A stretch of DNA of 64,000 bases, taken from the NCBI RefSeq assembly GCF_947503705.1, contig NZ_CANNES010000001.1, positions 998,501 to 1,062,500 of the forward strand, in the 5' to 3' direction. The position numbers and the translations under genes were made by a program. The notes below the pieces were generated by a model, which saw only the letters and a program-made list of their open reading frames with translations, was not told the DNA's origin and ran no database searches. The stretch comes from an uncultured Tateyamaria sp. Lineage in GTDB: Bacteria; Pseudomonadota; Alphaproteobacteria; Rhodobacterales; Rhodobacteraceae. Position 1 is the stretch's first letter; each line of letters begins with the position of its first letter. This document shows positions 1 through 64,000 of this stretch, piece by piece.

Positions 1-1
1 G

Positions 2-3000
2 GTCTGTAATGTCACTTCGCAAGCCATCGGCGGCGTGACCGGCAACACCGATCAGAGCAACGTGACAGGCTTGATCGAAACCCTGTCGATGCCGTCCGGT
101 TCTTTCGTGAGTTATACGGCCCGTTGTCTGGTGCCGACATCGGCCACCGGAACACTTTCCAACACCGCGACGGTCTCTAGTTCAATTGGTGACCCCGTCG
201 CGGCCAACAACTCGGCCACCGACAATGACACGGTGATCACGCAAGAAAGTGATCTGAGCATCGCCCTGCGCGCGCCGCAGGCCGGCTATTTTGCTGGCGA
301 CACGTTCACCATGTCCGGTACTGTTTCCAATTCCGGCCCAAGCGATGCGCCTAACACGTCCGTCGCCATCACGTTGCCTGCGGGTCTGACTTTTGTGTCG
401 ACCTCTGGCTGTGCCGAAGACCCCAATGGTGTGCCCACCTGTAGCGTGGGCACTGTGACACCTACTGCCACAAACCGCTTTGATCTGACCGTTTCTGTTG
501 ACGGGGATGCCGGTGCAAATCTGACAACAACGGCTTTGGTCTCATCAGATGCCACAGACCTGAACACGGCGAACAACACTGGCACATCCAGCGTGGCGAT
601 CACACCGTTGGTGGATGTGAGCGTCACCACAACGGATGGCGTAAGCGCTGTGGCTGCGGGGGACACCGTGACCTACACCACGGTTGTTTCGAATGCGGGT
701 CCTTCGACAGATCCATCGGTGAGCTTTACCGACTCTTTCCCAGCAAACCTGACCTGCGGATATACGTCCGTGGCCACAGGTGGCGCGACCGGCAATACCG
801 TGTCCGGAACTGGTAACCCAAGCGAAACGCTGAACCTGCCCAATGGGTCCACCGTTACATACACGGCCGTCTGTACTGTGCCGAGTTCGCTTGCGCCCCA
901 GATCCTCTCGAGCACGGCGACGGTAACCCCATCCGTATTCGAGACCGTTACTTCAAATAACACGGCCACGGATGACGATACGTCCGTCGTTACCTCTGTC
1001 GATCTGAGCGTCTCTGTCAGCCAAGGAACGAACCCGCTGTTTGTCGGTGAGACAAACACGTACACAGTGACGATCAACAACGCCGGGCCAAGTGATGCGC
1101 CAAGCATCTTTGCTGGTGCAAGCGCCGGTCCGGGTTTGGACTTTGGCGTGCTCTCGGGCTGTACCGCGTCATCCAGCCCTGTCCCGCCAGGTTTGTTTGC
1201 TTGCGACATTCCCACTTTGATCGCAGGCCAGCAGGCGTCATTCACGTTCACCGCAACGGCCAATGGCGATCTGACCGGTTCGGTGTCGGCTTCTGCATTC
1301 GGCTTTGTTGTTGATGGGGATGAGGTGGACGCTGCCGACAACACCTTTGACGCAACAACGACAGTCGTGCCGCGCGCCGATCTGTCTGTCACCAAATCGG
1401 ACGGTGTGACCAGCGCCGCTGCGGGCGAAACCGTGACCTACACGATCGTCGCCAGCAATGCCGGACCTTCGCCCGATCCAGCCGCCGCGCTGACCGACAC
1501 CTTCGCCTCGGGGCTGACCTGTACATATACCTCCGTTGCTGCGGGTGGGGCCACGGGCAACACGGCTGCAGGGTCCGGCGATCTGTCAGAGACGCTGTCG
1601 CTGCCGGTGGACGCATCGGTGACTTACACCGCAAGCTGCCTCATCGGAACGACAGAGACGGGCACGTTGTCCAACACTGCCACGATTGCGGCTTCCATTG
1701 CTGACCCAGACACCGCGAACAATACGGCCACGGACAATGACACAGTGTTGCAACAGGTCGCTGATCTGAATGTGACGCTGGCAGATACGCCAGACCCGGT
1801 CAACGCGGCCAGCAACATCAGTTATTCGGTTGATGTGACCAATGACGGCCCATCTCAGGCTGCCAACGCCGTGGCCACCTTTACCCTCGACGGTGGCCTG
1901 TCGCTGGTGTCGACCACTGGCTGTACCGAGGACCCCAATGGCGTCACCACCTGTAGCTTGGGTGCAATTGCGTTAAACGACACCGCATCCTTTACCGTGG
2001 TTGCCAGCGGCACCGATGATGAGGCAGGTGATGTAACTTCAAGCGTGTCCGTCGCTTCGGATGCCACTGACCCCATAACCACAGATAACATTGCCCAAGC
2101 GACGACAACCGTCACGCAGGTTGCTGACATTGCTGTTGTGATCAGCGATGGGCTGACCAGCGCGCTTGCGGGCAACAACATCACCTATACACTTAACGTT
2201 GCTAACTTTGGCCCATCGACAGATCCGGCTGTTCGGATTGTCGATACCTTCGACCCGAATACAACCTGCACCTTCTCGCCTGTGTTCCTCAATGGTGGGT
2301 CGCTTGTGTCCAGTACCACGGTTGCGGGTGGTTTTGATCAGACGGTGTCACTGCCTTCGGGCGGGCGCGCGTTCTACAATGTGTCTTGTACTATTGACGG
2401 GGATTTCGAGGGGACATTGACCAATTCCGTGGTTGCGACGGGATCTGTCATTGATCCGGTTGCATCCAACAATGCAGCTGCCGACAGCGACACAGTTGTG
2501 ACCCGCTCGACCGATCTGAGCGTCACGAACTCCGATGGCATCACCCTCATAACGTCTGGTCAGAGCCTGACATACAAGATTGTTGTTCGGAATTTCGGTC
2601 CATCGGACGAGCCTGCAGCGACGTTCACAGACAGCTTCCCGACTGGCTTGACCTGTACCTATACCAGCACCGCGGAAGGCGGGGCGACGGGCAACACCGC
2701 CTCCGGTTCGGGCAATCTGACCGAAACGCTCGCGATGCCGAAGGGGTCGTCTGTGACGTATTTGGCAAGCTGTCTGGTCGATCCAAATGCGACGGGCACA
2801 TTGTCGAATACGGCGAGCGTTACCGCATCCGGCTTTGATCGCTATACAGGCAACAATACTGCAGCCGCTGCCGACACGACGATCACGCCGCTGACCTTTG
2901 GCTTTACCAAATCCTTCAATCCGACGGCGGTCGATGTGGGCCAGACATCGCGCCTCACGCTCGTGGTGGACAACACCACCAACAGCCTGGCGTCCACAGG

Positions 3001-6000
3001 CATGAGCTTTGACGATCCGTTGCCCACCGGCATGGTGCTGGCCGCCGATCCGGCGGCGAGCAACAGCTGTGGCGGTGCCCTGACAGCGACCGCTGGCGCG
3101 TCGAGCGTTTCGCTCAGCGGTGGCACGGTTGCCGGTGGCGCCACCTGTTCTATCGCCGTGACTGTTGTCACGTCGGCGGACGGATCGCTCGCCAACACGA
3201 CGACGGTTCTGGCATCGAACTTCCCTGATGCGGGCCCTGCGGTCGCCAACCTGGCGGTGAACCCGGCAGGTGCGCCGACCTTTGTCAAAGGCTTTGCCGA
3301 TACGTCCGTGAACCAAGGTGAGACAACTGTTCTGACCTTTGGCATCGACAACACGGCCAACTCGGTTCCTGCAACAGGCATGGCCTTCACCGACACCCTG
3401 CCGGCAGGCATGGTAGTGGCGAATTCGCCTTCGGTGTCCAACGGTTGCGGCGGCACGTTCACAGCAACCCAACAGGCGGGATCCGTCTCGTTGAGCGGTG
3501 GGACGGTTGCAGCGCTTGAAAGCTGCACCATCGACGTGACCGTGCGCGCAACCGGATTCGGGACGTTGCTGAACACGGCGGGCGATCTGACATCCGATTT
3601 GCCCACGGCTACAGGGCCGTCCGCAACGCTGACCTCCGTCGCTGCGGAAATGACTTTTGCTAAGTTCTATACTCCGAACAGCATCGCGCAGGGCCAGAAT
3701 TCGACGATCTTCTACCTGATCGAAAACACCAACAGCGCCATCAACGCGACCGACGTCAGCTTTACCGACAACCTGACGGGTGGCCTCATCGTGGCGACGC
3801 CTGCGAATGTGAACAATGGTTGCGGCGGCACGTTCACAGCCGACCCGGGCAGCGCTGCCATCGTATTGAGCAATGGGGAGGTGGGCCAATTCTCGAGCTG
3901 TGTGATCACAGTTGATGTGACCGCACCTGATGCGGGGTCGATCACACACAGCACATCCGAAATAACGTCCACCGTAGCAACAACGCCCGCGGCGACCGCT
4001 ACGCTGAACGTCTCTGCGGCCTTTGCTCAGGGCTTCTTGCAAAGCTTTGTGCCCGCGTCCATCACGCAGGGTGAAACATCGGTCCTCACCTTCGACATCT
4101 CGAACGACAACTTTATCGCAGTTGAAGGGTTGGCCTTTACCGACACATTGCCAAGTGGCGTAACGGTGGCGGCAATCCCTGCGGCCTCCAACACCTGTGG
4201 CGGGACCTTCGCGCCAAGTGCCGGGGACGGAACGCTAATTTTCTCGGGCGGCGCGTTGGCCGCGCGATCGGCCTGTGCGATCTCTGTCACGGTGCGCGCT
4301 GTTGAAGACGGTTCTGCCATAAACACCAGCGGCCCGTTGACGTCGACAACAGTGCCCGACTCTGACGCTTCGGTTGCAACCCTGACAGTCGGTGCTGCGG
4401 ATGCACCTGCCTTCACCAAGGTCTTTACCCCTGACGCAGTGGAGCAGGGTGACACCTCTGACCTCACCTACACCATCGACAACAGCGCAAATGCCATCCA
4501 GGCGGGCGAACTGGCATTCACCGACAGCTTCCCCGAAGGATTGGTTGCCACGTCAGTTGCGATCACCAACACGTGCGGCGGTACAGTGACAACAGCAACC
4601 GATGGCACATTGCTGACGCTTGCGGGCGGCACCGTGGCCGAGGGCGCAAGTTGTACGATCACGGCAAATGTTCGGGTGCTCAGCGCCAGCGACATCATCA
4701 GCGTCTCCGGTGACCTGACTTCTGAATTGGAAACGGCGAGCGGTGCCTCGGCGGGGATCGAAGTGACGCGCGCAGGTGCACCCGTCTTTGCCCAGTCCTT
4801 TACACCGTCGACCATCGCACAGGGCGAAGTGTCGACACTGACATTCGATATCGACAACACGGCTAACCTGATCGAGGCGGTGAATGCAGCCTTTACCAAC
4901 ACCTTGCCTGACGGATTGATCATCGCGGACCCGTCCAATGTGTCAAACGCCTGTGGCGGCACCCTGAGCTTTAGCACCGGTGGTAGCATCCTTGATTTCA
5001 GCAATGGAGTGATTGCCGAGGGGACGAGCTGTGCGATCAGTGTCGATGTCCGCGCCTTGGTGTCGGGTGCAATCGAGAACACTACAAGTGATCTGACCTC
5101 GTCGATCACCACTGCGCTTGCTGCGTCCGCGACCTTGACGGTTGAGGCGGCGGAAGCCCCTGGCTTTGCCAAGGTCTTCGCACCTGACGCCATTGCGCAG
5201 GGCGAAACATCCGTCCTGACCTTTACTATCGACAATGGCGCCAACGCGATCCTGGCGGACTCCGTGGCCTTCAGCGACACGTTCCCGGATGGTCTGGTTC
5301 TGGCCGAAACACCCGCCGCGTCCAACACTTGTGGCGGCACGCTGACGGCGTCCGGCGGGGCTGGCGACATGTCTCTGGAAAATGGGTCTATTGCCGCCGG
5401 TGACGCCTGTGAGATCAGCGTGACCGTTCGCGCACTGGGTAGCGGCGTGATGGAGAATGTCACGAGCGATCTGACCTCAACCATCGCGACCGCTGATCCG
5501 GCAACTGCGACGTTGACGGTCACTGCTGCGGATGCCCCAACCTTTGCCAAGGCATTCTCGCCTGACACGGTAGCGCAGGGGGAAACATCGACCCTGATCT
5601 TTACCATCGACAATAGCGCCAATGCGATCCTGATGGAGAGCATCGCCTTTGACGACGTCTATCCTGAGGGGATACTGACGGCGGATGATCCCAACATCTC
5701 CAATACCTGCGGTGGTACTTTCACGACGGTTGCAGGTGGCGTTTCCGCCAGCTTGTTGGATGGGGTTCTGGCCGAAGGCGCAAGCTGCACCATCTCTGTT
5801 GATGTGCGGGCGATCGGAGTCGGGGCGTTGGAAAACACCACGACCGAACTGACCTCCACCTTGGCCACCGCACCTGCGGCATCGGCCACGCTGACTTCGA
5901 CTGCGGCGGATGCACCGGGCTTTGCCAAGTCGTTTTCGCCCGCAGCCATTGTTCAGGGCGAGGTGTCGACCCTCACGATCAGCATCGACAACACGGCAAA

Positions 6001-8791
6001 TGCAATCCTTGCCGACGAGCTTGCGATGACGGATGTGTTCCCGTCAGGCATGATCGTGGCACCGACAGCGTCCCTGACCAACACCTGCGGCGGTACCGCC
6101 ACGGCGGTGTCGGGTTCTGACACTCTGACGCTCAGCGACGGTGTTCTGGCCGAAGGATCCACATGCGAGATTACGGTCTCCGTACGGGCCATCGAGACGG
6201 GCAGCCTTGTTAACGTGACCAGCGATCTGATCTCGACCATCGCAACCGCCAGCGCAGCTACAGCCACGTTGACAGTCAGCACCGCGGATGCGCCTGGATT
6301 TGCGATCAGCTTTGCGCCCGACAGTATTGCGCAAGGTCAGACCACAACGCTGAGCTTCGTCATCGACAACACCGGAAACGCCATCGAGGCGACGTCCCTG
6401 GCCTTTGACAACACCTTGCCGACCGACGTGACCATCGCGGAAACGCCCGCTATCAGCGACAGCTGTGGCGGTACGCTGACGGCCGTGGCAGGGGCTTCCA
6501 GCCTTTCCTTTGTCGGCGGAACGGTTGCCGAAGGCGCGAGCTGTGAAGTGACGGTTGATGTGCAGGCCATCGGGACAGGTGCCGTGACGAACACGGCATC
6601 GACCCTGACATCGAGCCTGCCCACAGCGGCCGCCCCAAGCGCGACATTGACTGTGACCGAAGCAGAAGCGCCCGGCTTTACCAAGGTCTTTGGCAACACA
6701 TTACTGTCCCAAGGTGCGACGACGACGTTGGTCTATACCATCGACAACACCGCCAACAGCATCGGTGCCACGGGCCTCGGCTTTACCGACAACCTGCCTG
6801 CAGGCCTGGAGCTTGTGTCGTCGACCCTGACCGGCAATTCGTGTGGCGGCAACCTGACCGCGGCGGCTGGATCGCAAAGCATCAGCTTGAGCGGCGGCAC
6901 TTTGGGGGCAGGGGAGACCTGTCAGATCACCCTTGTGGTGCGTGCCCTGACCTCGGGTTCGTTCTCAAATGGGGCGCCTGTCCTGACATCCAGCCTGCCA
7001 ACCGCAACGGCGGACTTGCCAGGCGGCAGTGTCGTTGTCATCGAAGAGCTTCCACTGACGGCCTCATTGGTCTTTAGCCCCAGCTCGATCGAGCAGGACG
7101 AGGTGTCGACGCTGACCTATACGCTGACGAACCCGGCCGCGTTGGCCGCGACGTCTATCACGCTGAACGACACGCTGCCATCGGGAGTCAGCATTGCCTC
7201 CGTGGCGAATGCCAGCACAACCTGCTCCGGCACGCTCTCCGCGACAGCGGGCGGGTCGTCGGTGGCGCTCTCAGGTGCGAACCTCGGTGTCGGGTCCAGC
7301 TGTTCAATCTCGGTCAACGTAACGTCGCTAACCATCGGCAGTTTTGCCAACAGCTTGGATACGCTGACATCGTCCCTGGGCACATCGGATACGGCCAGCG
7401 CAACGTTGCAGATCACGCCTGCCACAACAGGTACTGTGACCTTTGTTCAGGTGACGGATACGGATGGCTCCTACAGCTTCTCGTCAGTTGAACCGGGCTT
7501 GAACTTCAGCATTCTGGCCTCGGGCGGGTCGGGGACTGCGGGCCCAATCAGGGTGGATGCGGGCAGCTATCTGGTGAACCAATCGGTCCCGGATGGCGTC
7601 GGTAACACGTCGATCAGCTGTAGCGACGGGGACAGCACGGGTGACGCGTTTGCGCGCACGCTCTCGCTCAACATCGCGCCCCTTGAGGCTGTGACTTGTA
7701 CGATTTCGTCGATCTCAACACGTCAGCAGACTGTGGATGTGATCAACGAATTCCTGACCAAACGGGCTGATCTCATCCTGTCGTCTGAGCCGTCAGCCGG
7801 CCGTCGCTTTGACCGGCTGAAACGTGGTTCGGGTACGTCTTCGCCCTTGCAGTTCTCGCAAGGCGATCTGAAGTCCTTCCTGCCCTTCTCGGCAACGATG
7901 GACTTTGGCGGCGGCAACTTCTCCTTCAGCTCCAGCCTGCTGCAAACACGGCAAGCGGCCGCCAGCCTTGCGCTTGCGCATGGCTCGCCCGAGGACACGC
8001 TTTATGTCGAAAACCAGCGCCGCGATTTCTGGGTCGAGGCACAGTACAAAGAGTTCGATCTGGGCGACAATGGCACCGGGCACTTTGGCATCATCTATGC
8101 AGGTGTCGATTATCTGGTGACACCGGATATGCTGGTGGGTGTGATGCTGCAGTTCGACGATATGGAGGACGCGTCGTCGGCCACCAACAGCACTGTCAGC
8201 GGTACCGGTTGGATGGTCGGGCCGTATATGACCATGCGCCTGAATGACCGCTTGTACTTTGATGGACGTATCGCGGTCGGCCAGTCGAACAATACGGTCA
8301 GCCCGTTCAACACCTACAGTGACGACTTCGACACCAACCGTTGGCTGGTGAAGGCTGCACTGACGGGGGAGTTCACACGGGGTGCCTGGACGATCCGACC
8401 CAATGCGAGCCTGTCCTATTATGAGGAAAAACAGCTTGGCTATACGGACTCGTTGAACGTTGCGATCCCGAGCCAGACGGTCAAGCTGGGCCAGCTCAAG
8501 ATCGGCCCGACATTCACCGGCAATTTCAACACGTTGGACGGCACCAACTATTCGCCATATTTCGGGTTGGACGCGATCTATAACTACGGTGACACGACGG
8601 GCGTGACCTTGTCCGATCCTGATGGGACGGCTGCTGTAGAAGGCCTGCGGGGCCGCATTCGGGCGGGCGTCAAGATCAGCAATGATCGTGGTAGCGAATT
8701 CAGCTTTGGCGCATCCTACGATGGTATCGGCCAGTCCGATTACGAAAACTGGGGCGTCTCGGTGGAGCTTGCAATTCCGATCAACAAATAG
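2..8791 (+). CDS. Giant repeat-rich autotransporter, 5' end missing
   Basis: The reading frame is open from the window edge, so the true N-terminus and any signal peptide lie upstream; at least 2,929 residues are visible. The order is about seven DUF11-like Ig-fold repeats (to about residue 890, typical wording DLSVTKSDGVTSAAAG and SNAGPS), then twelve repeats of about 115 residues with the core QGETSxLTFxIDNTAN. Each of the twelve carries a CGG motif and a second cysteine about 35-40 residues later. A linker follows, then a C-terminal beta-barrel of roughly 260 residues (from about residue 2657) that resembles autotransporter translocators and ends in AIPINK. The likely role is a surface-displayed adhesin or stalk; that is inference. 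Cysteine pairs are unusual in autotransporter passengers. A strong terminator follows the stop. Confidence 0.85.
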   Translation, partial: VCNVTSQAIGGVTGNTDQSNVTGLIETLSMPSGSFVSYTARCLVPTSATGTLSNTATVSSSIGDPVAANNSATDNDTVITQESDLSIALRAPQAGYFAGDTFTMSGTVSNSGPSDAPNTSVAITLPAGLTFVSTSGCAEDPNGVPTCSVGTVTPTATNRFDLTVSVDGDAGANLTTTALVSSDATDLNTANNTGTSSVAITPLVDVSVTTTDGVSAVAAGDTVTYTTVVSNAGPSTDPSVSFTDSFPANLTCGYTSVATGGATGNTVSGTGNPSETLNLPNGSTVTYTAVCTVPSSLAPQILSSTATVTPSVFETVTSNNTATDDDTSVVTSVDLSVSVSQGTNPLFVGETNTYTVTINNAGPSDAPSIFAGASAGPGLDFGVLSGCTASSSPVPPGLFACDIPTLIAGQQASFTFTATANGDLTGSVSASAFGFVVDGDEVDAADNTFDATTTVVPRADLSVTKSDGVTSAAAGETVTYTIVASNAGPSPDPAAALTDTFASGLTCTYTSVAAGGATGNTAAGSGDLSETLSLPVDASVTYTASCLIGTTETGTLSNTATIAASIADPDTANNTATDNDTVLQQVADLNVTLADTPDPVNAASNISYSVDVTNDGPSQAANAVATFTLDGGLSLVSTTGCTEDPNGVTTCSLGAIALNDTASFTVVASGTDDEAGDVTSSVSVASDATDPITTDNIAQATTTVTQVADIAVVISDGLTSALAGNNITYTLNVANFGPSTDPAVRIVDTFDPNTTCTFSPVFLNGGSLVSSTTVAGGFDQTVSLPSGGRAFYNVSCTIDGDFEGTLTNSVVATGSVIDPVASNNAAADSDTVVTRSTDLSVTNSDGITLITSGQSLTYKIVVRNFGPSDEPAATFTDSFPTGLTCTYTSTAEGGATGNTASGSGNLTETLAMPKGSSVTYLASCLVDPNATGTLSNTASVTASGFDRYTGNNTAAAADTTITPLTFGFTKSFNPTAVDVGQTSRLTLVVDNTTNSLASTGMSFDDPLPTGMVLAADPAASNSCGGALTATAGASSVSLSGGTVAGGATCSIAVTVVTSADGSLANTTTVLASNFPDAGPAVANLAVNPAGAPTFVKGFADTSVNQGETTVLTFGIDNTANSVPATGMAFTDTLPAGMVVANSPSVSNGCGGTFTATQQAGSVSLSGGTVAALESCTIDVTVRATGFGTLLNTAGDLTSDLPTATGPSATLTSVAAEMTFAKFYTPNSIAQGQNSTIFYLIENTNSAINATDVSFTDNLTGGLIVATPANVNNGCGGTFTADPGSAAIVLSNGEVGQFSSCVITVDVTAPDAGSITHSTSEITSTVATTPAATATLNVSAAFAQGFLQSFVPASITQGETSVLTFDISNDNFIAVEGLAFTDTLPSGVTVAAIPAASNTCGGTFAPSAGDGTLIFSGGALAARSACAISVTVRAVEDGSAINTSGPLTSTTVPDSDASVATLTVGAADAPAFTKVFTPDAVEQGDTSDLTYTIDNSANAIQAGELAFTDSFPEGLVATSVAITNTCGGTVTTATDGTLLTLAGGTVAEGASCTITANVRVLSASDIISVSGDLTSELETASGASAGIEVTRAGAPVFAQSFTPSTIAQGEVSTLTFDIDNTANLIEAVNAAFTNTLPDGLIIADPSNVSNACGGTLSFSTGGSILDFSNGVIAEGTSCAISVDVRALVSGAIENTTSDLTSSITTALAASATLTVEAAEAPGFAKVFAPDAIAQGETSVLTFTIDNGANAILADSVAFSDTFPDGLVLAETPAASNTCGGTLTASGGAGDMSLENGSIAAGDACEISVTVRALGSGVMENVTSDLTSTIATADPATATLTVTAADAPTFAKAFSPDTVAQGETSTLIFTIDNSANAILMESIAFDDVYPEGILTADDPNISNTCGGTFTTVAGGVSASLLDGVLAEGASCTISVDVRAIGVGALENTTTELTSTLATAPAASATLTSTAADAPGFAKSFSPAAIVQGEVSTLTISIDNTANAILADELAMTDVFPSGMIVAPTASLTNTCGGTATAVSGSDTLTLSDGVLAEGSTCEITVSVRAIETGSLVNVTSDLISTIATASAATATLTVSTADAPGFAISFAPDSIAQGQTTTLSFVIDNTGNAIEATSLAFDNTLPTDVTIAETPAISDSCGGTLTAVAGASSLSFVGGTVAEGASCEVTVDVQAIGTGAVTNTASTLTSSLPTAAAPSATLTVTEAEAPGFTKVFGNTLLSQGATTTLVYTIDNTANSIGATGLGFTDNLPAGLELVSSTLTGNSCGGNLTAAAGSQSISLSGGTLGAGETCQITLVVRALTSGSFSNGAPVLTSSLPTATADLPGGSVVVIEELPLTASLVFSPSSIEQDEVSTLTYTLTNPAALAATSITLNDTLPSGVSIASVANASTTCSGTLSATAGGSSVALSGANLGVGSSCSISVNVTSLTIGSFANSLDTLTSSLGTSDTASATLQITPATTGTVTFVQVTDTDGSYSFSSVEPGLNFSILASGGSGTAGPIRVDAGSYLVNQSVPDGVGNTSISCSDGDSTGDAFARTLSLNIAPLEAVTCTISSISTRQQTVDVINEFLTKRADLILSSEPSAGRRFDRLKRGSGTSSPLQFSQGDLKSFLPFSATMDFGGGNFSFSSSLLQTRQAAASLALAHGSPEDTLYVENQRRDFWVEAQYKEFDLGDNGTGHFGIIYAGVDYLVTPDMLVGVMLQFDDMEDASSATNSTVSGTGWMVGPYMTMRLNDRLYFDGRIAVGQSNNTVSPFNTYSDDFDTNRWLVKAALTGEFTRGAWTIRPNASLSYYEEKQLGYTDSLNVAIPSQTVKLGQLKIGPTFTGNFNTLDGTNYSPYFGLDAIYNYGDTTGVTLSDPDGTAAVEGLRGRIRAGVKISNDRGSEFSFGASYDGIGQSDYENWGVSVELAIPINK

Positions 8792-8802
8792 CCGGAAGGC
8801 AG

Positions 8803-8838
8803 AACCAAGAGCGCCCTATGGCGCTCTTGGTTTATTTG
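8803..8838 (+). terminator. Rho-independent terminator of the autotransporter gene
   Basis: A 13-bp perfect stem (AACCAAGAGCGCC with its complement) closes a 4-nt CTAT loop and is followed by a T-rich tail, 11 bases after the stop codon. Confidence 0.9.
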
Positions 8839-9058
8839 GTCTGAGCGGATTTTATCTAGTGCCGCAAAAACAAATCGAGCCCACTGATCGGTCGCGCAAT
8901 CTGCGAACGACAGCATTGTTGCTGGTCTGTGACATCAGAAATTTGGGTGAAGCGCGTTTTTCCTTAAATAGGAAACTTACGACAAGTCGCGCCGCTGACC
9001 GTCAGTCAGCACGTGGACATTTGGTATTCGCCGTCGTTTATAATTGGGAGTGCAAGAA

Positions 9059-9134
9059 TGGTGGAGCCTAGCGGGGTCGAACCGCTGACCTCCTGCATGC
9101 CATGCAGGCGCTCTACCAACTGAGCTAAGGCCCC
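9059..9134 (-). tRNA. tRNA-Ala, anticodon GGC
   Basis: Read on the minus strand the gene folds as a full cloverleaf of 76 nt including an encoded CCA. The acceptor stem GGGGCCT/AGGCTCC contains the G3-U70 pair that marks alanine tRNAs. The anticodon stem CCTGC/GCAGG encloses the loop ATGGCAT, giving anticodon GGC for GCC codons. The D-arm (AGCTCAGTTGGTAGAGC) and T-arm (GGTTCGACCCC) are canonical. The spaces on either side hold no further gene that I can see. Confidence 0.97.
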
Positions 9135-9226
9135 ATTCTTGATCGACCGTTACCAGTCGTGCGCCGCTGATTAGGCGCTTTGCCGGGCGGGATCAAGCAA
9201 AAAACTCAACCCCGGCCCCAGGTATT

Positions 9227-9556
9227 TTACGAGTCGTCGTCGTCCGACGCCACGTCCGCGATTTCTTCGAGCGGAACGGTATCCTCGTCCTCGTCATCAT
9301 CGAGCAGATCATCGTCCAGCTCGACTTCAACGTCATCATCGTCCAGCACCTGATCGTCGTCCGTGGCGGCAGTTGCGGCCTTGGCCTTGGCTGTGACGGC
9401 ATCTTCGGCGTCGGCGGCAATCATGCGGGTCTTGGTACTGTCCAGCTCGACCACGTCACCGGTGTAAGGGCTGACGATCGGGCTCCGGTTCATGTCGTAA
9501 AACCGTTTGCCGGTCGTTGGGCAAAGCCGTTTGGTGCCCCATTCTTCCTTTGGCAT
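9227..9556 (-). CDS. TIGR02300 / FYDLN acid-domain protein
   Basis: This 109-residue protein opens with the family signature KxEWGTKRxCPxxGKRFYDMN (residues 3-23) and SPYTG, followed by a low-complexity tail rich in Asp and Glu (about residues 65-109). These proteins are conserved in alphaproteobacteria but have no established function. The start has a good ribosome binding site (AAGGAT). It is transcribed away from the metallopeptidase at 9700. Family assignment is firm, role unknown. Confidence 0.9.
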   Translation of the reverse strand: MPKEEWGTKRLCPTTGKRFYDMNRSPIVSPYTGDVVELDSTKTRMIAADAEDAVTAKAKAATAATDDDQVLDDDDVEVELDDDLLDDDEDEDTVPLEEIADVASDDDDS

Positions 9557-9699
9557 CGGTAATCCTTTTCCTGTGTTCCGACCCCGCAGCAGCCTGACAA
9601 TTTCAGGCGTGCAAGGTCAGTGAATATTGCAGCGATTCTGGGCAAGTGCCATAAGGCCGAGACGGAGTCAAAGCCTTATGGCGTGAAGAGGAAAATGGG

Positions 9700-10392
9700 A
9701 TGACCACCCGTGTCCTTCAAGGGCATCCAGATATTTCTGTGACCTTGCGCCGTTCGACCCGGGCAAAGCGCATTACGCTGCGTATTTCCCAGTTGGATGG
9801 CCGTGTGACCCTGACCTTGCCCAAGGATGTGACCGAATCTGCTGCGCTAGGGTTTGCCGAAGAAAAAGGGCCATGGATTCGCAAACATCTGGCCGGTCGC
9901 GTCCAAGGTGTCGCCGTTGCGTTGGGTCAGCATGTTCCCGTCGCCGGACAGCCTCGTCAGATTGTTTCGGGGACAGGCCGCGCAGTCAGGTTGGAAGAGG
10001 GCCACCTGATCGTCCCGGGCGACGACGCGGCTGTGCCCCGAAAGGCGTTGGGGTTTCTCAAGACCCTCGCTCGCAATCGCCTTGCCGCAGCCAGCGACCA
10101 TTTTGCCGCCCGCCTTGGCCGCAGTTATAGCGGGATCAGCATTCGGGATACCCGCTCTCGCTGGGGGTCTTGTTCGTCGGCGGGCCGGTTGATGTATTCC
10201 TGGCGGCTCATCATGGCCCCGCCTGCGGTGTTGGATTATGTCGCAGCACACGAAGTGGCGCACCTGTCCCAGATGAATCACTCGTCTGCCTTCTGGGCCG
10301 AGGTGACCCGTATTCACGGCCCCTATGAGGCGCAGCGCCGCTGGTTGCGAACCGATGGCAACGCCTTGCACGGCTATAGATTTGGCGATTGA
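9700..10392 (+). CDS. YgjP-type zinc metallopeptidase (DUF45)
   Basis: The 230-residue protein carries the zinc-binding HExxH motif as AAHEVAHLSQMNHS near residue 185, preceded by the conserved DTRSRWGSCSSAG segment that defines the YgjP/DUF45 (M48-like) family. No signal peptide or membrane segment is visible, so it is probably cytoplasmic. The start is an ATG behind GAGGAAAATGGG. Substrates of the family are unknown. It is followed after 31 bases by a GntR regulator, with an operator-like palindrome between them. Confidence 0.9.
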   Translation: MTTRVLQGHPDISVTLRRSTRAKRITLRISQLDGRVTLTLPKDVTESAALGFAEEKGPWIRKHLAGRVQGVAVALGQHVPVAGQPRQIVSGTGRAVRLEEGHLIVPGDDAAVPRKALGFLKTLARNRLAAASDHFAARLGRSYSGISIRDTRSRWGSCSSAGRLMYSWRLIMAPPAVLDYVAAHEVAHLSQMNHSSAFWAEVTRIHGPYEAQRRWLRTDGNALHGYRFGD

Positions 10393-10404
10393 CGCACACG
10401 CTTG

Positions 10405-10418
10405 TTTGTGATCACAAA
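10405..10418. promoter_or_regulatory. 14-bp palindrome ahead of the GntR gene
   Basis: TTTGTGATCACAAA is a perfect palindrome ending five bases before the GntR start codon. GntR/FadR-type regulators bind short palindromes of the TNGTNNNACNA type, which this contains, so autoregulation is likely but inferred. Confidence 0.55.
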
Positions 10419-10423
10419 TCCAC

Positions 10424-11074
10424 ATGCAAAGCCAAGCCCGCACCCGTGACACCCTGTCTGCGGCCCATGACCGCGTTTTTCGTAGATTGCGCACCCGTAT
10501 CATGCATGGCGACATTGCACCCGGTCAGGCCCTGACCTTGCGCGGTATCGGTAAGCAATATGACGTGTCGATGACCCCTGCCCGCGAGGCGGTGCGCCGT
10601 CTGGTGGCGGAAGGGGCGCTGACGATGTCGCAATCAGGGCGAGTGTCCACGCCCGAACTGTCGAACGAGCGGATCGAAGAACTTGCCGCCCTGCGCGCCC
10701 TGATCGAGGTAGAGCTTGCCACCCGCGCCTTACCCCGCGCGCACCTTGCGTTGATCGAGCGGTTGCAAACAATCAACACATCTGTGGCCGAGGCGGTCGC
10801 CCACCGCGATGCAGTCAGCTATATCCGCACCAATCTGGAGTTTCACCGCACCCTCTATCTGCGCGCGCAGGCCCCTGCGATGCTGGCCATGACTGAAACA
10901 GTCTGGTTGCAGATGGGGCCGACCATGCGCGCGCTATATGGCCGGTTGCGACGCACCGAACCCCCGCAATATCACCGCCACATCATCGCCGCTCTGCGCG
11001 CGGGCGACGAACCAGGGCTGCGCATTGCTGTTCGTTCGGATGTGACCCAGGGCCTTCGTATGTTGGCGAGCTGA
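10424..11074 (+). CDS. GntR-family transcriptional regulator, FCD type
   Basis: The 216-residue protein has an N-terminal winged helix-turn-helix (about residues 15-80, with GQALTLRGIGKQYDVSMTPAREAVRRLVAEGAL) and an all-helical FCD effector-binding domain (about 85-210). FCD regulators usually sense small organic acids, often to control a neighbouring catabolic operon, but no such operon sits beside this gene, so the effector cannot be named. A perfect palindrome lies directly before its start. Confidence 0.9.
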   Translation: MQSQARTRDTLSAAHDRVFRRLRTRIMHGDIAPGQALTLRGIGKQYDVSMTPAREAVRRLVAEGALTMSQSGRVSTPELSNERIEELAALRALIEVELATRALPRAHLALIERLQTINTSVAEAVAHRDAVSYIRTNLEFHRTLYLRAQAPAMLAMTETVWLQMGPTMRALYGRLRRTEPPQYHRHIIAALRAGDEPGLRIAVRSDVTQGLRMLAS

Positions 11075-11103
11075 CTTTAAGCCTTTGGTAGGGCGAAACG
11101 TAT

Positions 11104-11121
11104 ACCGTTTGCGCGAACGGT
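11104..11121. promoter_or_regulatory. Inverted repeat upstream of the PAS kinase
   Basis: ACCGTT-TGCGCG-AACGGT forms a 6+6 bp inverted repeat 12 bases before the kinase start. It could be an operator. The binding protein is unknown. Confidence 0.3.
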
Positions 11122-11132
11122 AGGATTGTCAG

Positions 11133-12248
11133 ATGCGTTTGCCCGATTTTACGATTTACGACCTTGTTGCCCAAACCGTCTTTGTCTTGGTCAAGGCCAA
11201 TGACGGGCGGGTCGTTTATGCCTTTATGAATGCCTGTGGCCTGAGCCACATGGATCGGCCCCTGAACGAGGTGGTGGGCCGATCGGCGGACGAGTTGTTT
11301 ACCGGGCGGGCGGCAGAATCAGTGCGTGATCGGCAGGCCCAGGCTTGGAAAGCAGGCCAATCGACGGGTTACGAGATTGCGATCCCGATCAAGGACAATC
11401 CGCTTTGGGTACGTACTCGCCTTGAACCTGTTCGCGATGAGGCGGGCAACCTCGCCTATATGGTCGGTATTTCCCAGGACATCTCTCAGGAACGCGCGTT
11501 GGAACAGATGCAGGCCATCACGTCCGCCACCGTTGCAGAGATGGAAGATTTCGTCAGCCTCGCTGCACACGACCTGCGCAGCCCTATCGCCAATGTCAAA
11601 ACGCTTGCGGATCTCATCCGCGAGGATTTTGTGGATATGGGCGATGGCAAGCTCGAGATGCTTGGGATGATCGAGGAAATCAGCACGCGTGCGCTTGCTC
11701 TGGTGTCGGATGTCATGGCGCAGGCCGCAGCGGCCAATGCGCGCAGCGATCTGCGCAACTTTGATCTCCGAGCGCTTTGCGAGGATATTCTGGTCACGCT
11801 CGATCCGGCGCGGCTGCACGTGGTGACTGTGCCGCAGCTTCACCTGAATGCGGATTACATCGCGATCCAGATCATCCTGCGCAATCTGATAGACAATGCA
11901 CTCAAACATTCCAAAGCAGAGCGGACCGCACTTGAGATATCAGTTACTGCACAGGGGCCGCACCGGATCGAGGTGACGGTCAAGGATGACGGCACGGGCT
12001 TTGCCGACCCGGCGTTGGCCTTTCTGGATGGGGGTGCGTTGGGCGTGGACAGCGGATTTGGTTTGCTCGGCATACGCAGATTGGTCCGTGCACGCGGCGG
12101 CGTAATCTCGGCTGTGTCGCCAAGCTCGGGTCGTGGGGCGGAGGTGCAGTTTCAATTGCCCGGTCAGATACTGCCAAACATGCAAGCGGTTGGTGCATTG
12201 GCGACAACTCTGGATGCGGCAGTTTCAGACGGAGCCACGGCAAGGTAG
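11133..12248 (+). CDS. PAS-domain sensor histidine kinase (orphan, soluble)
   Basis: The 371-residue protein has an N-terminal PAS fold (about residues 10-118), a dimerization domain with the phospho-acceptor histidine in LAAHDLRSP (His146), and an HATPase domain with the N-box LRNLIDNALKHS, the DDGTGFAD box and GFGLLGIRRLV. No membrane segment is seen, so it senses a cytoplasmic signal. No response regulator is encoded nearby, which makes it an orphan kinase. The neighbouring GntR gene ends 58 bases upstream. Confidence 0.9.
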   Translation: MRLPDFTIYDLVAQTVFVLVKANDGRVVYAFMNACGLSHMDRPLNEVVGRSADELFTGRAAESVRDRQAQAWKAGQSTGYEIAIPIKDNPLWVRTRLEPVRDEAGNLAYMVGISQDISQERALEQMQAITSATVAEMEDFVSLAAHDLRSPIANVKTLADLIREDFVDMGDGKLEMLGMIEEISTRALALVSDVMAQAAAANARSDLRNFDLRALCEDILVTLDPARLHVVTVPQLHLNADYIAIQIILRNLIDNALKHSKAERTALEISVTAQGPHRIEVTVKDDGTGFADPALAFLDGGALGVDSGFGLLGIRRLVRARGGVISAVSPSSGRGAEVQFQLPGQILPNMQAVGALATTLDAAVSDGATAR

Positions 12249-12286
12249 CCCTACAAGAGGGCAGACATCGGTTTTGGCCCGAATGA

Positions 12287-13249
12287 TTAGGCGGCAAGTC
12301 CAGTCTGTCCGAGCGCCAGGAATTTGTTGCGCCGATCTGCGATGAGCGTGGCTGCGTCCTTGCCGTCCAATTCGCTCAACATCGCTTCAATCGCGCTGCT
12401 GACAGAGGCCATCGTTGCATCAGGATGACGATGCGCGCCGCCTTGCGCTTCGGGAATGATCCGGTCGGTCACGCCCAACTGCTTGAGATCCTGCGCGGTC
12501 AAGCGCAGCGCCTCGGCTGCCTCGCGCATTTTCTCGGCGTCCTTCCACAGGATTGAGGCGCATCCCTCAGGGCTGATCACAGAATAGACCGAGTGTTCGA
12601 GCATCGCGAGCTTGTTGGCTGTGGCAAAGGCCACCGCACCACCGGAACCGCCCTCGCCAATGACGACAGACACAAGCGGTACACCGATTTGCAGGCATTT
12701 CTCGGTTGATCTGGCGATAGCCTCGGATTGGCCGCGCTCTTCAGCGCCTTTGCCGGGGTAGGCCCCGGGTGTGTCCACCAGGGTGATTACCGGCAGGCCA
12801 AAGCGGTCTGCCAAATCCATGAGGCGGATCGCCTTGCGATACCCTTCAGGGCGCGCCATTCCGAAATTACGCTCAATCCGCGACTTTGTATCGTTGCCCT
12901 TTTCGTGACCGATCACCACCACGGGGCGGTCGTTGAACCGCGCCAAGCCGCCCATGACAGCATGGTCGTCCGCAAAGTTGCGATCGCCGGCCAGGGCCGT
13001 GTAATCGGTAAAGAGCGCGTTGATATAGTCAATGCAATGAGGGCGGTCGGGGTGCCGCGCCACCTGGCATTTGCGCCAAGGTGTCAGGTTGGAATAGAGA
13101 TCGGCCAGCAGCGCCTCTGCCTTGGCATCCAAGCCCGCAGCCTCTTCGGCCACGTCCATTTCTTCGTTCTGGCGGGCGAGGGCGCGCAGCTCTTCTGCTT
13201 TGCCTTCAATCTCGGCCAGGGGCTTTTCGAATTCCAGATATTGCGTCAC
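12287..13249 (-). CDS. accA: Acetyl-CoA carboxylase carboxyltransferase subunit alpha
   Basis: AccA pairs with AccD to transfer the carboxyl group from biotin to acetyl-CoA, the committed step of fatty acid synthesis. The 320-residue protein starts [20 protein letters not shown], as AccA proteins do, and carries the crotonase-like core with [16 protein letters not shown] and GEGGSGGA. I chose the GTG at 13249 over the one at 13255 because it matches the family start and has GGGAG seven bases upstream. It is a single gene here; accD is not in the window. Confidence 0.95.
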
Positions 13250-13307
13250 GCGCACGCTCCCGCTGTCGTTTGAAGCTATATGGCCGGGTCCGGCCCCGTT
13301 TGCAACG

Positions 13308-13901
13308 TCAGGGAAAGAGAACAGGGTAGAGCGAAGCGACCAAAAGTGCGGCCATGGTCCAGTTGAAGGCGGTCAACCGGGCGGGATTGGTCAAAAAGCG
13401 TGCCATCTGCTGGCCCAGGATCGTCCAGGTGCTGACCGAGGGCAAATTGACCGCGCCAAAGACCAGTGCCACCAGAAAAATCGCCCATAGCGTCGTGTCC
13501 GGCGCATAGACCGAGACCGCCGTCAGGGCCATGGCCCAGGCCTTGGGGTTGACCCATTGAAATCCGGCCGCTTGCAGAAATGTCATGGGCTGCCCCTTGC
13601 CATGCCCTTCGTTGATCGGGGCGGCATTGGCAATTTTCCAGGCCAGATATAGCAGATAGAGCACTGAACCGACCTTTAGTGCCGTATAGCTGATCGGGTA
13701 GGCGTCAAATACCTGCACAAGGCCGCCGCCCACCAACATCACCATAAAGGTGAACCCGATCCCGATCCCCAGCATATGGGGAACAGTCTGACGGAAGCCA
13801 AAATTGGCGCCGGAGGCCATGAGCATCAGGTTGTTCGGCCCCGGTGTGATGGAGCTGACAAAGGCAAAAACCACAAGGGCGGTGAGAATATCGAGTGTCA
13901 T
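13308..13901 (-). CDS. LysE/RhtB-family amino acid exporter
   Basis: The roughly 197-residue membrane protein contains the family motif [20 protein letters not shown] near the N-terminus and about six hydrophobic segments. Such proteins export amino acids or related metabolites across the inner membrane. It is transcribed divergently from an Lrp/AsnC regulator, a common arrangement in which the regulator controls the exporter. The start used is the ATG at 13901; a TTG lies two codons upstream. The substrate is not predictable. Confidence 0.88.
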
Positions 13902-13934
13902 GTGCAATAAGTGGCTGGAAAATGCTGGCTTGAA

Positions 13935-13972
13935 ATTGCAAATCGATGCAGAATTGCCCTATCATTTGCAAT
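13935..13972. promoter_or_regulatory. Inverted ATTGCAAAT / ATTTGCAAT sites between LysE and Lrp genes
   Basis: Two 9-bp sites, exact reverse complements (13935-13943 and 13964-13972), lie in the 73-base divergent intergenic region. The second ends two bases before the Lrp start codon. This fits binding by a dimeric Lrp-type regulator and would block its own translation start region. The binding is inferred. Confidence 0.5.
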
Positions 13973-13974
13973 GA

Positions 13975-14427
13975 ATGGCGAAGCTGGACGAGATAAACGA
14001 ACGAATATTGCAAGAGCTTGGTCGCGATGGCCGGATCAGCAATATCGAGTTGGCAGACCGCGTTGGCCTGTCCCCGTCGGCCTGTTTGCGCCGTGTGCAG
14101 GAGTTGGAGCGATCCGGCGTCATCACAGGCTACCGCGCGGTCATGGACCGCACCAAACTGGGCGCAGGGTTTGTCGCCTACATTGCCGTGGGCTTGAACG
14201 ATCATTCCAAGGCCAGTCAGGAAGCGTTCGAGCGCGCCATTTCCCGGGCTCGCGAGGTGCGCGAGTGCCACAACATCACTGGCACGATCGAATATCTGCT
14301 GCGCGTCGAATGCGCGGACCTGCCCAGCTACAAGCTGTTTCACACCGATATGCTTGGCGCGTTGCCGCAAGTGAACAGCATCACATCCTATGTCGTCATG
14401 GGCTCGCCCAAAGATGAACGCGCCTGA
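13975..14427 (+). CDS. Lrp/AsnC-family transcriptional regulator
   Basis: The 150-residue protein has the AsnC-type helix-turn-helix at residues 3-62 (DEINERILQELGRDGRISNIELADRVGLSPSACLRRVQEL) and a C-terminal RAM/effector domain. It most likely senses an amino acid and controls the divergent LysE-type exporter. No ribosome binding site is visible before the ATG; instead an inverted-repeat site abuts it. Confidence 0.9.
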   Translation: MAKLDEINERILQELGRDGRISNIELADRVGLSPSACLRRVQELERSGVITGYRAVMDRTKLGAGFVAYIAVGLNDHSKASQEAFERAISRAREVRECHNITGTIEYLLRVECADLPSYKLFHTDMLGALPQVNSITSYVVMGSPKDERA

Positions 14428-14432
14428 TTTGA

Positions 14433-14454
14433 CTATGTTGGGAACACTGAAGCG
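14433..14454 (+). repeat. Copy of dispersed intergenic motif (TGTTGGGAACACTGAAG)
   Basis: This stretch between two convergent genes matches the shared core ATnTTnnGGAACAnTGAAG also found at 17253, 21053, 48071 and 53078. It is the weakest of the five copies at its left end. Confidence 0.4.
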
Positions 14455-14922
14455 TTACTGCGCAGCCTGATCACTGATCGTGGCAAAGATTGCGTCGAGT
14501 TCGGCGGCCATCGTGGCCAACCCTGGCCCGGCTTCGTCGATGTATGGCGCAAAGACCGTGCTGGGCAACTTGTAGCTGAGCGTTGCCGTGCCGTCTGTAT
14601 TCTCGGTTACGTACATTCGGATTGGGGCTTCGATCATTGCGGCCGTCGACAGATTGAGGATGTTGACCGCATAGACGTTGTTGAAAATGCCGATGACCCG
14701 GTTGCCGGGGATCGTGATGCCCCGGTTCTTGGCGGCGCCGGTGGGGCCGGCTTGGGTCACGATGCCCATCTTGTTGGCCTTGGCTGCTGCTTTGACGTCG
14801 TCAATCAGCTGTTCATAGGGTTTTCCGGTCTGGGCCACGGACCAGCCTTCACGGGGCGCCATTTCGGCGGCGACTGGCAGGGCCAGGATCAGGACGGTGA
14901 GCAAGGCAAAGGCGTGGCGCAT
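14455..14922 (-). CDS. Secreted DUF302-domain protein
   Basis: The 155-residue protein begins with a cleavable signal peptide (MRHAFALLTVLILALPVAAE) and continues with a DUF302-type fold including KANKMGIVTQAGPTGAAKNRGITIPGNRVIGIFNN and APIRMYVTENTDGTATLSYK. DUF302 proteins are small periplasmic or cytoplasmic proteins of unknown biochemical role. The frame extends upstream to 15222 through the neighbouring gene, but the signal peptide marks 14922 as the start. Confidence 0.85.
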   Translation of the reverse strand: MRHAFALLTVLILALPVAAEMAPREGWSVAQTGKPYEQLIDDVKAAAKANKMGIVTQAGPTGAAKNRGITIPGNRVIGIFNNVYAVNILNLSTAAMIEAPIRMYVTENTDGTATLSYKLPSTVFAPYIDEAGPGLATMAAELDAIFATISDQAAQ

Positions 14923-15005
14923 GGAGTGACCTTTCGTCAGAGGGCGTGCCGAGACTGTGCCCGCGCCTGCCCCCGTCAATCCAATCACAACCCCGTGGGT
15001 GGCGG

Positions 15006-15965
15006 TCAGCCGCCTGCAATCATTTCCGATTGGCGCACGATCACTTCGGCCTGTTTGATCGAGGCGATGTCGACCAGACGGCCCTTGTAGACGGTCGCCC
15101 CTTCGCCGTTCGCTTTTGCCGTCGCCATCGCAGCGAGGATCTCGCGGGCTTCGGCGACCGCTTCTTCGGAAGGTGTGAAGACTTCGTTCGCGATGGCCAC
15201 CTGTTTGGGGTGGATGGCCCATTTGCCGACCATGCCCAGCGTGGCAGAGCGGCGGGCTTGCGCGCGGAACCCCTCGTCATCGGAAAAGTCGCCAAAGGGC
15301 CCATCAACCGGCAAAACGCCATGTGTCCGGCAAGCGGCGACGATGGCGGCCTGGGCCCAATGCCATGGATCGGACCAGTGTTTTTCACCGTCACGGAACA
15401 TGTAGTAATTTTCCTGCGTGCCACCGATTCCGGTCGTCTGCATCCCCATGGATGCTGCAAAGTCAGCGGCCCCAAGGCTCATCGCGGCCATGCGTGGCGA
15501 GGCGGCGGCGATTTCTTCGACGTGGGCGATGCCTGCAGCAGATTCGATGATCACCTCGAAAGTAATCGGCTTGGTGCGCCCTTTCGCGGTCTCGATTGCA
15601 GTGACGAGCGCGTCGACCGCGTAAATGTCCGCAGCACAGCCCACTTTGGGGATCATGATCTGGTCGATCCGGTCGCCCGCCTGCTCCATCAGGTCCACCA
15701 CGTCGCGGTACCAATAGGGCGTATCGAGGCCATTGATCCGCACCGAAAGCGTCTTTCTGCCCCAGTCAATGTCGCTGATTGCCTGGATCACGTTGGCGCG
15801 CGCGCTGTCCTTGTCCGACGGGGCCACCGAATCCTCAAGGTCGAGGTTGATCACATCCGCCGCTGAGGCGGCCATTTTCTCGAAAATGGCTGGGCGCGAC
15901 CCTGGGCCAAACAATTGGCAGCGGTTTGGGCGGCTGGGCGGGGCGGGTTGCAGGCGGAAGGACAT
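15006..15965 (-). CDS. mcl1: L-malyl-CoA / beta-methylmalyl-CoA lyase
   Basis: This 319-residue HpcH/HpaI (CitE-like) family enzyme cleaves beta-methylmalyl-CoA to glyoxylate and propionyl-CoA, and L-malyl-CoA to glyoxylate and acetyl-CoA, a late step of the ethylmalonyl-CoA pathway. Visible family features are the N-terminal CQLFGPGSRPAIFEKMA, the acidic metal-binding segment NLDLEDSVAP, MIPKVG, and SLGAADFAASMGMQTTG. The start has AAGG upstream. It is divergent from dgcN across 269 bases that contain palindromic TTGCGCA sites. Other pathway genes are not in the window. Confidence 0.92.
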   Translation of the reverse strand: MSFRLQPAPPSRPNRCQLFGPGSRPAIFEKMAASAADVINLDLEDSVAPSDKDSARANVIQAISDIDWGRKTLSVRINGLDTPYWYRDVVDLMEQAGDRIDQIMIPKVGCAADIYAVDALVTAIETAKGRTKPITFEVIIESAAGIAHVEEIAAASPRMAAMSLGAADFAASMGMQTTGIGGTQENYYMFRDGEKHWSDPWHWAQAAIVAACRTHGVLPVDGPFGDFSDDEGFRAQARRSATLGMVGKWAIHPKQVAIANEVFTPSEEAVAEAREILAAMATAKANGEGATVYKGRLVDIASIKQAEVIVRQSEMIAGG

Positions 15966-16021
15966 GATACGGACCTTTGCGGTAAGATTGTTGCGTCAAG
16001 CTGTTGCGTAACTGCTATTAA

Positions 16022-16119
16022 ATTGCGCAGGGTGCCGCAAGAGTGATTTTGCACCTGCAGCATTTGGCCAAGGCTGGTATATTCGGCGCTAGAACGCTTG
16101 TGTGCAAGAATTGCGCAAT
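16022..16119. promoter_or_regulatory. TTGCGCA palindromes between mcl1 and dgcN
   Basis: ATTGCGCAAT at 16110-16119 is a perfect 10-bp palindrome, and ATTGCGCA recurs at 16022-16029. Both lie in the divergent promoter region of mcl1 and dgcN, so one regulator may act on both genes. This is inferred from position and symmetry only. No other gene is seen in 15966-16234. Confidence 0.4.
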
Positions 16120-16234
16120 ATTTTGGCCCTGGCGCACAATCCTTCGAGAATTGACGGCTCCGCGGCACGAATTGCGATGCCTTTGCGTGGAAACTGCGTC
16201 ATTTTTCGCGAAACGCTCGTAGGGGAAATGCGCC

Positions 16235-17236
16235 ATGATTCAGACACCATATCTTTTGTTCCTGGGCGATGCGCCTGATCAACTGGCCGCAAAGGTCGCC
16301 CAAGGGATCAAGGACTGGCGTCCCGAAAATGCGGTGGGTCAAATCCGTTTGCCGGGCTGCGGTGCGGATATGGGCCTGACCGATATGACGCTTGAACAGG
16401 GCCTTGCCGCTGGTGCGAAGACCCTGGTCATAGGCGTGGCCAATCGCGGCGGTTTCATCTCGGACGAGTGGAAGGTGGTTTTGGTCAAGGCACTGCAAAT
16501 GGGCTATGACCTTGCGGCGGGCTTGCACAACCTGCTGCGCGACGAGAATGAGCTGCAATCGGCGGCCAAGGTTAATGGCGGCACGCTGCATGATGTGCGT
16601 GTGCCCACGATCGCCTATCCGATCGCGAACGGCAAGAAACGCACAGGCAAGCGGGCGCTGGCGATCGGCACCGATTGTTCCTGCGGCAAAATGTATACCG
16701 CCATGTCAATGGACGCCGAAATGCGTGCGCGTGGCATGAACTCGGATTTCCGCGCCACGGGTCAGACCGGTATCCTGATCACGGGCAAGGGCGTGCCTCT
16801 GGACGCTGTGATTGCCGACTTCATGGCGGGTGCGGTTGAATATCTGACCCCCGACAACGATGCGGACCACTGGGACCATATCGAAGGGCAGGGTAGCCTG
16901 TTCCACGTATCTTACTCCGGTGTGACCATGGCCTTGATCCATGGTGGCCAGCCTGATGCGCTGGTGCTGTGCCACGAACCCACGCGCACTCATATGCGCG
17001 GCCTGCCGGAATATGCGTTGCCGTCGCTGGAGCAGTTGCGCGACACCGCGCTGCCCATAGCGCAAGTTGTGAACCCGGCGGCCCAAATCACGGGGGTGTC
17101 CGTAAACACCAAGGCGCTCGATGAGGCGGCGGCCAAGGCGTGTCTGCAAGAGATCGAAGACCGCATGAACCTGCCTGCGACCGACCCGTTCCGCTTTGGT
17201 GCTGCCAAGCTGGTCGATGCGTTGGTGGGGATGTAG
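16235..17236 (+). CDS. dgcN: DgcN-type enzyme of D-glutamate catabolism (DUF1611)
   Basis: The 333-residue protein matches the DUF1611 family, including a Walker-A-like GTDCSCGKMYTAMSMDAEM and the segment FRATGQTGILITGKGVPLDAV. In marine Rhodobacteraceae the family member DgcN works with the racemase DgcA to convert D-glutamate to L-glutamate through N-acetylated intermediates. The next gene, 45 bases downstream, is DgcA-like, which supports this reading. The two probably form one operon. The start has GGGGA upstream. Confidence 0.85.
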   Translation: MIQTPYLLFLGDAPDQLAAKVAQGIKDWRPENAVGQIRLPGCGADMGLTDMTLEQGLAAGAKTLVIGVANRGGFISDEWKVVLVKALQMGYDLAAGLHNLLRDENELQSAAKVNGGTLHDVRVPTIAYPIANGKKRTGKRALAIGTDCSCGKMYTAMSMDAEMRARGMNSDFRATGQTGILITGKGVPLDAVIADFMAGAVEYLTPDNDADHWDHIEGQGSLFHVSYSGVTMALIHGGQPDALVLCHEPTRTHMRGLPEYALPSLEQLRDTALPIAQVVNPAAQITGVSVNTKALDEAAAKACLQEIEDRMNLPATDPFRFGAAKLVDALVGM

Positions 17237-17252
17237 CATCGCCTCAAGCGGA

Positions 17253-17275
17253 CATATTTGTGGGACAATAAAGGA
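17253..17275 (+). repeat. Copy of dispersed intergenic motif
   Basis: CATATTTGTGGGACAATAAAGG lies between dgcN and dgcA. The AAAGGA at its end doubles as the ribosome binding site of dgcA. Confidence 0.45.
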
Positions 17276-17281
17276 TCAGCC

Positions 17282-18247
17282 ATGCGCATTGAAGTGACGC
17301 GGGATGTGTTCAAGCTGGCGCAAGTGTTCACCATCTCGCGCGGGTCGCGGACCGAGGCGCAGGTGCTGACGGTGACGGTTTCGGACGGGTTGCATCGCGG
17401 TTGGGGCGAATGTGTGCCCTATGCTCGTTATGGCGAGACGCTGGACAGCGTAACGGATCAGATTTCGGCTTTGCCCGCGGATGTAACCCGCGCGGCGCTT
17501 TATGATCTTTTGCCTGCCGGGGCGGGCCGCAATGCGGTGGATTGCGCGCTTTGGGATCTTGAGGCCAAGCGCGCAGGCGTGCGTGCGTGGGATTTGGCCG
17601 GATTGTCCGCGCCGGGACCCGAAGTGACGGCCTATACCTTATCGCTGGACGCGCCCGAAGCGATGCGCGCGCAAGCGGCCGAACATGCGTTTCGCCCCCT
17701 GCTCAAGATCAAGCTGGGCACACCGGATGACATGCCCCGTCTTGAGGCGGTGCGTGCGGGTGCGCCCAAATCCCGCATAATCATTGATGCGAATGAGGGG
17801 TGGTCGGCGGATGTATATGCCGATCTAGCCCCACATCTGGTTCGCCTGGGTGTCGATCTTGTCGAGCAGCCCTTGCCTGCTGGTGAGGATGACGCCCTGA
17901 TCGGGATGGACCGCCCCGTGCCGGTCTGTGCCGACGAAAGCTGCCATGACCGGGCGAGCCTGCCGCAGCTCGCGGGCAAATATGATGTGGTCAACATCAA
18001 GCTGGATAAGACCGGCGGGCTGACCGAGGCACTGGCCCTGCGCCAAGCGGCGTTGGCCGAAGGCTATGGCATCATGGTGGGTTGTATGGTGGGGTCTTCG
18101 CTTGCGATGGCGCCCGCGACCCTGGTGGCCCAGGGGGCAGGGGTCGTAGACCTTGACGGCCCGCTCTTGTTGGCCGAAGACCGCAAGACGCCCTTGCTGT
18201 TTGACGATGACGGTGTGCACCCGCCCAGCGAGGAACTTTGGGGATAG
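17282..18247 (+). CDS. dgcA: DgcA-type enolase-superfamily racemase/epimerase
   Basis: The 321-residue protein belongs to the mandelate-racemase-like enolase superfamily. It shows the catalytic KIK motif (LLKIKLG), the metal ligands in DANEGW, VEQPL and ADES, and the second catalytic lysine in NIKLDKTGG. It resembles dipeptide epimerases, but its position after dgcN points to the N-acetyl-D-glutamate racemase DgcA. I used the ATG at 17282, which has AAAGGA upstream and the usual family N-terminus, rather than the in-frame TTG at 17258. Confidence 0.87.
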   Translation: MRIEVTRDVFKLAQVFTISRGSRTEAQVLTVTVSDGLHRGWGECVPYARYGETLDSVTDQISALPADVTRAALYDLLPAGAGRNAVDCALWDLEAKRAGVRAWDLAGLSAPGPEVTAYTLSLDAPEAMRAQAAEHAFRPLLKIKLGTPDDMPRLEAVRAGAPKSRIIIDANEGWSADVYADLAPHLVRLGVDLVEQPLPAGEDDALIGMDRPVPVCADESCHDRASLPQLAGKYDVVNIKLDKTGGLTEALALRQAALAEGYGIMVGCMVGSSLAMAPATLVAQGAGVVDLDGPLLLAEDRKTPLLFDDDGVHPPSEELWG

Positions 18248-18269
18248 GCAGGCCAGAGGGGTTCGGCCG

Positions 18270-19073
18270 ATGATCAAGACAGTCACTGCCGTTTTGGTGT
18301 TCTGCATAATGTTGCTGCCGCAAGCTGTTGCGGCGCAAGAAAGCTGGGCTGTTCAACTGACGGTCAAACAGGCCAAGGCCCTGGCCGAAATTGCTGGGCA
18401 GCCTGATGTAACAGCATTTGCCATCTCGCCGGATGGGGCCTGGGGTCGGTCCTGGGGTGTGGATACGCCGGAAAACGCAGCCGCACGAGCGATGAATTAT
18501 TGCCAAGCTGAATTGCGCCCGGGGCGGCGTGATTGTGTTTTGTATGAAGTGGCCGGGCGGCGTGTTGCCCCCGAGGTCGTAGCGACGCGCAAAGTGTCAA
18601 ATATCTACAAGCCCGTGAACGGCCGCAAGGCGGCGGAGGTTTTTGGCCGCGTGGATTTCGATTTTCAGGGCAATAACCAAGAGGCCCGCGCCGCGATGGC
18701 GACACAGCCCATGCGGCGTGGTGATCTGCCAGAGGATGCGCGCTTGCGTGTCGCACTGGTGGGGCGCAGCATCGTCTCTCCCAAGGCCAAGGGCCATGCG
18801 ATTGTCTTTGAGGACGTATTTGCAGAACAGATTGCAATGTCGAATTCCGGTTTGCTGAAGGTTTATTACGACAGTTGGACCGTTACGCCGGATGGGCTTG
18901 TGTGTTTGTTTGGTGGGCGCCAAGCCTCGACCGGGGCGGCGCGTGACACCAATTGTCTGATCCTAAACAGCGCGTCGGACGGTCTGATCCGGATGGCGTG
19001 GGGCAGTCGCCCCGGCACGGCCCAGAAAATGCAATTGATTGCGGGCGATGCCCGATATGCCACAGCGAAATGA
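18270..19073 (+). CDS. Secreted protein of unknown function
   Basis: The 267-residue product has a clear signal peptide (MIKTVTAVLVFCIMLLPQAVAAQ) and about 245 mature residues with two cysteines near residues 84 and 98 (YCQAELRPGRRDCVLYEV). I do not recognise the fold with confidence. It lies between dgcA (22 bases upstream) and a D-amino-acid transaminase (38 bases downstream), so it is likely co-transcribed with D-amino-acid genes, although nothing in its sequence links it to that function. Confidence 0.75.
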   Translation: MIKTVTAVLVFCIMLLPQAVAAQESWAVQLTVKQAKALAEIAGQPDVTAFAISPDGAWGRSWGVDTPENAAARAMNYCQAELRPGRRDCVLYEVAGRRVAPEVVATRKVSNIYKPVNGRKAAEVFGRVDFDFQGNNQEARAAMATQPMRRGDLPEDARLRVALVGRSIVSPKAKGHAIVFEDVFAEQIAMSNSGLLKVYYDSWTVTPDGLVCLFGGRQASTGAARDTNCLILNSASDGLIRMAWGSRPGTAQKMQLIAGDARYATAK

Positions 19074-19111
19074 TCGGGGGTTCAGGCCCCTGCCCAAAGA
19101 GGATGAAATAG

Positions 19112-19972
19112 ATGCGGACTGTTTATGTGAATGGCGACTACCTGCCAGAGAATGAGGCCAAGGTGTCGATCTTTGATCGTGGGTTCCTGATGGCGGATGG
19201 GGTCTATGAGGTAACATCCGTGTTGGATGGCAAGCTGATTGATTTTGACGGTCACGCCGTGCGTTTGCAGCGGTCTCTAGACGAGTTGGACATGGCATCG
19301 CCCATCTCCAAAGAGGACCTGTTGGAGGTTCACCGCGAATTGGTGCGTTTGAACGGCATCGAAGAGGGTATGATTTATTTGCAGATCACCCGCGGCGCCC
19401 CTGCTGATCGTGACTTTGCGTTTCCCGACCCGGAAACGACGCCTTCGACTATTGTATTGTTCACCCAAAACAAGCCCGGCCTGGCCGACAATCCGGCGGC
19501 AAAGAAGGGCATTAAGGTCATCAGCATTGAGGACATCCGTTGGGGTCGCCGCGACATCAAGACTGTGCAGCTTTTGTATCCATCCATGGGCAAGATGATG
19601 GCCAAAAAGGCGGGCGCGGATGACGCCTGGATGATCCAGGACGGTTTTGTCACCGAAGGCACATCCAACAACGCCTATATCGTGAAGGGCAACAAGATCA
19701 TCACCCGGGCCAAATCCAATGACATTTTGCACGGGATCACCCGGGCTGCCGTGCTGCGCTTTGCCGCCGAGGCGCAGATGGAAGTGGAAGAGCGCAACTT
19801 TACCATTGAAGAGGCCCGCGCCGCGGATGAAGCGTTTATCACTTCGGCCTCTACTTTCGTGATGCCAGTGGTGGAAATTGACGGCCACGCCCTGGGCGAT
19901 GGAACGCCGGGCCGTGTGGCCCCGCGTCTGCGCGAGATTTACCTGGACGAGAGCCGCAAAGTCGCGATGTAG
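19112..19972 (+). CDS. D-amino-acid transaminase
   Basis: The 286-residue PLP enzyme of fold type IV transfers amino groups between D-amino acids and 2-oxo acids. The Schiff-base lysine is Lys150 in RRDIKTVQLL and the cofactor-binding glutamate is Glu182 in TEGTSNN, both in the D-amino-acid transaminase pattern. Branched-chain aminotransferases share the fold, but the N-terminus (VYVNGDYLPENEAKVSIFDRGF) and the D-glutamate genes upstream favour the D-specific enzyme. It is probably the last gene of the dgcN operon. Confidence 0.9.
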   Translation: MRTVYVNGDYLPENEAKVSIFDRGFLMADGVYEVTSVLDGKLIDFDGHAVRLQRSLDELDMASPISKEDLLEVHRELVRLNGIEEGMIYLQITRGAPADRDFAFPDPETTPSTIVLFTQNKPGLADNPAAKKGIKVISIEDIRWGRRDIKTVQLLYPSMGKMMAKKAGADDAWMIQDGFVTEGTSNNAYIVKGNKIITRAKSNDILHGITRAAVLRFAAEAQMEVEERNFTIEEARAADEAFITSASTFVMPVVEIDGHALGDGTPGRVAPRLREIYLDESRKVAM

Positions 19973-20008
19973 CGACTGGATAGCATCCATGGCGGACCAA
20001 GGTCCGCC

Positions 20009-20608
20009 TTACGCAGTGTTGCCCGACCGGTTCACGGTTTCATCACCATTATGCACCAGTCGGGTGGACCAGGGGATAGGGTTGCGCAGGGCGAAATGGG
20101 CCATGCAGGCGCCTTCGGCCTCGTCGAGTAATTCCTGAATGCGCGCGCTGGGTTCGGGGCTGTCGATGATCACGTGGGTTTCCACCAACTCTGTTTCCCC
20201 TTGGGTTGTGTGCCCATGATCGCGCATATGCGACAGGTTCGTCTTGAACCGAACCCGCTGTTCAAGCCTGAGCGACGTGATTTCGATTTTGCGGGCAGTG
20301 TAGATGTCGGTGAGATGCGTCATCAGGCAGAACCCGATCCCGGCACAGAAATAGGCCAGCGGCGGCGGAGCCTGGTCATCGCCCACGGGTGGTTGTTCGT
20401 CGCAATAGAGCTTTAGCGGCGAAAAGCCGGGGATGTTCACCGACACCGTACCGGTCTTTTGCTGTTTGCTGTGTGCCTGCGCCACCAGGTTCACTTCGAA
20501 TTGCAGCGGTTCTGGTGGGCGGGCCCGTTTGAATGGGTCGGGTTCAAAATTGCTGGGTTCGGCCTTGGTCGTTGCGCGTTCGCCGACGCGGTAGGTGGTT
20601 TCTGACAT
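20009..20608 (-). CDS. OsmC-family protein
   Basis: The 199-residue protein has the OsmC/Ohr-like region from about residue 30, with the conserved cysteine in AYFCAGIGFCLMTHL. OsmC-type proteins are thiol peroxidases acting on organic hydroperoxides, but many family members are uncharacterised and this one has an extended N-terminus. The ATG at 20608 gives the natural start MSETTYRVGERATT; the frame runs further upstream only through intergenic sequence. It lies 77 bases after the DUF1244 gene, in the same direction. Confidence 0.83.
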   Translation of the reverse strand: MSETTYRVGERATTKAEPSNFEPDPFKRARPPEPLQFEVNLVAQAHSKQQKTGTVSVNIPGFSPLKLYCDEQPPVGDDQAPPPLAYFCAGIGFCLMTHLTDIYTARKIEITSLRLEQRVRFKTNLSHMRDHGHTTQGETELVETHVIIDSPEPSARIQELLDEAEGACMAHFALRNPIPWSTRLVHNGDETVNRSGNTA

Positions 20609-20685
20609 TTTGGGGCTCCGATGCTTTGGATACGGAACGTGGCGCGGCGCTGATGTGATGTCCAGCGTCGCGCGTGTGCGCGTGC

Positions 20686-21000
20686 CTAGCCCTTGTCGCC
20701 GACATTCTCGGCAAAGGCCGTTTTGAACGCTTCTTGCTGGGCGCCGGTGGCATCGGTCTGATAATTTACTTTCCAATCGGCCATCGTCATGCCGTAAAAG
20801 CTTTCGCGGGCCTCGTCCTTGGTCATTTCGATGCCTTTTTCCGCTGCGGCCTCTTGATACCAGCGGCTCAGACAATTCCGGCAAAAGCCTGTCAGGTTCA
20901 TCATGTCGATGTTTTGCACGTCGGTCCGGTCCTGCATCAGGTGCTGGCGCAGGCGGCGGAAGGCGGCGGCTTCAAGCTCGATCTGGGTTTGGGCGTCCAT
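20686..21000 (-). CDS. DUF1244-domain protein
   Basis: The 104-residue protein matches the DUF1244 family, with the hallmark FCRNCLSRWYQEAA around residues 39-52 and DEARESFYGMTMADWK further on. It is small, soluble and of unknown function, and is widespread in proteobacteria. The closely spaced cysteines suggest metal or redox activity, but that is inference. Confidence 0.9.
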   Translation of the reverse strand: MDAQTQIELEAAAFRRLRQHLMQDRTDVQNIDMMNLTGFCRNCLSRWYQEAAAEKGIEMTKDEARESFYGMTMADWKVNYQTDATGAQQEAFKTAFAENVGDKG

Positions 21001-21027
21001 GGGTTTGATCCTTTCTGAGGCGTCGGA

Positions 21028-21075
21028 CTGGGGCTCTGCCCCAGACCCCGGCAGTATTTATGGAACAATGAAGGG
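21028..21075 (+). repeat. Hairpin plus dispersed intergenic motif
   Basis: CTGGGGC-TCT-GCCCCAG (21028-21044) forms a perfect 7-bp hairpin and is followed by AGTATTTATGGAACAATGAAGG (21053-21074). The element lies between two genes on the opposite strand. The same hairpin-plus-tail layout occurs at 39522-39602. Confidence 0.5.
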
Positions 21076-21080
21076 CTGGG

Positions 21081-21818
21081 TCAGAGATTGGCGTCCTGGC
21101 GTGCTGCTTCAAGGTGGGGGGCGATGATCTGCGCCCATTTTTGTTGTTGGTCTGCCTGATGGATCAGGTCCTGACGGACTTCCAGCAGCGCGTTGGGCCG
21201 CCCATGACGCAGCGCATGTTGGTCAATGCTGTCGCCGGGCAAGTGACCACCGTAAGGTTCATTATCGCCAACTGGTGTGCTCAACGCTCCTTGGAGCCGG
21301 GTCAGAAGCGGGTCTGCGAAGCGTCGGTCATGGGCCGAAAGCACGCCGACCTCCCATGGGCGGGGCGCGTATCCATTGAGTTGTGGTGTAAAGCTATGGA
21401 CCGACACAATTGCGATGCCGGGCCGTGCCGCCAGTGTGCCAAGCGCGTCGTGGTAGGGTTGATAAAGTTGGTCGATCCGTGCCTGACGCTCGCCATCGCT
21501 CAGGTGTCGGTTGCCGGGGATGATCGTGCCATCGTAAAGCTGCATGACCAAAGTGGGATCATCGAGGCCCCGGTTCGGGTCGATCACCAGCCGCGAAAAA
21601 TTCGAGCAGATCACAGGCGCGTTCAAGAGGGTGCCGAGCGCCAGCGCGACCCCTTGCCCGCCGATATCGTAGGCGATGTGCCGCGCCATATCAGCCTCTG
21701 GCAGGCCCAATGTGCCGCCATTTACGAAATCGGGCACAGTGTTTGTCGCGTGATCGCAGGTAACCAGCCAGTTGCCCGTCCGATCACTGCCATGGATAAA
21801 AAAGGGGGAATATGTCAT
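21081..21818 (-). CDS. N-formylglutamate amidohydrolase family protein
   Basis: The 245-residue protein matches the N-formylglutamate deformylase family, with VTCDHATNTVP near residue 19, YDIGG, a conserved SNFSRLVIDPNR segment and IVSVHSFTP. The classical enzyme hydrolyses N-formyl-L-glutamate in histidine degradation, but family members in this clade are often uncharacterised and no hut gene is nearby. I chose the ATG at 21818, just before the conserved N-terminus. Confidence 0.85.
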   Translation of the reverse strand: MTYSPFFIHGSDRTGNWLVTCDHATNTVPDFVNGGTLGLPEADMARHIAYDIGGQGVALALGTLLNAPVICSNFSRLVIDPNRGLDDPTLVMQLYDGTIIPGNRHLSDGERQARIDQLYQPYHDALGTLAARPGIAIVSVHSFTPQLNGYAPRPWEVGVLSAHDRRFADPLLTRLQGALSTPVGDNEPYGGHLPGDSIDQHALRHGRPNALLEVRQDLIHQADQQQKWAQIIAPHLEAARQDANL

Positions 21819-21931
21819 CGTGCTGTCACCAAATTTGAAGCAGGTGTACGGCAGTTGCCTAGAGATGTGAATTGGGCAATAACGTGCCAACTGTTAGCGG
21901 TATCAGATAAATTCGGAAAAGAGACAGCATC

Positions 21932-23377
21932 ATGCGACGCCTGCGGAATGTGAAAATCGTGGCCACCCTTGGCCCGGCTTCGGACACTTACGAGATGATC
22001 CGGGCATTGCACGAAAACGGGGCGGATGTTTTTCGCCTGAACATGTCGCACGGTACGCAGGCCGAGATCGCGGAAAAGCATCGCATCATTCGTCAGGTCG
22101 AAGAAGACTTGAGCTCGACCATCGGCATTTTGGCCGACCTTCAGGGCCCCAAGCTGCGCGTGGGTGTTTTTGCCAGCGACGGTGAGATGTTGGACGAGGG
22201 CGCGTCTTTTCGGTTGGACCTGGACAAGGCCGAGGGCGACAGCTCTCGTGTGTGCCTCCCACACCCAGAAATCTTTGCGGCGCTGGAGCCTGGTAAGACT
22301 CTGCTGGTCAACGATGGCAAAATCCGCCTCCGGGTAGAAACCTGCGGCCCTGACTTTGCCAACTGTATCGTTGTGGCCGGCGGCGTGATTTCCGATCGCA
22401 AGGGCGTGAACGTACCGGATGTAGAGCTGCCCCTGGCGGCCTTGTCAGAAAAGGACCGCGCCGATCTGGAATTTGCGGCCCAGCTGGGTGTTGACTGGAT
22501 GGCGCTCAGCTTTGTCCAACGTGCCGCGGATGTCCAAGAGGCCCGTGATTTGATCAAAGGCCGCGCTGCGGTTCTGTCCAAGATCGAAAAGCCCAATGCG
22601 GTGGAACGCTTTGATGAAATTCTGGCGGTGAGCGATGGGATCATGGTGGCCCGTGGCGATCTGGGTGTGGAATTGCCGGTGCAGGCGGTTCCCCCGATCC
22701 AGAAACGCCTGGTGCGCAAGTGCCGCAATGCGGCCAAACCGGTGATCGTGGCCACACAGATGCTGGAATCCATGATCGAAAGCCCGATGCCGACCCGTGC
22801 CGAAGTGTCAGATGTGGCCACGGCCATCTATGAGGGGGCGGACGCTGTGATGTTGAGCGCGGAAAGCGCGGCAGGCAGCTATCCCATCGAGGCGGTGACC
22901 ACGATGGACAATGTGGCTGCCGAGGTGGAGCGCGATCCGACTTATACCCAGATCATCGAATCGAGCCGGACCTCGAACCGCGGCTCTGTGGCCAATGGTA
23001 TTGTGGCCGCCGCCCGCGAGATCGCGGAAACGGCTGATATCAAGGCCATTGCCTGTTTCACCCAAAGCGGGACAACGGCCCTGCTGACCGCGCGCGAACG
23101 GCCTCGCGTGCCGATTATCGCCTTGACCCCGCTGGTGGGTACGGCCCGCCGTCTGGCGCTCAGCTGGGGTTGCAACTGTGTGATCACCGGGGTGATGGAT
23201 CGCTTTAAGGGGGCGGTTGTCGGGGCCGCCAAGGCCGCGCGGGATGAGGGCTTTGCCACCGCCGACGACCAGATCGTCGTGACGGCCGGCGTACCTTTCA
23301 ACGTGACGGGCAGCACAAATATTCTGCGCGTTGCCCCCTGTGATGAACGTTTGATTTACTCAACTGATCCAGAGTAA
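21932..23377 (+). CDS. pyk: Pyruvate kinase
   Basis: The 481-residue enzyme converts phosphoenolpyruvate and ADP to pyruvate and ATP. It has the N-terminal KIVATLGPAS and RLNMSHG, the catalytic lysine and Mg-binding glutamate in SKIEKPNAV, and the signature VIVATQMLESM with LSAESAAG. The C-terminal regulatory domain (about residues 345-475) is present. It is followed by a small membrane-protein gene in the same direction. Confidence 0.97.
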   Translation: MRRLRNVKIVATLGPASDTYEMIRALHENGADVFRLNMSHGTQAEIAEKHRIIRQVEEDLSSTIGILADLQGPKLRVGVFASDGEMLDEGASFRLDLDKAEGDSSRVCLPHPEIFAALEPGKTLLVNDGKIRLRVETCGPDFANCIVVAGGVISDRKGVNVPDVELPLAALSEKDRADLEFAAQLGVDWMALSFVQRAADVQEARDLIKGRAAVLSKIEKPNAVERFDEILAVSDGIMVARGDLGVELPVQAVPPIQKRLVRKCRNAAKPVIVATQMLESMIESPMPTRAEVSDVATAIYEGADAVMLSAESAAGSYPIEAVTTMDNVAAEVERDPTYTQIIESSRTSNRGSVANGIVAAAREIAETADIKAIACFTQSGTTALLTARERPRVPIIALTPLVGTARRLALSWGCNCVITGVMDRFKGAVVGAAKAARDEGFATADDQIVVTAGVPFNVTGSTNILRVAPCDERLIYSTDPE

Positions 23378-23407
23378 CCTCGCCGCGTTATAGGTAAGGT
23401 TACTGTT

Positions 23408-23629
23408 TTGGACTCTGATCTGTTTTTGGTGCTGGGGATTATCCTGGCTGGATTTTCCATTCCCTCCATCCTGTCGGCAATGACGGACGGGCGCGCGCCG
23501 CGTGCGTCTGCGTTGACCATTCTGATTGCGGGGGGAATGGTGCTCTATGCGATCCAGACGCAGCCAGGGGGATATGAGCTGCAAAGCATTCCGGACGTGT
23601 TTGTGCGCGTCTTTGCCCGCTTTATCTAA
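23408..23629 (+). CDS. Small membrane protein of unknown function
   Basis: The 73-residue product, translated from a TTG with AAGG upstream, has two hydrophobic segments (about residues 4-24 and 37-51). It lies 30 bases after pyk and is likely co-transcribed with it. I know no function for it. Confidence 0.65.
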   Translation: MDSDLFLVLGIILAGFSIPSILSAMTDGRAPRASALTILIAGGMVLYAIQTQPGGYELQSIPDVFVRVFARFI

Positions 23630-23885
23630 GGCCAATCCCGAACTGAAAGCGATGCGCCTCGGCGATTAGGGCGCTCGGTGACCGCACTGGACAGTGGCGG
23701 CGTGATGCGGGGCCATCAGTTATGCGCTGGCGCAATGCAAACGGGCCTGTCCAGCAATGGCCAGAGCGGCAATTTATGCTTGCTCCTTGGCCCGATCCCT
23801 CCTAAGAGACGTTTCGTTCCGCGCGGCCGGCCGATAGTGGCATGCCGAGTCGCGCATTGACCGAACTCAGATCAAGGAGACGGAA
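23630..23885 (+). other. Leader region upstream of rpmI
   Basis: These 256 bases carry no convincing gene. The sequence is G+C-rich and could fold, so it may be the ribosomal-protein leader, but I cannot match it to a known L20-responsive structure. infC, which often precedes rpmI, is not here. Confidence 0.35.
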
Positions 23886-24086
23886 ATGCCCAAGATGAAG
23901 ACGAAATCGAGCGCCAAAAAGCGCTTTAAGGTGACGGCCACCGGTAAGGTGATGGCCGGTCAGGCAGGCAAACGGCACGGCATGATCAAGCGTACGCGCA
24001 AGTTCATCCGCGACGCGCGGGGCACAACGACCCTGTCCGCACCCGACGCCAAAATCGTCAAGGGCTTCATGCCCTACGACCGCTAA
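23886..24086 (+). CDS. rpmI: 50S ribosomal protein L35
   Basis: The 66-residue basic protein starts [20 protein letters not shown] and has the family's normal length. It sits 18 bases before rplT with AAGGAG sites before both genes, the conserved rpmI-rplT operon. Confidence 0.97.
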
Positions 24087-24104
24087 GCCTGAAGGAGAGC
24101 TGAT

Positions 24105-24470
24105 ATGTCCCGCACCAAAGGTGGTACAGTTACCCACGCCCGTCACAAGAAGGTCATCAAGGCCGCCAAAGGTTATTATGGCCGCCGCAAAAGCACCTTC
24201 AAGGTTGCCCGCCAGGCCGTTGACAAAGCCAACCAATACGCAACCCGCGACCGCCATAACCGCAAGCGGAATTTCCGTGCTTTGTGGATCCAGCGGATCA
24301 ACGCTGCTGTGCGCGCGCATGACGAAGCCTTGACATATAGCCGTTTCATCAACGGTCTGTCCTTGGCTGGTATCGAAGTAGACCGTAAGGTTCTGGCCGA
24401 TCTGGCCGTCAACGAGCCCGACGCATTCGCGGCGATCGTGGACCAAGCCAAAGGCGCGCTGAGCGCCTGA
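24105..24470 (+). CDS. rplT: 50S ribosomal protein L20
   Basis: The 121-residue protein is an early 23S rRNA-binding assembly protein. It has the usual basic N-terminus ([28 protein letters not shown]) and the [18 protein letters not shown] core. In many bacteria pheS and pheT follow directly; here about 6 kb of other genes intervene. A strong terminator closes the operon. Confidence 0.97.
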
Positions 24471-24497
24471 TCGCCGAGCATCGGCACGACATTGCCA

Positions 24498-24534
24498 AAA
24501 GGCCCCGTTCCAGACCGGAGCGGGGCCTTTTTCG
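24498..24534 (+). terminator. Rho-independent terminator of rpmI-rplT
   Basis: The arms AAAGGCCCCG and CGGGGCCTTT (24498-24507 and 24521-24530) pair perfectly around a 13-base loop and are followed by a T-run. Confidence 0.9.
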
Positions 24535-24624
24535 TCACAATTCCCCATGTAATGAACACGGTTTGGGCACAGTTCAGTAACCATACTCGGCTACACACGT
24601 GCGAAACGAAACAGTGGCGAAACC

Positions 24625-25686
24625 GTGGCGCGGATCAGCGAACTTCATTATTCTAATGCCTATGCGCGTAATTCGGGCGTATCGGAATTCCTTGAGGTTG
24701 CGCTGGGCCCTTCGGATGATCCCGCGGATTTCGTTGTCGGTTTTTACCAAAGCGACGGAACTCTGGGCCTTGAGGTGACCCTGGATGACCCTCGTGTCAT
24801 CCAAACCGTAGATCCTGACAATGGCGAGGTCATCTATGTTCTGTCGGCGGATAACCTGCCGATTGCGCTGACCGATCCGGATGGCGGTGGGGCAAATAAT
24901 TACGAAGCGTACGCTTTGACCAACACAGATACCGGTGAGGTTCTGGACTTCTACGACATTGGCGGTGGAACGCAGAACATCGTCGCCCAGAGCGGTGCCG
25001 CGGCCGGGGCAACCTCGGAAAACCTTGCGGTGGTTGTGGGCCCGGACGCCACCACCACATCGATCCAGTTCAACCAACCCAACCCCAATACGCTGACCTA
25101 TGAGGCGACAAGTTCGGGTGACACTGGCATTGCCTGTTTCGTGGCGGGCACGTTGATCGACACTGTTGCGGGCCCCACACGGGTCGAGGCGTTGCAAGCG
25201 GGCGACATCGTCCTGACCGAAGATCATGGTCCACGCCCGCTGAGTTGGACAGGGCGGCGCACGGTATTGGGCATGGGCGACTTTGCCCCGATCTGCATCC
25301 TGCCTGGCGCATACGGTGCCGTCGCCCCTGTTTGGGTGTCACCGCAGCACCGCATTCTGGTCAGCGACTGGCGCGCCCAGCTTTATTGTGGCGAGGACGA
25401 GGTGCTGATTGCCGCCAAGGCGTTGCTGGATGGCCACCGGGTCATACAGATGCCGCGCCGAGCGGTGACGTATGTGCATCTTCTTTTCGACGGTCATGAG
25501 ATTGTTCAAAGCCATGGGCTACGCAGCGAAAGCTATTTCCCTGTCGCCGCTGAGACCGCGGGTTGGTGTCCGGAAACGCTGCGGGAACTGACGGCCCTGT
25601 TCCCGGATATCGCGGAGCACGGCATCGGAGTAACGGCCAGGCCCGTTCAAACCGTGCGCTACGGTCCGGTGCTGCGCGCCGCCTGA
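24625..25686 (+). CDS. Hint-domain protein with lamin-tail-like N-terminus
   Basis: The 353-residue protein has a C-terminal Hint (hedgehog/intein) module of the Hint_2 type starting at Cys171 in GIACFVAGTLIDT, with VEALQAGDIVLTED and the histidine-containing VSPQHRILVSDW. The N-terminal 130 residues (ISELHYSNAYARNSGVSEFLEVALG) resemble a lamin-tail domain. Hint modules can self-cleave at the cysteine; here the likely outcome is release of the N-terminal domain, which is inference. The start is a GTG with a poor ribosome binding site, so it could be slightly off. No signal peptide is visible; Roseobacter proteins of this type are often exported by type I systems. Confidence 0.8.
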   Translation: MARISELHYSNAYARNSGVSEFLEVALGPSDDPADFVVGFYQSDGTLGLEVTLDDPRVIQTVDPDNGEVIYVLSADNLPIALTDPDGGGANNYEAYALTNTDTGEVLDFYDIGGGTQNIVAQSGAAAGATSENLAVVVGPDATTTSIQFNQPNPNTLTYEATSSGDTGIACFVAGTLIDTVAGPTRVEALQAGDIVLTEDHGPRPLSWTGRRTVLGMGDFAPICILPGAYGAVAPVWVSPQHRILVSDWRAQLYCGEDEVLIAAKALLDGHRVIQMPRRAVTYVHLLFDGHEIVQSHGLRSESYFPVAAETAGWCPETLRELTALFPDIAEHGIGVTARPVQTVRYGPVLRAA

Positions 25687-25819
25687 ACCCACGCGTTGGC
25701 AGGTGTGCACACGGCCAAGTAGTTTTTGGCAAAAAGACCTGCAAAAACCGCCCCTTTGCCCCCTCTTTCATTGCGCGACATGTCCAAACTGTGCATTGAA
25801 AAAGGTGGGGATAGACGAA

Positions 25820-27523
25820 ATGACCACTGAACGTGCCTTCGACAGACGGTTGGTCGCCATTTTGGCGGCTGATATCGTTGGGTTTTCCCGCTTGATGGAG
25901 CGGGACGAAGAAGGTGTCATTCGTAGGCAGGCCGATATTATGGCGGGTCCCTTTGCCGAGTGCATCGCCGAGGGCCACGGCCGCATCATCAAGACGACGG
26001 GCGATGGCGCGCTGGTCGAATTCAGCAGTGCGGTGGCCGCCGTCCGCGCCGCCATGGCCTTTCAGCACCACATGACCGTCCAGGAAAGCAGCTGGCCCGA
26101 AGTGCTGCGTATCCGTTACCGCATTGGCGTCAATCTGGGCGATGTGGTGATGCGTGACGGAGATGTCTGGGGCGATGGCGTGAACCTTGCCGCGCGGCTC
26201 GAAGGGTTGGCTGATCCCGGCGGCATCGCAATCTCGTCGGCGGTTTTTGAGCAGATTGTCGGGAATCTGGGCAGTGAATTTGAAGATACCGGGGACCGGC
26301 AGGTCAAGAATATCGCTCGTGCGATCCGCATGTATAAATGGACGGGGAACCCGATCCAGCAGCCGGTGATGCGAGCCGTGCGTTCGCGAGGGCAAAAGCC
26401 CGTCGTGGCGCTGCGCGCCTTTGACGTGCTTGGTCGGTCGGACGACGGCGAAATGCTGGCGCTGGCCTGCCACGAGGCGGTGACGGCGACATTGTCAAAC
26501 CACACGGGATCTGAGGTGGTGCAGGACGAGGCGCAAGCCGGTTACGTGGGCATTGCCAGCTTTCAGATGATCGGCAATCGTTATCGTGTGATCATCAAAT
26601 GCCTTGATACGGACGAAAACAAGACCTTTGGCACCGTCCGTTTTGATGGTCAGATCGAAGATATCTTTGCCACTCAGGATGAGCTGTCCTCTCACATTGC
26701 CACGGCTATTCGCGCGGCCATCACAGCCCGCGAAGTCGACAAGCGCGACGATGGCGAAGAGGCCGATATCGAGCACATGATCGGCAAGTCAGGCGTTCTC
26801 TTGTTGGGAGCGGACCGGGCCGAATGGGACGTGGCGGGCAAGCTGATCGACCTGGTACTGGAGCAGGAACCCGACAACTTCATGGCACTAGCCCTGCGCG
26901 CGGCGCATCTGATGTATGAGGCGAAATGTGGGTATCGCCACGTGTCTGACGCAGATGCACGCACGGCCTATCAGTGTCTGCGCCGCTCGCTGAGCTTGAA
27001 CACCCACAGCGATTTCGTGAACGTCATCCAAAGCTCGTACAATGTGTGGGTGACGGGCGATATTCCGGCGGCGCTGCGGGACGTGCAGCGCGCGCTCGAG
27101 ATCAATCCGCATTTTGGCACGGGCCAGGCGATGCTGGGCCTCATCACGATCCTGAATGGCGAATACCGCGTCGGGGTTGAGGCGATCAGCCGGGTCACAG
27201 CCTCGCTGAACCAGAACCCGATTTACCACCTTGTCGCAGGCAGCGAAGCGCTGGGCCATTTCGCCTTGGGTGCTGACGAGCGCTGTCTGGACTGCGCGCA
27301 CCGATCGCTCCAACAGCAGCCCACTTTTGTGCAATCCATGCTGCATGTGATTGCCGTGGCCCAACGCATGGGCGACACAGGGCAGGTGGCACGGATGAAA
27401 GACCAACTGCTCTCCGATCACAACGAATTCCGCCTTGAAGATATGCGGCCCATCCCGTTCCGCGATGCGGATCAGTGGGCGCAATACCGGGCCTTGCTGC
27501 GCCAGGCGGGCCTGCCGGAATAA
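25820..27523 (+). CDS. Class III adenylate/guanylate cyclase with C-terminal TPR-like region
   Basis: The 567-residue protein has an N-terminal class III cyclase catalytic domain (about residues 8-180). Metal-binding aspartates are visible in LAADIVGFSRLM and KTTGDGALVEF, and VWGDGVNLAARLE is also present. A central region (PVVALRAFDVLGRSDDGE) resembles the TolB-like/FlgO-like modules found in such proteins, and a helical TPR-like tail follows (ALEINPHFGTGQAMLGLI). It should make a cyclic nucleotide in response to an unknown signal. The ATG at 25820 has AAAGGTGG upstream. Confidence 0.85.
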   Translation: MTTERAFDRRLVAILAADIVGFSRLMERDEEGVIRRQADIMAGPFAECIAEGHGRIIKTTGDGALVEFSSAVAAVRAAMAFQHHMTVQESSWPEVLRIRYRIGVNLGDVVMRDGDVWGDGVNLAARLEGLADPGGIAISSAVFEQIVGNLGSEFEDTGDRQVKNIARAIRMYKWTGNPIQQPVMRAVRSRGQKPVVALRAFDVLGRSDDGEMLALACHEAVTATLSNHTGSEVVQDEAQAGYVGIASFQMIGNRYRVIIKCLDTDENKTFGTVRFDGQIEDIFATQDELSSHIATAIRAAITAREVDKRDDGEEADIEHMIGKSGVLLLGADRAEWDVAGKLIDLVLEQEPDNFMALALRAAHLMYEAKCGYRHVSDADARTAYQCLRRSLSLNTHSDFVNVIQSSYNVWVTGDIPAALRDVQRALEINPHFGTGQAMLGLITILNGEYRVGVEAISRVTASLNQNPIYHLVAGSEALGHFALGADERCLDCAHRSLQQQPTFVQSMLHVIAVAQRMGDTGQVARMKDQLLSDHNEFRLEDMRPIPFRDADQWAQYRALLRQAGLPE

Positions 27524-27634
27524 TCGAGATCGCAGGGGTTTGAAGACCTCGGTTCGTCTACGGCTCACCATCACTCTTTTCAGAATTTTGGATTTGTGTA
27601 CTCTTATCGCGTGAATTTTTTGGCGAGGTTTGAT

Positions 27635-28567
27635 TTGAGCTACAACGGATTTGAAACAGCAGAAACACCGCGTTTGGTGGATTACCTGGTCACCGCACTG
27701 AACGTGGACAGCGTTCCGCAATCCGGGGGCCGCTACGGTGCAAAAGGTCCCAAAGGCATATACAGAATGCTTGGAGGTGTGCAAAATGATGACGGCGCAC
27801 AGGCGCAGGGTATTCTGAGCAGTGACCTCAAGATGGAAATGGCCGTCGCACGCGTCTACGCTGAAGCTGCCCGTCACAGTTTTGGTTTCATGGACGACTC
27901 AGACCTCCGCCCCAACCCCGCCCAAGCAAATCGTGCCTTCAAGCTGGCGGAAAAATTCGATGACGTGCGAGGCACGATTGCGCGGATCAGGGGCAGCAAA
28001 CTGGGCGGCATTCCCGTCTATCGGCCCAAAGGCATCAAGGGTGATGTGCTGCCGCTCTTTGATGTTACGGATACCAAGAACTTGAAGGGTCTGGCAAAGC
28101 GTACTGGCATCAGCTTGGACACTCCCGACGATCCCAACCGCCCGCTGGGGTCGGCACAGGCAGAACAGGTGCAAGAAGCCATTTCAGAGGACAAATCGGT
28201 CGAGATGCAGACCGACTCCAATCAGACCCTTGGCCGCATCATGGGCCTCTTTGGGCGAAACGTTGAAAAGGCGGCCATGGCCGCCGCGACGACGCCACCC
28301 GGTGGCAGCAACACGCCGCCCAGCGGTCATGTCAAATTGCGGCTGATCGCAAATACTCCGCTTGTCCATGTGGATTACAAATGGGCATGGATCGAACGCG
28401 AAATGCGGTTCGGTAAAACTGACGCTAACAACGAGGCGCAACGGACCATCGAAGAGGGCGTGTACCGTTTTGCTACGCCAGACCGAAACCCGCCCGATGG
28501 TATCGAGGATGAAGGGCTTTACGACTGCTTCGCCCTGAACCCCACCGTGCATCTGCGCGACTTCTAG
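27635..28567 (+). CDS. Unknown protein, first gene of a two-gene module
   Basis: The product is about 310 residues, soluble, and matches no family I know. Visible segments are an N-terminal helical part (TAETPRLVDYLVTALNVDS), a middle with KLGGIPVYRPKGIKGDVLPLFDV, a low-complexity TPPGGSNTPPSG linker near residue 236, and a Trp/Glu-rich C-terminal part (VDYKWAWIEREMRFGK). I used the TTG at 27635 because GAGG lies six bases upstream; in-frame GTGs at 27596 and 27611 lack a clear site. The stop is only nine bases before the membrane/OmpA gene, so the two are surely co-transcribed. Confidence 0.65.
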   Translation: MSYNGFETAETPRLVDYLVTALNVDSVPQSGGRYGAKGPKGIYRMLGGVQNDDGAQAQGILSSDLKMEMAVARVYAEAARHSFGFMDDSDLRPNPAQANRAFKLAEKFDDVRGTIARIRGSKLGGIPVYRPKGIKGDVLPLFDVTDTKNLKGLAKRTGISLDTPDDPNRPLGSAQAEQVQEAISEDKSVEMQTDSNQTLGRIMGLFGRNVEKAAMAAATTPPGGSNTPPSGHVKLRLIANTPLVHVDYKWAWIEREMRFGKTDANNEAQRTIEEGVYRFATPDRNPPDGIEDEGLYDCFALNPTVHLRDF

Positions 28568-28576
28568 GAGGCTGCG

Positions 28577-29596
28577 ATGGAACAGGAACTGGCCACCGCA
28601 GCAAGTGAATACGGCGCGTTCGAACCCGCCTATCTTTACGTTACGACCGCTGTGACAACGATTGCGGCCATCACACAAATTGTTTTTCCCAAGGTACTCT
28701 TTCCCGCCGTTCCGGAACGCGCGGCCATTTTGCGGGTCATTGGTGTGCTGGTCTTGTTCGCGCTCTTGGCGGTCAATGTCATCAACCTGTTTTGGCCGCG
28801 CGAGGCGCTTGTTCTCGTGACGTATTACCTGATTGCGATCTGTGCCGCGGCTGTCGCCCTCGTTCTATATCTGCTGTTCCGCAGTCTCTGGGCAAAAAAC
28901 CTTGTTGGCAGAGGGGGCGCCGATGTGGTCGCCATTGTTGGCCCTTCCATGCGTCCAGACGTGCGAAAACGTTTTAACGAGGCCAACCGTGATCCGACCA
29001 AGATCCTGCAAGGAGCGGATTACGACGTGACGGCCATATGGCCCGCGTGGTCGCGCTACACGGGCTACGTTGCACTGTTTGCAACATCTGCTGTCGCGCA
29101 AGTCTGCGGGGTGGTGTCCGTTTTGATGGTCGCGATGATCCTCGCAGACCCGCCTGTAGTGGAAGTGGTTGACGAAACAGGTGCTGCCAAGGTTCGCACA
29201 ATCCCGGCGCAATTTGTGTTTGAGGTCGACAAGGCCACTTTGGCCGATCCGACCGTGGGCCAGATGCAGGCCGAACTGGCCGAGATAGAGGCTTTTTCCC
29301 CTCAGTTGGTCATTGTTCGCGGTCACACCGACACGTCAGGTGACGCTGCCTATAACCGTGACCTGTCGCAGCGGCGCGCGGATGCGGTGGCCGCCTGGCT
29401 TGCCGCGCAACCTCTGCTGTCAGAGATCGAGATCAGGGCGCAAGGCATGGGCGAGGATTGCTTGCGATTTTCCGAGAATGGCTTGCAAGGTGAAGGGCTG
29501 GCGCGGGCGCAGCAGAACAACAGGCGGGTCGAACTTGTGTTGCTGCAATCTGTCGACGCCGCTGATGACGTTCAATCCCAATGCAACCCCGCGTGA
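28577..29596 (+). CDS. Polytopic membrane protein with C-terminal OmpA domain
   Basis: The 339-residue protein has three hydrophobic segments in its first 115 residues and a further one near residues 158-190. An OmpA-like peptidoglycan-binding domain follows (about 210-330, with VIVRGHTDTSGDAAYNRDLSQRRADAVAAWL and the closing NNRRVEL). It should sit in the inner membrane and hold the cell wall. The topology recalls MotB-like or other wall-anchored membrane proteins, but the number of membrane segments does not fit MotB. It shares an operon with the unknown gene upstream. Confidence 0.8.
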   Translation: MEQELATAASEYGAFEPAYLYVTTAVTTIAAITQIVFPKVLFPAVPERAAILRVIGVLVLFALLAVNVINLFWPREALVLVTYYLIAICAAAVALVLYLLFRSLWAKNLVGRGGADVVAIVGPSMRPDVRKRFNEANRDPTKILQGADYDVTAIWPAWSRYTGYVALFATSAVAQVCGVVSVLMVAMILADPPVVEVVDETGAAKVRTIPAQFVFEVDKATLADPTVGQMQAELAEIEAFSPQLVIVRGHTDTSGDAAYNRDLSQRRADAVAAWLAAQPLLSEIEIRAQGMGEDCLRFSENGLQGEGLARAQQNNRRVELVLLQSVDAADDVQSQCNPA

Positions 29597-29599
29597 ACG

Positions 29600-29671
29600 A
29601 AAAGGCCCCACCGCGAGCGGCAGGGCCTATCCAGGTCGAAGGGCAAAGGACACCCCAAGGGGGTGCCCTCC
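29600..29671. terminator. Terminator hairpins between convergent OmpA-type genes
   Basis: AGGCCC...GGGCCT near 29601-29628 forms a weak stem for the plus-strand gene. AGGACACCCC/GGGGTGCCCT (about 29647-29669), with one G-U pair, forms a better stem for the minus-strand gene. Confidence 0.5.
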
Positions 29672-29674
29672 TGA

Positions 29675-30505
29675 TCAGTTGTCCTGGACCAGACCCGCAG
29701 GCGGTGCTGCGCGCGGGGCCAGAGCAAATTGGACCCGACGGTTGACCGCCTCGCCCGAGATTGTGCCCGACAGGTTGATGGGACGTTTCGCGCCAAAGCC
29801 CTTGGGCTCCATTGCTGTCACATCATAGCCTTCGCTCTGTAGTTGATCGATTACGGATTGGGCCCGGAACCAGCTGAGATCCATGTTGATCTTTTCGCTG
29901 CCGCGGCGGTCAGAGTGACCCTCGACGATGACTTTCACTTCGTCACACATTTCGACGGCCGTCGCGATATTGCGCACGCGGATCATGTCAGCCGGGTCGG
30001 GCTGGTCGCCGCCCACCGGGAAGTTAACGGTTGTGATACCAACCATCGTGTCGAGGTAATCCACACATGATGGCACGCGGTAGCGGTGAAACCGGCCCAG
30101 ACGCAGCGGTACGGTATTCACGGTGCTGGCGACCTGCACGGGGGCCTCGGTCGGCTGTGGTACTGGCGTAGGCGCCGGTGCCACAGCTGCAATCACGGCT
30201 GTGGTGGCCGGGGGCGTCGTTGCCTGCTCGGATTGCAACAAGTTTACGTTGGTTCGGGTGACCGCGTCCGTCGCACCTGGAAACGTGGGTTCCGTAAGGC
30301 CGGTATTGGCGGCTGCTGCAATGTTTTGGTTGGATTGCACAAATAACAAGGTCGACGTAACGATCAGCCCGGCAAACAGGGCCAGAAAGACAAAGGCACC
30401 AGCAGCAATAACCCAGCCGGACAGGCCCGCGCGCTGTGGCGGTGGCGCAAAGGCCTGTTGCTGCGGCGCATACCCACCTTGTGTGTTCATCGTTAATTTC
30501 GTCAT
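29675..30505 (-). CDS. Single-span membrane protein with OmpA-like domain
   Basis: The 276-residue protein has a short cytoplasmic Gln/Pro-rich N-terminus, one membrane segment (about residues 28-52), a Thr/Pro/Ala-rich linker and a C-terminal OmpA-like domain (about 150-265, with VIVEGHSDRRGSEKINMDLSWFRAQSVIDQL and VNRRVQFAL). The domain order is that of a MotB- or Pal-like wall anchor. I start it at the ATG at 30505; the frame continues upstream without a better start. It faces the other OmpA-type gene tail to tail. Confidence 0.8.
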   Translation of the reverse strand: MTKLTMNTQGGYAPQQQAFAPPPQRAGLSGWVIAAGAFVFLALFAGLIVTSTLLFVQSNQNIAAAANTGLTEPTFPGATDAVTRTNVNLLQSEQATTPPATTAVIAAVAPAPTPVPQPTEAPVQVASTVNTVPLRLGRFHRYRVPSCVDYLDTMVGITTVNFPVGGDQPDPADMIRVRNIATAVEMCDEVKVIVEGHSDRRGSEKINMDLSWFRAQSVIDQLQSEGYDVTAMEPKGFGAKRPINLSGTISGEAVNRRVQFALAPRAAPPAGLVQDN

Positions 30506-30634
30506 TGCGCTGTCCCCCAAGACCAGGCGTTGTCTCATCGGCGGGCAAAATGGGCTGATTTTGTCATTATCCCGCATATATGGCAGTTGCGGGCCCCAAG
30601 TTGCCTATCCTTGGTAGCGACACAAACACATCGC

Positions 30635-30715
30635 GAATCATTTCTCAACACTGTCAACGCATGGTGATTCGTTTTTTTGTGCGGTGATTCGTTTTTGTCG
30701 TCCAAAGACCGAATC
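30635..30715. promoter_or_regulatory. Cluster of four GANTC sites ahead of pheS
   Basis: GAATC at 30635 and 30711 and GATTC at 30666 and 30686 fall within 81 bases. The middle pair is part of a 14-bp direct repeat, GGTGATTCGTTTTT (30663-30676 and 30683-30696). GANTC is the methylation site of the cell-cycle enzyme CcrM in alphaproteobacteria. Apart from these sites I see nothing in 30506-30795. Confidence 0.55.
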
Positions 30716-30795
30716 GGCTTCTGCGTGACCGCATGGCTTGCACTGCTGCGGGCAACGGATTACTCCCCCTGCAACGCCTGAGCGGAGCAAAAACT

Positions 30796-31869
30796 ATGGA
30801 CGATCTCAAAGCGAAATACCTGTCGCAAATTGCCGACGCCTCGGACGAGGCCGCGCTGGAGGATATCCGCCTGGCCGCTGTCGGCAAAAAAGGCGAAGTC
30901 GCGCTCAAGATGCGCGAGTTGGGCCGCATGACACCAGAAGAACGCCAGGTGGCAGGTCCCGCGCTCAACGCGCTCAAGGATGAGATCAACGCGGCGCTGG
31001 CCGCCAAAAAAGTCGGTTTGGCAGATGCGGCCTTGGACGCGCGTTTGCGCGACGAATGGTTGGACGTGACACTACCCACACGCCCGCGCCGCCAGGGCAC
31101 GATCCACCCCATCAGCCAAGTGAGCGAAGAGGTCACGGCGATCTTTGCCGAAATGGGTTTTTCCGTTGCCGAAGGGCCGCGCATTGACACCGACTGGTAC
31201 AACTTTGATGCGTTGAACATCCCCGGCCACCATCCCGCGCGGGCCGAGATGGACACGTTTTATATGCACCGGGCCGAGGGCGACAACCGCCCACCCCATG
31301 TGCTGCGCACGCACACTTCGCCTGTCCAGATCCGGTCGATGGAGAAGACCGGTGCGCCCACCCGCATCATTTGCCCCGGCGGTGTGTACCGCGCCGACTA
31401 TGACCAGACGCACACGCCCATGTTCCACCAGGTCGAGGGCCTTGCCATCGACCGCGACATCAGTATGGCCAACCTGAAGTGGGTGCTCGAAGAGTTCGTG
31501 AAATCCTATTTCGAGGTGGACGGTGTCGATTTGCGGTTCCGCGCCTCGCACTTTCCCTTCACCGAACCCTCGGCCGAGGTCGACATCCGCTGTTCCTGGG
31601 AAGGTGGTACGCTTAAAGTGGGCGAGGGCGACGATTGGCTCGAAATCCTGGGCTCTGGCATGGTGCATCCCAAAGTTCTGCAAGCGGGTGGGATTGATCC
31701 TGACGAATGGCAGGGCTTTGCCTTTGGCATGGGGATCGACCGGATTGCGATGCTGAAATACGGCATCCCCGACCTGCGCGCGTTCTTTGATAGCGACCTG
31801 CGCTGGCTGCGCCACTACGGCTTTGCCGCCTTGGATGTCCCGACCCTGCACGGCGGGCTGAGCCGCTAG
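30796..31869 (+). CDS. pheS: Phenylalanine-tRNA ligase alpha subunit
   Basis: The 357-residue catalytic subunit forms an alpha2-beta2 enzyme with PheT. It has an N-terminal coiled-coil (about residues 1-85) and the class II core, including the motif-2 region [10 protein letters not shown], the [12 protein letters not shown] segment and motif 3 [14 protein letters not shown]. The ATG at 30796 has GGAG upstream and gives the normal length; the frame is open a further 21 codons. No pheM-like leader peptide is evident. Confidence 0.96.
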
Positions 31870-31971
31870 CCCTGGTCCGCCCTTCTCTCGTTTGAAAATC
31901 CTCCCGCTTGAGAGCTGGTTTGCCAAGCGGTTCGCCCTGTCCGCGAGGCGAAACCGCTCTATCTAGAGGGT

Positions 31972-32196
31972 ATGACCAAATACATCGTCGTCGCAATGAT
32001 CGTGCTCATCGTGATCGCCCACATCTTTTTGTGGCGCTCGAGCATGGATCCGGCTCTCAAGCTGACGTTCACTGTGATCAATGCGACCGCTTGGACCATT
32101 ATCCTCGGTCCAGTCTTCTTTGTGGATCGCTGGATGAAAGCCACACGTGCCAAGAACGCTGAAAACAATGAGGCGGGTAAAGACGTTGTGACGTGA
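31972..32196 (+). CDS. Small two-span membrane protein between pheS and pheT
   Basis: The 74-residue product has two hydrophobic segments (about residues 3-21 and 31-50) and a charged C-terminal tail. It is probably an inner-membrane protein. Its function is unknown; its position suggests it is carried with the pheST operon. Confidence 0.65.
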   Translation: MTKYIVVAMIVLIVIAHIFLWRSSMDPALKLTFTVINATAWTIILGPVFFVDRWMKATRAKNAENNEAGKDVVT

Positions 32197-32227
32197 CACT
32201 GTCCGCCACGACGTTAGGGTCGCCCGC

Positions 32228-33031
32228 ATGAGATATCTGATTTTTGGATTGGCCCTGATCTGGGCCCTGCCCGCCGCAGCCATGGGTCCCTGGCAGGACT
32301 GTGGTGGTGAGGTGGCCTGCACCCTTGGCGACCGGTCGTACCACATTCGGCTTCCCGACGATTGGGACGGGCAAAGTCCGATGCCCGTGATGCTGCATTT
32401 CCACGGGTGGCAACGGACCGGCGCTCTGCCTGTGAACCACGGTCGGATTTCCGGGGCAACCCGGAGGCGGGGCGTGCTGCTGGTCGCCCCCAATGGGTTG
32501 CGCAAGACCTGGGATTTCTGGGACAGCGACACTGACGATGTACCCTTTGCGGCTGCCGTTCTGGCGGATGTCGCCAAACGCTATCCGGTGGATGAAGAGA
32601 ATATCTTTGTCTCCGGCTATTCCTTCGGCTCGGCCATGGCGTGGCGCTACGTGTGCGAGAACGGCAATGACGTGCGCGCGCTCTTGGCGGTTGCGGGCAC
32701 GTTGTCACAATCCGAAACCTGCCCTCAGGCACCAGGCGAAGTGCGCCATGTGCACGGGTTGAATGACACGGTTATGGATTTCCCCATGGGCCCTGGCGGT
32801 GACGTGACCCATCCGGTGGAGTTGTGGCGCGCCGCCTATGGTTGCGGCGCTGGCGAGGCGCGCGGGGTGTGGCAACAAGTGGATTTCCTGACACTTAGCC
32901 GGACAGAGTGGGATACGTGCGCAACGGGCCGGGTCAGCCTTGATCTGCATCCGGGTGGCCATTTCATCCCGCATGGTTGGTTTGCGCGACATCTGGACGA
33001 GCTTTTGGACCTGCCGTTCAGCTATCCGTGA
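32228..33031 (+). CDS. Secreted PHB-depolymerase/feruloyl-esterase-like hydrolase
   Basis: The 267-residue protein has a signal peptide (MRYLIFGLALIWALPAAAMG) and an alpha/beta-hydrolase fold of the LpqC/PHB depolymerase type. The oxyanion region is MLHFHGWQ, the nucleophile is the serine in GYSFGSAMAW, an acid follows in HGLNDTVMDF, and the histidine is in HPGGHFIPHG. It should act on ester bonds in the periplasm or outside the cell; the natural substrate is not known. It lies between the small membrane protein and pheT. Confidence 0.85.
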   Translation: MRYLIFGLALIWALPAAAMGPWQDCGGEVACTLGDRSYHIRLPDDWDGQSPMPVMLHFHGWQRTGALPVNHGRISGATRRRGVLLVAPNGLRKTWDFWDSDTDDVPFAAAVLADVAKRYPVDEENIFVSGYSFGSAMAWRYVCENGNDVRALLAVAGTLSQSETCPQAPGEVRHVHGLNDTVMDFPMGPGGDVTHPVELWRAAYGCGAGEARGVWQQVDFLTLSRTEWDTCATGRVSLDLHPGGHFIPHGWFARHLDELLDLPFSYP

Positions 33032-33183
33032 CCGATGGCAAACGACAGGTCCTCGTTGCGGGCTGAAATGAAGCCGTCGCAACGAAGGCTTTAAGGCGGA
33101 CCTATTGGTGCGCCTGCGCAGCCTTGCACCCGGGCCTGATCTTTGCCATTGCAGGGCGACCGCGCACGCAAGGACCTGATCGC

Positions 33184-35583
33184 ATGAAATTCACGCTTTC
33201 CTGGCTGAAACAGCACCTCGATACGACCGCTTCGGTGGATGACATCTGCTATGCCCTGACCGACCTCGGCCTTGAGGTGGAAGGGGTCGAAGACCGCGGT
33301 GCCAAGCTGGCCGATTTTACCATCGGCAAAGTCATAAGCGCGGAAAAGCATCCCGATGCAGACCGCCTGCGCGTCTGTCAGGTCGACACCGATGAGGGTA
33401 TGAAACAGATCATCTGTGGCGCACCCAATGCCCGCGAAGGCATTACCGTCGTCGTGGCGAAACCCGGCGTCTATGTCCCCGGCATCGACACCACCATTGG
33501 CGTTGGCAAGATCCGCGGTATCGAAAGCTTTGGCATGATGGCGTCCGAGCGCGAGATGGAACTGAGCGAAGAGCATGACGGCATCATCGAATTGCCCTCG
33601 GGCGAGGTCGGCGACCGGTTCGTGGACTGGCTGGCCGAAAATGACCCTGCCAAGGTCGACCCGGTGATCGAGATTGCCATCACCCCCAACCGACCCGACG
33701 CGCTGGGCGTCCGCGGCATCGCCCGCGATCTGGCTGCGCGTGGTTTGGGTACGTTGAAAGCAGCACCTGAGCCGTCCCTCGAAGGGGCGTTCCCTTGCCC
33801 GATCACTGTCACCATCGACGACGATACGCTGGGTCAGTGCCCCGTCTTCTTTGGCCGGATGATCCGGGGCGTCAAGAACGGCCCAAGCCCTGCCTGGTTG
33901 CGGGACCGCCTGCGTGCCATTGGCTTGCGTCCGATTTCATTCCTTGTGGACGTGACAAACTACTTCACCTTTGACCGCAACCGCCCTTTGCACGTCTTTG
34001 ACGCGGACAAGATTGCGGGCGGCGCCTTACGCGTTCACCGGGCTGTCGGGGGCGAGACACTCGTGGCCCTGGACGACAAGGAATATACGTTCGCGCCCGA
34101 TATGACCCTGATTTCGGATGCCAATGGCGTCGAAAGCATCGGTGGCGTCATGGGCGGCCTGCACAGCGGCTGCACCGAAGAGACGGTTAACGTTTTTGTC
34201 GAGGCGGCCTATTTCGATCCGGTGCGCACCGCTTATACGGGCCGCGCGCTGCGCATCAATTCCGACGCGCGTTACCGGTTTGAACGGGGCATTGACCCGG
34301 CCTTTACGCCCATTGGTCTCGATCTCGCCTGCGAGATGATCGTGGACATTGCCGGTGGTGAAGTGTCCAGTCGCGTGCAAGCCGGTGCCATCCCTGACAC
34401 CGCGCGGGCGTACCGCCTGAATGCGGCGAGGGTCCAAAGCCTTGTGGGCATGGACATCCCGGAATCCGAACAGCGCCAGACGCTGACGGCGCTCGGCTTT
34501 CGCCTTGATGGCGATATGGCGCACGTCCCCAGTTGGCGACCCGATGTGATGGGCGAGGCGGACCTTGTCGAGGAAGTGGCGCGCATTGCGTCTCTGACCA
34601 AGCTCAAGGGCAAGCCGCTGCCACGGCTGACCACCGGTGTGCCCAAGCCAGTTATGACGCCGATGCAACGCCGCCAACAGGCGGCGCGCCGGACGGCGGC
34701 GGCACTGGGGTACAACGAATGCGTGACCTACAGCTTTATCGATCAGGCCTCTGCTGCGCTCTTTGGCGGTGGCGATGATGCCACGATGCTGGAAAACCCG
34801 ATCTCGACCGACATGAGCCATATGCGGCCCGCACTGTTACCGGGCCTTTTGCAGGCTGCGGCCCGCAACCAGGCGCGCGGCTTCATGGATCTGGCCCTGT
34901 TCGAAGTGGGCCCAGCCTTTCACGGGGGGGAGCCGGGCGAGGAGCATAACCTCGTCAGTGGCCTATTGGTGGGTCGGACTGGTCCAAAGGATGTGCATGG
35001 TGCGTCCCGCCCCGTCGACGTGTTCGACGTGAAGGCGGATGCCGAGGCTGTTCTGGCGGCTGTGGGCGCGCCTGCGCGCGTGCAAATCCTGCGCGGTGCC
35101 AGCGATTGGTGGCACCCCGGACGCCATGGCATGATCTGCCTTGGTCCCAAGAAAGTGCTGGGTGTTTACGGTGAATTGCACCCCCGCGTGCTGGATGCGA
35201 TGGACATCAAAGGGCCTGCCATGGCCTTTACCCTTTGGCCCGAGGAAGTGCCCTTGCCGCGCAAGGCAGGCACGAACCGCGGCGCGCAAGACATCAGCGA
35301 CCTACAGGCGGTCGAACGGGATTTCGCCTTTGTCGTCGATGCCGGTGTTGATGCCCTGACGCTGGTCAATGCGGCTAGTGGTGCAGATAAGGCTCTGATT
35401 GAGGATGTGCGCGTCTTTGACGAGTTCATCGGTGGAAGCCTGGGTGAGGGCAAGAAATCGCTGGCCATTACCGTGCGCCTTCAGCCCCGTGAAACGACGC
35501 TGAAGGATGCCGATATCGAGGCGGTAGCCAAAAAAGTGATCGAAAAGGTCACCAAGGCCACGGGCGGTAGCCTGCGGGGTTAA
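33184..35583 (+). CDS. pheT: Phenylalanine-tRNA ligase beta subunit
   Basis: The 799-residue subunit has the expected full length and order: N-terminal tRNA-binding OB fold (about residues 40-150), B3/B4 editing domain (about 215-385), B5 (about 405-475), and the C-terminal ferredoxin-like anticodon-binding domain (about 705-798). The ATG at 33184 matches the family start MKFTLSWLKQHLDT. The stop codon overlaps that of the convergent LysR gene. Confidence 0.97.
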   Translation: MKFTLSWLKQHLDTTASVDDICYALTDLGLEVEGVEDRGAKLADFTIGKVISAEKHPDADRLRVCQVDTDEGMKQIICGAPNAREGITVVVAKPGVYVPGIDTTIGVGKIRGIESFGMMASEREMELSEEHDGIIELPSGEVGDRFVDWLAENDPAKVDPVIEIAITPNRPDALGVRGIARDLAARGLGTLKAAPEPSLEGAFPCPITVTIDDDTLGQCPVFFGRMIRGVKNGPSPAWLRDRLRAIGLRPISFLVDVTNYFTFDRNRPLHVFDADKIAGGALRVHRAVGGETLVALDDKEYTFAPDMTLISDANGVESIGGVMGGLHSGCTEETVNVFVEAAYFDPVRTAYTGRALRINSDARYRFERGIDPAFTPIGLDLACEMIVDIAGGEVSSRVQAGAIPDTARAYRLNAARVQSLVGMDIPESEQRQTLTALGFRLDGDMAHVPSWRPDVMGEADLVEEVARIASLTKLKGKPLPRLTTGVPKPVMTPMQRRQQAARRTAAALGYNECVTYSFIDQASAALFGGGDDATMLENPISTDMSHMRPALLPGLLQAAARNQARGFMDLALFEVGPAFHGGEPGEEHNLVSGLLVGRTGPKDVHGASRPVDVFDVKADAEAVLAAVGAPARVQILRGASDWWHPGRHGMICLGPKKVLGVYGELHPRVLDAMDIKGPAMAFTLWPEEVPLPRKAGTNRGAQDISDLQAVERDFAFVVDAGVDALTLVNAASGADKALIEDVRVFDEFIGGSLGEGKKSLAITVRLQPRETTLKDADIEAVAKKVIEKVTKATGGSLRG

Positions 35584-36473
35584 CGCTCCGCCAGCATGTC
35601 GGCGATCAAATCAAACGCCAGCCGGATGCGTCGGCTGGTGTGCAACTCGCGATGCGTGACCAACCACACTGGAAAGGTGATGGCTGGCCGATCAGGCAGT
35701 ACCCGCACCACATCCGTGAATTGCGCGGCAATGTCGTCGGACATCGGCAAAATCCCAAAGCCGCGCCGCAGGAGTTCCCAATTGGTGACACCGCTGGTCG
35801 AGCCTGCTCGCATATGGGCGGAAGTGACGTGGATGCCCTGCATCCCCAGCGCTTCGATGAACCGCGCGTCATCGCCAAAACTGATAAAGTCGTGGTCCAG
35901 TAGGTCTTCAACCGTTTCGGGCGCGCCGCGTGCGGCGATGTAGTCTTTCGACGCGTAAAGATGCCCGGTTGCATCCTTGACCAGCCGTGCAATCAGGTCT
36001 GGTTGTTCGGGGCGGACATGGCGGATCGCGATATCGGCCTCGCGTTTCAGGATATCGCGAATGTCGTTGGCGGCGACTACATCCACCCGCAAATTGGGGG
36101 CCATGCTGCGCAGCCGCATCATGATATCGGGCAGGACATAGGCGCTCATCATGTCACTAGCCGTGACCTTGATCACACCATCCAAAGACTGCGCGCGCCC
36201 TTGGGCCATTAGTGCGATGCGCGTCGCTGCCTCGCCCATATTGCGTGCCTCGTTCAACAGATCGCGCCCGGCATCCGTCAGTTGCATGGCCCGGGTGGTG
36301 CGCTGAAACAGGGCCAGCCCCAACTCTTCTTCCAGGGCGGCCACCTGGCGACCCAAAGTGGGTTGGGTCAAGCCCAAATGACGGGCCGCACCTGACAAGG
36401 ATCCCTCCTCGGCAGTGGCCAGAAAGGCGCGCATCCGGTTCCAGTCAAAGCTTTGACCTATACGATTTTGCAT
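35580..36473 (-). CDS. LysR-family transcriptional regulator
   Basis: The 297-residue protein has the N-terminal LysR helix-turn-helix (DWNRMRAFLATAEEGSLSGAARHLGLTQPTLGRQVAALEEELG, residues 10-52) and a C-terminal substrate-binding domain. It is divergent from the methyltransferase gene at 36547, which it may control. Its stop codon shares bases with that of pheT (TTAA at 35580-35583). Confidence 0.92.
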   Translation of the reverse strand: MQNRIGQSFDWNRMRAFLATAEEGSLSGAARHLGLTQPTLGRQVAALEEELGLALFQRTTRAMQLTDAGRDLLNEARNMGEAATRIALMAQGRAQSLDGVIKVTASDMMSAYVLPDIMMRLRSMAPNLRVDVVAANDIRDILKREADIAIRHVRPEQPDLIARLVKDATGHLYASKDYIAARGAPETVEDLLDHDFISFGDDARFIEALGMQGIHVTSAHMRAGSTSGVTNWELLRRGFGILPMSDDIAAQFTDVVRVLPDRPAITFPVWLVTHRELHTSRRIRLAFDLIADMLAER

Positions 36474-36546
36474 GCGTAACCTACAGATTTCGGGGATATT
36501 GAGGGTGATCGTTCCGACTTATATGCGCGGATAAAGGAGAAACGCA

Positions 36547-37176
36547 ATGAAACCTGATAGTGCATTCTGGGACAAGATCGCCGCCAAATACGCGGCTCAA
36601 CCGATTTCCGATATGGCCTCTTATAATCTGACGATGGAACGTGTGGCGTCACACCTGACGCCGGACGCCCGAGTTCTGGAACTGGGCTGTGGGACAGGTG
36701 GAACCGCCTTGCGCCTGGCGGATCACGTGGGCCAAATCCTTGCCACAGACTTTTCCGCAGGGATGATCGCGCAAGCTCAGGCGCGGGACGGGGCCGATAA
36801 CGTTCAGTTTCTGCAAGCTGGCGTGTTTGACGACACCCTGACCCTCGGCGGGTTTGACGTGGTGATGGGGTTCAACGTGTTTCATTTGGTCGAAGACTTG
36901 CCCGCGACGTTTGCCCGTATCCATGCGCTGCTGGCACCCGGCGGCATCTTTATCTCCAAAACTCCATGTCTTGGGGAAAGGTCGCTGGGGCTAAAATTTG
37001 GTCTGCTAAAGCGCTTGATCCCTGCAATGCAATGGGTCGGCAAGGCCCCTTATGTTTCATTCGAGAGCATCGCGGGGATCGAGGCAAAGATCGCGGCAGC
37101 AGGCTTTCGGATCGTCGAGACAGGCAACTACCCGGTTCGTCCTCCGAACCATTTCGTGGTGGCCACGCGCCTCTGA
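36547..37176 (+). CDS. Class I SAM-dependent methyltransferase
   Basis: The 209-residue protein has the Rossmann-type methyltransferase motif I as VLELGCGTGGTALRLAD (about residues 42-58), motif II ATDFSAGMI, and FDVVMGFNVFHLVEDL. The substrate cannot be told from sequence. A good ribosome binding site (AAAGGAG) precedes the ATG. It is divergent from the LysR gene. Confidence 0.87.
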   Translation: MKPDSAFWDKIAAKYAAQPISDMASYNLTMERVASHLTPDARVLELGCGTGGTALRLADHVGQILATDFSAGMIAQAQARDGADNVQFLQAGVFDDTLTLGGFDVVMGFNVFHLVEDLPATFARIHALLAPGGIFISKTPCLGERSLGLKFGLLKRLIPAMQWVGKAPYVSFESIAGIEAKIAAAGFRIVETGNYPVRPPNHFVVATRL

Positions 37177-37233
37177 CCTTGCTTTTGGTGTCCGGTGCTG
37201 CACGTTACGCGGCAGTGAATGAAGGAGCCTTTA

Positions 37234-37683
37234 ATGACACTGAATGTTTATCTCTCTGGCGAAATCCACACGGACTGGCGCGAGCAAATCATCGAAGGGG
37301 CAACAGGTCTGGATGTGGTGTTCTCGGGTCCGGTGACGGATCATGCAGCCAGCGACGATTGCGGCGTGGCAATTCTGGGGGCAGAGGAAAACAAGTTTTG
37401 GCATGACCACAAAGGGGCGATGATCAACGCGATCCGCACCCGTAAGGGTATCTCGGATGCAGATGTGGTCGTCGTGCGTTTTGGGGACCAGTACAAGCAA
37501 TGGAATGCCGCATTTGATGCGGGTTATGCAGCGGCTTTGGGCAAATCCCTGATCATTCTGCATGGGCCGGATCATGCGCATCCCTTGAAGGAAGTTGACG
37601 CCGCCGCGCTCGCAGTTGCCGAGCGGCCCGGGCAAGTGGTTGAAATCCTGCGCTATGTGCTGACAGGCACATTGCCTGAATAA
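37234..37683 (+). CDS. YtoQ-family protein
   Basis: The 149-residue protein matches the YtoQ family, with VYLSGEIHTDWREQI at the start and DADVVVVRFGDQYKQWNAAFDAGYAAALGK in the middle. The fold resembles nucleoside 2-deoxyribosyltransferases, but no activity is established. I chose the ATG at 37234, which has GAAGGAG at the right distance, over the ATG at 37219. Confidence 0.87.
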   Translation: MTLNVYLSGEIHTDWREQIIEGATGLDVVFSGPVTDHAASDDCGVAILGAEENKFWHDHKGAMINAIRTRKGISDADVVVVRFGDQYKQWNAAFDAGYAAALGKSLIILHGPDHAHPLKEVDAAALAVAERPGQVVEILRYVLTGTLPE

Positions 37684-37687
37684 GGAA

Positions 37688-37788
37688 CGGAGACCGACGC
37701 GGTCTCCGGCTGTTTTCTGACGCAGAAAACGGGGACAGCGGAAAGGGAAACCGCGTCGGTTTCCAGCCGGTCTTTGTGTGAAAGACCG
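37688..37788. repeat. Four tandem hairpins downstream of ytoQ
   Basis: Four perfect stem-loops follow one another: CGGAGACC-GACGC-GGTCTCCG (37688-37708), GTTTTCTG-ACG-CAGAAAAC (37712-37730), GGAAACC-GCGTC-GGTTTCC (37746-37764) and CGGTCTTT-GTGTG-AAAGACCG (37768-37788). The 5-nt loops of the first and third are exact complements. The array begins five bases after the ytoQ stop. It could be a terminator cluster, a REP-like element or a structured RNA. Confidence 0.7.
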
Positions 37789-37874
37789 ATTTGGGTACAC
37801 GGTTCCGACCCCGGGTAACGCTTGAACGGCGTGAATGGCGGGCCTAGCCTTATCGCAGGCTGGGAGGCACCTTT

Positions 37875-39482
37875 ATGAAATATGACTATGTGATTGTGGG
37901 CGGTGGTTCGGCCGGCTGTGTGATGGCCTCTCGGCTCAGTGAGGATCCGGGCACCTCCGTCTGCCTGATCGAGGCTGGCGGGCAGGGGCGCGACATCTTT
38001 ATCAGGGCGCCAGCGCTCATTGCAGCCATGATCTCTGGCCGTCCCAAGGTCAACAATTGGGCCTTTCATACCGAACCACAGCCCGGCCTGAACGGGCGCC
38101 GGGGGTTTCAGCCGCGAGGCAAGGCGTTGGGCGGCTCAAGTGCCATCAATGCTATGCTCTATGTGCGTGGACATCCGGCAGATTACGACGAATGGGCTGA
38201 TCTGGGCTGTGACGGATGGGATTGGCAAAGCGTGCTGCCCTGGTTCAAACGGTCCGAGGGCAATGTGCGCGGCGCGGATGCCCTGCACGGGTCGGACGGC
38301 CCTTTGCAAGTTGCGGAACAATCCGAACCGCGTCCCATCACCCATGCCTTTGTCGAAGCGGCCACGCAGCAACAGCTGCGCGCGACCGATGACTTCAATG
38401 GACCTGGCCAAGAGGGCGTGGGTCTTTATCAGGTCACGCAGCATCATACCGGGCCTGCCAAAGGGGAGCGGTGCTCGGCCGCCGCCGCTTATCTGCCTGA
38501 CGCAGTTCTCACCCGGTCCAACCTGACCGTGCTGACGCGCGCCATCGCGCAAAAGGTCGAGATGACCCAAGGCCGAGCCATTGGTGTGCGGATCAAGCAT
38601 GGGGGCAAGATCAAGCTGATCGAAACTGGGCGCGAGGTGATCCTGTCGGCTGGTGCATTTGGCTCCCCCCAGTTGCTGATGCTGTCAGGGATTGGTCCGC
38701 GCGACGAGCTCGCAGACCACGGCATCGACACGCTGCATGAATTGCCGGGCGTGGGGCAGAACCTGCAAGACCATCTCGATTACATCCTCAGCTATCATTC
38801 CAAACGCGATGATGTGGTGGGTCTTGGCCCGAAGGGCCTGATGGACCTCGGCAAGGCCGCTATGCGCTGGCGCAAGGACGGATCGGGCCTGTTTGCCTCG
38901 CCCTTTGCCGAAGGCGGCGCCTTTTTGAAATCCAGCCCCGAGGTGGACCGCCCCGATCTGCAACTGCACTTTGTGGTGGGTATCGTGGATGACCATATGC
39001 GCAAGATCCACCTGAAGTTCGGCTATTCCTGCCATGTCTGCGTGCTGCGCCCGCACAGTCGCGGCAGCGTGGGCCTAACGGCTGCGGACCCCGCCAAACC
39101 GCCCCGTATTGATCCGCAATATCTCAGCGATCCTCGCGACCTCGAACTGTTGAAACAGGGTGCGCATCAGATGGAGGCAATCCTGACCGCTCCGCCGCTC
39201 GACCTATGGCGAGGCAAACGACTTTATCCTCACGACGGCACCGATGCAGGGTTGGAAGCCGATATCCGCGCCCGTGCGGATTCGATCTATCACCCGGTCG
39301 GCACCTGCAAAATGGGCGGCGATGACATGGCCGTTGTCGATCCGTCTGGATGCGTGCATGGCCTTGAGGGGCTGCGCGTGGTGGATGCTTCTCTCATGCC
39401 GAGGCTGATCGGGGGTAACACCAACGCCGCGACGATCATGATTGCCGAAAAGATTGCGGCGCAGATGCGCGGCGCGGTCTGA
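37875..39482 (+). CDS. GMC-family oxidoreductase (choline/alcohol dehydrogenase-like)
   Basis: The 535-residue flavoprotein begins with the FAD-binding [20 protein letters not shown] and has the GMC signatures [15 protein letters not shown] and [18 protein letters not shown]. The active-site region [10 protein letters not shown] and the C-terminal [12 protein letters not shown] are also present. It should oxidise an alcohol to an aldehyde; choline dehydrogenases and AlkJ-type alcohol dehydrogenases are the closest types. No betaine or alkane genes lie nearby, so the substrate is open. Confidence 0.9.
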
Positions 39483-39521
39483 ATCGGCGTTGCCACGCAT
39501 CCATGGGTTTTCGTTTGATCC

Positions 39522-39602
39522 CGGGGGTTTGGGGCAGCCCCTAAACGCGCCAATTATTGGGGGCCAGCCCCCAAGCCCCCGGGATATTTAGGGCCAGAAG
39601 AA
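39522..39602 (+). repeat. Long hairpin with ATATTT tail
   Basis: CCCGGGGGTTTGGGG pairs imperfectly with CCCCCAAGCCCCCGGG, enclosing a second perfect hairpin TTGGGGGC-CA-GCCCCCAA (39557-39574). GATATTTAGGGCCAGAAGAA follows. The layout matches the element at 21028-21075. It separates two convergent genes. Confidence 0.5.
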
Positions 39603-39603
39603 A

Positions 39604-40299
39604 TCAGGGGCGCGGTGGAATGTTCATCGCCTTGGCGACCGCCGGGCGCGCCTTGAACCGGGCGACATAGGCCACAAGGTTCGGGTGATCATCCCAGCCG
39701 ACCATCTCCTTGGCGCCGTAAAATTCCAAGGCGTTCAGCCAGGGGGCAATCGCAATATCCGCGATCGAGTATTCGCCGGTGATCCAGTCCTTGCCCTCAA
39801 GCTCTTGTTCCAGAACTGCGAGCAGGCGTTTGCCTTCGGCGACATAACGTTGCTGCGGGCGCTTGTCTTCCCACTCCGAGCCGGCAAATTTCACGAAAAA
39901 GCCCATCTGCCCCAGCATCGGGCCAAGTCCGCCCATCTGGAACATGACCCACTGGATCGTCTTGGCTTTCTCGGCGGCAGTCTTGCCCATCAGTTTGCCG
40001 GATTTTTCCGCTAAATAGATCAGGATCGCACCAGACTCAAACAGGCCCAGCGGGCCGTCCGGCCCATTAGGGTCGATGATCGCGGGGATCTTGTTGTTGG
40101 GGTTGAGTGACAGGAATTCGGGGCTTTTGACGTCTGCATCCGACAAGGTCACAAGATGCGCCTCGTAGGGAATGCCCATTTCCTCAAGCGCAATGGACGC
40201 CTTCACGCCGTTTGGGGTCGGGAAGGAAAAAAGTTGCAGGACATCGGTGTTCTGCGGGGTCCATTTCTGGGTGATTGGAAAGGCGCTGAGGTCGGCCAT
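39604..40299 (-). CDS. Glutathione S-transferase family protein (YfcG/YghU-like)
   Basis: The 231-residue protein has the thioredoxin-like GST N-terminal domain (TPNGVKASIALEEMGIPYEAHLV and NPNNKIPAIIDPNGP, with the glutathione-binding ESGAIL) and a helical C-terminal domain ending in ADIAIAPWLNALEFY. The long N-terminus and motif pattern resemble YfcG/YghU, which reduce disulfides with glutathione. It stands alone, divergent from mscL. Confidence 0.88.
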   Translation of the reverse strand: MADLSAFPITQKWTPQNTDVLQLFSFPTPNGVKASIALEEMGIPYEAHLVTLSDADVKSPEFLSLNPNNKIPAIIDPNGPDGPLGLFESGAILIYLAEKSGKLMGKTAAEKAKTIQWVMFQMGGLGPMLGQMGFFVKFAGSEWEDKRPQQRYVAEGKRLLAVLEQELEGKDWITGEYSIADIAIAPWLNALEFYGAKEMVGWDDHPNLVAYVARFKARPAVAKAMNIPPRP

Positions 40300-40447
40300 T
40301 GGGGCATCTCCTGATTGTTATGGTCACGACATAGGCGATTTTCCCCCCAGAAATAGGCTTGGCGTTGTGAGATCATGTGTTAACGAGTGTTCGCACGCGC
40401 ACCAACATCAACAATAAGGGTGCGCCAAAGCCAACGAGGGAACAAAT

Positions 40448-40882
40448 ATGCTTAACGAATTCAAAGACTTCATCGCCAAGGGCAATGTCATGGACATGGC
40501 TGTTGGTATCATCATCGGCGCGGCCTTTACAGCCATTGTGTCGTCCCTGGTCGCCGATCTGATCAATCCGTTCATTGGTCTGTTCCTCGGCGGGATCGAT
40601 TTCACCAACATGTATTTCGTGCTGTCGGGTGATGTTGCACCCGGTGCGTCGCTGGAGGCAGCCCGTGAGGCGGGTGCCGCGGTCTTTGCTTATGGCGCTT
40701 TCATCATGGCCATCATCAACTTTCTGATCATCGCCTTTGTTGTGTTCATGCTGGTGCGCTATGTCAATAAGGTCAAAGCCGCAACCGAGACACCCGAAGA
40801 GCCGGTAGAAGAGGCCCCCGCAGGCCCGTCCGAGCTGGATATTCTGAAAGAAATCCGGGACGCGCTGGCCAAACAAGCCTGA
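40448..40882 (+). CDS. mscL: Large-conductance mechanosensitive channel
   Basis: The 144-residue inner-membrane protein opens a pore on hypo-osmotic shock. It has the family N-terminus [40 protein letters not shown], a second membrane span (about residues 77-100) and a cytoplasmic helix ([14 protein letters not shown]). Length is normal. It has its own terminator. Confidence 0.96.
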
Positions 40883-40900
40883 GCCGGTTGATCAAACGAG

Positions 40901-40936
40901 AAGGCCGTCCTGCGTGTCAGGGCGGCCTTTTTCGTT
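40901..40936 (+). terminator. Rho-independent terminator of mscL
   Basis: AAGGCCGTCCTG pairs with CAGGGCGGCCTT (one T-G pair) around a 5-base loop, followed by TTTTTC. Confidence 0.88.
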
Positions 40937-41015
40937 TCCATAGTTCCCACAATCATCTGTGGGTGCCGTGACAGCGGGCCATTGCCCATCTGCGACGTCA
41001 GTCCGACGCAGCTAC

Positions 41016-42134
41016 CTATTGCTTGAGGGCCAGGGTGGGGGCCAGCACGTCGATCCCCAGCGCCTTGCCGACGGCGTAATAGGTCAGTTTGCCCGCATGC
41101 ACGTTCAAACCCGCCAAAAGGTGCGGATCATCCTCGCAGGCCTGCCGCCACCCCTTATCTGCCAGCGCCAGCATGAAGGGCATCGTGGCGTTCCCCAGCG
41201 CGATGGTCGAGGTGCGGGCCACAGCCCCCGGCATATTGGCGACGCAATAGTGCATGATACCGTCCACGTCGTAAATCGGGTCGTCATGGGTGGTGGCGCG
41301 CGACGTCTCGAAACACCCGCCCTGGTCAATGGCAACGTCGACGATGGCGGCACCAGGCTTCATCGTGGACAGTTGCGCGCGGCTGACCAATTTGGGTGCA
41401 GCGGCCCCGGGGATCAGAACCGCGCCCACAACCATATCCGCTTCGGCCACCAGTTCGGCGGTATTGCCCTGGCTGGCAAAGCTGGTCTTGAACTGCCCGC
41501 CAAAGACGTCGTCAAGGTAGCGCATACGGGGCAGGGACCGGTCGAGCACGGTCACATCCGCGCCCATGCCTGCCGCGATCCGCGCCGCGTGCGTGCCCAC
41601 GACGCCGCCGCCGATCACAATAACCCGGGCCGGGCCGACACCGGGTACCCCGCCCATCAGAACACCGCGCCCGCCATTTGCCTTTTGCAGGGTCCATGCG
41701 CCGACTTGCGGGGCCAACCGCCCCGCCACTTCGGACATAGGTGCGAGCAGCGGCAGGCCACCGGCGGCATCCGTCACGGTTTCATAGGCGATGGCAGTAC
41801 AACCCGATGCCAACAGGTCATGGGTTTGATCGGGGTCCGGGGCCAGATGCAGATAGGTGAACAATAGCTGCCCTTCGCGCAGCATCTTCCGCTCCGCGGC
41901 CTGGGGTTCCTTGACCTTGACGATCATGTCGGCAGTGGCAAACACCTCGGCCGCCGTGCCAACGACCTGAGCACCGGCCTCGACATAGTCTGTATCGGGA
42001 AAACCCGCGCCGATCCCTGCGTTTGTCTCGACCACCACGGTATGGCCGTGGGCCACGGCCTCGCGGGCGGCATTGGGCGTCAGGCCCACGCGGTACTCTT
42101 GGGATTTGATCTCTTTCGGGCAGCCGATTTTCAT
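41016..42134 (-). CDS. ald: Alanine dehydrogenase
   Basis: The 372-residue NAD-dependent enzyme interconverts L-alanine and pyruvate plus ammonium. It has the N-terminal KIGCPKEIKSQEYRVGLTP, the LFTYLHLAPDP segment, and the NAD-binding RVIVIGGGVVGTHAARIAAGMGADVTVLD. I chose the ATG at 42134, preceded by GGAGGA and matching the family; the frame runs on to 42248. It is divergent from an Lrp-type regulator, the usual arrangement for ald genes that respond to alanine. Confidence 0.96.
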   Translation of the reverse strand: MKIGCPKEIKSQEYRVGLTPNAAREAVAHGHTVVVETNAGIGAGFPDTDYVEAGAQVVGTAAEVFATADMIVKVKEPQAAERKMLREGQLLFTYLHLAPDPDQTHDLLASGCTAIAYETVTDAAGGLPLLAPMSEVAGRLAPQVGAWTLQKANGGRGVLMGGVPGVGPARVIVIGGGVVGTHAARIAAGMGADVTVLDRSLPRMRYLDDVFGGQFKTSFASQGNTAELVAEADMVVGAVLIPGAAAPKLVSRAQLSTMKPGAAIVDVAIDQGGCFETSRATTHDDPIYDVDGIMHYCVANMPGAVARTSTIALGNATMPFMLALADKGWRQACEDDPHLLAGLNVHAGKLTYYAVGKALGIDVLAPTLALKQ

Positions 42135-42269
42135 ATTTGGTCCTCCTCCGGATTTGGGCCAGTATCGGCGTGCATCCTTGCAATGGGGCACGAAAGAGCA
42201 GTCGTGTTTACGCATAACCATCGAATATTCTTGCAGTTTAGATCGCATTCATGAAAGAAATCAGCGTAA

Positions 42270-42728
42270 ATGACACTTGATGCAACAGATCGCCGTATCC
42301 TGTCGGCCCTTCAGCGCAAGGGGCGGATGTCCAATGCTGACCTCAGCGAGGCCGTGAACCTGTCACCCTCGGCCTGTCACAGGCGGGTGCAGCGCTTGGA
42401 AGAGGCGGGATATATCCGAGACTACGTGGCGCTGCTGGATGCGCGCAAGATGGGCGTGCCCACCACCGTATTCGTTGAGATCACGTTGCAGGGCCAAGCC
42501 GACGAAGTGTTGGAGGCCTTTGAAAAGGCGGTCGCGCGCATCCCCGACGTGCTCGAATGCCACCTGATGGCGGGAACGGCGGATTACATCCTCAAGGTCG
42601 TCGCCGAAGGGACCGAAGACTTCGCTCGCATCCACCGCCAGCACCTGGCGCGACTGCCTGGCGTGGCGCAAATGCAAAGCAGTTTTGCCCTGCGGACAGT
42701 GTTCAAGACGACGGCCCTTCCCGTCTGA
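42270..42728 (+). CDS. Lrp/AsnC-family regulator, probable ald regulator
   Basis: The 152-residue protein has an AsnC helix-turn-helix (LDATDRRILSALQRKGRMSNADLSEAVNLSPSACHRRVQRLEEAG, residues 2-46) and a RAM effector domain. Its divergent position next to ald suggests it activates ald in response to alanine. The 135-base gap between the genes contains A+T-rich stretches suited to Lrp binding, though I could not define a clear site. Confidence 0.9.
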   Translation: MTLDATDRRILSALQRKGRMSNADLSEAVNLSPSACHRRVQRLEEAGYIRDYVALLDARKMGVPTTVFVEITLQGQADEVLEAFEKAVARIPDVLECHLMAGTADYILKVVAEGTEDFARIHRQHLARLPGVAQMQSSFALRTVFKTTALPV

Positions 42729-42755
42729 TCCTTGCGGGTGCATTTGGCATAGCTT

Positions 42756-43373
42756 ATGCGCGCCCTGCGGGTTAGCGCAGAGGCGGCCCTCGCCCAGGCC
42801 CAGACAGAGATCGACAAGCTGACGATCTTTGCCAGCGTGGACGGCAGGTTGGAGCAATTCGTGCTGCAGGAGGGCGATCTGGTGAACCCGGTGCTGCGCC
42901 CCGCCGGGGTGCTGGTGCCAGGAGGTGCCGGGCGCAACCGGTTCGAGGCTGGTTTCCCTCAAGTCACCGCGCAGGTGATCAAAAAGGGTGGCGTGGCTGA
43001 GATCATGTGCATCTCAAAACCATTCACCGTGGTGCCGATGGTCATTGTCGAAGTGCAGGACGTGATTGCAGCCGGGCAGGTGCGCCAGACAGATCGGCTT
43101 GGCGATGCGCAACGGCAAGGACCACCCGGTACGATCACCGCCTATCTTGAGCCGCTCTATGCCGGGCAAGCGGACGATATCCCGCCGGGTAGCCGCTGTT
43201 TGGTCAATGCCTACACTGACAATCACCACCGGCTAGAGCATGACGACGCCCTGACCTTTGGCCAGCGCATTTTCCTGCATGTGGTGGACACGGTGGGCGT
43301 GGTGCATGCCGCCGGGCTGCGCATCCGGTCGCTGATCTTGCCGTTGCAAACGCTGGTCTTTACCGGCCACTAG
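42756..43373 (+). pseudogene. HlyD-family secretion protein remnant, N-terminus missing
   Basis: The 205-residue frame aligns with only the C-terminal half of the HlyD/membrane-fusion family: the end of the coiled coil (SAEAALAQAQTEIDKL), the lipoyl-like half DGRLEQFVLQEGDLVNP, and the beta-barrel region through PGTITAYLEPLYAG to LILPLQTLVFTGH. The membrane anchor and first half of the hairpin are absent, and a stop codon lies in frame nine bases upstream of the ATG. It could not work as a normal adaptor. It follows the Lrp gene by 27 bases, and no partner exporter is present. It is probably a decaying deletion product, though expression of a short protein cannot be excluded. Confidence 0.7.
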
Positions 43374-43398
43374 GGTCAGGCGCTCAAAGCACGCACAA

Positions 43399-43434
43399 AA
43401 AAGCCCCGCAACCGAACAGGCTGCGGGGCTTTTG
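43399..43434. terminator. Bidirectional terminator between HlyD remnant and phoX
   Basis: AAAAGCCCCGCA (43399-43410) and TGCGGGGCTTTT (43422-43433) pair perfectly across an 11-base loop, with A-runs and T-runs on the two flanks, so it can serve both convergent genes. Confidence 0.9.
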
Positions 43435-43449
43435 TCTGTTTTTGGAGGC

Positions 43450-45360
43450 TTAGCCGACCAACGCGTTGTCCACCCGCTTGACGGCCACGATGGCGGACCG
43501 GGGCAGGCTGCCTTCGCCATCGGGGAAGGGGCGGCCCGGGTGCTGGATGCCCACGAACATCGTGCGGCGATCCGTTGACCAGGTCAGGCCCGTCACTTCA
43601 GAGCCTTTGGGTCCCGTGAGGAAGCGGCGAATTTCGCCCGTCACGGGGTCGCCAGCCAACATCTGGTTGTTGCCCATGCCCGCAAAGTCACCCTCGTTCT
43701 TGTCGTTCCCGTCCGTCTGGATCCACATGATGCCAGTGGTGTCGAACTGCATACCATCGGGCGAGTTGAACATGTTGCCCGCGTTGATGTTGGACGACCC
43801 CTTGTATAGCCCTTCTTGCGTGTTGGGATTGCCGGCCATCACGTAAAGGTCCCATTCGAACGTGTTTGAGGCGTGGTTGTCCCCCGAGGGGCGCCAGCGC
43901 ACGATCTGGCCAAAATTGTTGACCTCGCGCGGGTTGGGGCCATTGGCTGGGGTTTCATCTCCTCCCGCATTGGGTTTGACGCCCCGGTTGCGGTTGTTGG
44001 TCAAACAGCAATAGCCCTCAACCGCTGTTGGGTTCACGGCAATCCATTCGGGGCGATCCATAGTCGTGGCCCCAACAGCAGAGGCAGCCATGCGGCTAAA
44101 TATGGCTATCTCGGCTTCATCCATGCCGGTGGCGGCAGGGGTCAGGGCCATCCATTCGCCGGACATGTCGTCGTTGAACTTGGCGACATAGAGTTGCCCC
44201 TTGCTCAGCAATGTTGACGTGTCACCGCCCGGCACGTATTTGTCCGTGCTCAGCCATTTATACATGAATTCGCCGCGCTCATCATCGCCCATATAGACGA
44301 CGACACGACCGTCGGGGGCCAAGGCATAGGCGGCATTCTCGTGCTTGAAACGGCCCAGGGCGGTGTGTTTGACCGGTGTGCTGTCGGGTTTGGCCGGGTC
44401 AATCTCCACGATGTAACCCGCGCGGTGCGGCTCGTTCGGGTTTTTGGAGATGTCGAACCGGGCGTCAAAGCCGTGATAGTTATAGCGGCCCGTGTCGATG
44501 TCCGTTTTGACGCCGTAGCGCTTGAACCCCATTGTGTGGGTGTCGCCCAGGGCCAGCTCTGCGGTGGTGCCGAAATAGCCGTTAAAGTTCTCTTCGCAGG
44601 TCAGATAGGTGCCCCAGGGCGTGCGGCCCGACCCGCAGTTGTTGAACGTGCCCAGAGACGCGGTGCCTGTCGGGTCGGCCTCGGTCTTGAGCAGGTCATG
44701 CCCGGCGGCGGGGCCATCAATGGTCATAGGGGTGTTGTGGTGGATGCGGCGGTTAAAGGGGCTGTCGATGACAACCTCCCACCCGTTGTCACCTTCGGTC
44801 ACTTCCATGACCGATACACCCTGGAAGTTCTGGAGGCGCAGGACGTCGTCTGCCGATGTGGGCATCCCGTCTTCGGTATGGGCAAGGTTGTATTTGGCGT
44901 TCACATATTCGCTGTTGACAACGAGCAGTTCGTGCCCGCCGACGTTGAACAGCTCCATTCCGTCGGTGTTTTCACCGAAAACGCGGTCTGATCCTTCAGT
45001 TGGCACGCCCATTTCGGCGTCAAAGGCAGGCGCGTCGGAAAACAGCGGATCACCCCAGCGCACCAGAACATCCCAAGTGTAGCCTTCGGGCACATGCACC
45101 GTGCCATCGGTCTGGATCGGCAGTTGGTCAAAGGCAAAGCGGTCGGCTTGCCCCGCCATGGCCGCCTCGCCGGACAGCATCGAGGTGCCCATCACAGCGG
45201 CGCCAGAGCCAAAAGCAAGCGTGCCGCCCATAAAGCCACGGCGCGAGATGGCCGCCTCGACCACAGCGTCAAAGCCTTGAGTCTCGGGGCGGGGGAAATT
45301 CATCTCGTCCCAATCGTCGGGGGACATTTCATGGGCCAGTTGGGGGTCTTGATGGGTCAT
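43450..45360 (-). CDS. phoX: PhoX-family alkaline phosphatase
   Basis: The 636-residue protein belongs to the DUF839/PhoX family of calcium- and iron-dependent phosphatases that release phosphate from organic esters. A twin-arginine-type signal is visible (ISRRGFMGGTLAFGSGAAVMG, about residues 38-58), which predicts folded export. Family segments include GTYLTCEENFNGYFG, GYIVEIDPAKPDSTPVKHTALGRFKHE and PEWIAVNPTAVEGYCCLTNN. A Pho box lies about 65 bases upstream, so expression under phosphate starvation through PhoB is likely. Confidence 0.93.
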   Translation of the reverse strand: MTHQDPQLAHEMSPDDWDEMNFPRPETQGFDAVVEAAISRRGFMGGTLAFGSGAAVMGTSMLSGEAAMAGQADRFAFDQLPIQTDGTVHVPEGYTWDVLVRWGDPLFSDAPAFDAEMGVPTEGSDRVFGENTDGMELFNVGGHELLVVNSEYVNAKYNLAHTEDGMPTSADDVLRLQNFQGVSVMEVTEGDNGWEVVIDSPFNRRIHHNTPMTIDGPAAGHDLLKTEADPTGTASLGTFNNCGSGRTPWGTYLTCEENFNGYFGTTAELALGDTHTMGFKRYGVKTDIDTGRYNYHGFDARFDISKNPNEPHRAGYIVEIDPAKPDSTPVKHTALGRFKHENAAYALAPDGRVVVYMGDDERGEFMYKWLSTDKYVPGGDTSTLLSKGQLYVAKFNDDMSGEWMALTPAATGMDEAEIAIFSRMAASAVGATTMDRPEWIAVNPTAVEGYCCLTNNRNRGVKPNAGGDETPANGPNPREVNNFGQIVRWRPSGDNHASNTFEWDLYVMAGNPNTQEGLYKGSSNINAGNMFNSPDGMQFDTTGIMWIQTDGNDKNEGDFAGMGNNQMLAGDPVTGEIRRFLTGPKGSEVTGLTWSTDRRTMFVGIQHPGRPFPDGEGSLPRSAIVAVKRVDNALVG

Positions 45361-45424
45361 GGGCAGCTTCCTTGTCGAAATATAATTCCAGTGGCTGTGA
45401 TGCGGCGGACGCTAGTCAGTCTGG

Positions 45425-45442
45425 GGCACAGATTTGTGACAG
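45425..45442 (-). promoter_or_regulatory. Pho box of phoX
   Basis: On the minus strand the sequence reads CTGTCAC-AAAT-CTGTGCC, two 7-bp PhoB half-sites in direct repeat with 11-bp spacing, close to the CTGTCAT-N4-CTGTCAT consensus. It lies about 65 bases before the phoX start. Confidence 0.75.
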
Positions 45443-45583
45443 TTCCAAAAATATGGAACGCCACACAACGTTGGACAGGAGGACGTTTTAGCACAGTCAG
45501 TCCGGCTGCGGGGCCAGCGCGTCCAAGGCAGGGGTGTCTGGGCGAAAATTCGCCCAATGCGTGTATGCGACCCCTGCAAAGCA

Positions 45584-45617
45584 AAAGCCCCCATGGCGGT
45601 GACCATGAGGGCTTTGA
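45584..45617 (-). terminator. Terminator of rpsU
   Basis: AAAGCCCTCATGG pairs with CCATGGGGGCTTT on the minus strand, with one T-G pair and a 6-base loop, about 30 bases after the rpsU stop. The rest of 45361-45645 holds only the phoX upstream region. Confidence 0.82.
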
Positions 45618-45645
45618 TATTCGTAAACGCAGCGCGTGGAATGAT

Positions 45646-45852
45646 TTACATCATACCTTCGCGTTGTGCTTTCTTGCGTGCCAGCTTGCGGGCACGGCGG
45701 ATCGCTTCAGCTTTCTCGCGCGCTTTTTTCTCGGACGGTTTCTCGAAATGCTGCTTGAGCTTCATTTCACGGAACACGCCTTCGCGCTGGAGCTTTTTCT
45801 TCAGAGCCCGAAGGGCCTGATCGACATTGTTGTCGCGAACACTAACCTGCAT
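45646..45852 (-). CDS. rpsU: 30S ribosomal protein S21
   Basis: The 68-residue basic protein starts [24 protein letters not shown] and ends in a helical lysine/arginine-rich tail, as in alphaproteobacterial S21. It joins the 30S subunit late and helps initiation. It is a single gene with its own terminator, divergent from the COQ9 gene. Confidence 0.96.
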
Positions 45853-45963
45853 GTGGTTTTCACCACCTTTCTAGATATGAGTTGCAAGGATTTGCAGGAA
45901 GTGGCCCTATAGCAAGCGCGCCCTAGTTTGTCCAGCACGCAACGCCCGCGCAAGGAGACGCCC

Positions 45964-46656
45964 ATGACCACCCCCTATGCCGAGACAAAAGACGCCCTGT
46001 TGGATGCCGCCCTGATGCATGTTCCCTTTGATGGCTGGTCCGAAGCAAGCTTTCGCGCCGCCGCCGAGGATGCGGGTATCGACATGGCCATGGCGCGTGC
46101 CGTGTGCCCGCGTGGGGCGGTTGATCTGGCGCTGGCCTATCATGCGCGTGGTGATGCGGCGATGGTGGCGCGGATGCAATCGGACGACATGCCCGACCGG
46201 TTCCGCGACAAGGTGGCGGCGGCGGTGCGCTTTCGCATAGAGGCGGTCACCGACAAAGAGGCCGTGCGCCGGGGCACGACCCTTTTCGCGTTGCCCATGC
46301 ATGCCGCCGATGGGGCCAAGGCGATCTGGGGCACGGCCGACAAAATCTGGACCACGCTGGGCGATACGTCCGACGACGTGAATTGGTATACCAAGCGTGC
46401 GACCCTGTCGGGTGTTTACAGTGCGACGGTGCTTTATTGGCTGGGCGACGACAGTGTGGATAATCAGGCGACCTGGGCTTTTCTCGACCGACGCATCGAC
46501 GACGTGATGCAGATCGAAAAGGTCAAGGCGCAGGTACGTGACAACAAGGCGCTCAGCGCGCTGATGGCCGGGCCGAACTGGCTGCTCAGCCAGATCAAGG
46601 CGCCACGACCAGACGCGGACATCGACCTGCCGGGGCGGTGGGGTTCCAAGCCCTAA
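45964..46656 (+). CDS. COQ9-family ubiquinone biosynthesis protein
   Basis: The 230-residue protein matches COQ9, with KDALLDAALMHVPFDGWSEASFRAAAEDAG at the N-terminus (a TetR-like helical start) and the conserved DVNWYTKRATLSGVYSATVLYWLGD plus TWAFLDRRIDDVM in the C-terminal domain. Mitochondrial COQ9 binds lipids and supports COQ7 hydroxylation; a similar role is inferred here. The ATG at 45964 has AAGGAG upstream. Its stop overlaps that of the convergent membrane-protein gene. Confidence 0.92.
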   Translation: MTTPYAETKDALLDAALMHVPFDGWSEASFRAAAEDAGIDMAMARAVCPRGAVDLALAYHARGDAAMVARMQSDDMPDRFRDKVAAAVRFRIEAVTDKEAVRRGTTLFALPMHAADGAKAIWGTADKIWTTLGDTSDDVNWYTKRATLSGVYSATVLYWLGDDSVDNQATWAFLDRRIDDVMQIEKVKAQVRDNKALSALMAGPNWLLSQIKAPRPDADIDLPGRWGSKP

Positions 46657-47000
46657 AGCGTCACGCTGACTAGCGTCAAAAGGTGCAAAAGGCTCACCCC
46701 GATATTGGTTTTCACCACGACACTCTGCAGGCCGACCGCCGGGATGGTGAAGCATTTGTAGATGATTTGAAGTGGCAGAAGGGTCTGGGCAATCTGCCGT
46801 GCAAAGTCACCATACCCTGCCGCGATACAAAACAGACTGAAAAGGCTGATCAGCCCGATGGTGCCATAGATACAGGCCAAGATGCGTCGCGCGTCGCTGG
46901 GCGGGCCAAAGGCTGCGTCCATCGCATCCGATCTGCGCAGCATCGGCATCACCAGCGGAAACGCGATAAGACAATTGGCGAGGAAGGACAGGGCGATCAT
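46653..47000 (-). CDS. Small multispan membrane protein of unknown function
   Basis: The 115-residue product has about four hydrophobic segments (residues 2-20, 42-62, 70-88, 92-112), preceded by AAGGGAAAG as a ribosome binding site. The same frame extends far upstream through the antisense strand of the quinone oxidoreductase genes; that extension is not credible. Function unknown. Confidence 0.7.
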   Translation of the reverse strand: MIALSFLANCLIAFPLVMPMLRRSDAMDAAFGPPSDARRILACIYGTIGLISLFSLFCIAAGYGDFARQIAQTLLPLQIIYKCFTIPAVGLQSVVVKTNIGVSLLHLLTLVSVTL

Positions 47001-47072
47001 GGGCTTTCCCTTGCAGAGGTTTTCAGGCGGCGCTGTCCTTGATACGCATTGGTCAACAAAAAGGATGACCTG

Positions 47073-48059
47073 ATGACCCAAGAGATGCGCGCGGTTGAAA
47101 TCACGAGCCCCGGTGGCCCCGAAGTCTTGCAATTGGTGACGCGGCCCGTGCCCGAACCGGGTCATGGTGAGGTTGTGATCAAGGTCGCGTACGCGGGCGT
47201 GAATCGCCCTGATGCGCTGCAACGCGCGGGCCTCTATAATCCGCCTCCGGGGGCCAGCGATCTTCCGGGGCTTGAGGCGTCGGGCACAATTGTGGCCTTG
47301 GGAACGGGCGTCAGTGAATGGGCGGTGGGTGATCAAGTCTGTGCATTGTTGCCTGGCGGCGGCTATGCCGAATATGTCGCGACCCCTGCCGCACATTGCC
47401 TGCCCGTTCCGGAAGGCATGGGGCTGAAAGAGGCCGCTTGCCTGCCCGAGACGTTTTTTACCGTCTGGTCGAACGTGTTCAACCGGGGCGGCCTGAAGGG
47501 CGGCGAACGGTTCCTGGTCCATGGCGGGTCCAGTGGAATCGGAACGACAGCGATCCAACTGGCCCATCATTTTGGCGCGCGAGTCTTTGCGACCGCCGGA
47601 TCCGAGGAAAAGTGTCAGGCCTGCCGCGACCTGGGGGCCGAGGTGGCCATCAACTACCGCGACGCCGATTTTGTTGAGGTCCTGCAGGCCGAAGGTGGGG
47701 CCGACCTGATCCTCGACATGGTGGGCGGGCCCTATATTCCGCGCAACCTCAAGGCCTTGGCCGATGATGGGCGGCTGGTGCAGATCGCTTTTCTGCAAGG
47801 GCCAAAGGTCGAGGTCAATTTCGTGCAACTCATGACTCGGCGATTGACCATGACGGGCAGCACCTTGCGCCCGCAATCCGATCTGGCCAAGGCGCGGATC
47901 GCTCAGGACTTGGCAGAGGCCGTTTGGCCCCTGCTGTCTGCGGGCCGCATTGGCCCGGTGATGGATTCCGAGTTTTCGCTGGATGAAGCCGCAAAGGCCC
48001 ATGCCCGGATGGAAAGCTCGGGCCATATCGGCAAGATTGTCTTGCGGGTCGCGGGTTGA
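47073..48059 (+). CDS. NAD(P)H quinone oxidoreductase, PIG3 type
   Basis: The 328-residue zinc-free medium-chain dehydrogenase/reductase has the GroES-like N-terminal domain (VKVAYAGVNRPDALQRAGLYNPPPG) typical of PIG3 and the NADPH-binding FLVHGGSSGIGTTAIQLAHHFGARVFATAGS. It should reduce quinones with NADPH. The ATG at 47073 has AAAAAGGA upstream. A second family member follows 42 bases later, possibly a duplication. Confidence 0.9.
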   Translation: MTQEMRAVEITSPGGPEVLQLVTRPVPEPGHGEVVIKVAYAGVNRPDALQRAGLYNPPPGASDLPGLEASGTIVALGTGVSEWAVGDQVCALLPGGGYAEYVATPAAHCLPVPEGMGLKEAACLPETFFTVWSNVFNRGGLKGGERFLVHGGSSGIGTTAIQLAHHFGARVFATAGSEEKCQACRDLGAEVAINYRDADFVEVLQAEGGADLILDMVGGPYIPRNLKALADDGRLVQIAFLQGPKVEVNFVQLMTRRLTMTGSTLRPQSDLAKARIAQDLAEAVWPLLSAGRIGPVMDSEFSLDEAAKAHARMESSGHIGKIVLRVAG

Positions 48060-48070
48060 GGCGTTTTTTG

Positions 48071-48094
48071 CATATTTTTGGAACAATGAAGGGA
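48071..48094 (+). repeat. Copy of dispersed intergenic motif
   Basis: CATATTTTTGGAACAATGAAGG lies between the two quinone oxidoreductase genes, ending eight bases before the GTG of the second. It is the clearest copy of the motif. Confidence 0.55.
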
Positions 48095-48101
48095 TAGGGG
48101 C

Positions 48102-49076
48102 GTGGCCAAGACGGCAGTGATTGAGGCCCATGGCGGGCCAGAGCAGTTTCAGATCGTGGACCGCGTTGTGGGCGATCCCGGACCGGGCGAGATCCGCATC
48201 GCGCACAAGGCCATCGGATTGAATTTCATCGACGTTTATCAGCGTACTGGCCTCTATCCGATGGAGCTGCCTCATGCGCTGGGCATGGAAGCGGCGGGCG
48301 TGATCGAAGCGATTGGCGAGGGGGTGACTCATCTGGTTGTGGGTGACCGCGCGGCCTATGCCGCCACGCCGCCCGGTGCCTATTGCGAGGCGCGTGTCAT
48401 GCCTGCGGCCCAGGTGGTCAAACTGCCCGATGAGGTGCCCTTCGACGTGGCGGCGGCCATGATGCTCAAGGGGCTGACGACCGAATATCTGTTTCATCGC
48501 ACGACGCCGCTCAGCGCAGGTGATACCGTATTGTTTCAGGCGGCGGCGGGCGGCGTTGGCCTGATTGCCTGCCAATGGGCCAAATCCGAAGGGATCACCC
48601 TGATCGGGACGGCCGGTGGGCCTGAGAAATGCCAATTGGCGTTGGATCACGGGGCCGCACATTGCATCGACTACAAGGCCGAGGATTTTGTGCCCATCGT
48701 GTGTGGTCTGACCCATGGGGCGGGCGTGGATGTGGTGATGGACGCGGTGGGGAAGGATACGTTTGATGGCTCGCTCGACTGCCTCAAACCCTTAGGTATG
48801 TTCATTTCCTTTGGAAACGCGTCTGGGCCGGTACCGCCGCTCAACATCGGCACTCTGGGGCAAAAAGGGTCGCTTAAAATCACGCGTCCCACTTTGTTCA
48901 CCCATATCAGCGACCCGGACATCCTGCGCGCCATGGCGGATCGGCTCTTTGCCAAAGTCATCAGCGGTGACGTGACCCTGCGCATTGATCAACGGTTCAA
49001 GCTGGACGACATCGCTGATGCGCACCGCGCGCTCGAGGCGCGGCAAACCACAGGCTCCACGGTAATCGAGCTTTAG
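48102..49076 (+). CDS. Quinone oxidoreductase, QOR type
   Basis: The 324-residue protein is a zinc-free medium-chain reductase of the E. coli QOR type. It has GLNFIDVYQRTGLYPMELPHALGMEAAGVI and the NADPH-binding VLFQAAAGGVGLIACQWAKSEGITLIGTAG. The start is GTG. It resembles its upstream neighbour only at family level. The stop overlaps that of the convergent RNase T2 gene (TTAG). Confidence 0.92.
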   Translation: MAKTAVIEAHGGPEQFQIVDRVVGDPGPGEIRIAHKAIGLNFIDVYQRTGLYPMELPHALGMEAAGVIEAIGEGVTHLVVGDRAAYAATPPGAYCEARVMPAAQVVKLPDEVPFDVAAAMMLKGLTTEYLFHRTTPLSAGDTVLFQAAAGGVGLIACQWAKSEGITLIGTAGGPEKCQLALDHGAAHCIDYKAEDFVPIVCGLTHGAGVDVVMDAVGKDTFDGSLDCLKPLGMFISFGNASGPVPPLNIGTLGQKGSLKITRPTLFTHISDPDILRAMADRLFAKVISGDVTLRIDQRFKLDDIADAHRALEARQTTGSTVIEL

Positions 49077-49702
49077 CGCACAGGATTAAACAGGGCATCC
49101 CGCGTGGTACAATCGCGCACAACATCCTGCCCGCAGGGCACCGGGTTCAGGTCGCGCGACAGGCAAATGCGTGCCTCCTGGATGTGGCCCGCGCGGCAGG
49201 TAATGGTGACGCCGTCACGCTCCATATCCGGGTTGGATTGCAGGAACGCGTCTTCGACGACCGAAGCGGGGACTTTTACCGTCTTGTCCAGCTTGCGAAA
49301 GACGGGGGGGCGCACCACGCGGTCATAGGCCTCACGGGACAGGGCGAAATAGGCAGGGGCCGACAGACCCGTACAGACCCCATGCTTGCGCCACTGATGC
49401 CAGGCCAGACCTGACGTGCCCATAATATCTGCCATCTCGCCAGTCATGCGGCGCGATGGCGCACGCTCTGCCGTTGGGCAAAAGGATGGGTAACCGCGAT
49501 GAAATTGCGGCCACAGCCCGTGCATGATCCAGCCGTGATCGTGGCGCGCGTCGCATTGATCGGACCCGCGCGCATCGCCTTCATAGGCACACCAATTGGG
49601 TGACCAGCTGAGCGACAGGACGTAATAGTCGAATTCCCCGGCCCGTTCACCTTCGGCCCAGGCGGGCAGGGTCATCATCAACCAGATCAGCAATACGCGC
49701 AT
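49073..49702 (-). CDS. Ribonuclease T2 family protein
   Basis: The 209-residue secreted protein has a signal peptide (about residues 1-16), the first active-site block as MHGLWPQ (His61) and the second as WHQWRKHGVC (His107). In the second block the glutamate common in fungal and plant enzymes is Gln103. RNase T2 enzymes cut RNA through 2',3'-cyclic phosphates in the periplasm. Six or more cysteines suggest disulfides. Activity is likely but the substitution deserves testing. Confidence 0.9.
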   Translation of the reverse strand: MRVLLIWLMMTLPAWAEGERAGEFDYYVLSLSWSPNWCAYEGDARGSDQCDARHDHGWIMHGLWPQFHRGYPSFCPTAERAPSRRMTGEMADIMGTSGLAWHQWRKHGVCTGLSAPAYFALSREAYDRVVRPPVFRKLDKTVKVPASVVEDAFLQSNPDMERDGVTITCRAGHIQEARICLSRDLNPVPCGQDVVRDCTTRDALFNPVR

Positions 49703-49765
49703 TGTGCTTTCCTTTTTGCTCGATCGCCACTATATCGCGTCCAAGTTCCCCCACAACGGAAACCC

Positions 49766-49782
49766 GCCTTGGACGCCAAGGC
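49766..49782. promoter_or_regulatory. Inverted repeat upstream of the TrcR-type gene
   Basis: GCCTTGG-ACG-CCAAGGC is a perfect 7+7 bp inverted repeat 47 bases before the start codon. It may be an operator or a leader hairpin. Confidence 0.35.
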
Positions 49783-49829
49783 CGCCTTAGTCAGGCGACG
49801 GGAAAGATATGCGCGAAGGAGCACGCAAC

Positions 49830-50588
49830 ATGGCAAAACCGATCATGGCCAAGGCCACCGCCGTCTGGCTGGTAGACAACACGACCCTGAGCTTTAAGCA
49901 GATTGCCGACTTTGTCGAAATGCACGAACTTGAAGTGCAAGGCATTGCCGATGGCGACGTCGCCGCAGGCGTCAAAGGTTTTGATCCCATTGCCAACAAC
50001 CAGTTGACGCAAGAGGAAATCGACGCCGCCGAAGCGAACCCGCTGCACAAGCTGAAGCTGAAATACTATGCTGCCGCCGAGGGCGAGGAAAAGCGCCGTG
50101 GCCCGCGCTACACCCCACTGTCCAAGCGTCAAGACCGTCCGGCAGCGATCTATTGGTTGGTGAAATTCCACCCCGAACTGACCGATGGCCAGATCTCCAA
50201 ACTGGTGGGCACAACCAAGCCGACGATCCAGTCGATTCGCGAGCGCACGCACTGGAACATCTCGAACATCCAGCCGGTTGATCCGGTGGCTTTGGGCCTG
50301 ACCAAACAGTCCGAACTCGACGCAGCCGTGCAAAAGGCCGCTGCCAAGAAGGCCGCCGAAGGTGCAGTCATGACCGACGACGAGCGTCGCAAACTGGTCA
50401 GCACCGAGCAAAGCCTTGGCATGGAGGCCGAGCCGAAGATCCCAACGGCCATTGAGGGGCTGGAAACCTTCTCGCTTTCCATGGATGTGGATGATGACGA
50501 CGAGGATGACAAGTCGACCCTGGTCGATGCCGACAGCCTGTTCAACCTGCCCAAAGGTGGCGGTGATGACGAGGACGAACAGCCCTGA
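49830..50588 (+). CDS. TrcR-type cell-cycle transcriptional regulator (DUF1013)
   Basis: The 252-residue protein matches the DUF1013 family, known in alphaproteobacteria as the cell-cycle regulator TrcR. The helix-turn-helix-like core is DRPAAIYWLVKFHPELTDGQISKLVGTTKPTIQSIRERTHWN (about residues 96-137). The N-terminal half is PIMAKATAVWLVDNTTLSFKQIADFVEMHELEVQ, and the tail is strongly acidic (DVDDDDEDDKS and DDEDEQP). It probably binds DNA or RNA polymerase. The ATG at 49830 has AAGGAG upstream. Confidence 0.9.
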   Translation: MAKPIMAKATAVWLVDNTTLSFKQIADFVEMHELEVQGIADGDVAAGVKGFDPIANNQLTQEEIDAAEANPLHKLKLKYYAAAEGEEKRRGPRYTPLSKRQDRPAAIYWLVKFHPELTDGQISKLVGTTKPTIQSIRERTHWNISNIQPVDPVALGLTKQSELDAAVQKAAAKKAAEGAVMTDDERRKLVSTEQSLGMEAEPKIPTAIEGLETFSLSMDVDDDDEDDKSTLVDADSLFNLPKGGGDDEDEQP

Positions 50589-50615
50589 TCTGGGCCGTCT
50601 CAGGCTTTAAGTTTC

Positions 50616-50656
50616 AAACGGGCGCGCCTAGGGTAAGGCGCGCCCGTTTTCGTTTT
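50616..50656 (+). terminator. Rho-independent terminator of the TrcR-type gene
   Basis: AAACGGGCGCGCC and GGCGCGCCCGTTT pair perfectly over 13 bp with an 8-base loop, followed by TTCGTTTTT. Confidence 0.93.
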
Positions 50657-50672
50657 TGCCGAGGTCTTTGAG

Positions 50673-51719
50673 ATGAACCAATACGCTGCTGTCCAGGATG
50701 CGCCTGCTGCCCCAATTCTGTGTGATCTGCGCAGTGACACCGTCACAAGACCCGACGCGGGGATGATGGCGGCGATGGCTGCCGCAGAGGTCGGTGACGA
50801 TGTTTACGGCGAGGATGCCACCGTCAACCGGTTGGAGGCCACCCTGGCCGAGCGTCTGGGCAAAGAGGCTGGGCTGTTCCTCAGCTCAGGCACCCAAAGC
50901 AATCTGGTGGGCATGCTGGCCCATTGCGCGCGCGGCGAAGAGGTTTTGGTCGGGCGTGGATATCACATTTACACCTACGAGGCGGCGGGCGCTTCGGTGC
51001 TGGGTGGCATCGCGTTGGACCCGCTGGAGGTCGCGGCAGATGGAGGGTTGGAGCCTGCGGCGATCACCGCAGCCATCAAGGACGACGATTCGCACCATGC
51101 GATGACCCGACTTTTGGCGCTCGAAAACACGCATAATGGGCAACCCGTGCCCCTGGCGCGGTGCAAGGCGGCGGCAGATGCGGCACGCGCGGCAGGGCTG
51201 TCGGTGCATCTGGACGGGGCGCGATTCTTTAACGCGGTCGAAGCGTTGGGCTGCGCCGAGACAGAGCTGGCAGACCTCTTCGATACGCTGTCTATTTGCA
51301 TGTCCAAAGGGCTGGGGGCGCCGGTGGGGTCGGTTCTGGTTGGTCCTCGCGATCTGATCCAGCGGGCGCGACGTTGGCGCAAGATGTTGGGTGGCGGAAT
51401 GCGGCAGAGCGGTCTGTTGGCGGCGGCAGGGCTCTATGCTCTGGATACGAATGTGGCCCGCCTGGCCGAGGATCGGATGCGCGCCGAGCGGTTGGGGCAG
51501 GCCTTGTCGCAATACGGCACCGTGACCCAAGGCACCAACATGGTCTTTTTTACGCCTGAGGGCGGGGTGACACCTGCTTTGCAACATCATATGGCGGCAC
51601 GGGGCGTCATGCTCAGCGGGGCAGAGGGGACAACGCGGCTTGTTCTGCACAAGGATGTGACGGATGCGGGGCTGCGCACGGCGATGGATGGGTTTGCCTC
51701 GGCCTTTGGCCAAGCTTAG
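50673..51719 (+). CDS. ltaE: Low-specificity L-threonine aldolase
   Basis: The 348-residue PLP enzyme of fold type I cleaves threonine (and often phenylserine) to glycine and an aldehyde. It has the N-terminal [17 protein letters not shown], the [15 protein letters not shown] loop, [22 protein letters not shown] and the cofactor lysine in [12 protein letters not shown] (about residue 212). Its stop overlaps that of the convergent PAS-domain gene. Confidence 0.92.
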
Positions 51720-52369
51720 CGGCTGGCTGACATTCTCTCTGCGATCATTGTGGCCCAGCGGGCGTTTGTGTCGGCGAGATTGCTGATTTCGGTAGCGACT
51801 ACGGCAAATCCACGCCCTTCGTCGCCGGCGCGCGCCGCCTCGATCCGGGCATTGACAGAGAGCATGGACAACTCGCGCACGGACCGGGCGATATTGTTGG
51901 CCAGGGTCAGGATTTCGGCATTGGCGGCCAGCGCTTCGGCCTGTTGATCCTCTAGCGAGCGGCGCAACTGAAATTCGGCGCTGGCGTCAACCACAAGACC
52001 CTGTAGATAAAGGACATTGCCCGCATCATCAAAGACCGCAGCCCCCCGTTCGCGCACATAGCCGATTTTGCCATCGGGCCGTTCCAGTCGGTAGTCGACA
52101 TCCCAAGGCAGACGCTGTTCGATCGCGGCATCCACGGCGTCGATCATTGGTTGCAAGTCGTCCGGGTTGCACAATGAGGCATAGCTGAGGTCGCGATTGT
52201 GCAGCAATTGCGCTTTGCGGCAGCCGGTGATTTCCTCGACCGAACCCGCAAGGTAGGTCATTGTCACCGCCTCGTCGTTGTCGCAACGATAGGCAAATGA
52301 TTTGGACGCCCCCATGATACTGTCAAACACAGTCACGAGGTCTTCATCTTGAGTGGTCTCTTGCGTCAT
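51716..52369 (-). CDS. PAS-domain protein with truncated MCP signalling tip
   Basis: The 217-residue soluble protein has a PAS domain (about residues 20-130, S-box-like with [14 protein letters not shown] and [19 protein letters not shown]). A short helical stretch follows that matches the tip of methyl-accepting chemotaxis proteins ([29 protein letters not shown]), and the protein ends soon after it. It lacks membrane segments, a HAMP domain and the return helix of the hairpin. No che genes lie nearby. The ATG at 52369 is used; a GTG at 52402 is possible. Confidence 0.8.
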
Positions 52370-52444
52370 GATCGGCCTGTTCACGCGTCTGCTGATCGCC
52401 ACATCTAAGGGCAGAGCGTTACCAAAATCTGACTTTTTAGGGCG

Positions 52445-53038
52445 TCACAGGGATTTGCGTGCGCGCATAGCGGCGGTGATCGTGCCGTCGTCCAGATAAT
52501 CCAGCTCACCGCCGATGGGGACACCTTGGGCAAGCGAGGTCAGAGAGACGTGCCCCTCCAACTGGTCCGCGATGTAATGTGCTGTGGTCTGGCCGTCGAT
52601 GGTTGCGTTGAGGGCCAGGATGACTTCGGTCACGTTTTCTGTGGCCACCCGGTCGATTAGCCGGGGGATGCGCAATTCATCCGGGCCGACGGCATCCAGC
52701 GCCGAAAGCGTGCCGCCCAACACGTGATAGCGGCCCTTGAACGAGCCTGACCGCTCCATCGCCCACAGGTCTGCGACATCCTCGACCACGCACAACTCGC
52801 CATTGGCGCGTTTCTCCGATTGGCAGATATCGCAGATGTCGGACGTGCCCACATTTCCGCAATTCAGACATTCGCGCGCGGTCACGGCCACCGTCTGCAT
52901 CATGTCCGCCAGCGGCGTTAGCAAGAGCGCCCGCTTGCGGATCAGATGCAGCACCGCGCGCCGGGCCGAGCGGGGACCTAAACCCGGCAGCTTGGCCATC
53001 ATCTCGATCAAGGCTTCGATGTCGCGTGTACTGCTCAA
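52445..53038 (-). CDS. recR: Recombination protein RecR
   Basis: The protein acts with RecO/RecF to load RecA on gapped DNA. It has the helix-hairpin-helix region ([17 protein letters not shown]), the four-cysteine zinc finger ([16 protein letters not shown]) and a Toprim domain. I use the TTG at 53038, which has AAGG upstream and gives the normal length of 197 residues. An ATG at 53080 is in frame but lies inside a dispersed intergenic repeat and lacks a ribosome binding site. It is downstream of dnaX and ybaB, the conserved order. Confidence 0.93.
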
Positions 53039-53077
53039 ACCGTTGACCTTGTTGTACGGAAGGGCGCCTCCGGCGGG

Positions 53078-53101
53078 CATATTCGGGGGAACACTGAAGG
53101 G
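53078..53101 (+). repeat. Copy of dispersed intergenic motif
   Basis: CATATTCGGGGGAACACTGAAG lies between ybaB and recR, reading opposite to both genes. Confidence 0.45.
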
Positions 53102-53107
53102 GGCCGT

Positions 53108-53452
53108 TTAGAACGGCAGTTTCATACCTGGGGGCAGGCCCAGCCCTTCAGTCAGCTTGCCCATTTCTTCCTGCGCTCTTTCGGTGGCCTTGGCCTGGGC
53201 GTCCTTTATCGCGGCAAGGATCAGGTCTTCGACCACTTCCTTGTCGTCTCCGTTGAAGATCGACGGGTCAATGTCCAGCGCCGTCAAATCGCCCTTGGCC
53301 GTCGCCGTGGCCTTGACCAGACCTGCGCCGCTTTCTCCGGTCACCATCACGTTTTTCAGGCCGTCTTGCATTTCGGCCATCTTGGTCTGCATTTCCTGAG
53401 CTTTTTTCATCATCCCGGCCATATCGCCGAGCCCGCCTAGTCCTTTGAGCAT
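53108..53452 (-). CDS. ybaB: YbaB/EbfC nucleoid-associated protein
   Basis: The 114-residue DNA-binding protein has the family N-terminus LKGLGGLGDMAGMMKKAQEMQTKMAEMQ and the beta region VKATATAKGDLTALDIDPSIF. It forms dimers that bind and bridge DNA. The ATG at 53452 has GGAG upstream; the open frame further upstream is spurious. It sits between dnaX and recR. Confidence 0.94.
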   Translation of the reverse strand: MLKGLGGLGDMAGMMKKAQEMQTKMAEMQDGLKNVMVTGESGAGLVKATATAKGDLTALDIDPSIFNGDDKEVVEDLILAAIKDAQAKATERAQEEMGKLTEGLGLPPGMKLPF

Positions 53453-53469
53453 TCTGTCATCTCCGAGTG

Positions 53470-53832
53470 TCATGCCCCGCTGTTGCGCGGGGCGGTGTAA
53501 ATGATCGTTGCCACACATATTGCAGCGACGGCCGCGATGAACAAGGTCGGTGAGCCAATGCACCCTTCGGCCATGGCGGGGGTGCGGGTGCCCGTCGGAT
53601 CCAGCATGGTGATGATCGACACCAATCCCGTCCACAGAACGACCACAGCCACACCGCCCCACTGACTGCGGAACCGGAGCGCGAGGAAGGTAAGCCCGAC
53701 CAGCACCAGTGTCAGCGGCGAGGCTGTCAGCATGAACGCCTCGCTCAGAGCACTGGTGGGTGTGCCGTCCCAATCGGGACGCAAGGTGCTGCACACTTCT
53801 GCGCGGGCAGCGCCGGGCAGGGCGGCCAGCAT
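53470..53832 (-). CDS. Membrane protein translationally coupled to dnaX
   Basis: The 120-residue product has an N-terminal signal-like segment (MLAALPGAARAEVCS) and about three hydrophobic spans. Its ATG overlaps the dnaX stop as TGATG, so it is probably translated by reinitiation after dnaX. I do not recognise the family. It lies between dnaX and ybaB, which are adjacent in most bacteria. Confidence 0.72.
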   Translation of the reverse strand: MLAALPGAARAEVCSTLRPDWDGTPTSALSEAFMLTASPLTLVLVGLTFLALRFRSQWGGVAVVVLWTGLVSIITMLDPTGTRTPAMAEGCIGSPTLFIAAVAAICVATIIYTAPRNSGA

Positions 53833-55583
53833 CAATCCTCTTCGAATGGGTCCCATTCATCGTCCACTTCGGGCAGCGCTTCGATATGCGCCTCATTGGC
53901 GATATCCTGGGGCGTGCGGATGTCGGTGATCTTGGCCTTGGGAAACTGGGCCAGGACCGCTTGGACCAAGGGATGGCTTTCGGCCTGCGCGCGCAACGCG
54001 TTTTCAGCCGCGTCACGGACTTCGGCAATGGTCTCTGCGCCGCCGTCATTGACCACAGTCACCGCCCAGCGATTGCCCGTCCACGCCTGAAGCCGCGCGC
54101 CAAGCCGCTGGGCCAGATCACGGGGCGCGCGGTCGGTCGGCACAAATTCGATCCGCCCGGGCTGGTAATTGGCAAGGCGCAAGGTCGTTTCCACCTCGAC
54201 CAGCAGTTTCACATCGCGATTGGCGCGGATCAGCTCAAGCACATGGTCAAAACTGGGATAGCGGGCTAGGGCCGCGTCCACGTTCTGCGCCAGTGCTGTG
54301 GTCTGGCCAGAGGCGGTGGGATTTGCAGCCATCCGAGCCTGCGCCTGATGCACGGCCTGCGCGCCGGGTGCTGCGCGGCCGCCGGGGGCCGGGGCCGGGG
54401 CTGCGGGGGGGGGCGTTGCGTTTTGCAACTTGCGGACCAGTTCGTCCGGGCTGGGCAGGTCCGCCACGTGGGTTAGTCGGATCACCGCCATTTCGGCTGC
54501 CATCATTGCGTTTGGGGCAGCGGCCACTTCGTCCAGTGCCTTGAGCAGCATCTGCCAGAGCCGTGTCAGCACCCGCATTGGCAACGCCTCAGCCATGTGC
54601 TGGCCCCGGCTCCGCTCGTCCGGGGAAATCGTCGGGTCATCCGCAGCCTCGGGGGTAATTTTCACCACTGATACCCAATGGGTGATCTCGGCCAGATCGC
54701 GCAGCACGGCCATGGGGTCTGCCCCATCGGCATATTGGCCCCCAAGCTCCGTCAGCGCCCCCGCAGCATCACCTTTGAGGATCATGTCAAAGAGGTCCAG
54801 CACCCGGCCCCGGTCAGCCAGACCCAGCATGGCGCGGACCTGATCGGCAGTGGTCTCGCCCGCCCCATGGGAAATCGCCTGATCCAGCAGGGAGGTCGCA
54901 TCGCGCGCCGACCCTTCGGCGGCGCGGGTGATCAGTGCCAATGCATCATCCGCAATCTCGGCACCCTCGGAGGCGGCGATCTTGCGCAACATGCCGATCA
55001 TCACTTCGGGTTCGATCCGGCGCAGATCAAAGCGTTGGCAACGCGATAGGACCGTAACGGGCACTTTGCGAATCTCGGTGGTGGCGAAGATGAATTTGAC
55101 GTGGGAGGGGGGTTCTTCGAGTGTTTTCAAAAGCGCGTTGAAAGCCGAGTTCGACAGCATGTGCACTTCGTCGATGATGTAGATCTTGTAGCGGGCCGAG
55201 GCCGCGCGATAGTGCACCGAATCGATGATCTCGCGGATGTCGTTGACCGAAGTGTTGGAGGCCGCATCCATCTCGAGCACGTCGACGTGACGCCCCTCCA
55301 TGATGGCGACACAATGCTCGCAAACTCCGCAGGGTTCGGTTGTCGGGGTGCCCGTGCCATCGGGGCCGATACAGTTCATACCCTTGGCGATGATGCGGGC
55401 CGTGGTCGTTTTGCCGGTGCCGCGAATGCCCGTCATGACAAAGGCCTGGGCGATCCTGTCCGCCTCGAAGGCATTTTTCAGGGTGCGGACCATCGCATCC
55501 TGGCCCACCAGATCGACAAAGGTCTCGGGCCGGTATTTGCGGGCGAGGACCTGATAGGTGTCTTGGCTCGGATCGCTCATCAC
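53832..55583 (-). CDS. dnaX: DNA polymerase III subunit gamma/tau
   Basis: The 583-residue clamp-loader subunit has the AAA+ ATPase with Walker A GIRGTGKTTTARIIAKGMN, the four-cysteine zinc module (CIGPDGTGTPTTEPCGVCEHC), Walker B YIIDEVHML and the sensor region TTEIRKVPVTVLSRCQRFD. A Pro/Ala-rich linker near residues 390-415 leads to the tau-specific part. A run of nine C residues on the coding strand encodes Pro391-393; slippage there could yield a shorter gamma form. It heads the cluster with ybaB and recR, near ffs. Confidence 0.96.
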   Translation of the reverse strand: MMSDPSQDTYQVLARKYRPETFVDLVGQDAMVRTLKNAFEADRIAQAFVMTGIRGTGKTTTARIIAKGMNCIGPDGTGTPTTEPCGVCEHCVAIMEGRHVDVLEMDAASNTSVNDIREIIDSVHYRAASARYKIYIIDEVHMLSNSAFNALLKTLEEPPSHVKFIFATTEIRKVPVTVLSRCQRFDLRRIEPEVMIGMLRKIAASEGAEIADDALALITRAAEGSARDATSLLDQAISHGAGETTADQVRAMLGLADRGRVLDLFDMILKGDAAGALTELGGQYADGADPMAVLRDLAEITHWVSVVKITPEAADDPTISPDERSRGQHMAEALPMRVLTRLWQMLLKALDEVAAAPNAMMAAEMAVIRLTHVADLPSPDELVRKLQNATPPPAAPAPAPGGRAAPGAQAVHQAQARMAANPTASGQTTALAQNVDAALARYPSFDHVLELIRANRDVKLLVEVETTLRLANYQPGRIEFVPTDRAPRDLAQRLGARLQAWTGNRWAVTVVNDGGAETIAEVRDAAENALRAQAESHPLVQAVLAQFPKAKITDIRTPQDIANEAHIEALPEVDDEWDPFEED

Positions 55584-55640
55584 TGTCCCCGGATTCGTTG
55601 AAGGGTCAGAGTAGAACGCGGGCGCGGGGCCGTCCAGCGA

Positions 55641-56003
55641 TCAGAGTGACCAGAGCACTCCGCCGGTAGCCAAAGTGGCGATGGTCATGGCAACGGCAAG
55701 GCGGGTAAAACTGCCCGAGGACTGCGCTTCGACGTCGTTTTGATGCAGGCGCGCGATGGTCTTGCAAGCCTGCCGTTGCGCGGCCCAATAGAGCATGATG
55801 GCGATGCCCAGAAACATGCTGGCGACCACTTTAGCGATCCAGGTGGGTTCGGTCGCGCCAAAAACGGCCTTGAGGCCGATGGCGATCCCGACGGCCCCGA
55901 GGCCGGTGCCCATCCAACTGGAGAACGTACGTTCCGTGGCCAGAATTGTACGATCCTCGGCCCATTTGGTCCGGTCGCGGGCGTTTTCGTCGTCGTCGCT
56001 CAT
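55641..56003 (-). CDS. YidH/DUF202-family membrane protein
   Basis: The 120-residue protein matches DUF202, with LATERTFSSWMGTGLGAVGIAIGL near the N-terminus and three hydrophobic spans. Function is unknown. The ATG at 56003 follows GGAG; an upstream TTG adds two codons. Confidence 0.87.
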   Translation of the reverse strand: MSDDDENARDRTKWAEDRTILATERTFSSWMGTGLGAVGIAIGLKAVFGATEPTWIAKVVASMFLGIAIMLYWAAQRQACKTIARLHQNDVEAQSSGSFTRLAVAMTIATLATGGVLWSL

Positions 56004-56032
56004 GGGCAAGTGCTCCGGCTGTGTCGCGTCAT

Positions 56033-56587
56033 TCAGGTGTCGTTTCGTTTGATCAATCCGCGCAGGATGTCGGAGCTACGCCGAGCGCGAGCCAATGACC
56101 ACCCCCCCTGGATCAGGATAAAAAGGTGCTCGGCCTTTGCATGCGCTGCCTCTTCGCTCAAACCGAGGCGGGCGGCGTGGTCGTGGACCTCTGCAATCCA
56201 GCCTTCATAGATATGCTCGGCATGGTCGCGAAAAAGCGTATTGTCGGGGCCCTCAAAGAGTGTGGCGGCGATGGGGCATGTATCCCACCCGGTCAGGTCA
56301 AAGAGTTTGGCCAGCTTGTAGCACAGGGTTGTCGCCCCGTCTTCGAAGCTGTCTGCGCCGTCAAAGCTGGCGGCAATCAGACGCAGCATCTCGTCAGAGG
56401 CCCAAGTGGCTGCGGCCAAGGCGAGGTCGGACTTCCCGTTGGGAAAATGATGATAGAGCGAGCCCTTGGGTGCATTCGCGTCGGCCAGCAAGTCTGCCAG
56501 CCCGACGCCGTGATAACCCCGCGTACGAAACAACGTGGCGGCAGACATGATCAAGCGATCCTTGGTGGGCAGGGCAGGTTTTGTCAT
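56033..56587 (-). CDS. TetR/AcrR-family transcriptional repressor
   Basis: The 184-residue protein has a TetR helix-turn-helix at residues 7-52 (DRLIMSAATLFRTRGYHGVGLADLLADANAPKGSLYHHF) and a C-terminal ligand domain resembling the LmrA/YxaF group. Two identical-type palindromes lie between its start and that of the divergent hydrolase gene, so it probably represses both. The ATG at 56587 is used; the frame is open beyond it through the operator region. Confidence 0.92.
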   Translation of the reverse strand: MTKPALPTKDRLIMSAATLFRTRGYHGVGLADLLADANAPKGSLYHHFPNGKSDLALAAATWASDEMLRLIAASFDGADSFEDGATTLCYKLAKLFDLTGWDTCPIAATLFEGPDNTLFRDHAEHIYEGWIAEVHDHAARLGLSEEAAHAKAEHLFILIQGGWSLARARRSSDILRGLIKRNDT

Positions 56588-56606
56588 CTGGGCAGCTTGA
56601 CAGGAA

Positions 56607-56622
56607 TAGACCGATTGGTCCA
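56607..56622. promoter_or_regulatory. TetR operator 1
   Basis: TAGACCGATTGGTCCA is a near-perfect palindrome, 20 bases before the tetR start and 26 bases from an almost identical second site. Confidence 0.75.
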
Positions 56623-56632
56623 GTGTCGCGAA

Positions 56633-56648
56633 TAGACCGATTGGTCTA
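56633..56648. promoter_or_regulatory. TetR operator 2
   Basis: TAGACC-GATT-GGTCTA is an inverted repeat with perfect arms in the divergent promoter of tetR and the hydrolase gene. It matches the first site at 15 of 16 bases. Confidence 0.8.
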
Positions 56649-56694
56649 GAGACTTGCGTGGGTACGCCCTGCGCCGACACAACGGAGCCAGAAG

Positions 56695-57564
56695 ATGTTT
56701 GATACCGCACCCATCCGCCGTGACGTTCACGAACGTTCTGTCGCCTTCAAGACAGCTGACGGGGCCGAGCTGGTCGGGCGGCTGTATCGGCCTGCGGGCC
56801 GGGCCTTTGCTGCTGTGGTATTGAACAGTGCCACGGGTGTGCCGCAGGGATTCTACGCACATTTTGCGCGCTGGCTCGCGGCGGAACGGGGCATGGCCTG
56901 CTTGACCTATGACTACCGCGGCCTTGGCCGGTCAACTTTCGGGCCACTGCGCCGACACAAGGCGGACATGATTGATTGGGGCACCAGTGATCAAGTCGCC
57001 GCCCGCCGGGCAATGCGCCGCGAAGTGCCCGATACACAGCTTTGGGTGATCGGGCATTCGCTGGGCGCGATGTTGCTGCCCAACCAGCCCGAGATGGAGG
57101 ATGTGGCCCGCGTGATCGGCATCGCCTCCGGTATGGTGCATCACAGTGATCATCCCTGGCCCTACCGTGCCAAAGCGCTGGCTTTCTGGTTCGGGATCGG
57201 GCCACTCGCGACCGCAATATGCGGGTACCTTCCAGGCAAACGGCTCGGTTTCGGCGAGGACCTGCCCGCAGGCGTCTTTTGGCAGTGGCGAAAATGGTGC
57301 ACGTCGCGCGCGTTCTATGCCGATGATCTGGGCACCCGTTTGCCTGCGCCGGATTGGACGGCACCGGCCCCTGTCCGGTTGATCGCCTTTGCCGATGACG
57401 ATCTGGTCCCGTCCGGCTGTGTAGCTCGGTTGGCGGATGTTTATGGGCCTGCGACTCGCTTTGATCTGTTGGCCCCGGCAGATTTTGGTTTGACTGCCGT
57501 GGGCCACCTCAGTGCCTTTTCCCGCCGCAACCGCGCCATTTGGCCTGCCTTGCTGGATGGATGA
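56695..57564 (+). CDS. Alpha/beta hydrolase, predicted COG4757 type
   Basis: The 289-residue protein has the alpha/beta-hydrolase fold with the nucleophile serine in VIGHSLGAML (about residue 122), the early YDYRGLGRS loop, an acid in FADDDLVPSG and a histidine in VGHLSAFS. No signal peptide is seen, so it should act in the cytoplasm. The substrate is unknown. It is divergent from a TetR regulator whose operators lie in the promoter. Confidence 0.87.
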   Translation: MFDTAPIRRDVHERSVAFKTADGAELVGRLYRPAGRAFAAVVLNSATGVPQGFYAHFARWLAAERGMACLTYDYRGLGRSTFGPLRRHKADMIDWGTSDQVAARRAMRREVPDTQLWVIGHSLGAMLLPNQPEMEDVARVIGIASGMVHHSDHPWPYRAKALAFWFGIGPLATAICGYLPGKRLGFGEDLPAGVFWQWRKWCTSRAFYADDLGTRLPAPDWTAPAPVRLIAFADDDLVPSGCVARLADVYGPATRFDLLAPADFGLTAVGHLSAFSRRNRAIWPALLDG

Positions 57565-57719
57565 CGGTGGGCATCGTGCGCCCACAAGTCCGCACTAACG
57601 GTATCGGTGCGCCGTCGTGGCCCCATGGTAGTCGTGCTTGATCATTTAATCCCACTCGGCGTTTCTTAAAAAACCACCTGCCGGGAAACGCGCCAACCCT
57701 TTGGTTTTGACGCTGTGGT

Positions 57720-57812
57720 GAGAGATTGACATCGACCCAAGCGGGGCTCGTTGCGGCTGCTTCCTTCCGGATCTGACCGGGTTGGCGAGGCGCTTGCCCG
57801 CGCCAACCTCTC
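57720..57812 (-). ncRNA. ffs: Signal recognition particle 4.5S RNA
   Basis: The minus strand carries the invariant SRP core GGTCAGATCCGGAAGGAAGC with its flanking AGCCGCAACG. The terminal stem pairs GAGAGGTTG at the 5' end with CAATCTCTC at the 3' end (9 bp, one G-U), which sets the ends and gives about 93 nt. It is the short bacterial form without an Alu domain. It binds Ffh to target membrane proteins. A run of six T residues on the minus strand at about 57668-57673 may end the transcript. Confidence 0.95.
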
Positions 57813-57819
57813 GATCAGC

Positions 57820-57848
57820 GATATAGGCCCTGTTGGCCGGGCACGCAA
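57820..57848 (-). promoter_or_regulatory. Promoter of ffs
   Basis: On the minus strand TTGCGT is followed after exactly 17 bases by TATATC, which ends seven bases before the predicted 5' end of the SRP RNA. This is a good housekeeping sigma-factor promoter. Confidence 0.75.
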
Positions 57849-57855
57849 GGGTGGG

Positions 57856-59697
57856 TCAGATCGTGACTTGCACTTCGAGAAAGCCGGCCGCGTTCAGGCC
57901 CATCGGCCGAGGGTCAAAGCGCGCGATGTCTTCGAGATGTGCCGTCGCCCAAGGCGCGGTTTCGATAATTACCTGTGCCTCAAGGCCCGTCACAAAGTAC
58001 CATGCGCTGGGCGCGCTGGCCGCGCCAAAGGGCGCGTCGCGGAATGTCTCGGACACGGCCTTGCGCATGTCCAATTCGGTGCGCAGCACTTGCGTTGCGG
58101 TATCGAGCCCCGGGAAATTCCCGCCGCCCGCGCCGCGATAGCTGCTCATGGCCACCAGAAAACAGTCATCCGCTGCAATGTCGGCACCCTTGTACCGCAA
58201 GCGGCGCACCCGCGTGGCTGCCCGGTCAAGCAGACTGCCGGAAGCGTCAAAGCGGGCGGGCGCAAAGGGATCATACTCTGTCTCGACCCCCACCAGCGTG
58301 TCGAAATTGAACGCGGGCGCGTCCGGATTTGCCAGCGGCGACAGGCGCCCTGCTGTTGGTCCAAAGATAGCGGCTGACCGTTCGGCCCAATCATAAAGTG
58401 CGGCCCCGGTCATCAGGATGGCCCAGATCTGATTCGGATAGGGGCTGATCATCGACGCATGCCGCGCCAGAACCGGACCTTTGGGGATATCGACATAGTT
58501 CATGACGCCGCCCTGACCGCCCGCCGCCGTACAGGCCACAGAAGCGATCAAGGGTACCTCGGCCAGTGACCCACCCGCCACTTCGCCTGCGATGGCCTGT
58601 GTCAAGGCGCGGGCGACCAGCACGGCTTCGGTCCCGCTTTGCAGCAGGTTGAAGAAGCTGTGGATGGCATGGCCGGTGGTTGTCAGAGGTTCGGCCAGGC
58701 GAGACCGTGCCGCGGCAATGGATGGGGCGGCAAGGGTGGTGATCGCGCCGTCGGGGTCGTTGGGGCGGGCGTCTTGCAAACCGCTCTCGTGCCCCACCAC
58801 CTGCCAGCCGTCATGGTTCTGTGCCAAGGCAAGGTCGATGCATCCCAGAGATTTGGCAAAGACGCCGGGCATCACTGCGGGCACACCCGCAACCGTGCCG
58901 CGCGTCGCATCGACGATGGCCCCCATCCCCTGATCATCGCCCGGAAACTGACGATGGGTGTGACCGAGGATCATCGCATCAATTCCGGGCACCTGAGCCG
59001 CGATCTGGGCGGCAAAGTTCTCGCCCGCCGGATCGGGATCAAGGGACAAGCCGCTGTGACAGAGCAGCACGATTACGTCAGCGCCACCTGCACGCAGCGC
59101 CGCCACCGCGCGCCCCGCAGCCACAACGCCATGCTCAAAGGTGACGCGGTCGTGCAACGCACGGTGGTTCCACACCAGGGTCTGTGGCGGCAGGACAGAG
59201 GTGACGCCGATGCGTAATGCACGGGTGGTGCCGTCGCTGCACTGCACCGTGCGCGCTAGCTGGGTATGAGGCAGGACGCCCGCGACCTGGCCCGGGCCCA
59301 AACTGGCGCAAAGCACGGGCGGGACCATCTGCGCCGTGATCCGCTCCAGCAGGGGCAGACCATAGTCGAAATCGTGATTGCCGAGGCCCACGGCATCATA
59401 GCCCAAAGCAGTCGCGATGCCCGGCCAGGGATGCGCGACAGGGCTGGGGTCAAGCGCGCACAGGTCCCCTTCGGACGTGCCTTGCAGGATATCACCATTG
59501 TCGAGCAGCAGGCAGAGGCCCGGGGCACTGTCCCGCGCGGCATGAATGGTAGGCGCCAACTGGTCCAGGCCGACGCCCCGGTCCATGTGATCCTGGCGCG
59601 CGTTCCATCCCGTCATGTGCATATGCACGTCCGTTGTCGCAAGAATGCGCAGATGCGCATGGCTCTGCTGCGGGTCTGAACAGGTGCTGTCGGTCAT
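57856..59697 (-). CDS. CpdB-like cyclic-nucleotide phosphodiesterase / nucleotidase
   Basis: The 613-residue protein has the calcineurin-like metallophosphatase motifs ATTDVHMHM, LDNGDILQG, GLGNHDFDYG, LLCHSG and LGHTHR in its first 260 residues, and the C-terminal 5'-nucleotidase domain with substrate-binding aromatics in SSYRGAGGGNFPG. CpdB enzymes hydrolyse 2',3'-cyclic nucleotides and 3'-nucleotides in the periplasm. Here no signal peptide is visible from either the ATG at 59697 or the TTG at 59754. Confidence 0.9.
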   Translation of the reverse strand: MTDSTCSDPQQSHAHLRILATTDVHMHMTGWNARQDHMDRGVGLDQLAPTIHAARDSAPGLCLLLDNGDILQGTSEGDLCALDPSPVAHPWPGIATALGYDAVGLGNHDFDYGLPLLERITAQMVPPVLCASLGPGQVAGVLPHTQLARTVQCSDGTTRALRIGVTSVLPPQTLVWNHRALHDRVTFEHGVVAAGRAVAALRAGGADVIVLLCHSGLSLDPDPAGENFAAQIAAQVPGIDAMILGHTHRQFPGDDQGMGAIVDATRGTVAGVPAVMPGVFAKSLGCIDLALAQNHDGWQVVGHESGLQDARPNDPDGAITTLAAPSIAAARSRLAEPLTTTGHAIHSFFNLLQSGTEAVLVARALTQAIAGEVAGGSLAEVPLIASVACTAAGGQGGVMNYVDIPKGPVLARHASMISPYPNQIWAILMTGAALYDWAERSAAIFGPTAGRLSPLANPDAPAFNFDTLVGVETEYDPFAPARFDASGSLLDRAATRVRRLRYKGADIAADDCFLVAMSSYRGAGGGNFPGLDTATQVLRTELDMRKAVSETFRDAPFGAASAPSAWYFVTGLEAQVIIETAPWATAHLEDIARFDPRPMGLNAAGFLEVQVTI

Positions 59698-59836
59698 TCG
59701 CGGAGGCTTGTCCGTCGGCCCAGGAGACACAAGCGCAAATTGCAGCCGATGCAATCAGAGCGTCGGGCCATTGCACCCACGCCACGCCCGTGCCAAGCCT
59801 GCGCCCCAACAAGAGGCGACGCGAAGGACCAGGAAC

Positions 59837-60805
59837 ATGCGCCACGCAGAGACAGTGACATTCGGCGGTTCCGGGTTGGACCGGGGGGGCGAGGTGCGTG
59901 GCGACGCCGAGGCGCTCAAGGCTGCCGCCGCTCATCCGGACGCGCGCACCGTCGTGTTGTGGCGTGGCAAGATCCTGATCGCAAGCACCCGGCCTGCCCA
60001 TGTGGTGCAAGTGCCGATGGATCATCCCGCGCTGAAGGACGCGCTGATGCCGCCGATCTTTCTGGGCCGCGAAGAGGGTGCACCCCGCTTTGCCCATGAC
60101 CTGTCGGGCTGGCACCCTGACAACCTGGACAGCGCGCTGATCGGTGCCTTTGTGGACCCTTCAGAACAGCACCACCCGGCCTTCGAACCCATCGAGGTTT
60201 TTGCCGAACTACGCCGGATCATGACCTGGCTCAGCCCACGGGACGCAGAATTGGCGGCCACAGCCAAAGCGATCTTTGGCTGGCACGAAAGCCACCGCTT
60301 TTGCTCAAAATGTGGCGCCGCCTCTGAAGTGTCGCAAGGCGGCTGGCAAACTACGTGCCCGGCCTGCAACGCGCATCACTTCCCGCGCACCGACCCGGTG
60401 GTCATCATGTTGATCACCCACGGCAATTCGGTGCTCATGGGCCGCTCGCCCGGTTGGCCCGAGGGGATGTATTCGCTGCTGGCAGGTTTTGTGGAGCCGG
60501 GTGAAACCCTTGAGGCTGCGGTGCGCCGCGAGGTGTTCGAAGAGGCAGGCGTGACCGTGGGGCAGGTGGATTATCTTGCCAGCCAACCCTGGCCCTTTCC
60601 CGCCTCTTTGATGTTCGGTTGCCGGGGCGTAGCCACGAGCCAGACGATTACCATCGATCCGGTCGAGATCGAAGACGCCATGTGGATGAGCCGCGATGAG
60701 ATGATGACGGTTTTTGCGGGCGAGCACCCCACCATTGCGCCCGCGCGCAAAGGCGCAATTGCACACTTTTTGCTGGAAAACTGGCTTGCGGATACGCTGG
60801 ATTAA
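59837..60805 (+). CDS. nudC: NADH pyrophosphatase / NAD-decapping hydrolase
   Basis: The 322-residue enzyme cleaves NADH and removes NAD caps from RNA. It has the zinc ribbon CSKCGAASEVSQGGWQTTCPAC, the Nudix box GFVEPGETLEAAVRREVFEEAGV, and the NudC-specific SQPWPFPASLM segment. The ATG at 59837 has AAGGA upstream; the frame is open upstream to 59615 with no supporting features. It is divergent from the CpdB-like gene. Confidence 0.95.
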   Translation: MRHAETVTFGGSGLDRGGEVRGDAEALKAAAAHPDARTVVLWRGKILIASTRPAHVVQVPMDHPALKDALMPPIFLGREEGAPRFAHDLSGWHPDNLDSALIGAFVDPSEQHHPAFEPIEVFAELRRIMTWLSPRDAELAATAKAIFGWHESHRFCSKCGAASEVSQGGWQTTCPACNAHHFPRTDPVVIMLITHGNSVLMGRSPGWPEGMYSLLAGFVEPGETLEAAVRREVFEEAGVTVGQVDYLASQPWPFPASLMFGCRGVATSQTITIDPVEIEDAMWMSRDEMMTVFAGEHPTIAPARKGAIAHFLLENWLADTLD

Positions 60806-60846
60806 GGGGACACTGCCCAAAACCGCGCAAAAAGCAGGTGCAGGCC

Positions 60847-61314
60847 ATGAAATTCTCGTCGAGGGAAGACATTGACGCTCCGATTGAGAGGGTGTTCGAG
60901 GCGCTTTGTGACTTTGAGGCGTTCGAGCGGCAGGCGATGCGGCGCGGTGCCGAGGTGCAACGTGTCGATGCACTGGGCGCGCCGGGCGTCGGGATGACCT
61001 GGAAAGCGGCATTTACGATGCGCGGACGCCGCCGCGAGCTTGACCTTGAACTGGTCCGGTTTGATGTGCCCAACGAGATGGTCTTTGCCGCAAAATCGCC
61101 CGGCATGGGCGGCACGTTTTCCGTGGAACTGATTGCCCTGTCGCGCAGTCGAACGCGCATGTCCATCGCGCTGGAAATGGCACCCTTGAACCTGTCGACC
61201 CGGCTGTTGGTGCAATCGCTCAAACTGGCCAAGAACTCTCTGACTAAACGGTTCAAACTGCGGGTGGCCGAATACGCCAAAACGCTCGAAGAGCGGTTGC
61301 AACGTTCGGCCTGA
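60847..61314 (+). CDS. SRPBCC-family protein
   Basis: The 155-residue protein has the START/SRPBCC lipid- or ligand-binding fold start (KFSSREDIDAPIERVFEALCDFEAFERQA) and a C-terminal helix. Such proteins bind hydrophobic ligands; the ligand is unknown. It follows nudC by 41 bases and is probably co-transcribed. The ATG at 60847 is used rather than the GTG at 60838. Confidence 0.82.
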   Translation: MKFSSREDIDAPIERVFEALCDFEAFERQAMRRGAEVQRVDALGAPGVGMTWKAAFTMRGRRRELDLELVRFDVPNEMVFAAKSPGMGGTFSVELIALSRSRTRMSIALEMAPLNLSTRLLVQSLKLAKNSLTKRFKLRVAEYAKTLEERLQRSA

Positions 61315-61319
61315 TCAGG

Positions 61320-62150
61320 TCACTCCCGTCCGGCGGCCGCCGGGTATACCCCCAGAATATCGAGCCGGTTGGTGAAGTAATCCAGCTCTTCCAGCGCGCG
61401 GGCCACAGCCGGATCATCCGGGTGACCTTCGATGTCGGCGTAGAACTGCGTCGCGGTGAAGGCCCCGCCGACCATATAGCTTTCCAGCTTGATCATGTTC
61501 ACGCCATTGGTCGCAAAGCCGCCCATCGCCTTGTAAAGGGCGGCGGGAATGTTGCGCACCTCAAAGACAAAGGTCGTGATCATGTGGGCATGGCGCGGAC
61601 TGTGATCGGCATGGGGCGACATCAATAGGAACCGGGTCGTGTTGTGGCCCTGATCCTCGATATCGCGGGCCAGGATCTGCAAGTTGTGAATGTCGGCGGC
61701 CACGGCAGAGGCTAGGGCACCCACGCCCATCTCGCCCGCTTGGGCGATGTCGGATGCGGCACCGGCACTGTCGGCGGCGGCCTCAGAGGTGATTCCATGC
61801 GCATTCAGAAAGGCACGGGCCTGCGGGATCAGCACCAGATGGGCCCGCACATGACGGATGTCCTCAAGGGTCTGACCGGGCATCGCCATAAGTGAGATGC
61901 GAACGCGCACGAATTCTTCGTCCACGATATGCAGCCCACTTTCGGGCAACAGGCGATGAATATCGGCCACCCGGCCATAGGTCGTGTTCTCAACAGGCAG
62001 CATCGCCATATCTGCATTGCCTGCGCGCACGGCCTCGATCACGTCCTCAAAAGTCCGGCAGGGCACCGGCTGCGCATCGGGGCGGGCCTTCAGGCAGGCC
62101 TCGTGACTGTAGGCGCCCAGGTCGCCCTGAAATGCAATCCGCTGTGACAT
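61320..62150 (-). CDS. pheA: Prephenate dehydratase
   Basis: The 276-residue enzyme converts prephenate to phenylpyruvate in phenylalanine synthesis. It has the N-terminal IAFQGDLGAYSHEACL, the MLPVENTTYGRV segment, the catalytic HNTTRF motif and a C-terminal ACT regulatory domain with ALYKAMGGFATNGVNMIKLESYMVGG. No chorismate mutase domain is fused. Only five bases separate its stop from that of the convergent SRPBCC gene. Confidence 0.95.
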   Translation of the reverse strand: MSQRIAFQGDLGAYSHEACLKARPDAQPVPCRTFEDVIEAVRAGNADMAMLPVENTTYGRVADIHRLLPESGLHIVDEEFVRVRISLMAMPGQTLEDIRHVRAHLVLIPQARAFLNAHGITSEAAADSAGAASDIAQAGEMGVGALASAVAADIHNLQILARDIEDQGHNTTRFLLMSPHADHSPRHAHMITTFVFEVRNIPAALYKAMGGFATNGVNMIKLESYMVGGAFTATQFYADIEGHPDDPAVARALEELDYFTNRLDILGVYPAAAGRE

Positions 62151-62289
62151 CTGTCTTTCCTTAACCAGTTTCGCCCTATCCTTTTTTGGGGGCAGGGCGA
62201 TTGGTCGCGGTTAGTATCGCTTGCCAGCGCCGAGGGGAAGCAATAGATACCCGCCCGAGCGAAGAGATAACCCACGAGAGTGACAACAC

Positions 62290-62802
62290 ATGTTCGACAC
62301 GATGACCTTCACCAAGATCGCAGGCAGTTTGTGCGGTGCGTTGCTGATCCTTTTGCTGGGCAAATGGGCGGCTGAAGAGCTGTTTCATGTCGGTGGTCAC
62401 GGTGATCACGCCCAGGCCTATGTGATCGACACCGGGGTGGACGAAACACCCAGCGACGAACCTGTGCTGGCCTTTGCCGATGTGTTTGCTGCCGCCGACC
62501 CCGGCAAAGGGGAACGCGCCTTCCGTCAGTGCAGCGCCTGTCACAAGCTGGTCTCGGGCGAAAATGGTGTTGGCCCCTATCTGCACAACGTCGTTGGTCG
62601 TGATGTGGGCACCGCCGTTGGCTACGCTGCCTATTCCGGCGCGCTGAGCGAGGCGGCAGACGTCTGGACCCCCGAAAACCTGAACGCGTTCCTGGAAAAC
62701 CCGAAGTCCTACGCGCCCGGTACATCCATGAGCTATAACGGTATGCGCGACATCGAAGACCGCGCAAACCTCATCGCCTATCTGGCGACCTATACCGACT
62801 AA
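62290..62802 (+). CDS. Membrane-anchored class I cytochrome c
   Basis: The 170-residue protein has an uncleaved N-terminal membrane anchor (about residues 8-28), an acidic linker, and a class I cytochrome c domain with haem-binding CSACH (Cys81-His85) and the distal methionine in GTSMSYNGM (Met147). It resembles the cytochrome cy/c552 (CycM) of Paracoccus and Rhodobacter, which carries electrons from the bc1 complex to terminal oxidases. A strong terminator follows. Confidence 0.93.
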   Translation: MFDTMTFTKIAGSLCGALLILLLGKWAAEELFHVGGHGDHAQAYVIDTGVDETPSDEPVLAFADVFAAADPGKGERAFRQCSACHKLVSGENGVGPYLHNVVGRDVGTAVGYAAYSGALSEAADVWTPENLNAFLENPKSYAPGTSMSYNGMRDIEDRANLIAYLATYTD

Positions 62803-62826
62803 GTCCCTCGGGCATCGAAATCATGC

Positions 62827-62861
62827 AAAGGCCGCGTGCAATTCTGCCCGCGGCCTTTTTT
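62827..62861 (+). terminator. Rho-independent terminator of the cytochrome c gene
   Basis: AAAGGCCGCG and CGCGGCCTTT pair perfectly around a 12-base loop and are followed by a run of T. Confidence 0.92.
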
Positions 62862-62996
62862 ATTGCCCATGTTACAGCCTGATCACGGCTGGGCGAGCAA
62901 GTTCACATATTCTCAAGTTGCATATTGGCGAATGGCTCCATTAGCTTAGATCAACACGCAAGAGCGTTCGCACTTGGCCACAGCAGGAGACCAAAC

Positions 62997-64000
62997 ATGC
63001 GCAAGACACAGCCCCACACCCGACCACAGGCCCGATCCCGCGTACGTGCCAAGGTGGCGCGCCCCGCAAATGTGATGTGGTGGGGGCTTGGTCTTGTGGG
63101 GATGGTTCTGGCGCTGATGGCCAGCCATGCGCGGGCGGATGGGCACGAAACCATCATCTCAAGCCACGGCTATTCGTTTTACGGCGACTTGACCTATCCT
63201 GCGGATTTCACCCATTTTAACTATGTGAACCCCGATGCGCCAAAAGGGGGCGAAATTGCCCTCGGCACCGTGGGCACATTCGATTCGATGCACCCCTATA
63301 CCCGCAAGGGCCGGGCAGGCGCGTTGTCCTCTTCGATTTACGAAAGCCTGCTGGGCGAGGGTGTGAACAGCACCGCGGTGCCTGCGGATGTCTATGCCGA
63401 GTACTACTGCCTGCTCTGTGACCGACTCGAATATGATGAGGGCAAGAACTGGGTAATCTTCTATATGCGCCCCGAGGCGCGGTTTTCCAATGGAACGCCT
63501 GTCACTGCCCATGACATCGCCTTTTCGCATAACCTGCTGCTGGATGAGGGTCTGAAATCCTATGCCGATGCGGTGCGCAAACTGATCCCCAAGGTCGAGG
63601 TTCTGGACGATTACACGATCAAGTTCTACTTCACCGAAGGGGTGTCGCGCCGGTCCCTCATCGAACAGGTGGGCGGCGTCCCCGCCTGGTCCAAGAAGTG
63701 GTATGAGGAAACCGGGGCCAGCCTCGACGAAAGCCGGTTGGAAATTTCGCCCGGATCCGGCCCTTATGTGGTCGACAGTGTCGATGTAAACCGCCGCGTC
63801 GTTTACAAACGCAACCCCGACTATTGGGGCAATGACCTGCCCTTCAACAAGGGGCGCAACAATTTCGACAGCATCCGCATCGAATATTTCGGCGATGCCG
63901 AGGCCGCTTTCCAGGCCTTCCTTGCAGGTGAATTTACCTTCCGTTCGGAAAATGATTCCAAGAAATGGGCGACCGGCTATGACACGCCCAAGGTGGCCAG
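62997..64000 (+). CDS. YejA-like ABC transporter solute-binding protein, 3' end missing
   Basis: The frame begins at an ATG with AGGAG upstream and is still open at the window edge, giving 334 residues. A long basic N-terminus leads into a membrane/signal segment (WWGLGLVGMVLALMASHARAD). The mature part has YSFYGDLTYPADFTHFNYVN and PDAPKGGEIALGTVG, the signature of YejA-type family-5 binding proteins, and the later RFSNGTPVTAHDIAFS. In E. coli YejA delivers peptides and microcin C to the YejBEF importer; a peptide transporter is likely downstream. Confidence 0.92.
   Translation, partial: MRKTQPHTRPQARSRVRAKVARPANVMWWGLGLVGMVLALMASHARADGHETIISSHGYSFYGDLTYPADFTHFNYVNPDAPKGGEIALGTVGTFDSMHPYTRKGRAGALSSSIYESLLGEGVNSTAVPADVYAEYYCLLCDRLEYDEGKNWVIFYMRPEARFSNGTPVTAHDIAFSHNLLLDEGLKSYADAVRKLIPKVEVLDDYTIKFYFTEGVSRRSLIEQVGGVPAWSKKWYEETGASLDESRLEISPGSGPYVVDSVDVNRRVVYKRNPDYWGNDLPFNKGRNNFDSIRIEYFGDAEAAFQAFLAGEFTFRSENDSKKWATGYDTPKVA

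Follow-up and report, generated by a model that had tools for sequence, protein, structure and literature searches.

Paired cysteines in the Ig-like beads of a giant autotransporter stalk, and where their candidate cross-links may close

How can an autotransporter barrel export a passenger that contains dozens of paired cysteines? Type V secretion proteins are described in PMC8151025 as low in cysteine, with the members of a pair a few residues apart, and PMC9769942, in presenting the hairpin model, ascribes few cysteines to most autotransporters and a single pair, most often 11 residues apart, to a few of them. Disulfide loops of more than 20 residues are given as incompatible with translocation of Pet in PMC10269718 (after Leyton et al. 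2011), and a helical hairpin closed by a disulfide stalled Hbp, according to PMC8419823. In the texts cited, the support for a rule against large disulfide loops comes from laboratory constructs, e.g., engineered or fused cargo. The window (the whole stretch of 64,000 nucleotides of uncultured Tateyamaria sp. DNA that was analyzed) holds most of a gene that raises this question. A sequence-only reading had pointed to a cysteine-rich passenger in front of a C-terminal translocator-type barrel and had set it against the usual picture, in agreement with what PMC8151025 and PMC9769942 report.

The reading frame occupies positions 2-8791 of the window (+ strand), is open at the left edge and runs on upstream. 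In the contig, the gene (G000:C1:994224-1007291) has its start 4.3 kb before the left edge of the window and codes for 4,355 amino acids counted from the chosen ATG; the window shows just the C-terminal two thirds of this protein. The N-terminus is hydrophobic and, read by eye, signal-like. The beads follow in the order of eight divergent DUF7933, ten DUF11, twelve canonical DUF7933 (R1 to R12) and one prealbumin-like domain, after which comes the barrel. The features that lie in the window, with the state of the Lys-Asp-Asn isopeptide triad discussed below, are as follows:

2..2863, + strand: tandem DUF11 beads with cysteine pairs 39-40 or 10-14 residues apart; the array continues upstream
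2864..3232, + strand: DUF7933 R1; Cys codons 3068 and 3146; Lys-Asp-Asn triad complete
3239..3613, + strand: DUF7933 R2; Cys codons 3446 and 3524; triad complete
3620..3988, + strand: DUF7933 R3; Cys codons 3821 and 3899; Lys and Asp kept, Asn replaced by His
3992..4351, + strand: DUF7933 R4; Cys codons 4196 and 4274; no Lys
4373..4741, + strand: DUF7933 R5; Cys codons 4574 and 4652; no Asn
4745..5116, + strand: DUF7933 R6; Cys codons 4952 and 5030; no Lys, no Asp
5123..5494, + strand: DUF7933 R7; Cys codons 5330 and 5408; triad complete; first unit of the R7-R8 tandem modeled with AlphaFold2
5501..5875, + strand: DUF7933 R8; Cys codons 5708 and 5786; triad complete; second unit of the R7-R8 tandem modeled with AlphaFold2
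5879..6256, + strand: DUF7933 R9; Cys codons 6086 and 6164; triad complete
6257..6631, + strand: DUF7933 R10; Cys codons 6464 and 6542; no Lys, no Asp
6635..7012, + strand: DUF7933 R11; Cys codons 6842 and 6920; triad complete
7028..7390, + strand: DUF7933 R12; Cys codons 7223 and 7301; no Lys
7409..7720, + strand: prealbumin-like (SpaA-like) bead; Cys codons 7619 and 7697, 26 residues apart, the 13th pair
7721..8020, + strand: linker before the barrel; model helices at 105-125, 130-139 and 177-190
8021..8788, + strand: autotransporter beta-barrel with 12 predicted strands and no Cys; stop codon at 8789-8791

The number of DUF11 stretches obtained in an undivided Pfam scan was inflated by cross-matches on the DUF7933 repeats, and the parts were then scanned separately. 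Residues 1-1127 gave seven DUF7933 stretches, residues 1128-2380 ten DUF11 stretches, the twelve repeats twelve DUF7933 stretches (1039 bits against a cut-off of 26.5) and the C-terminal end the Autotransporter family (84.8 bits). The cross-matches of the DUF11 profile on the twelve repeats amounted to four stretches. Eight opening DUF7933-like beads were delineated by an iterated HMM, with which the fifth scored 32 bits; Pfam detects seven of them. The NCBIfam matches were a DUF11-type repeat and an autotransporter barrel, and no solved structure matched the sequence of the window protein at E 0.01.

Whole-protein counting gave 62 cysteines (42 in the window part), i.e., 31 pairs, none of them outside the beads: the opening DUF7933 beads account for 16 cysteines, the DUF11 beads for 20, R1 to R12 for 24 and the pre-barrel bead for 2, with none in the first 30 residues or in the linker and barrel. 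When the cysteines are taken in order, 27 of the 31 pairs are 24-41 residues apart and thus have loops longer than the limit of about 20 residues that PMC10269718 gives for Pet; the other four, 10-14 residues apart, all sit in DUF11 beads. Long and short spacings alternate along the DUF11 beads of the window, except for the last two, both of which are long.

The twelve tandem repeats (window 2864-7390) are real and belong to Pfam family DUF7933 (PF25564). The sequence-only reading was right in counting 24 cysteines, two per repeat, and its CGG motif surrounds the first cysteine in eleven repeats, the twelfth having CSG. The dimensions it gave have to be corrected: the repeat length, estimated at about 115 residues, is 125-127 when measured from one first cysteine to the next, and the two cysteines, thought to be 35-40 residues apart, are exactly 26 apart in 12/12 repeats. 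A spacing of 39-40 does exist in the DUF11 beads that precede the repeats. With 25 residues between the cysteines, the suggestion that each pair might close a very small loop falls away, as this length is above the Pet limit of PMC10269718. Were cysteines scattered randomly, the probability of finding two in each domain would be about 10^-5.7 for 24 cysteines over 12 domains and about 10^-16 for 62 over 31. These values, together with conservation among homologues, rule out chance pairing; the conservation across divergent homologues is the better evidence, since duplication alone could yield such regularity. A collapsed-repeat assembly artefact is unlikely, the twelve repeats being just 30-60% identical in protein sequence.

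Homologues were compared for what becomes of the pair with and without a barrel. DUF7933 was present in 7 of the 61 genomes searched (own genome included). At E 0.001, it was matched in 10/289 of a class sample and 30/398 of a phylum sample, with 6 and 14, respectively, above the family cut-off; since few of the genomes searched match, the distribution is sporadic. When named genomes were scanned with the barrel alignment, 30 loci were retrieved, among them loci of Shimia haliotis, Tateyamaria omphalii, uncultured Tateyamaria, Breoghania corrubedonensis, three Henriciella species, a Henriciella metagenome genome, Rhodobacter, Maritimibacter and Rhizobiaceae metagenome genomes. Before counting, duplicates were dropped (L082, L083 and L090, by identical ORF length and cysteine count, and L135 as the same-isolate twin of L134), as were domains with less than 70% coverage (336 reduced to 308); domain cysteine and conservation counts also exclude domains below 40 bits or 90 residues. 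Four barrel proteins (L122, L123, L125 and L131) are cut at the N-terminal end by the contig. The 25 ORFs without a barrel include four fragments of one broken gene (L132), with a barrel match in the same locus, and five ORFs that run off at the C-terminal end (L085, L091, L097, L098 and L116).

In the 17 barrel-bearing proteins, 160/161 DUF7933 domains had exactly two cysteines and one had a single cysteine; every counted domain was paired in 16 of these proteins. In ORFs without a barrel, 51/57 domains had two cysteines, five had none and one had one. By sequence, the five cysteine-free domains look DUF11/DUF7507-like. The domain HMM was grown from cysteine-bearing repeats and may favor cysteine-bearing matches, and repeats within one protein are not independent. 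Across 160 barrel-protein domains whose median pairwise identity is 31%, the two cysteine columns are the most conserved of all well-filled columns (99% and 97%). The pair persists although its loop ranges from 23 to 42 residues in barrel proteins, with a single value of 8, which is what one would expect if the two cysteines are neighbors in space; 159/160 two-cysteine domains have the pair at least 23 residues apart. L150, where the spacing is 8, is a weak barrel match (E 6e-6). Over all 308 domains, the presence of the first cysteine was strongly associated with that of the second (odds ratio 21.5), and the median spacing per protein did not differ between proteins with and without a barrel (Mann-Whitney p 0.19).

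Both cysteine columns were filled in 157/177 barrel versus 49/131 non-barrel domains with no threshold, in 154/160 versus 42/58 at 40 bits and in 140/145 versus 35/37 at 60 bits; these counts fall below those of two-cysteine domains because alignment shifts push some cysteines off the column. The difference between the groups is gone at 60 bits since low-scoring matches include DUF11/DUF7507-like domains, and we do not claim that the barrel enriches the pair. Nor do we claim that the barrel leads to loss of the triad, which was complete in 68/160 barrel and 35/58 non-barrel domains (Fisher p 0.02), since the domains of one protein are not independent. The profile search that the sequence-only reading had proposed, against proteins with and without C-terminal barrels, thus found DUF7933 in both, and the pair was kept. 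Since two cysteines are present in 160/161 domains and form the two most conserved columns in barrel proteins, the pair, judged from these alignments, belongs to the cargo domain, and the presence of a barrel has neither removed it nor shortened its loop. That the cysteines accompany DUF7933 with or without a barrel was a point that the earlier reading had missed.

Ten barrel members that lack a match to the DUF7933 HMM were scanned for other families. Nine carry Ig-like or related beta-sandwich passengers (PKD, HYR, Big, cadherin and ASH families) and one shows a barrel alone; no beta-helix family was found in the ten at E 0.001. They contain 0 to 8 cysteines before the barrel, some being cut by the contig. 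L130, L146, L147 and L149 have no PF03797 match, and their barrels were recognized by tblastn and our own HMM. Ig-like cargo therefore seems usual for this barrel family, and the cysteine pairs, as far as these alignments tell, come with the DUF7933 beads and not with the barrel.

One can ask whether there is anything to explain at all. The protein may be an ordinary fibrillar adhesin of DUF11 and DUF7933 domains for which the autotransporter barrel at the end is incidental, its cysteines being allowed since they form bonds late. All of its domain families are known, disulfides in them are already reported in PMC12617251, and the same barrel family bears other Ig-like passengers with few cysteines. 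Nevertheless, PMC8151025 and PMC9769942 describe type V passengers as poor in cysteine and with close pairs, whereas 62 cysteines are found here, and chlamydial Pmp proteins with up to 18 cysteines are treated in PMC8151025 as notable, their handling as unexamined. We regard this account as unlikely. Its domain-level part, i.e., the families and the disulfides in DUF7933, is indeed already known from PMC12617251, the one paper returned for "DUF7933" by a literature search that had most subscription journals outside its scope; the same search returned no paper on DUF7933 autotransporters. The word "autotransporter" is absent from the main text of PMC12617251, and in the literature searched we found no remark on a conserved autotransporter lineage in which each Ig-like bead has one near-invariant pair and the loops exceed the reported limit.

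PMC12617251 places DUF7933 with the CnaA-like families for which it predicts a Lys-Asn isopeptide bond, catalyzed by an Asp (Lys 973, Asp 1008 and Asn 1068 in its example), presents a crystallized DUF11 domain that contains a bond of this type and calls disulfides prevalent in DUF7933, assigning them from S-S distances in AlphaFold models. In our alignment, the commonest residues of columns 17, 52 and 112 are Lys, Asp and Asn, which is the +35/+95 spacing of the DUF7933 example in that paper. Where a domain fills all three columns, these residues tend to occur together (odds ratios 12 to 75). Six of the twelve repeats (R1, R2, R7, R8, R9 and R11) have the full triad, and in the other six it is incomplete. 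Judged by sequence, the cysteine pair, present in 12/12 repeats, is thus the invariable candidate for a cross-link in these repeats, and the isopeptide an optional one.

An AlphaFold2 model of the R7-R8 tandem, built on an alignment of 104 tandem pairs, reached a pLDDT of 98. Among the chains that were re-aligned with VIA-align 2, its best match was 9IFR, a DUF11/CLIPPER crystal structure (Z 13.7, rmsd 2.3, 119 aligned residues, 18% identity); the basal pilin EbpB came next, at Z 12.1, together with integrin ectodomains (Z about 12). Foldseek alone placed integrin ectodomains first, and 9IFR was absent among the best 50 matches listed. The model thus assigns a CnaA-like Ig fold to the DUF7933 repeats, and we infer that each cysteine pair forms a disulfide within its own bead. 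A contrary account would have the cysteines make no intrabead disulfides in the mature protein and be free, bind a ligand or cross-link neighboring molecules. The glycine-rich surroundings of the first cysteine could be taken in this sense; the exact pairing and the association of the two cysteines across the homologues, as well as the prevalence of disulfides in DUF7933 according to PMC12617251, argue against it and make it very improbable.

The bead, linker and barrel at the C-terminal end were modeled from 11 sequences (pLDDT 86, with one stretch below 50). Both cysteine columns of the pre-barrel bead are invariant in the 11/11 aligned barrel proteins. The name prealbumin-like rests on SpaA_4 matches in the relatives L089, L090, L130 and L133, the bead of the window protein itself giving no Pfam match. 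By our own count on the model, the barrel has 12 strands, the first at model residue 205, shortly preceded by the helix at residues 177-190, a candidate for the helix that type Va autotransporters have in the pore where the passenger joins the barrel. The autotransporter barrel that had been read after the repeats is well supported by profile matches (PF03797, E 5.2e-23; TIGR01414, E 3.7e-13), and it was the single PF03797 match in the whole genome at E 0.001. Foldseek ranks 1-19 for the model were all autotransporter barrels, those of BrkA, EstA, AaaA, Hbp, EspP, NalP and AIDA-I (best E 1.8e-7); superposition was loose (rmsd 11-18), as the bead is part of the model besides the barrel. On this model, the C-terminal domain is of the translocating type, as the sequence-only reading had it, and looks ordinary. 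The other suggestion of that reading, a departure from the standard type V route in secretion or assembly, may still apply.

If the barrel merely anchored the protein, the passenger could be exported by another route, such as type II secretion. Type II systems export folded, disulfide-bonded proteins. Genes of the gspD, gspE and gspF type lie directly upstream of the autotransporter gene on a Roseovarius faecimaris plasmid, whose related protein has 2,051 residues and 28 cysteines, and two genomes of the same genus have secretin genes on the contig of the autotransporter, about 17 and 69 kb away. On the other hand, the secretin genes found in the window's genome and in genome G061 lie on contigs other than that of the autotransporter, and secretins were found in 8/8 records searched, so that their presence says little. 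Type II substrates do not usually terminate in an integral 12-strand barrel. We consider such a route most improbable.

The reading that we prefer, with a probability of roughly 0.6, is that the protein is a giant surface stalk of Ig-like beads whose pairs close as the beads fold outside. The unfolded chain, its pairs reduced, would pass through the barrel starting with its C-terminal end; each bead would then fold outside, bringing its two cysteines together for oxidation there, and beads with a complete triad would also close the Lys-Asn isopeptide bond. Successive folding of beads could help to pull the chain out. The disulfides would thus probably be closed at bead folding. For the isopeptide bond the argument is, on analysis, firmer: it would link residues some 95 positions apart, requires that the bead be folded and would scarcely fit through the pore; if made, it would therefore be made outside. 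The incomplete triad in half of the repeats speaks against this part of the reading. A DsbB-family gene is present in the genome, as are two genes above the cut-off for Thioredoxin_4, a family that holds DsbA-like proteins, so that nothing found would keep the chain reduced in the periplasm.

The same genes favor the opposite order of events, in which DsbA closes the pairs while the chain, otherwise unfolded, is still periplasmic and the barrel, alone or with BamA, passes loops of 24-41 residues; the limit of about 20 residues would then be particular to Pet-like barrels or to assay conditions. The disulfide of IcsA is reported to form before outer-membrane translocation (PMC9769942) and that of intimin to need DsbA (PMC8151025); both proteins are secreted, which speaks against closure at the surface. 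PMC5802855 names the Ig-like VHH domain as the hardest cargo tried, removal of DsbA being no general cure, and reports disulfide-bearing Ig domains as surface exposed on some beta-domains, with laboratories in conflict. The equal median loop length in barrel and non-barrel proteins is also in line with passage of closed loops. Yet the longer loops blocked Pet (PMC10269718) and the disulfide hairpin stalled Hbp (PMC8419823), the 12-stranded barrel is by its model most like ordinary ones, and the isopeptide triads would still require folding outside. Taken together, periplasmic closure appears somewhat unlikely.

Whether closure occurs outside or before passage, the lineage may export chains in which nearly every bead has its cysteines too far apart for a classical barrel to pass as a closed loop. 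In that case, which we hold to be a real possibility though short of even odds, either dozens of pairs are kept reduced until exit or the BAM/barrel machinery passes large loops. If so, closure of disulfide and isopeptide bonds outside would amount to a stepwise folding ratchet, where pairs stay reduced until exit, and either route would alter the limit now accepted for type V cargo. Natural cargo with loops longer than reported to pass makes the export rule testable, a conserved natural family in which barrel and retention of the pair go together is ready material for asking when type V cargo is oxidized, and the barrel is possibly suited to the display of disulfide-bearing Ig domains.

The stalk shares families, fold and Lys/Asp/Asn positions with the DUF7933 (PF25564) and DUF11/CLIPPER (PF01345) isopeptide domains and with 9IFR; it departs from the account of these domains in PMC12617251 in that half of the twelve repeats lack a complete triad, whereas all keep the cysteine pair. 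As in type Va autotransporters (BrkA, EstA, Hbp, EspP and NalP), a 12-strand barrel is C-terminal and the passenger precedes it. Unlike the usual type Va protein, this one has Ig-like beads instead of a beta-helix and 62 cysteines instead of a few, and it ends in Lys, with no C-terminal aromatic residue. A long Ig-like stalk on an outer-membrane barrel is also the plan of inverse autotransporters (type Ve; intimin and invasin). In type Ve proteins the barrel is N-terminal, whereas the barrel of the window protein is the last domain, which sets it apart from type Ve. Intimin offers a further likeness in the disulfide of its passenger (PMC8151025). Chlamydial Pmp proteins are likewise classical autotransporters rich in cysteine (up to 18 in the passenger, PMC8151025); unlike them, the window protein has 62, one pair per bead, and no Pmp repeat family among its Pfam matches.

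By sequence, the stalk is possibly doubly cross-linked, by disulfide and isopeptide, and anchored in the outer membrane. A long stalk so anchored fits the role of fibrillar adhesin that PMC12617251 proposes for DUF11 stalks, and this is the most likely function. Since a search for rfb genes gave no match in the window or in the 20 kb stretch around the gene in its own genome, we infer the role from the architecture and from the context of two relatives. On the Roseovarius faecimaris plasmid, the related protein is encoded about 10 kb before rfbD and rfbA, and the contig with the Tateyamaria omphalii copy also has rfbD and rfbA matches.

The window protein carries three cysteine-pair layouts side by side, namely those of two kinds of DUF11 bead and that of the DUF7933 bead, whose paired cysteines lie 26 apart in the twelve repeats of the window. 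In the DUF11 beads (window 2-2863 and the part upstream of it, locus L004), the pairs are spaced 39-40 apart in one kind and 10-14 in the other, and the two kinds alternate along the protein, except for the last two beads.

Two antisense open frames that overlie the repeats are probably by-products of repeat composition rather than genes:
2348-4042, minus strand, open frame of 564 residues
4468-5643, minus strand, open frame of 391 residues

Nine relatives of the barrel (L130, L133, L134, L137, L138, L140, L146, L147 and L149; in L130, L146, L147 and L149 the barrel assignment comes from tblastn and HMM, with no PF03797 match) have passengers built of Ig-like, PKD, HYR or cadherin domains in place of a beta-helix. 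Such relatives perhaps form an under-described class of autotransporters with classical order and intimin-like cargo. In a Breoghania metagenome genome (L132, 6424-9740), four separate short open frames with DUF7933 domains are followed by a barrel match, which looks like a broken gene or else poor assembly.

Open frames of 4,063-4,087 residues, each with a single weak DUF7933 match, were found in four same-genus genomes (G004:C4, G013:C1, G014:C1 and G016:C1; L106, L107). The last 800 residues of L106, the sole giant frame examined, contain DUF11/DUF7507 domains and no barrel match. These frames are predicted giant surface proteins with a type of anchoring other than a barrel.

A related autotransporter gene with 28 cysteines is located on the 76 kb Roseovarius faecimaris plasmid pMME07001 (L157, region 1538-24365), where it is immediately preceded by gspD/E/F-type genes and followed by glycosyltransferase and rfbD/rfbA genes. 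The 77.6 kb contig with the Tateyamaria omphalii copy likewise has rfbD/rfbA matches. This setting appears to connect the gene with the biofilm plasmids of roseobacters.
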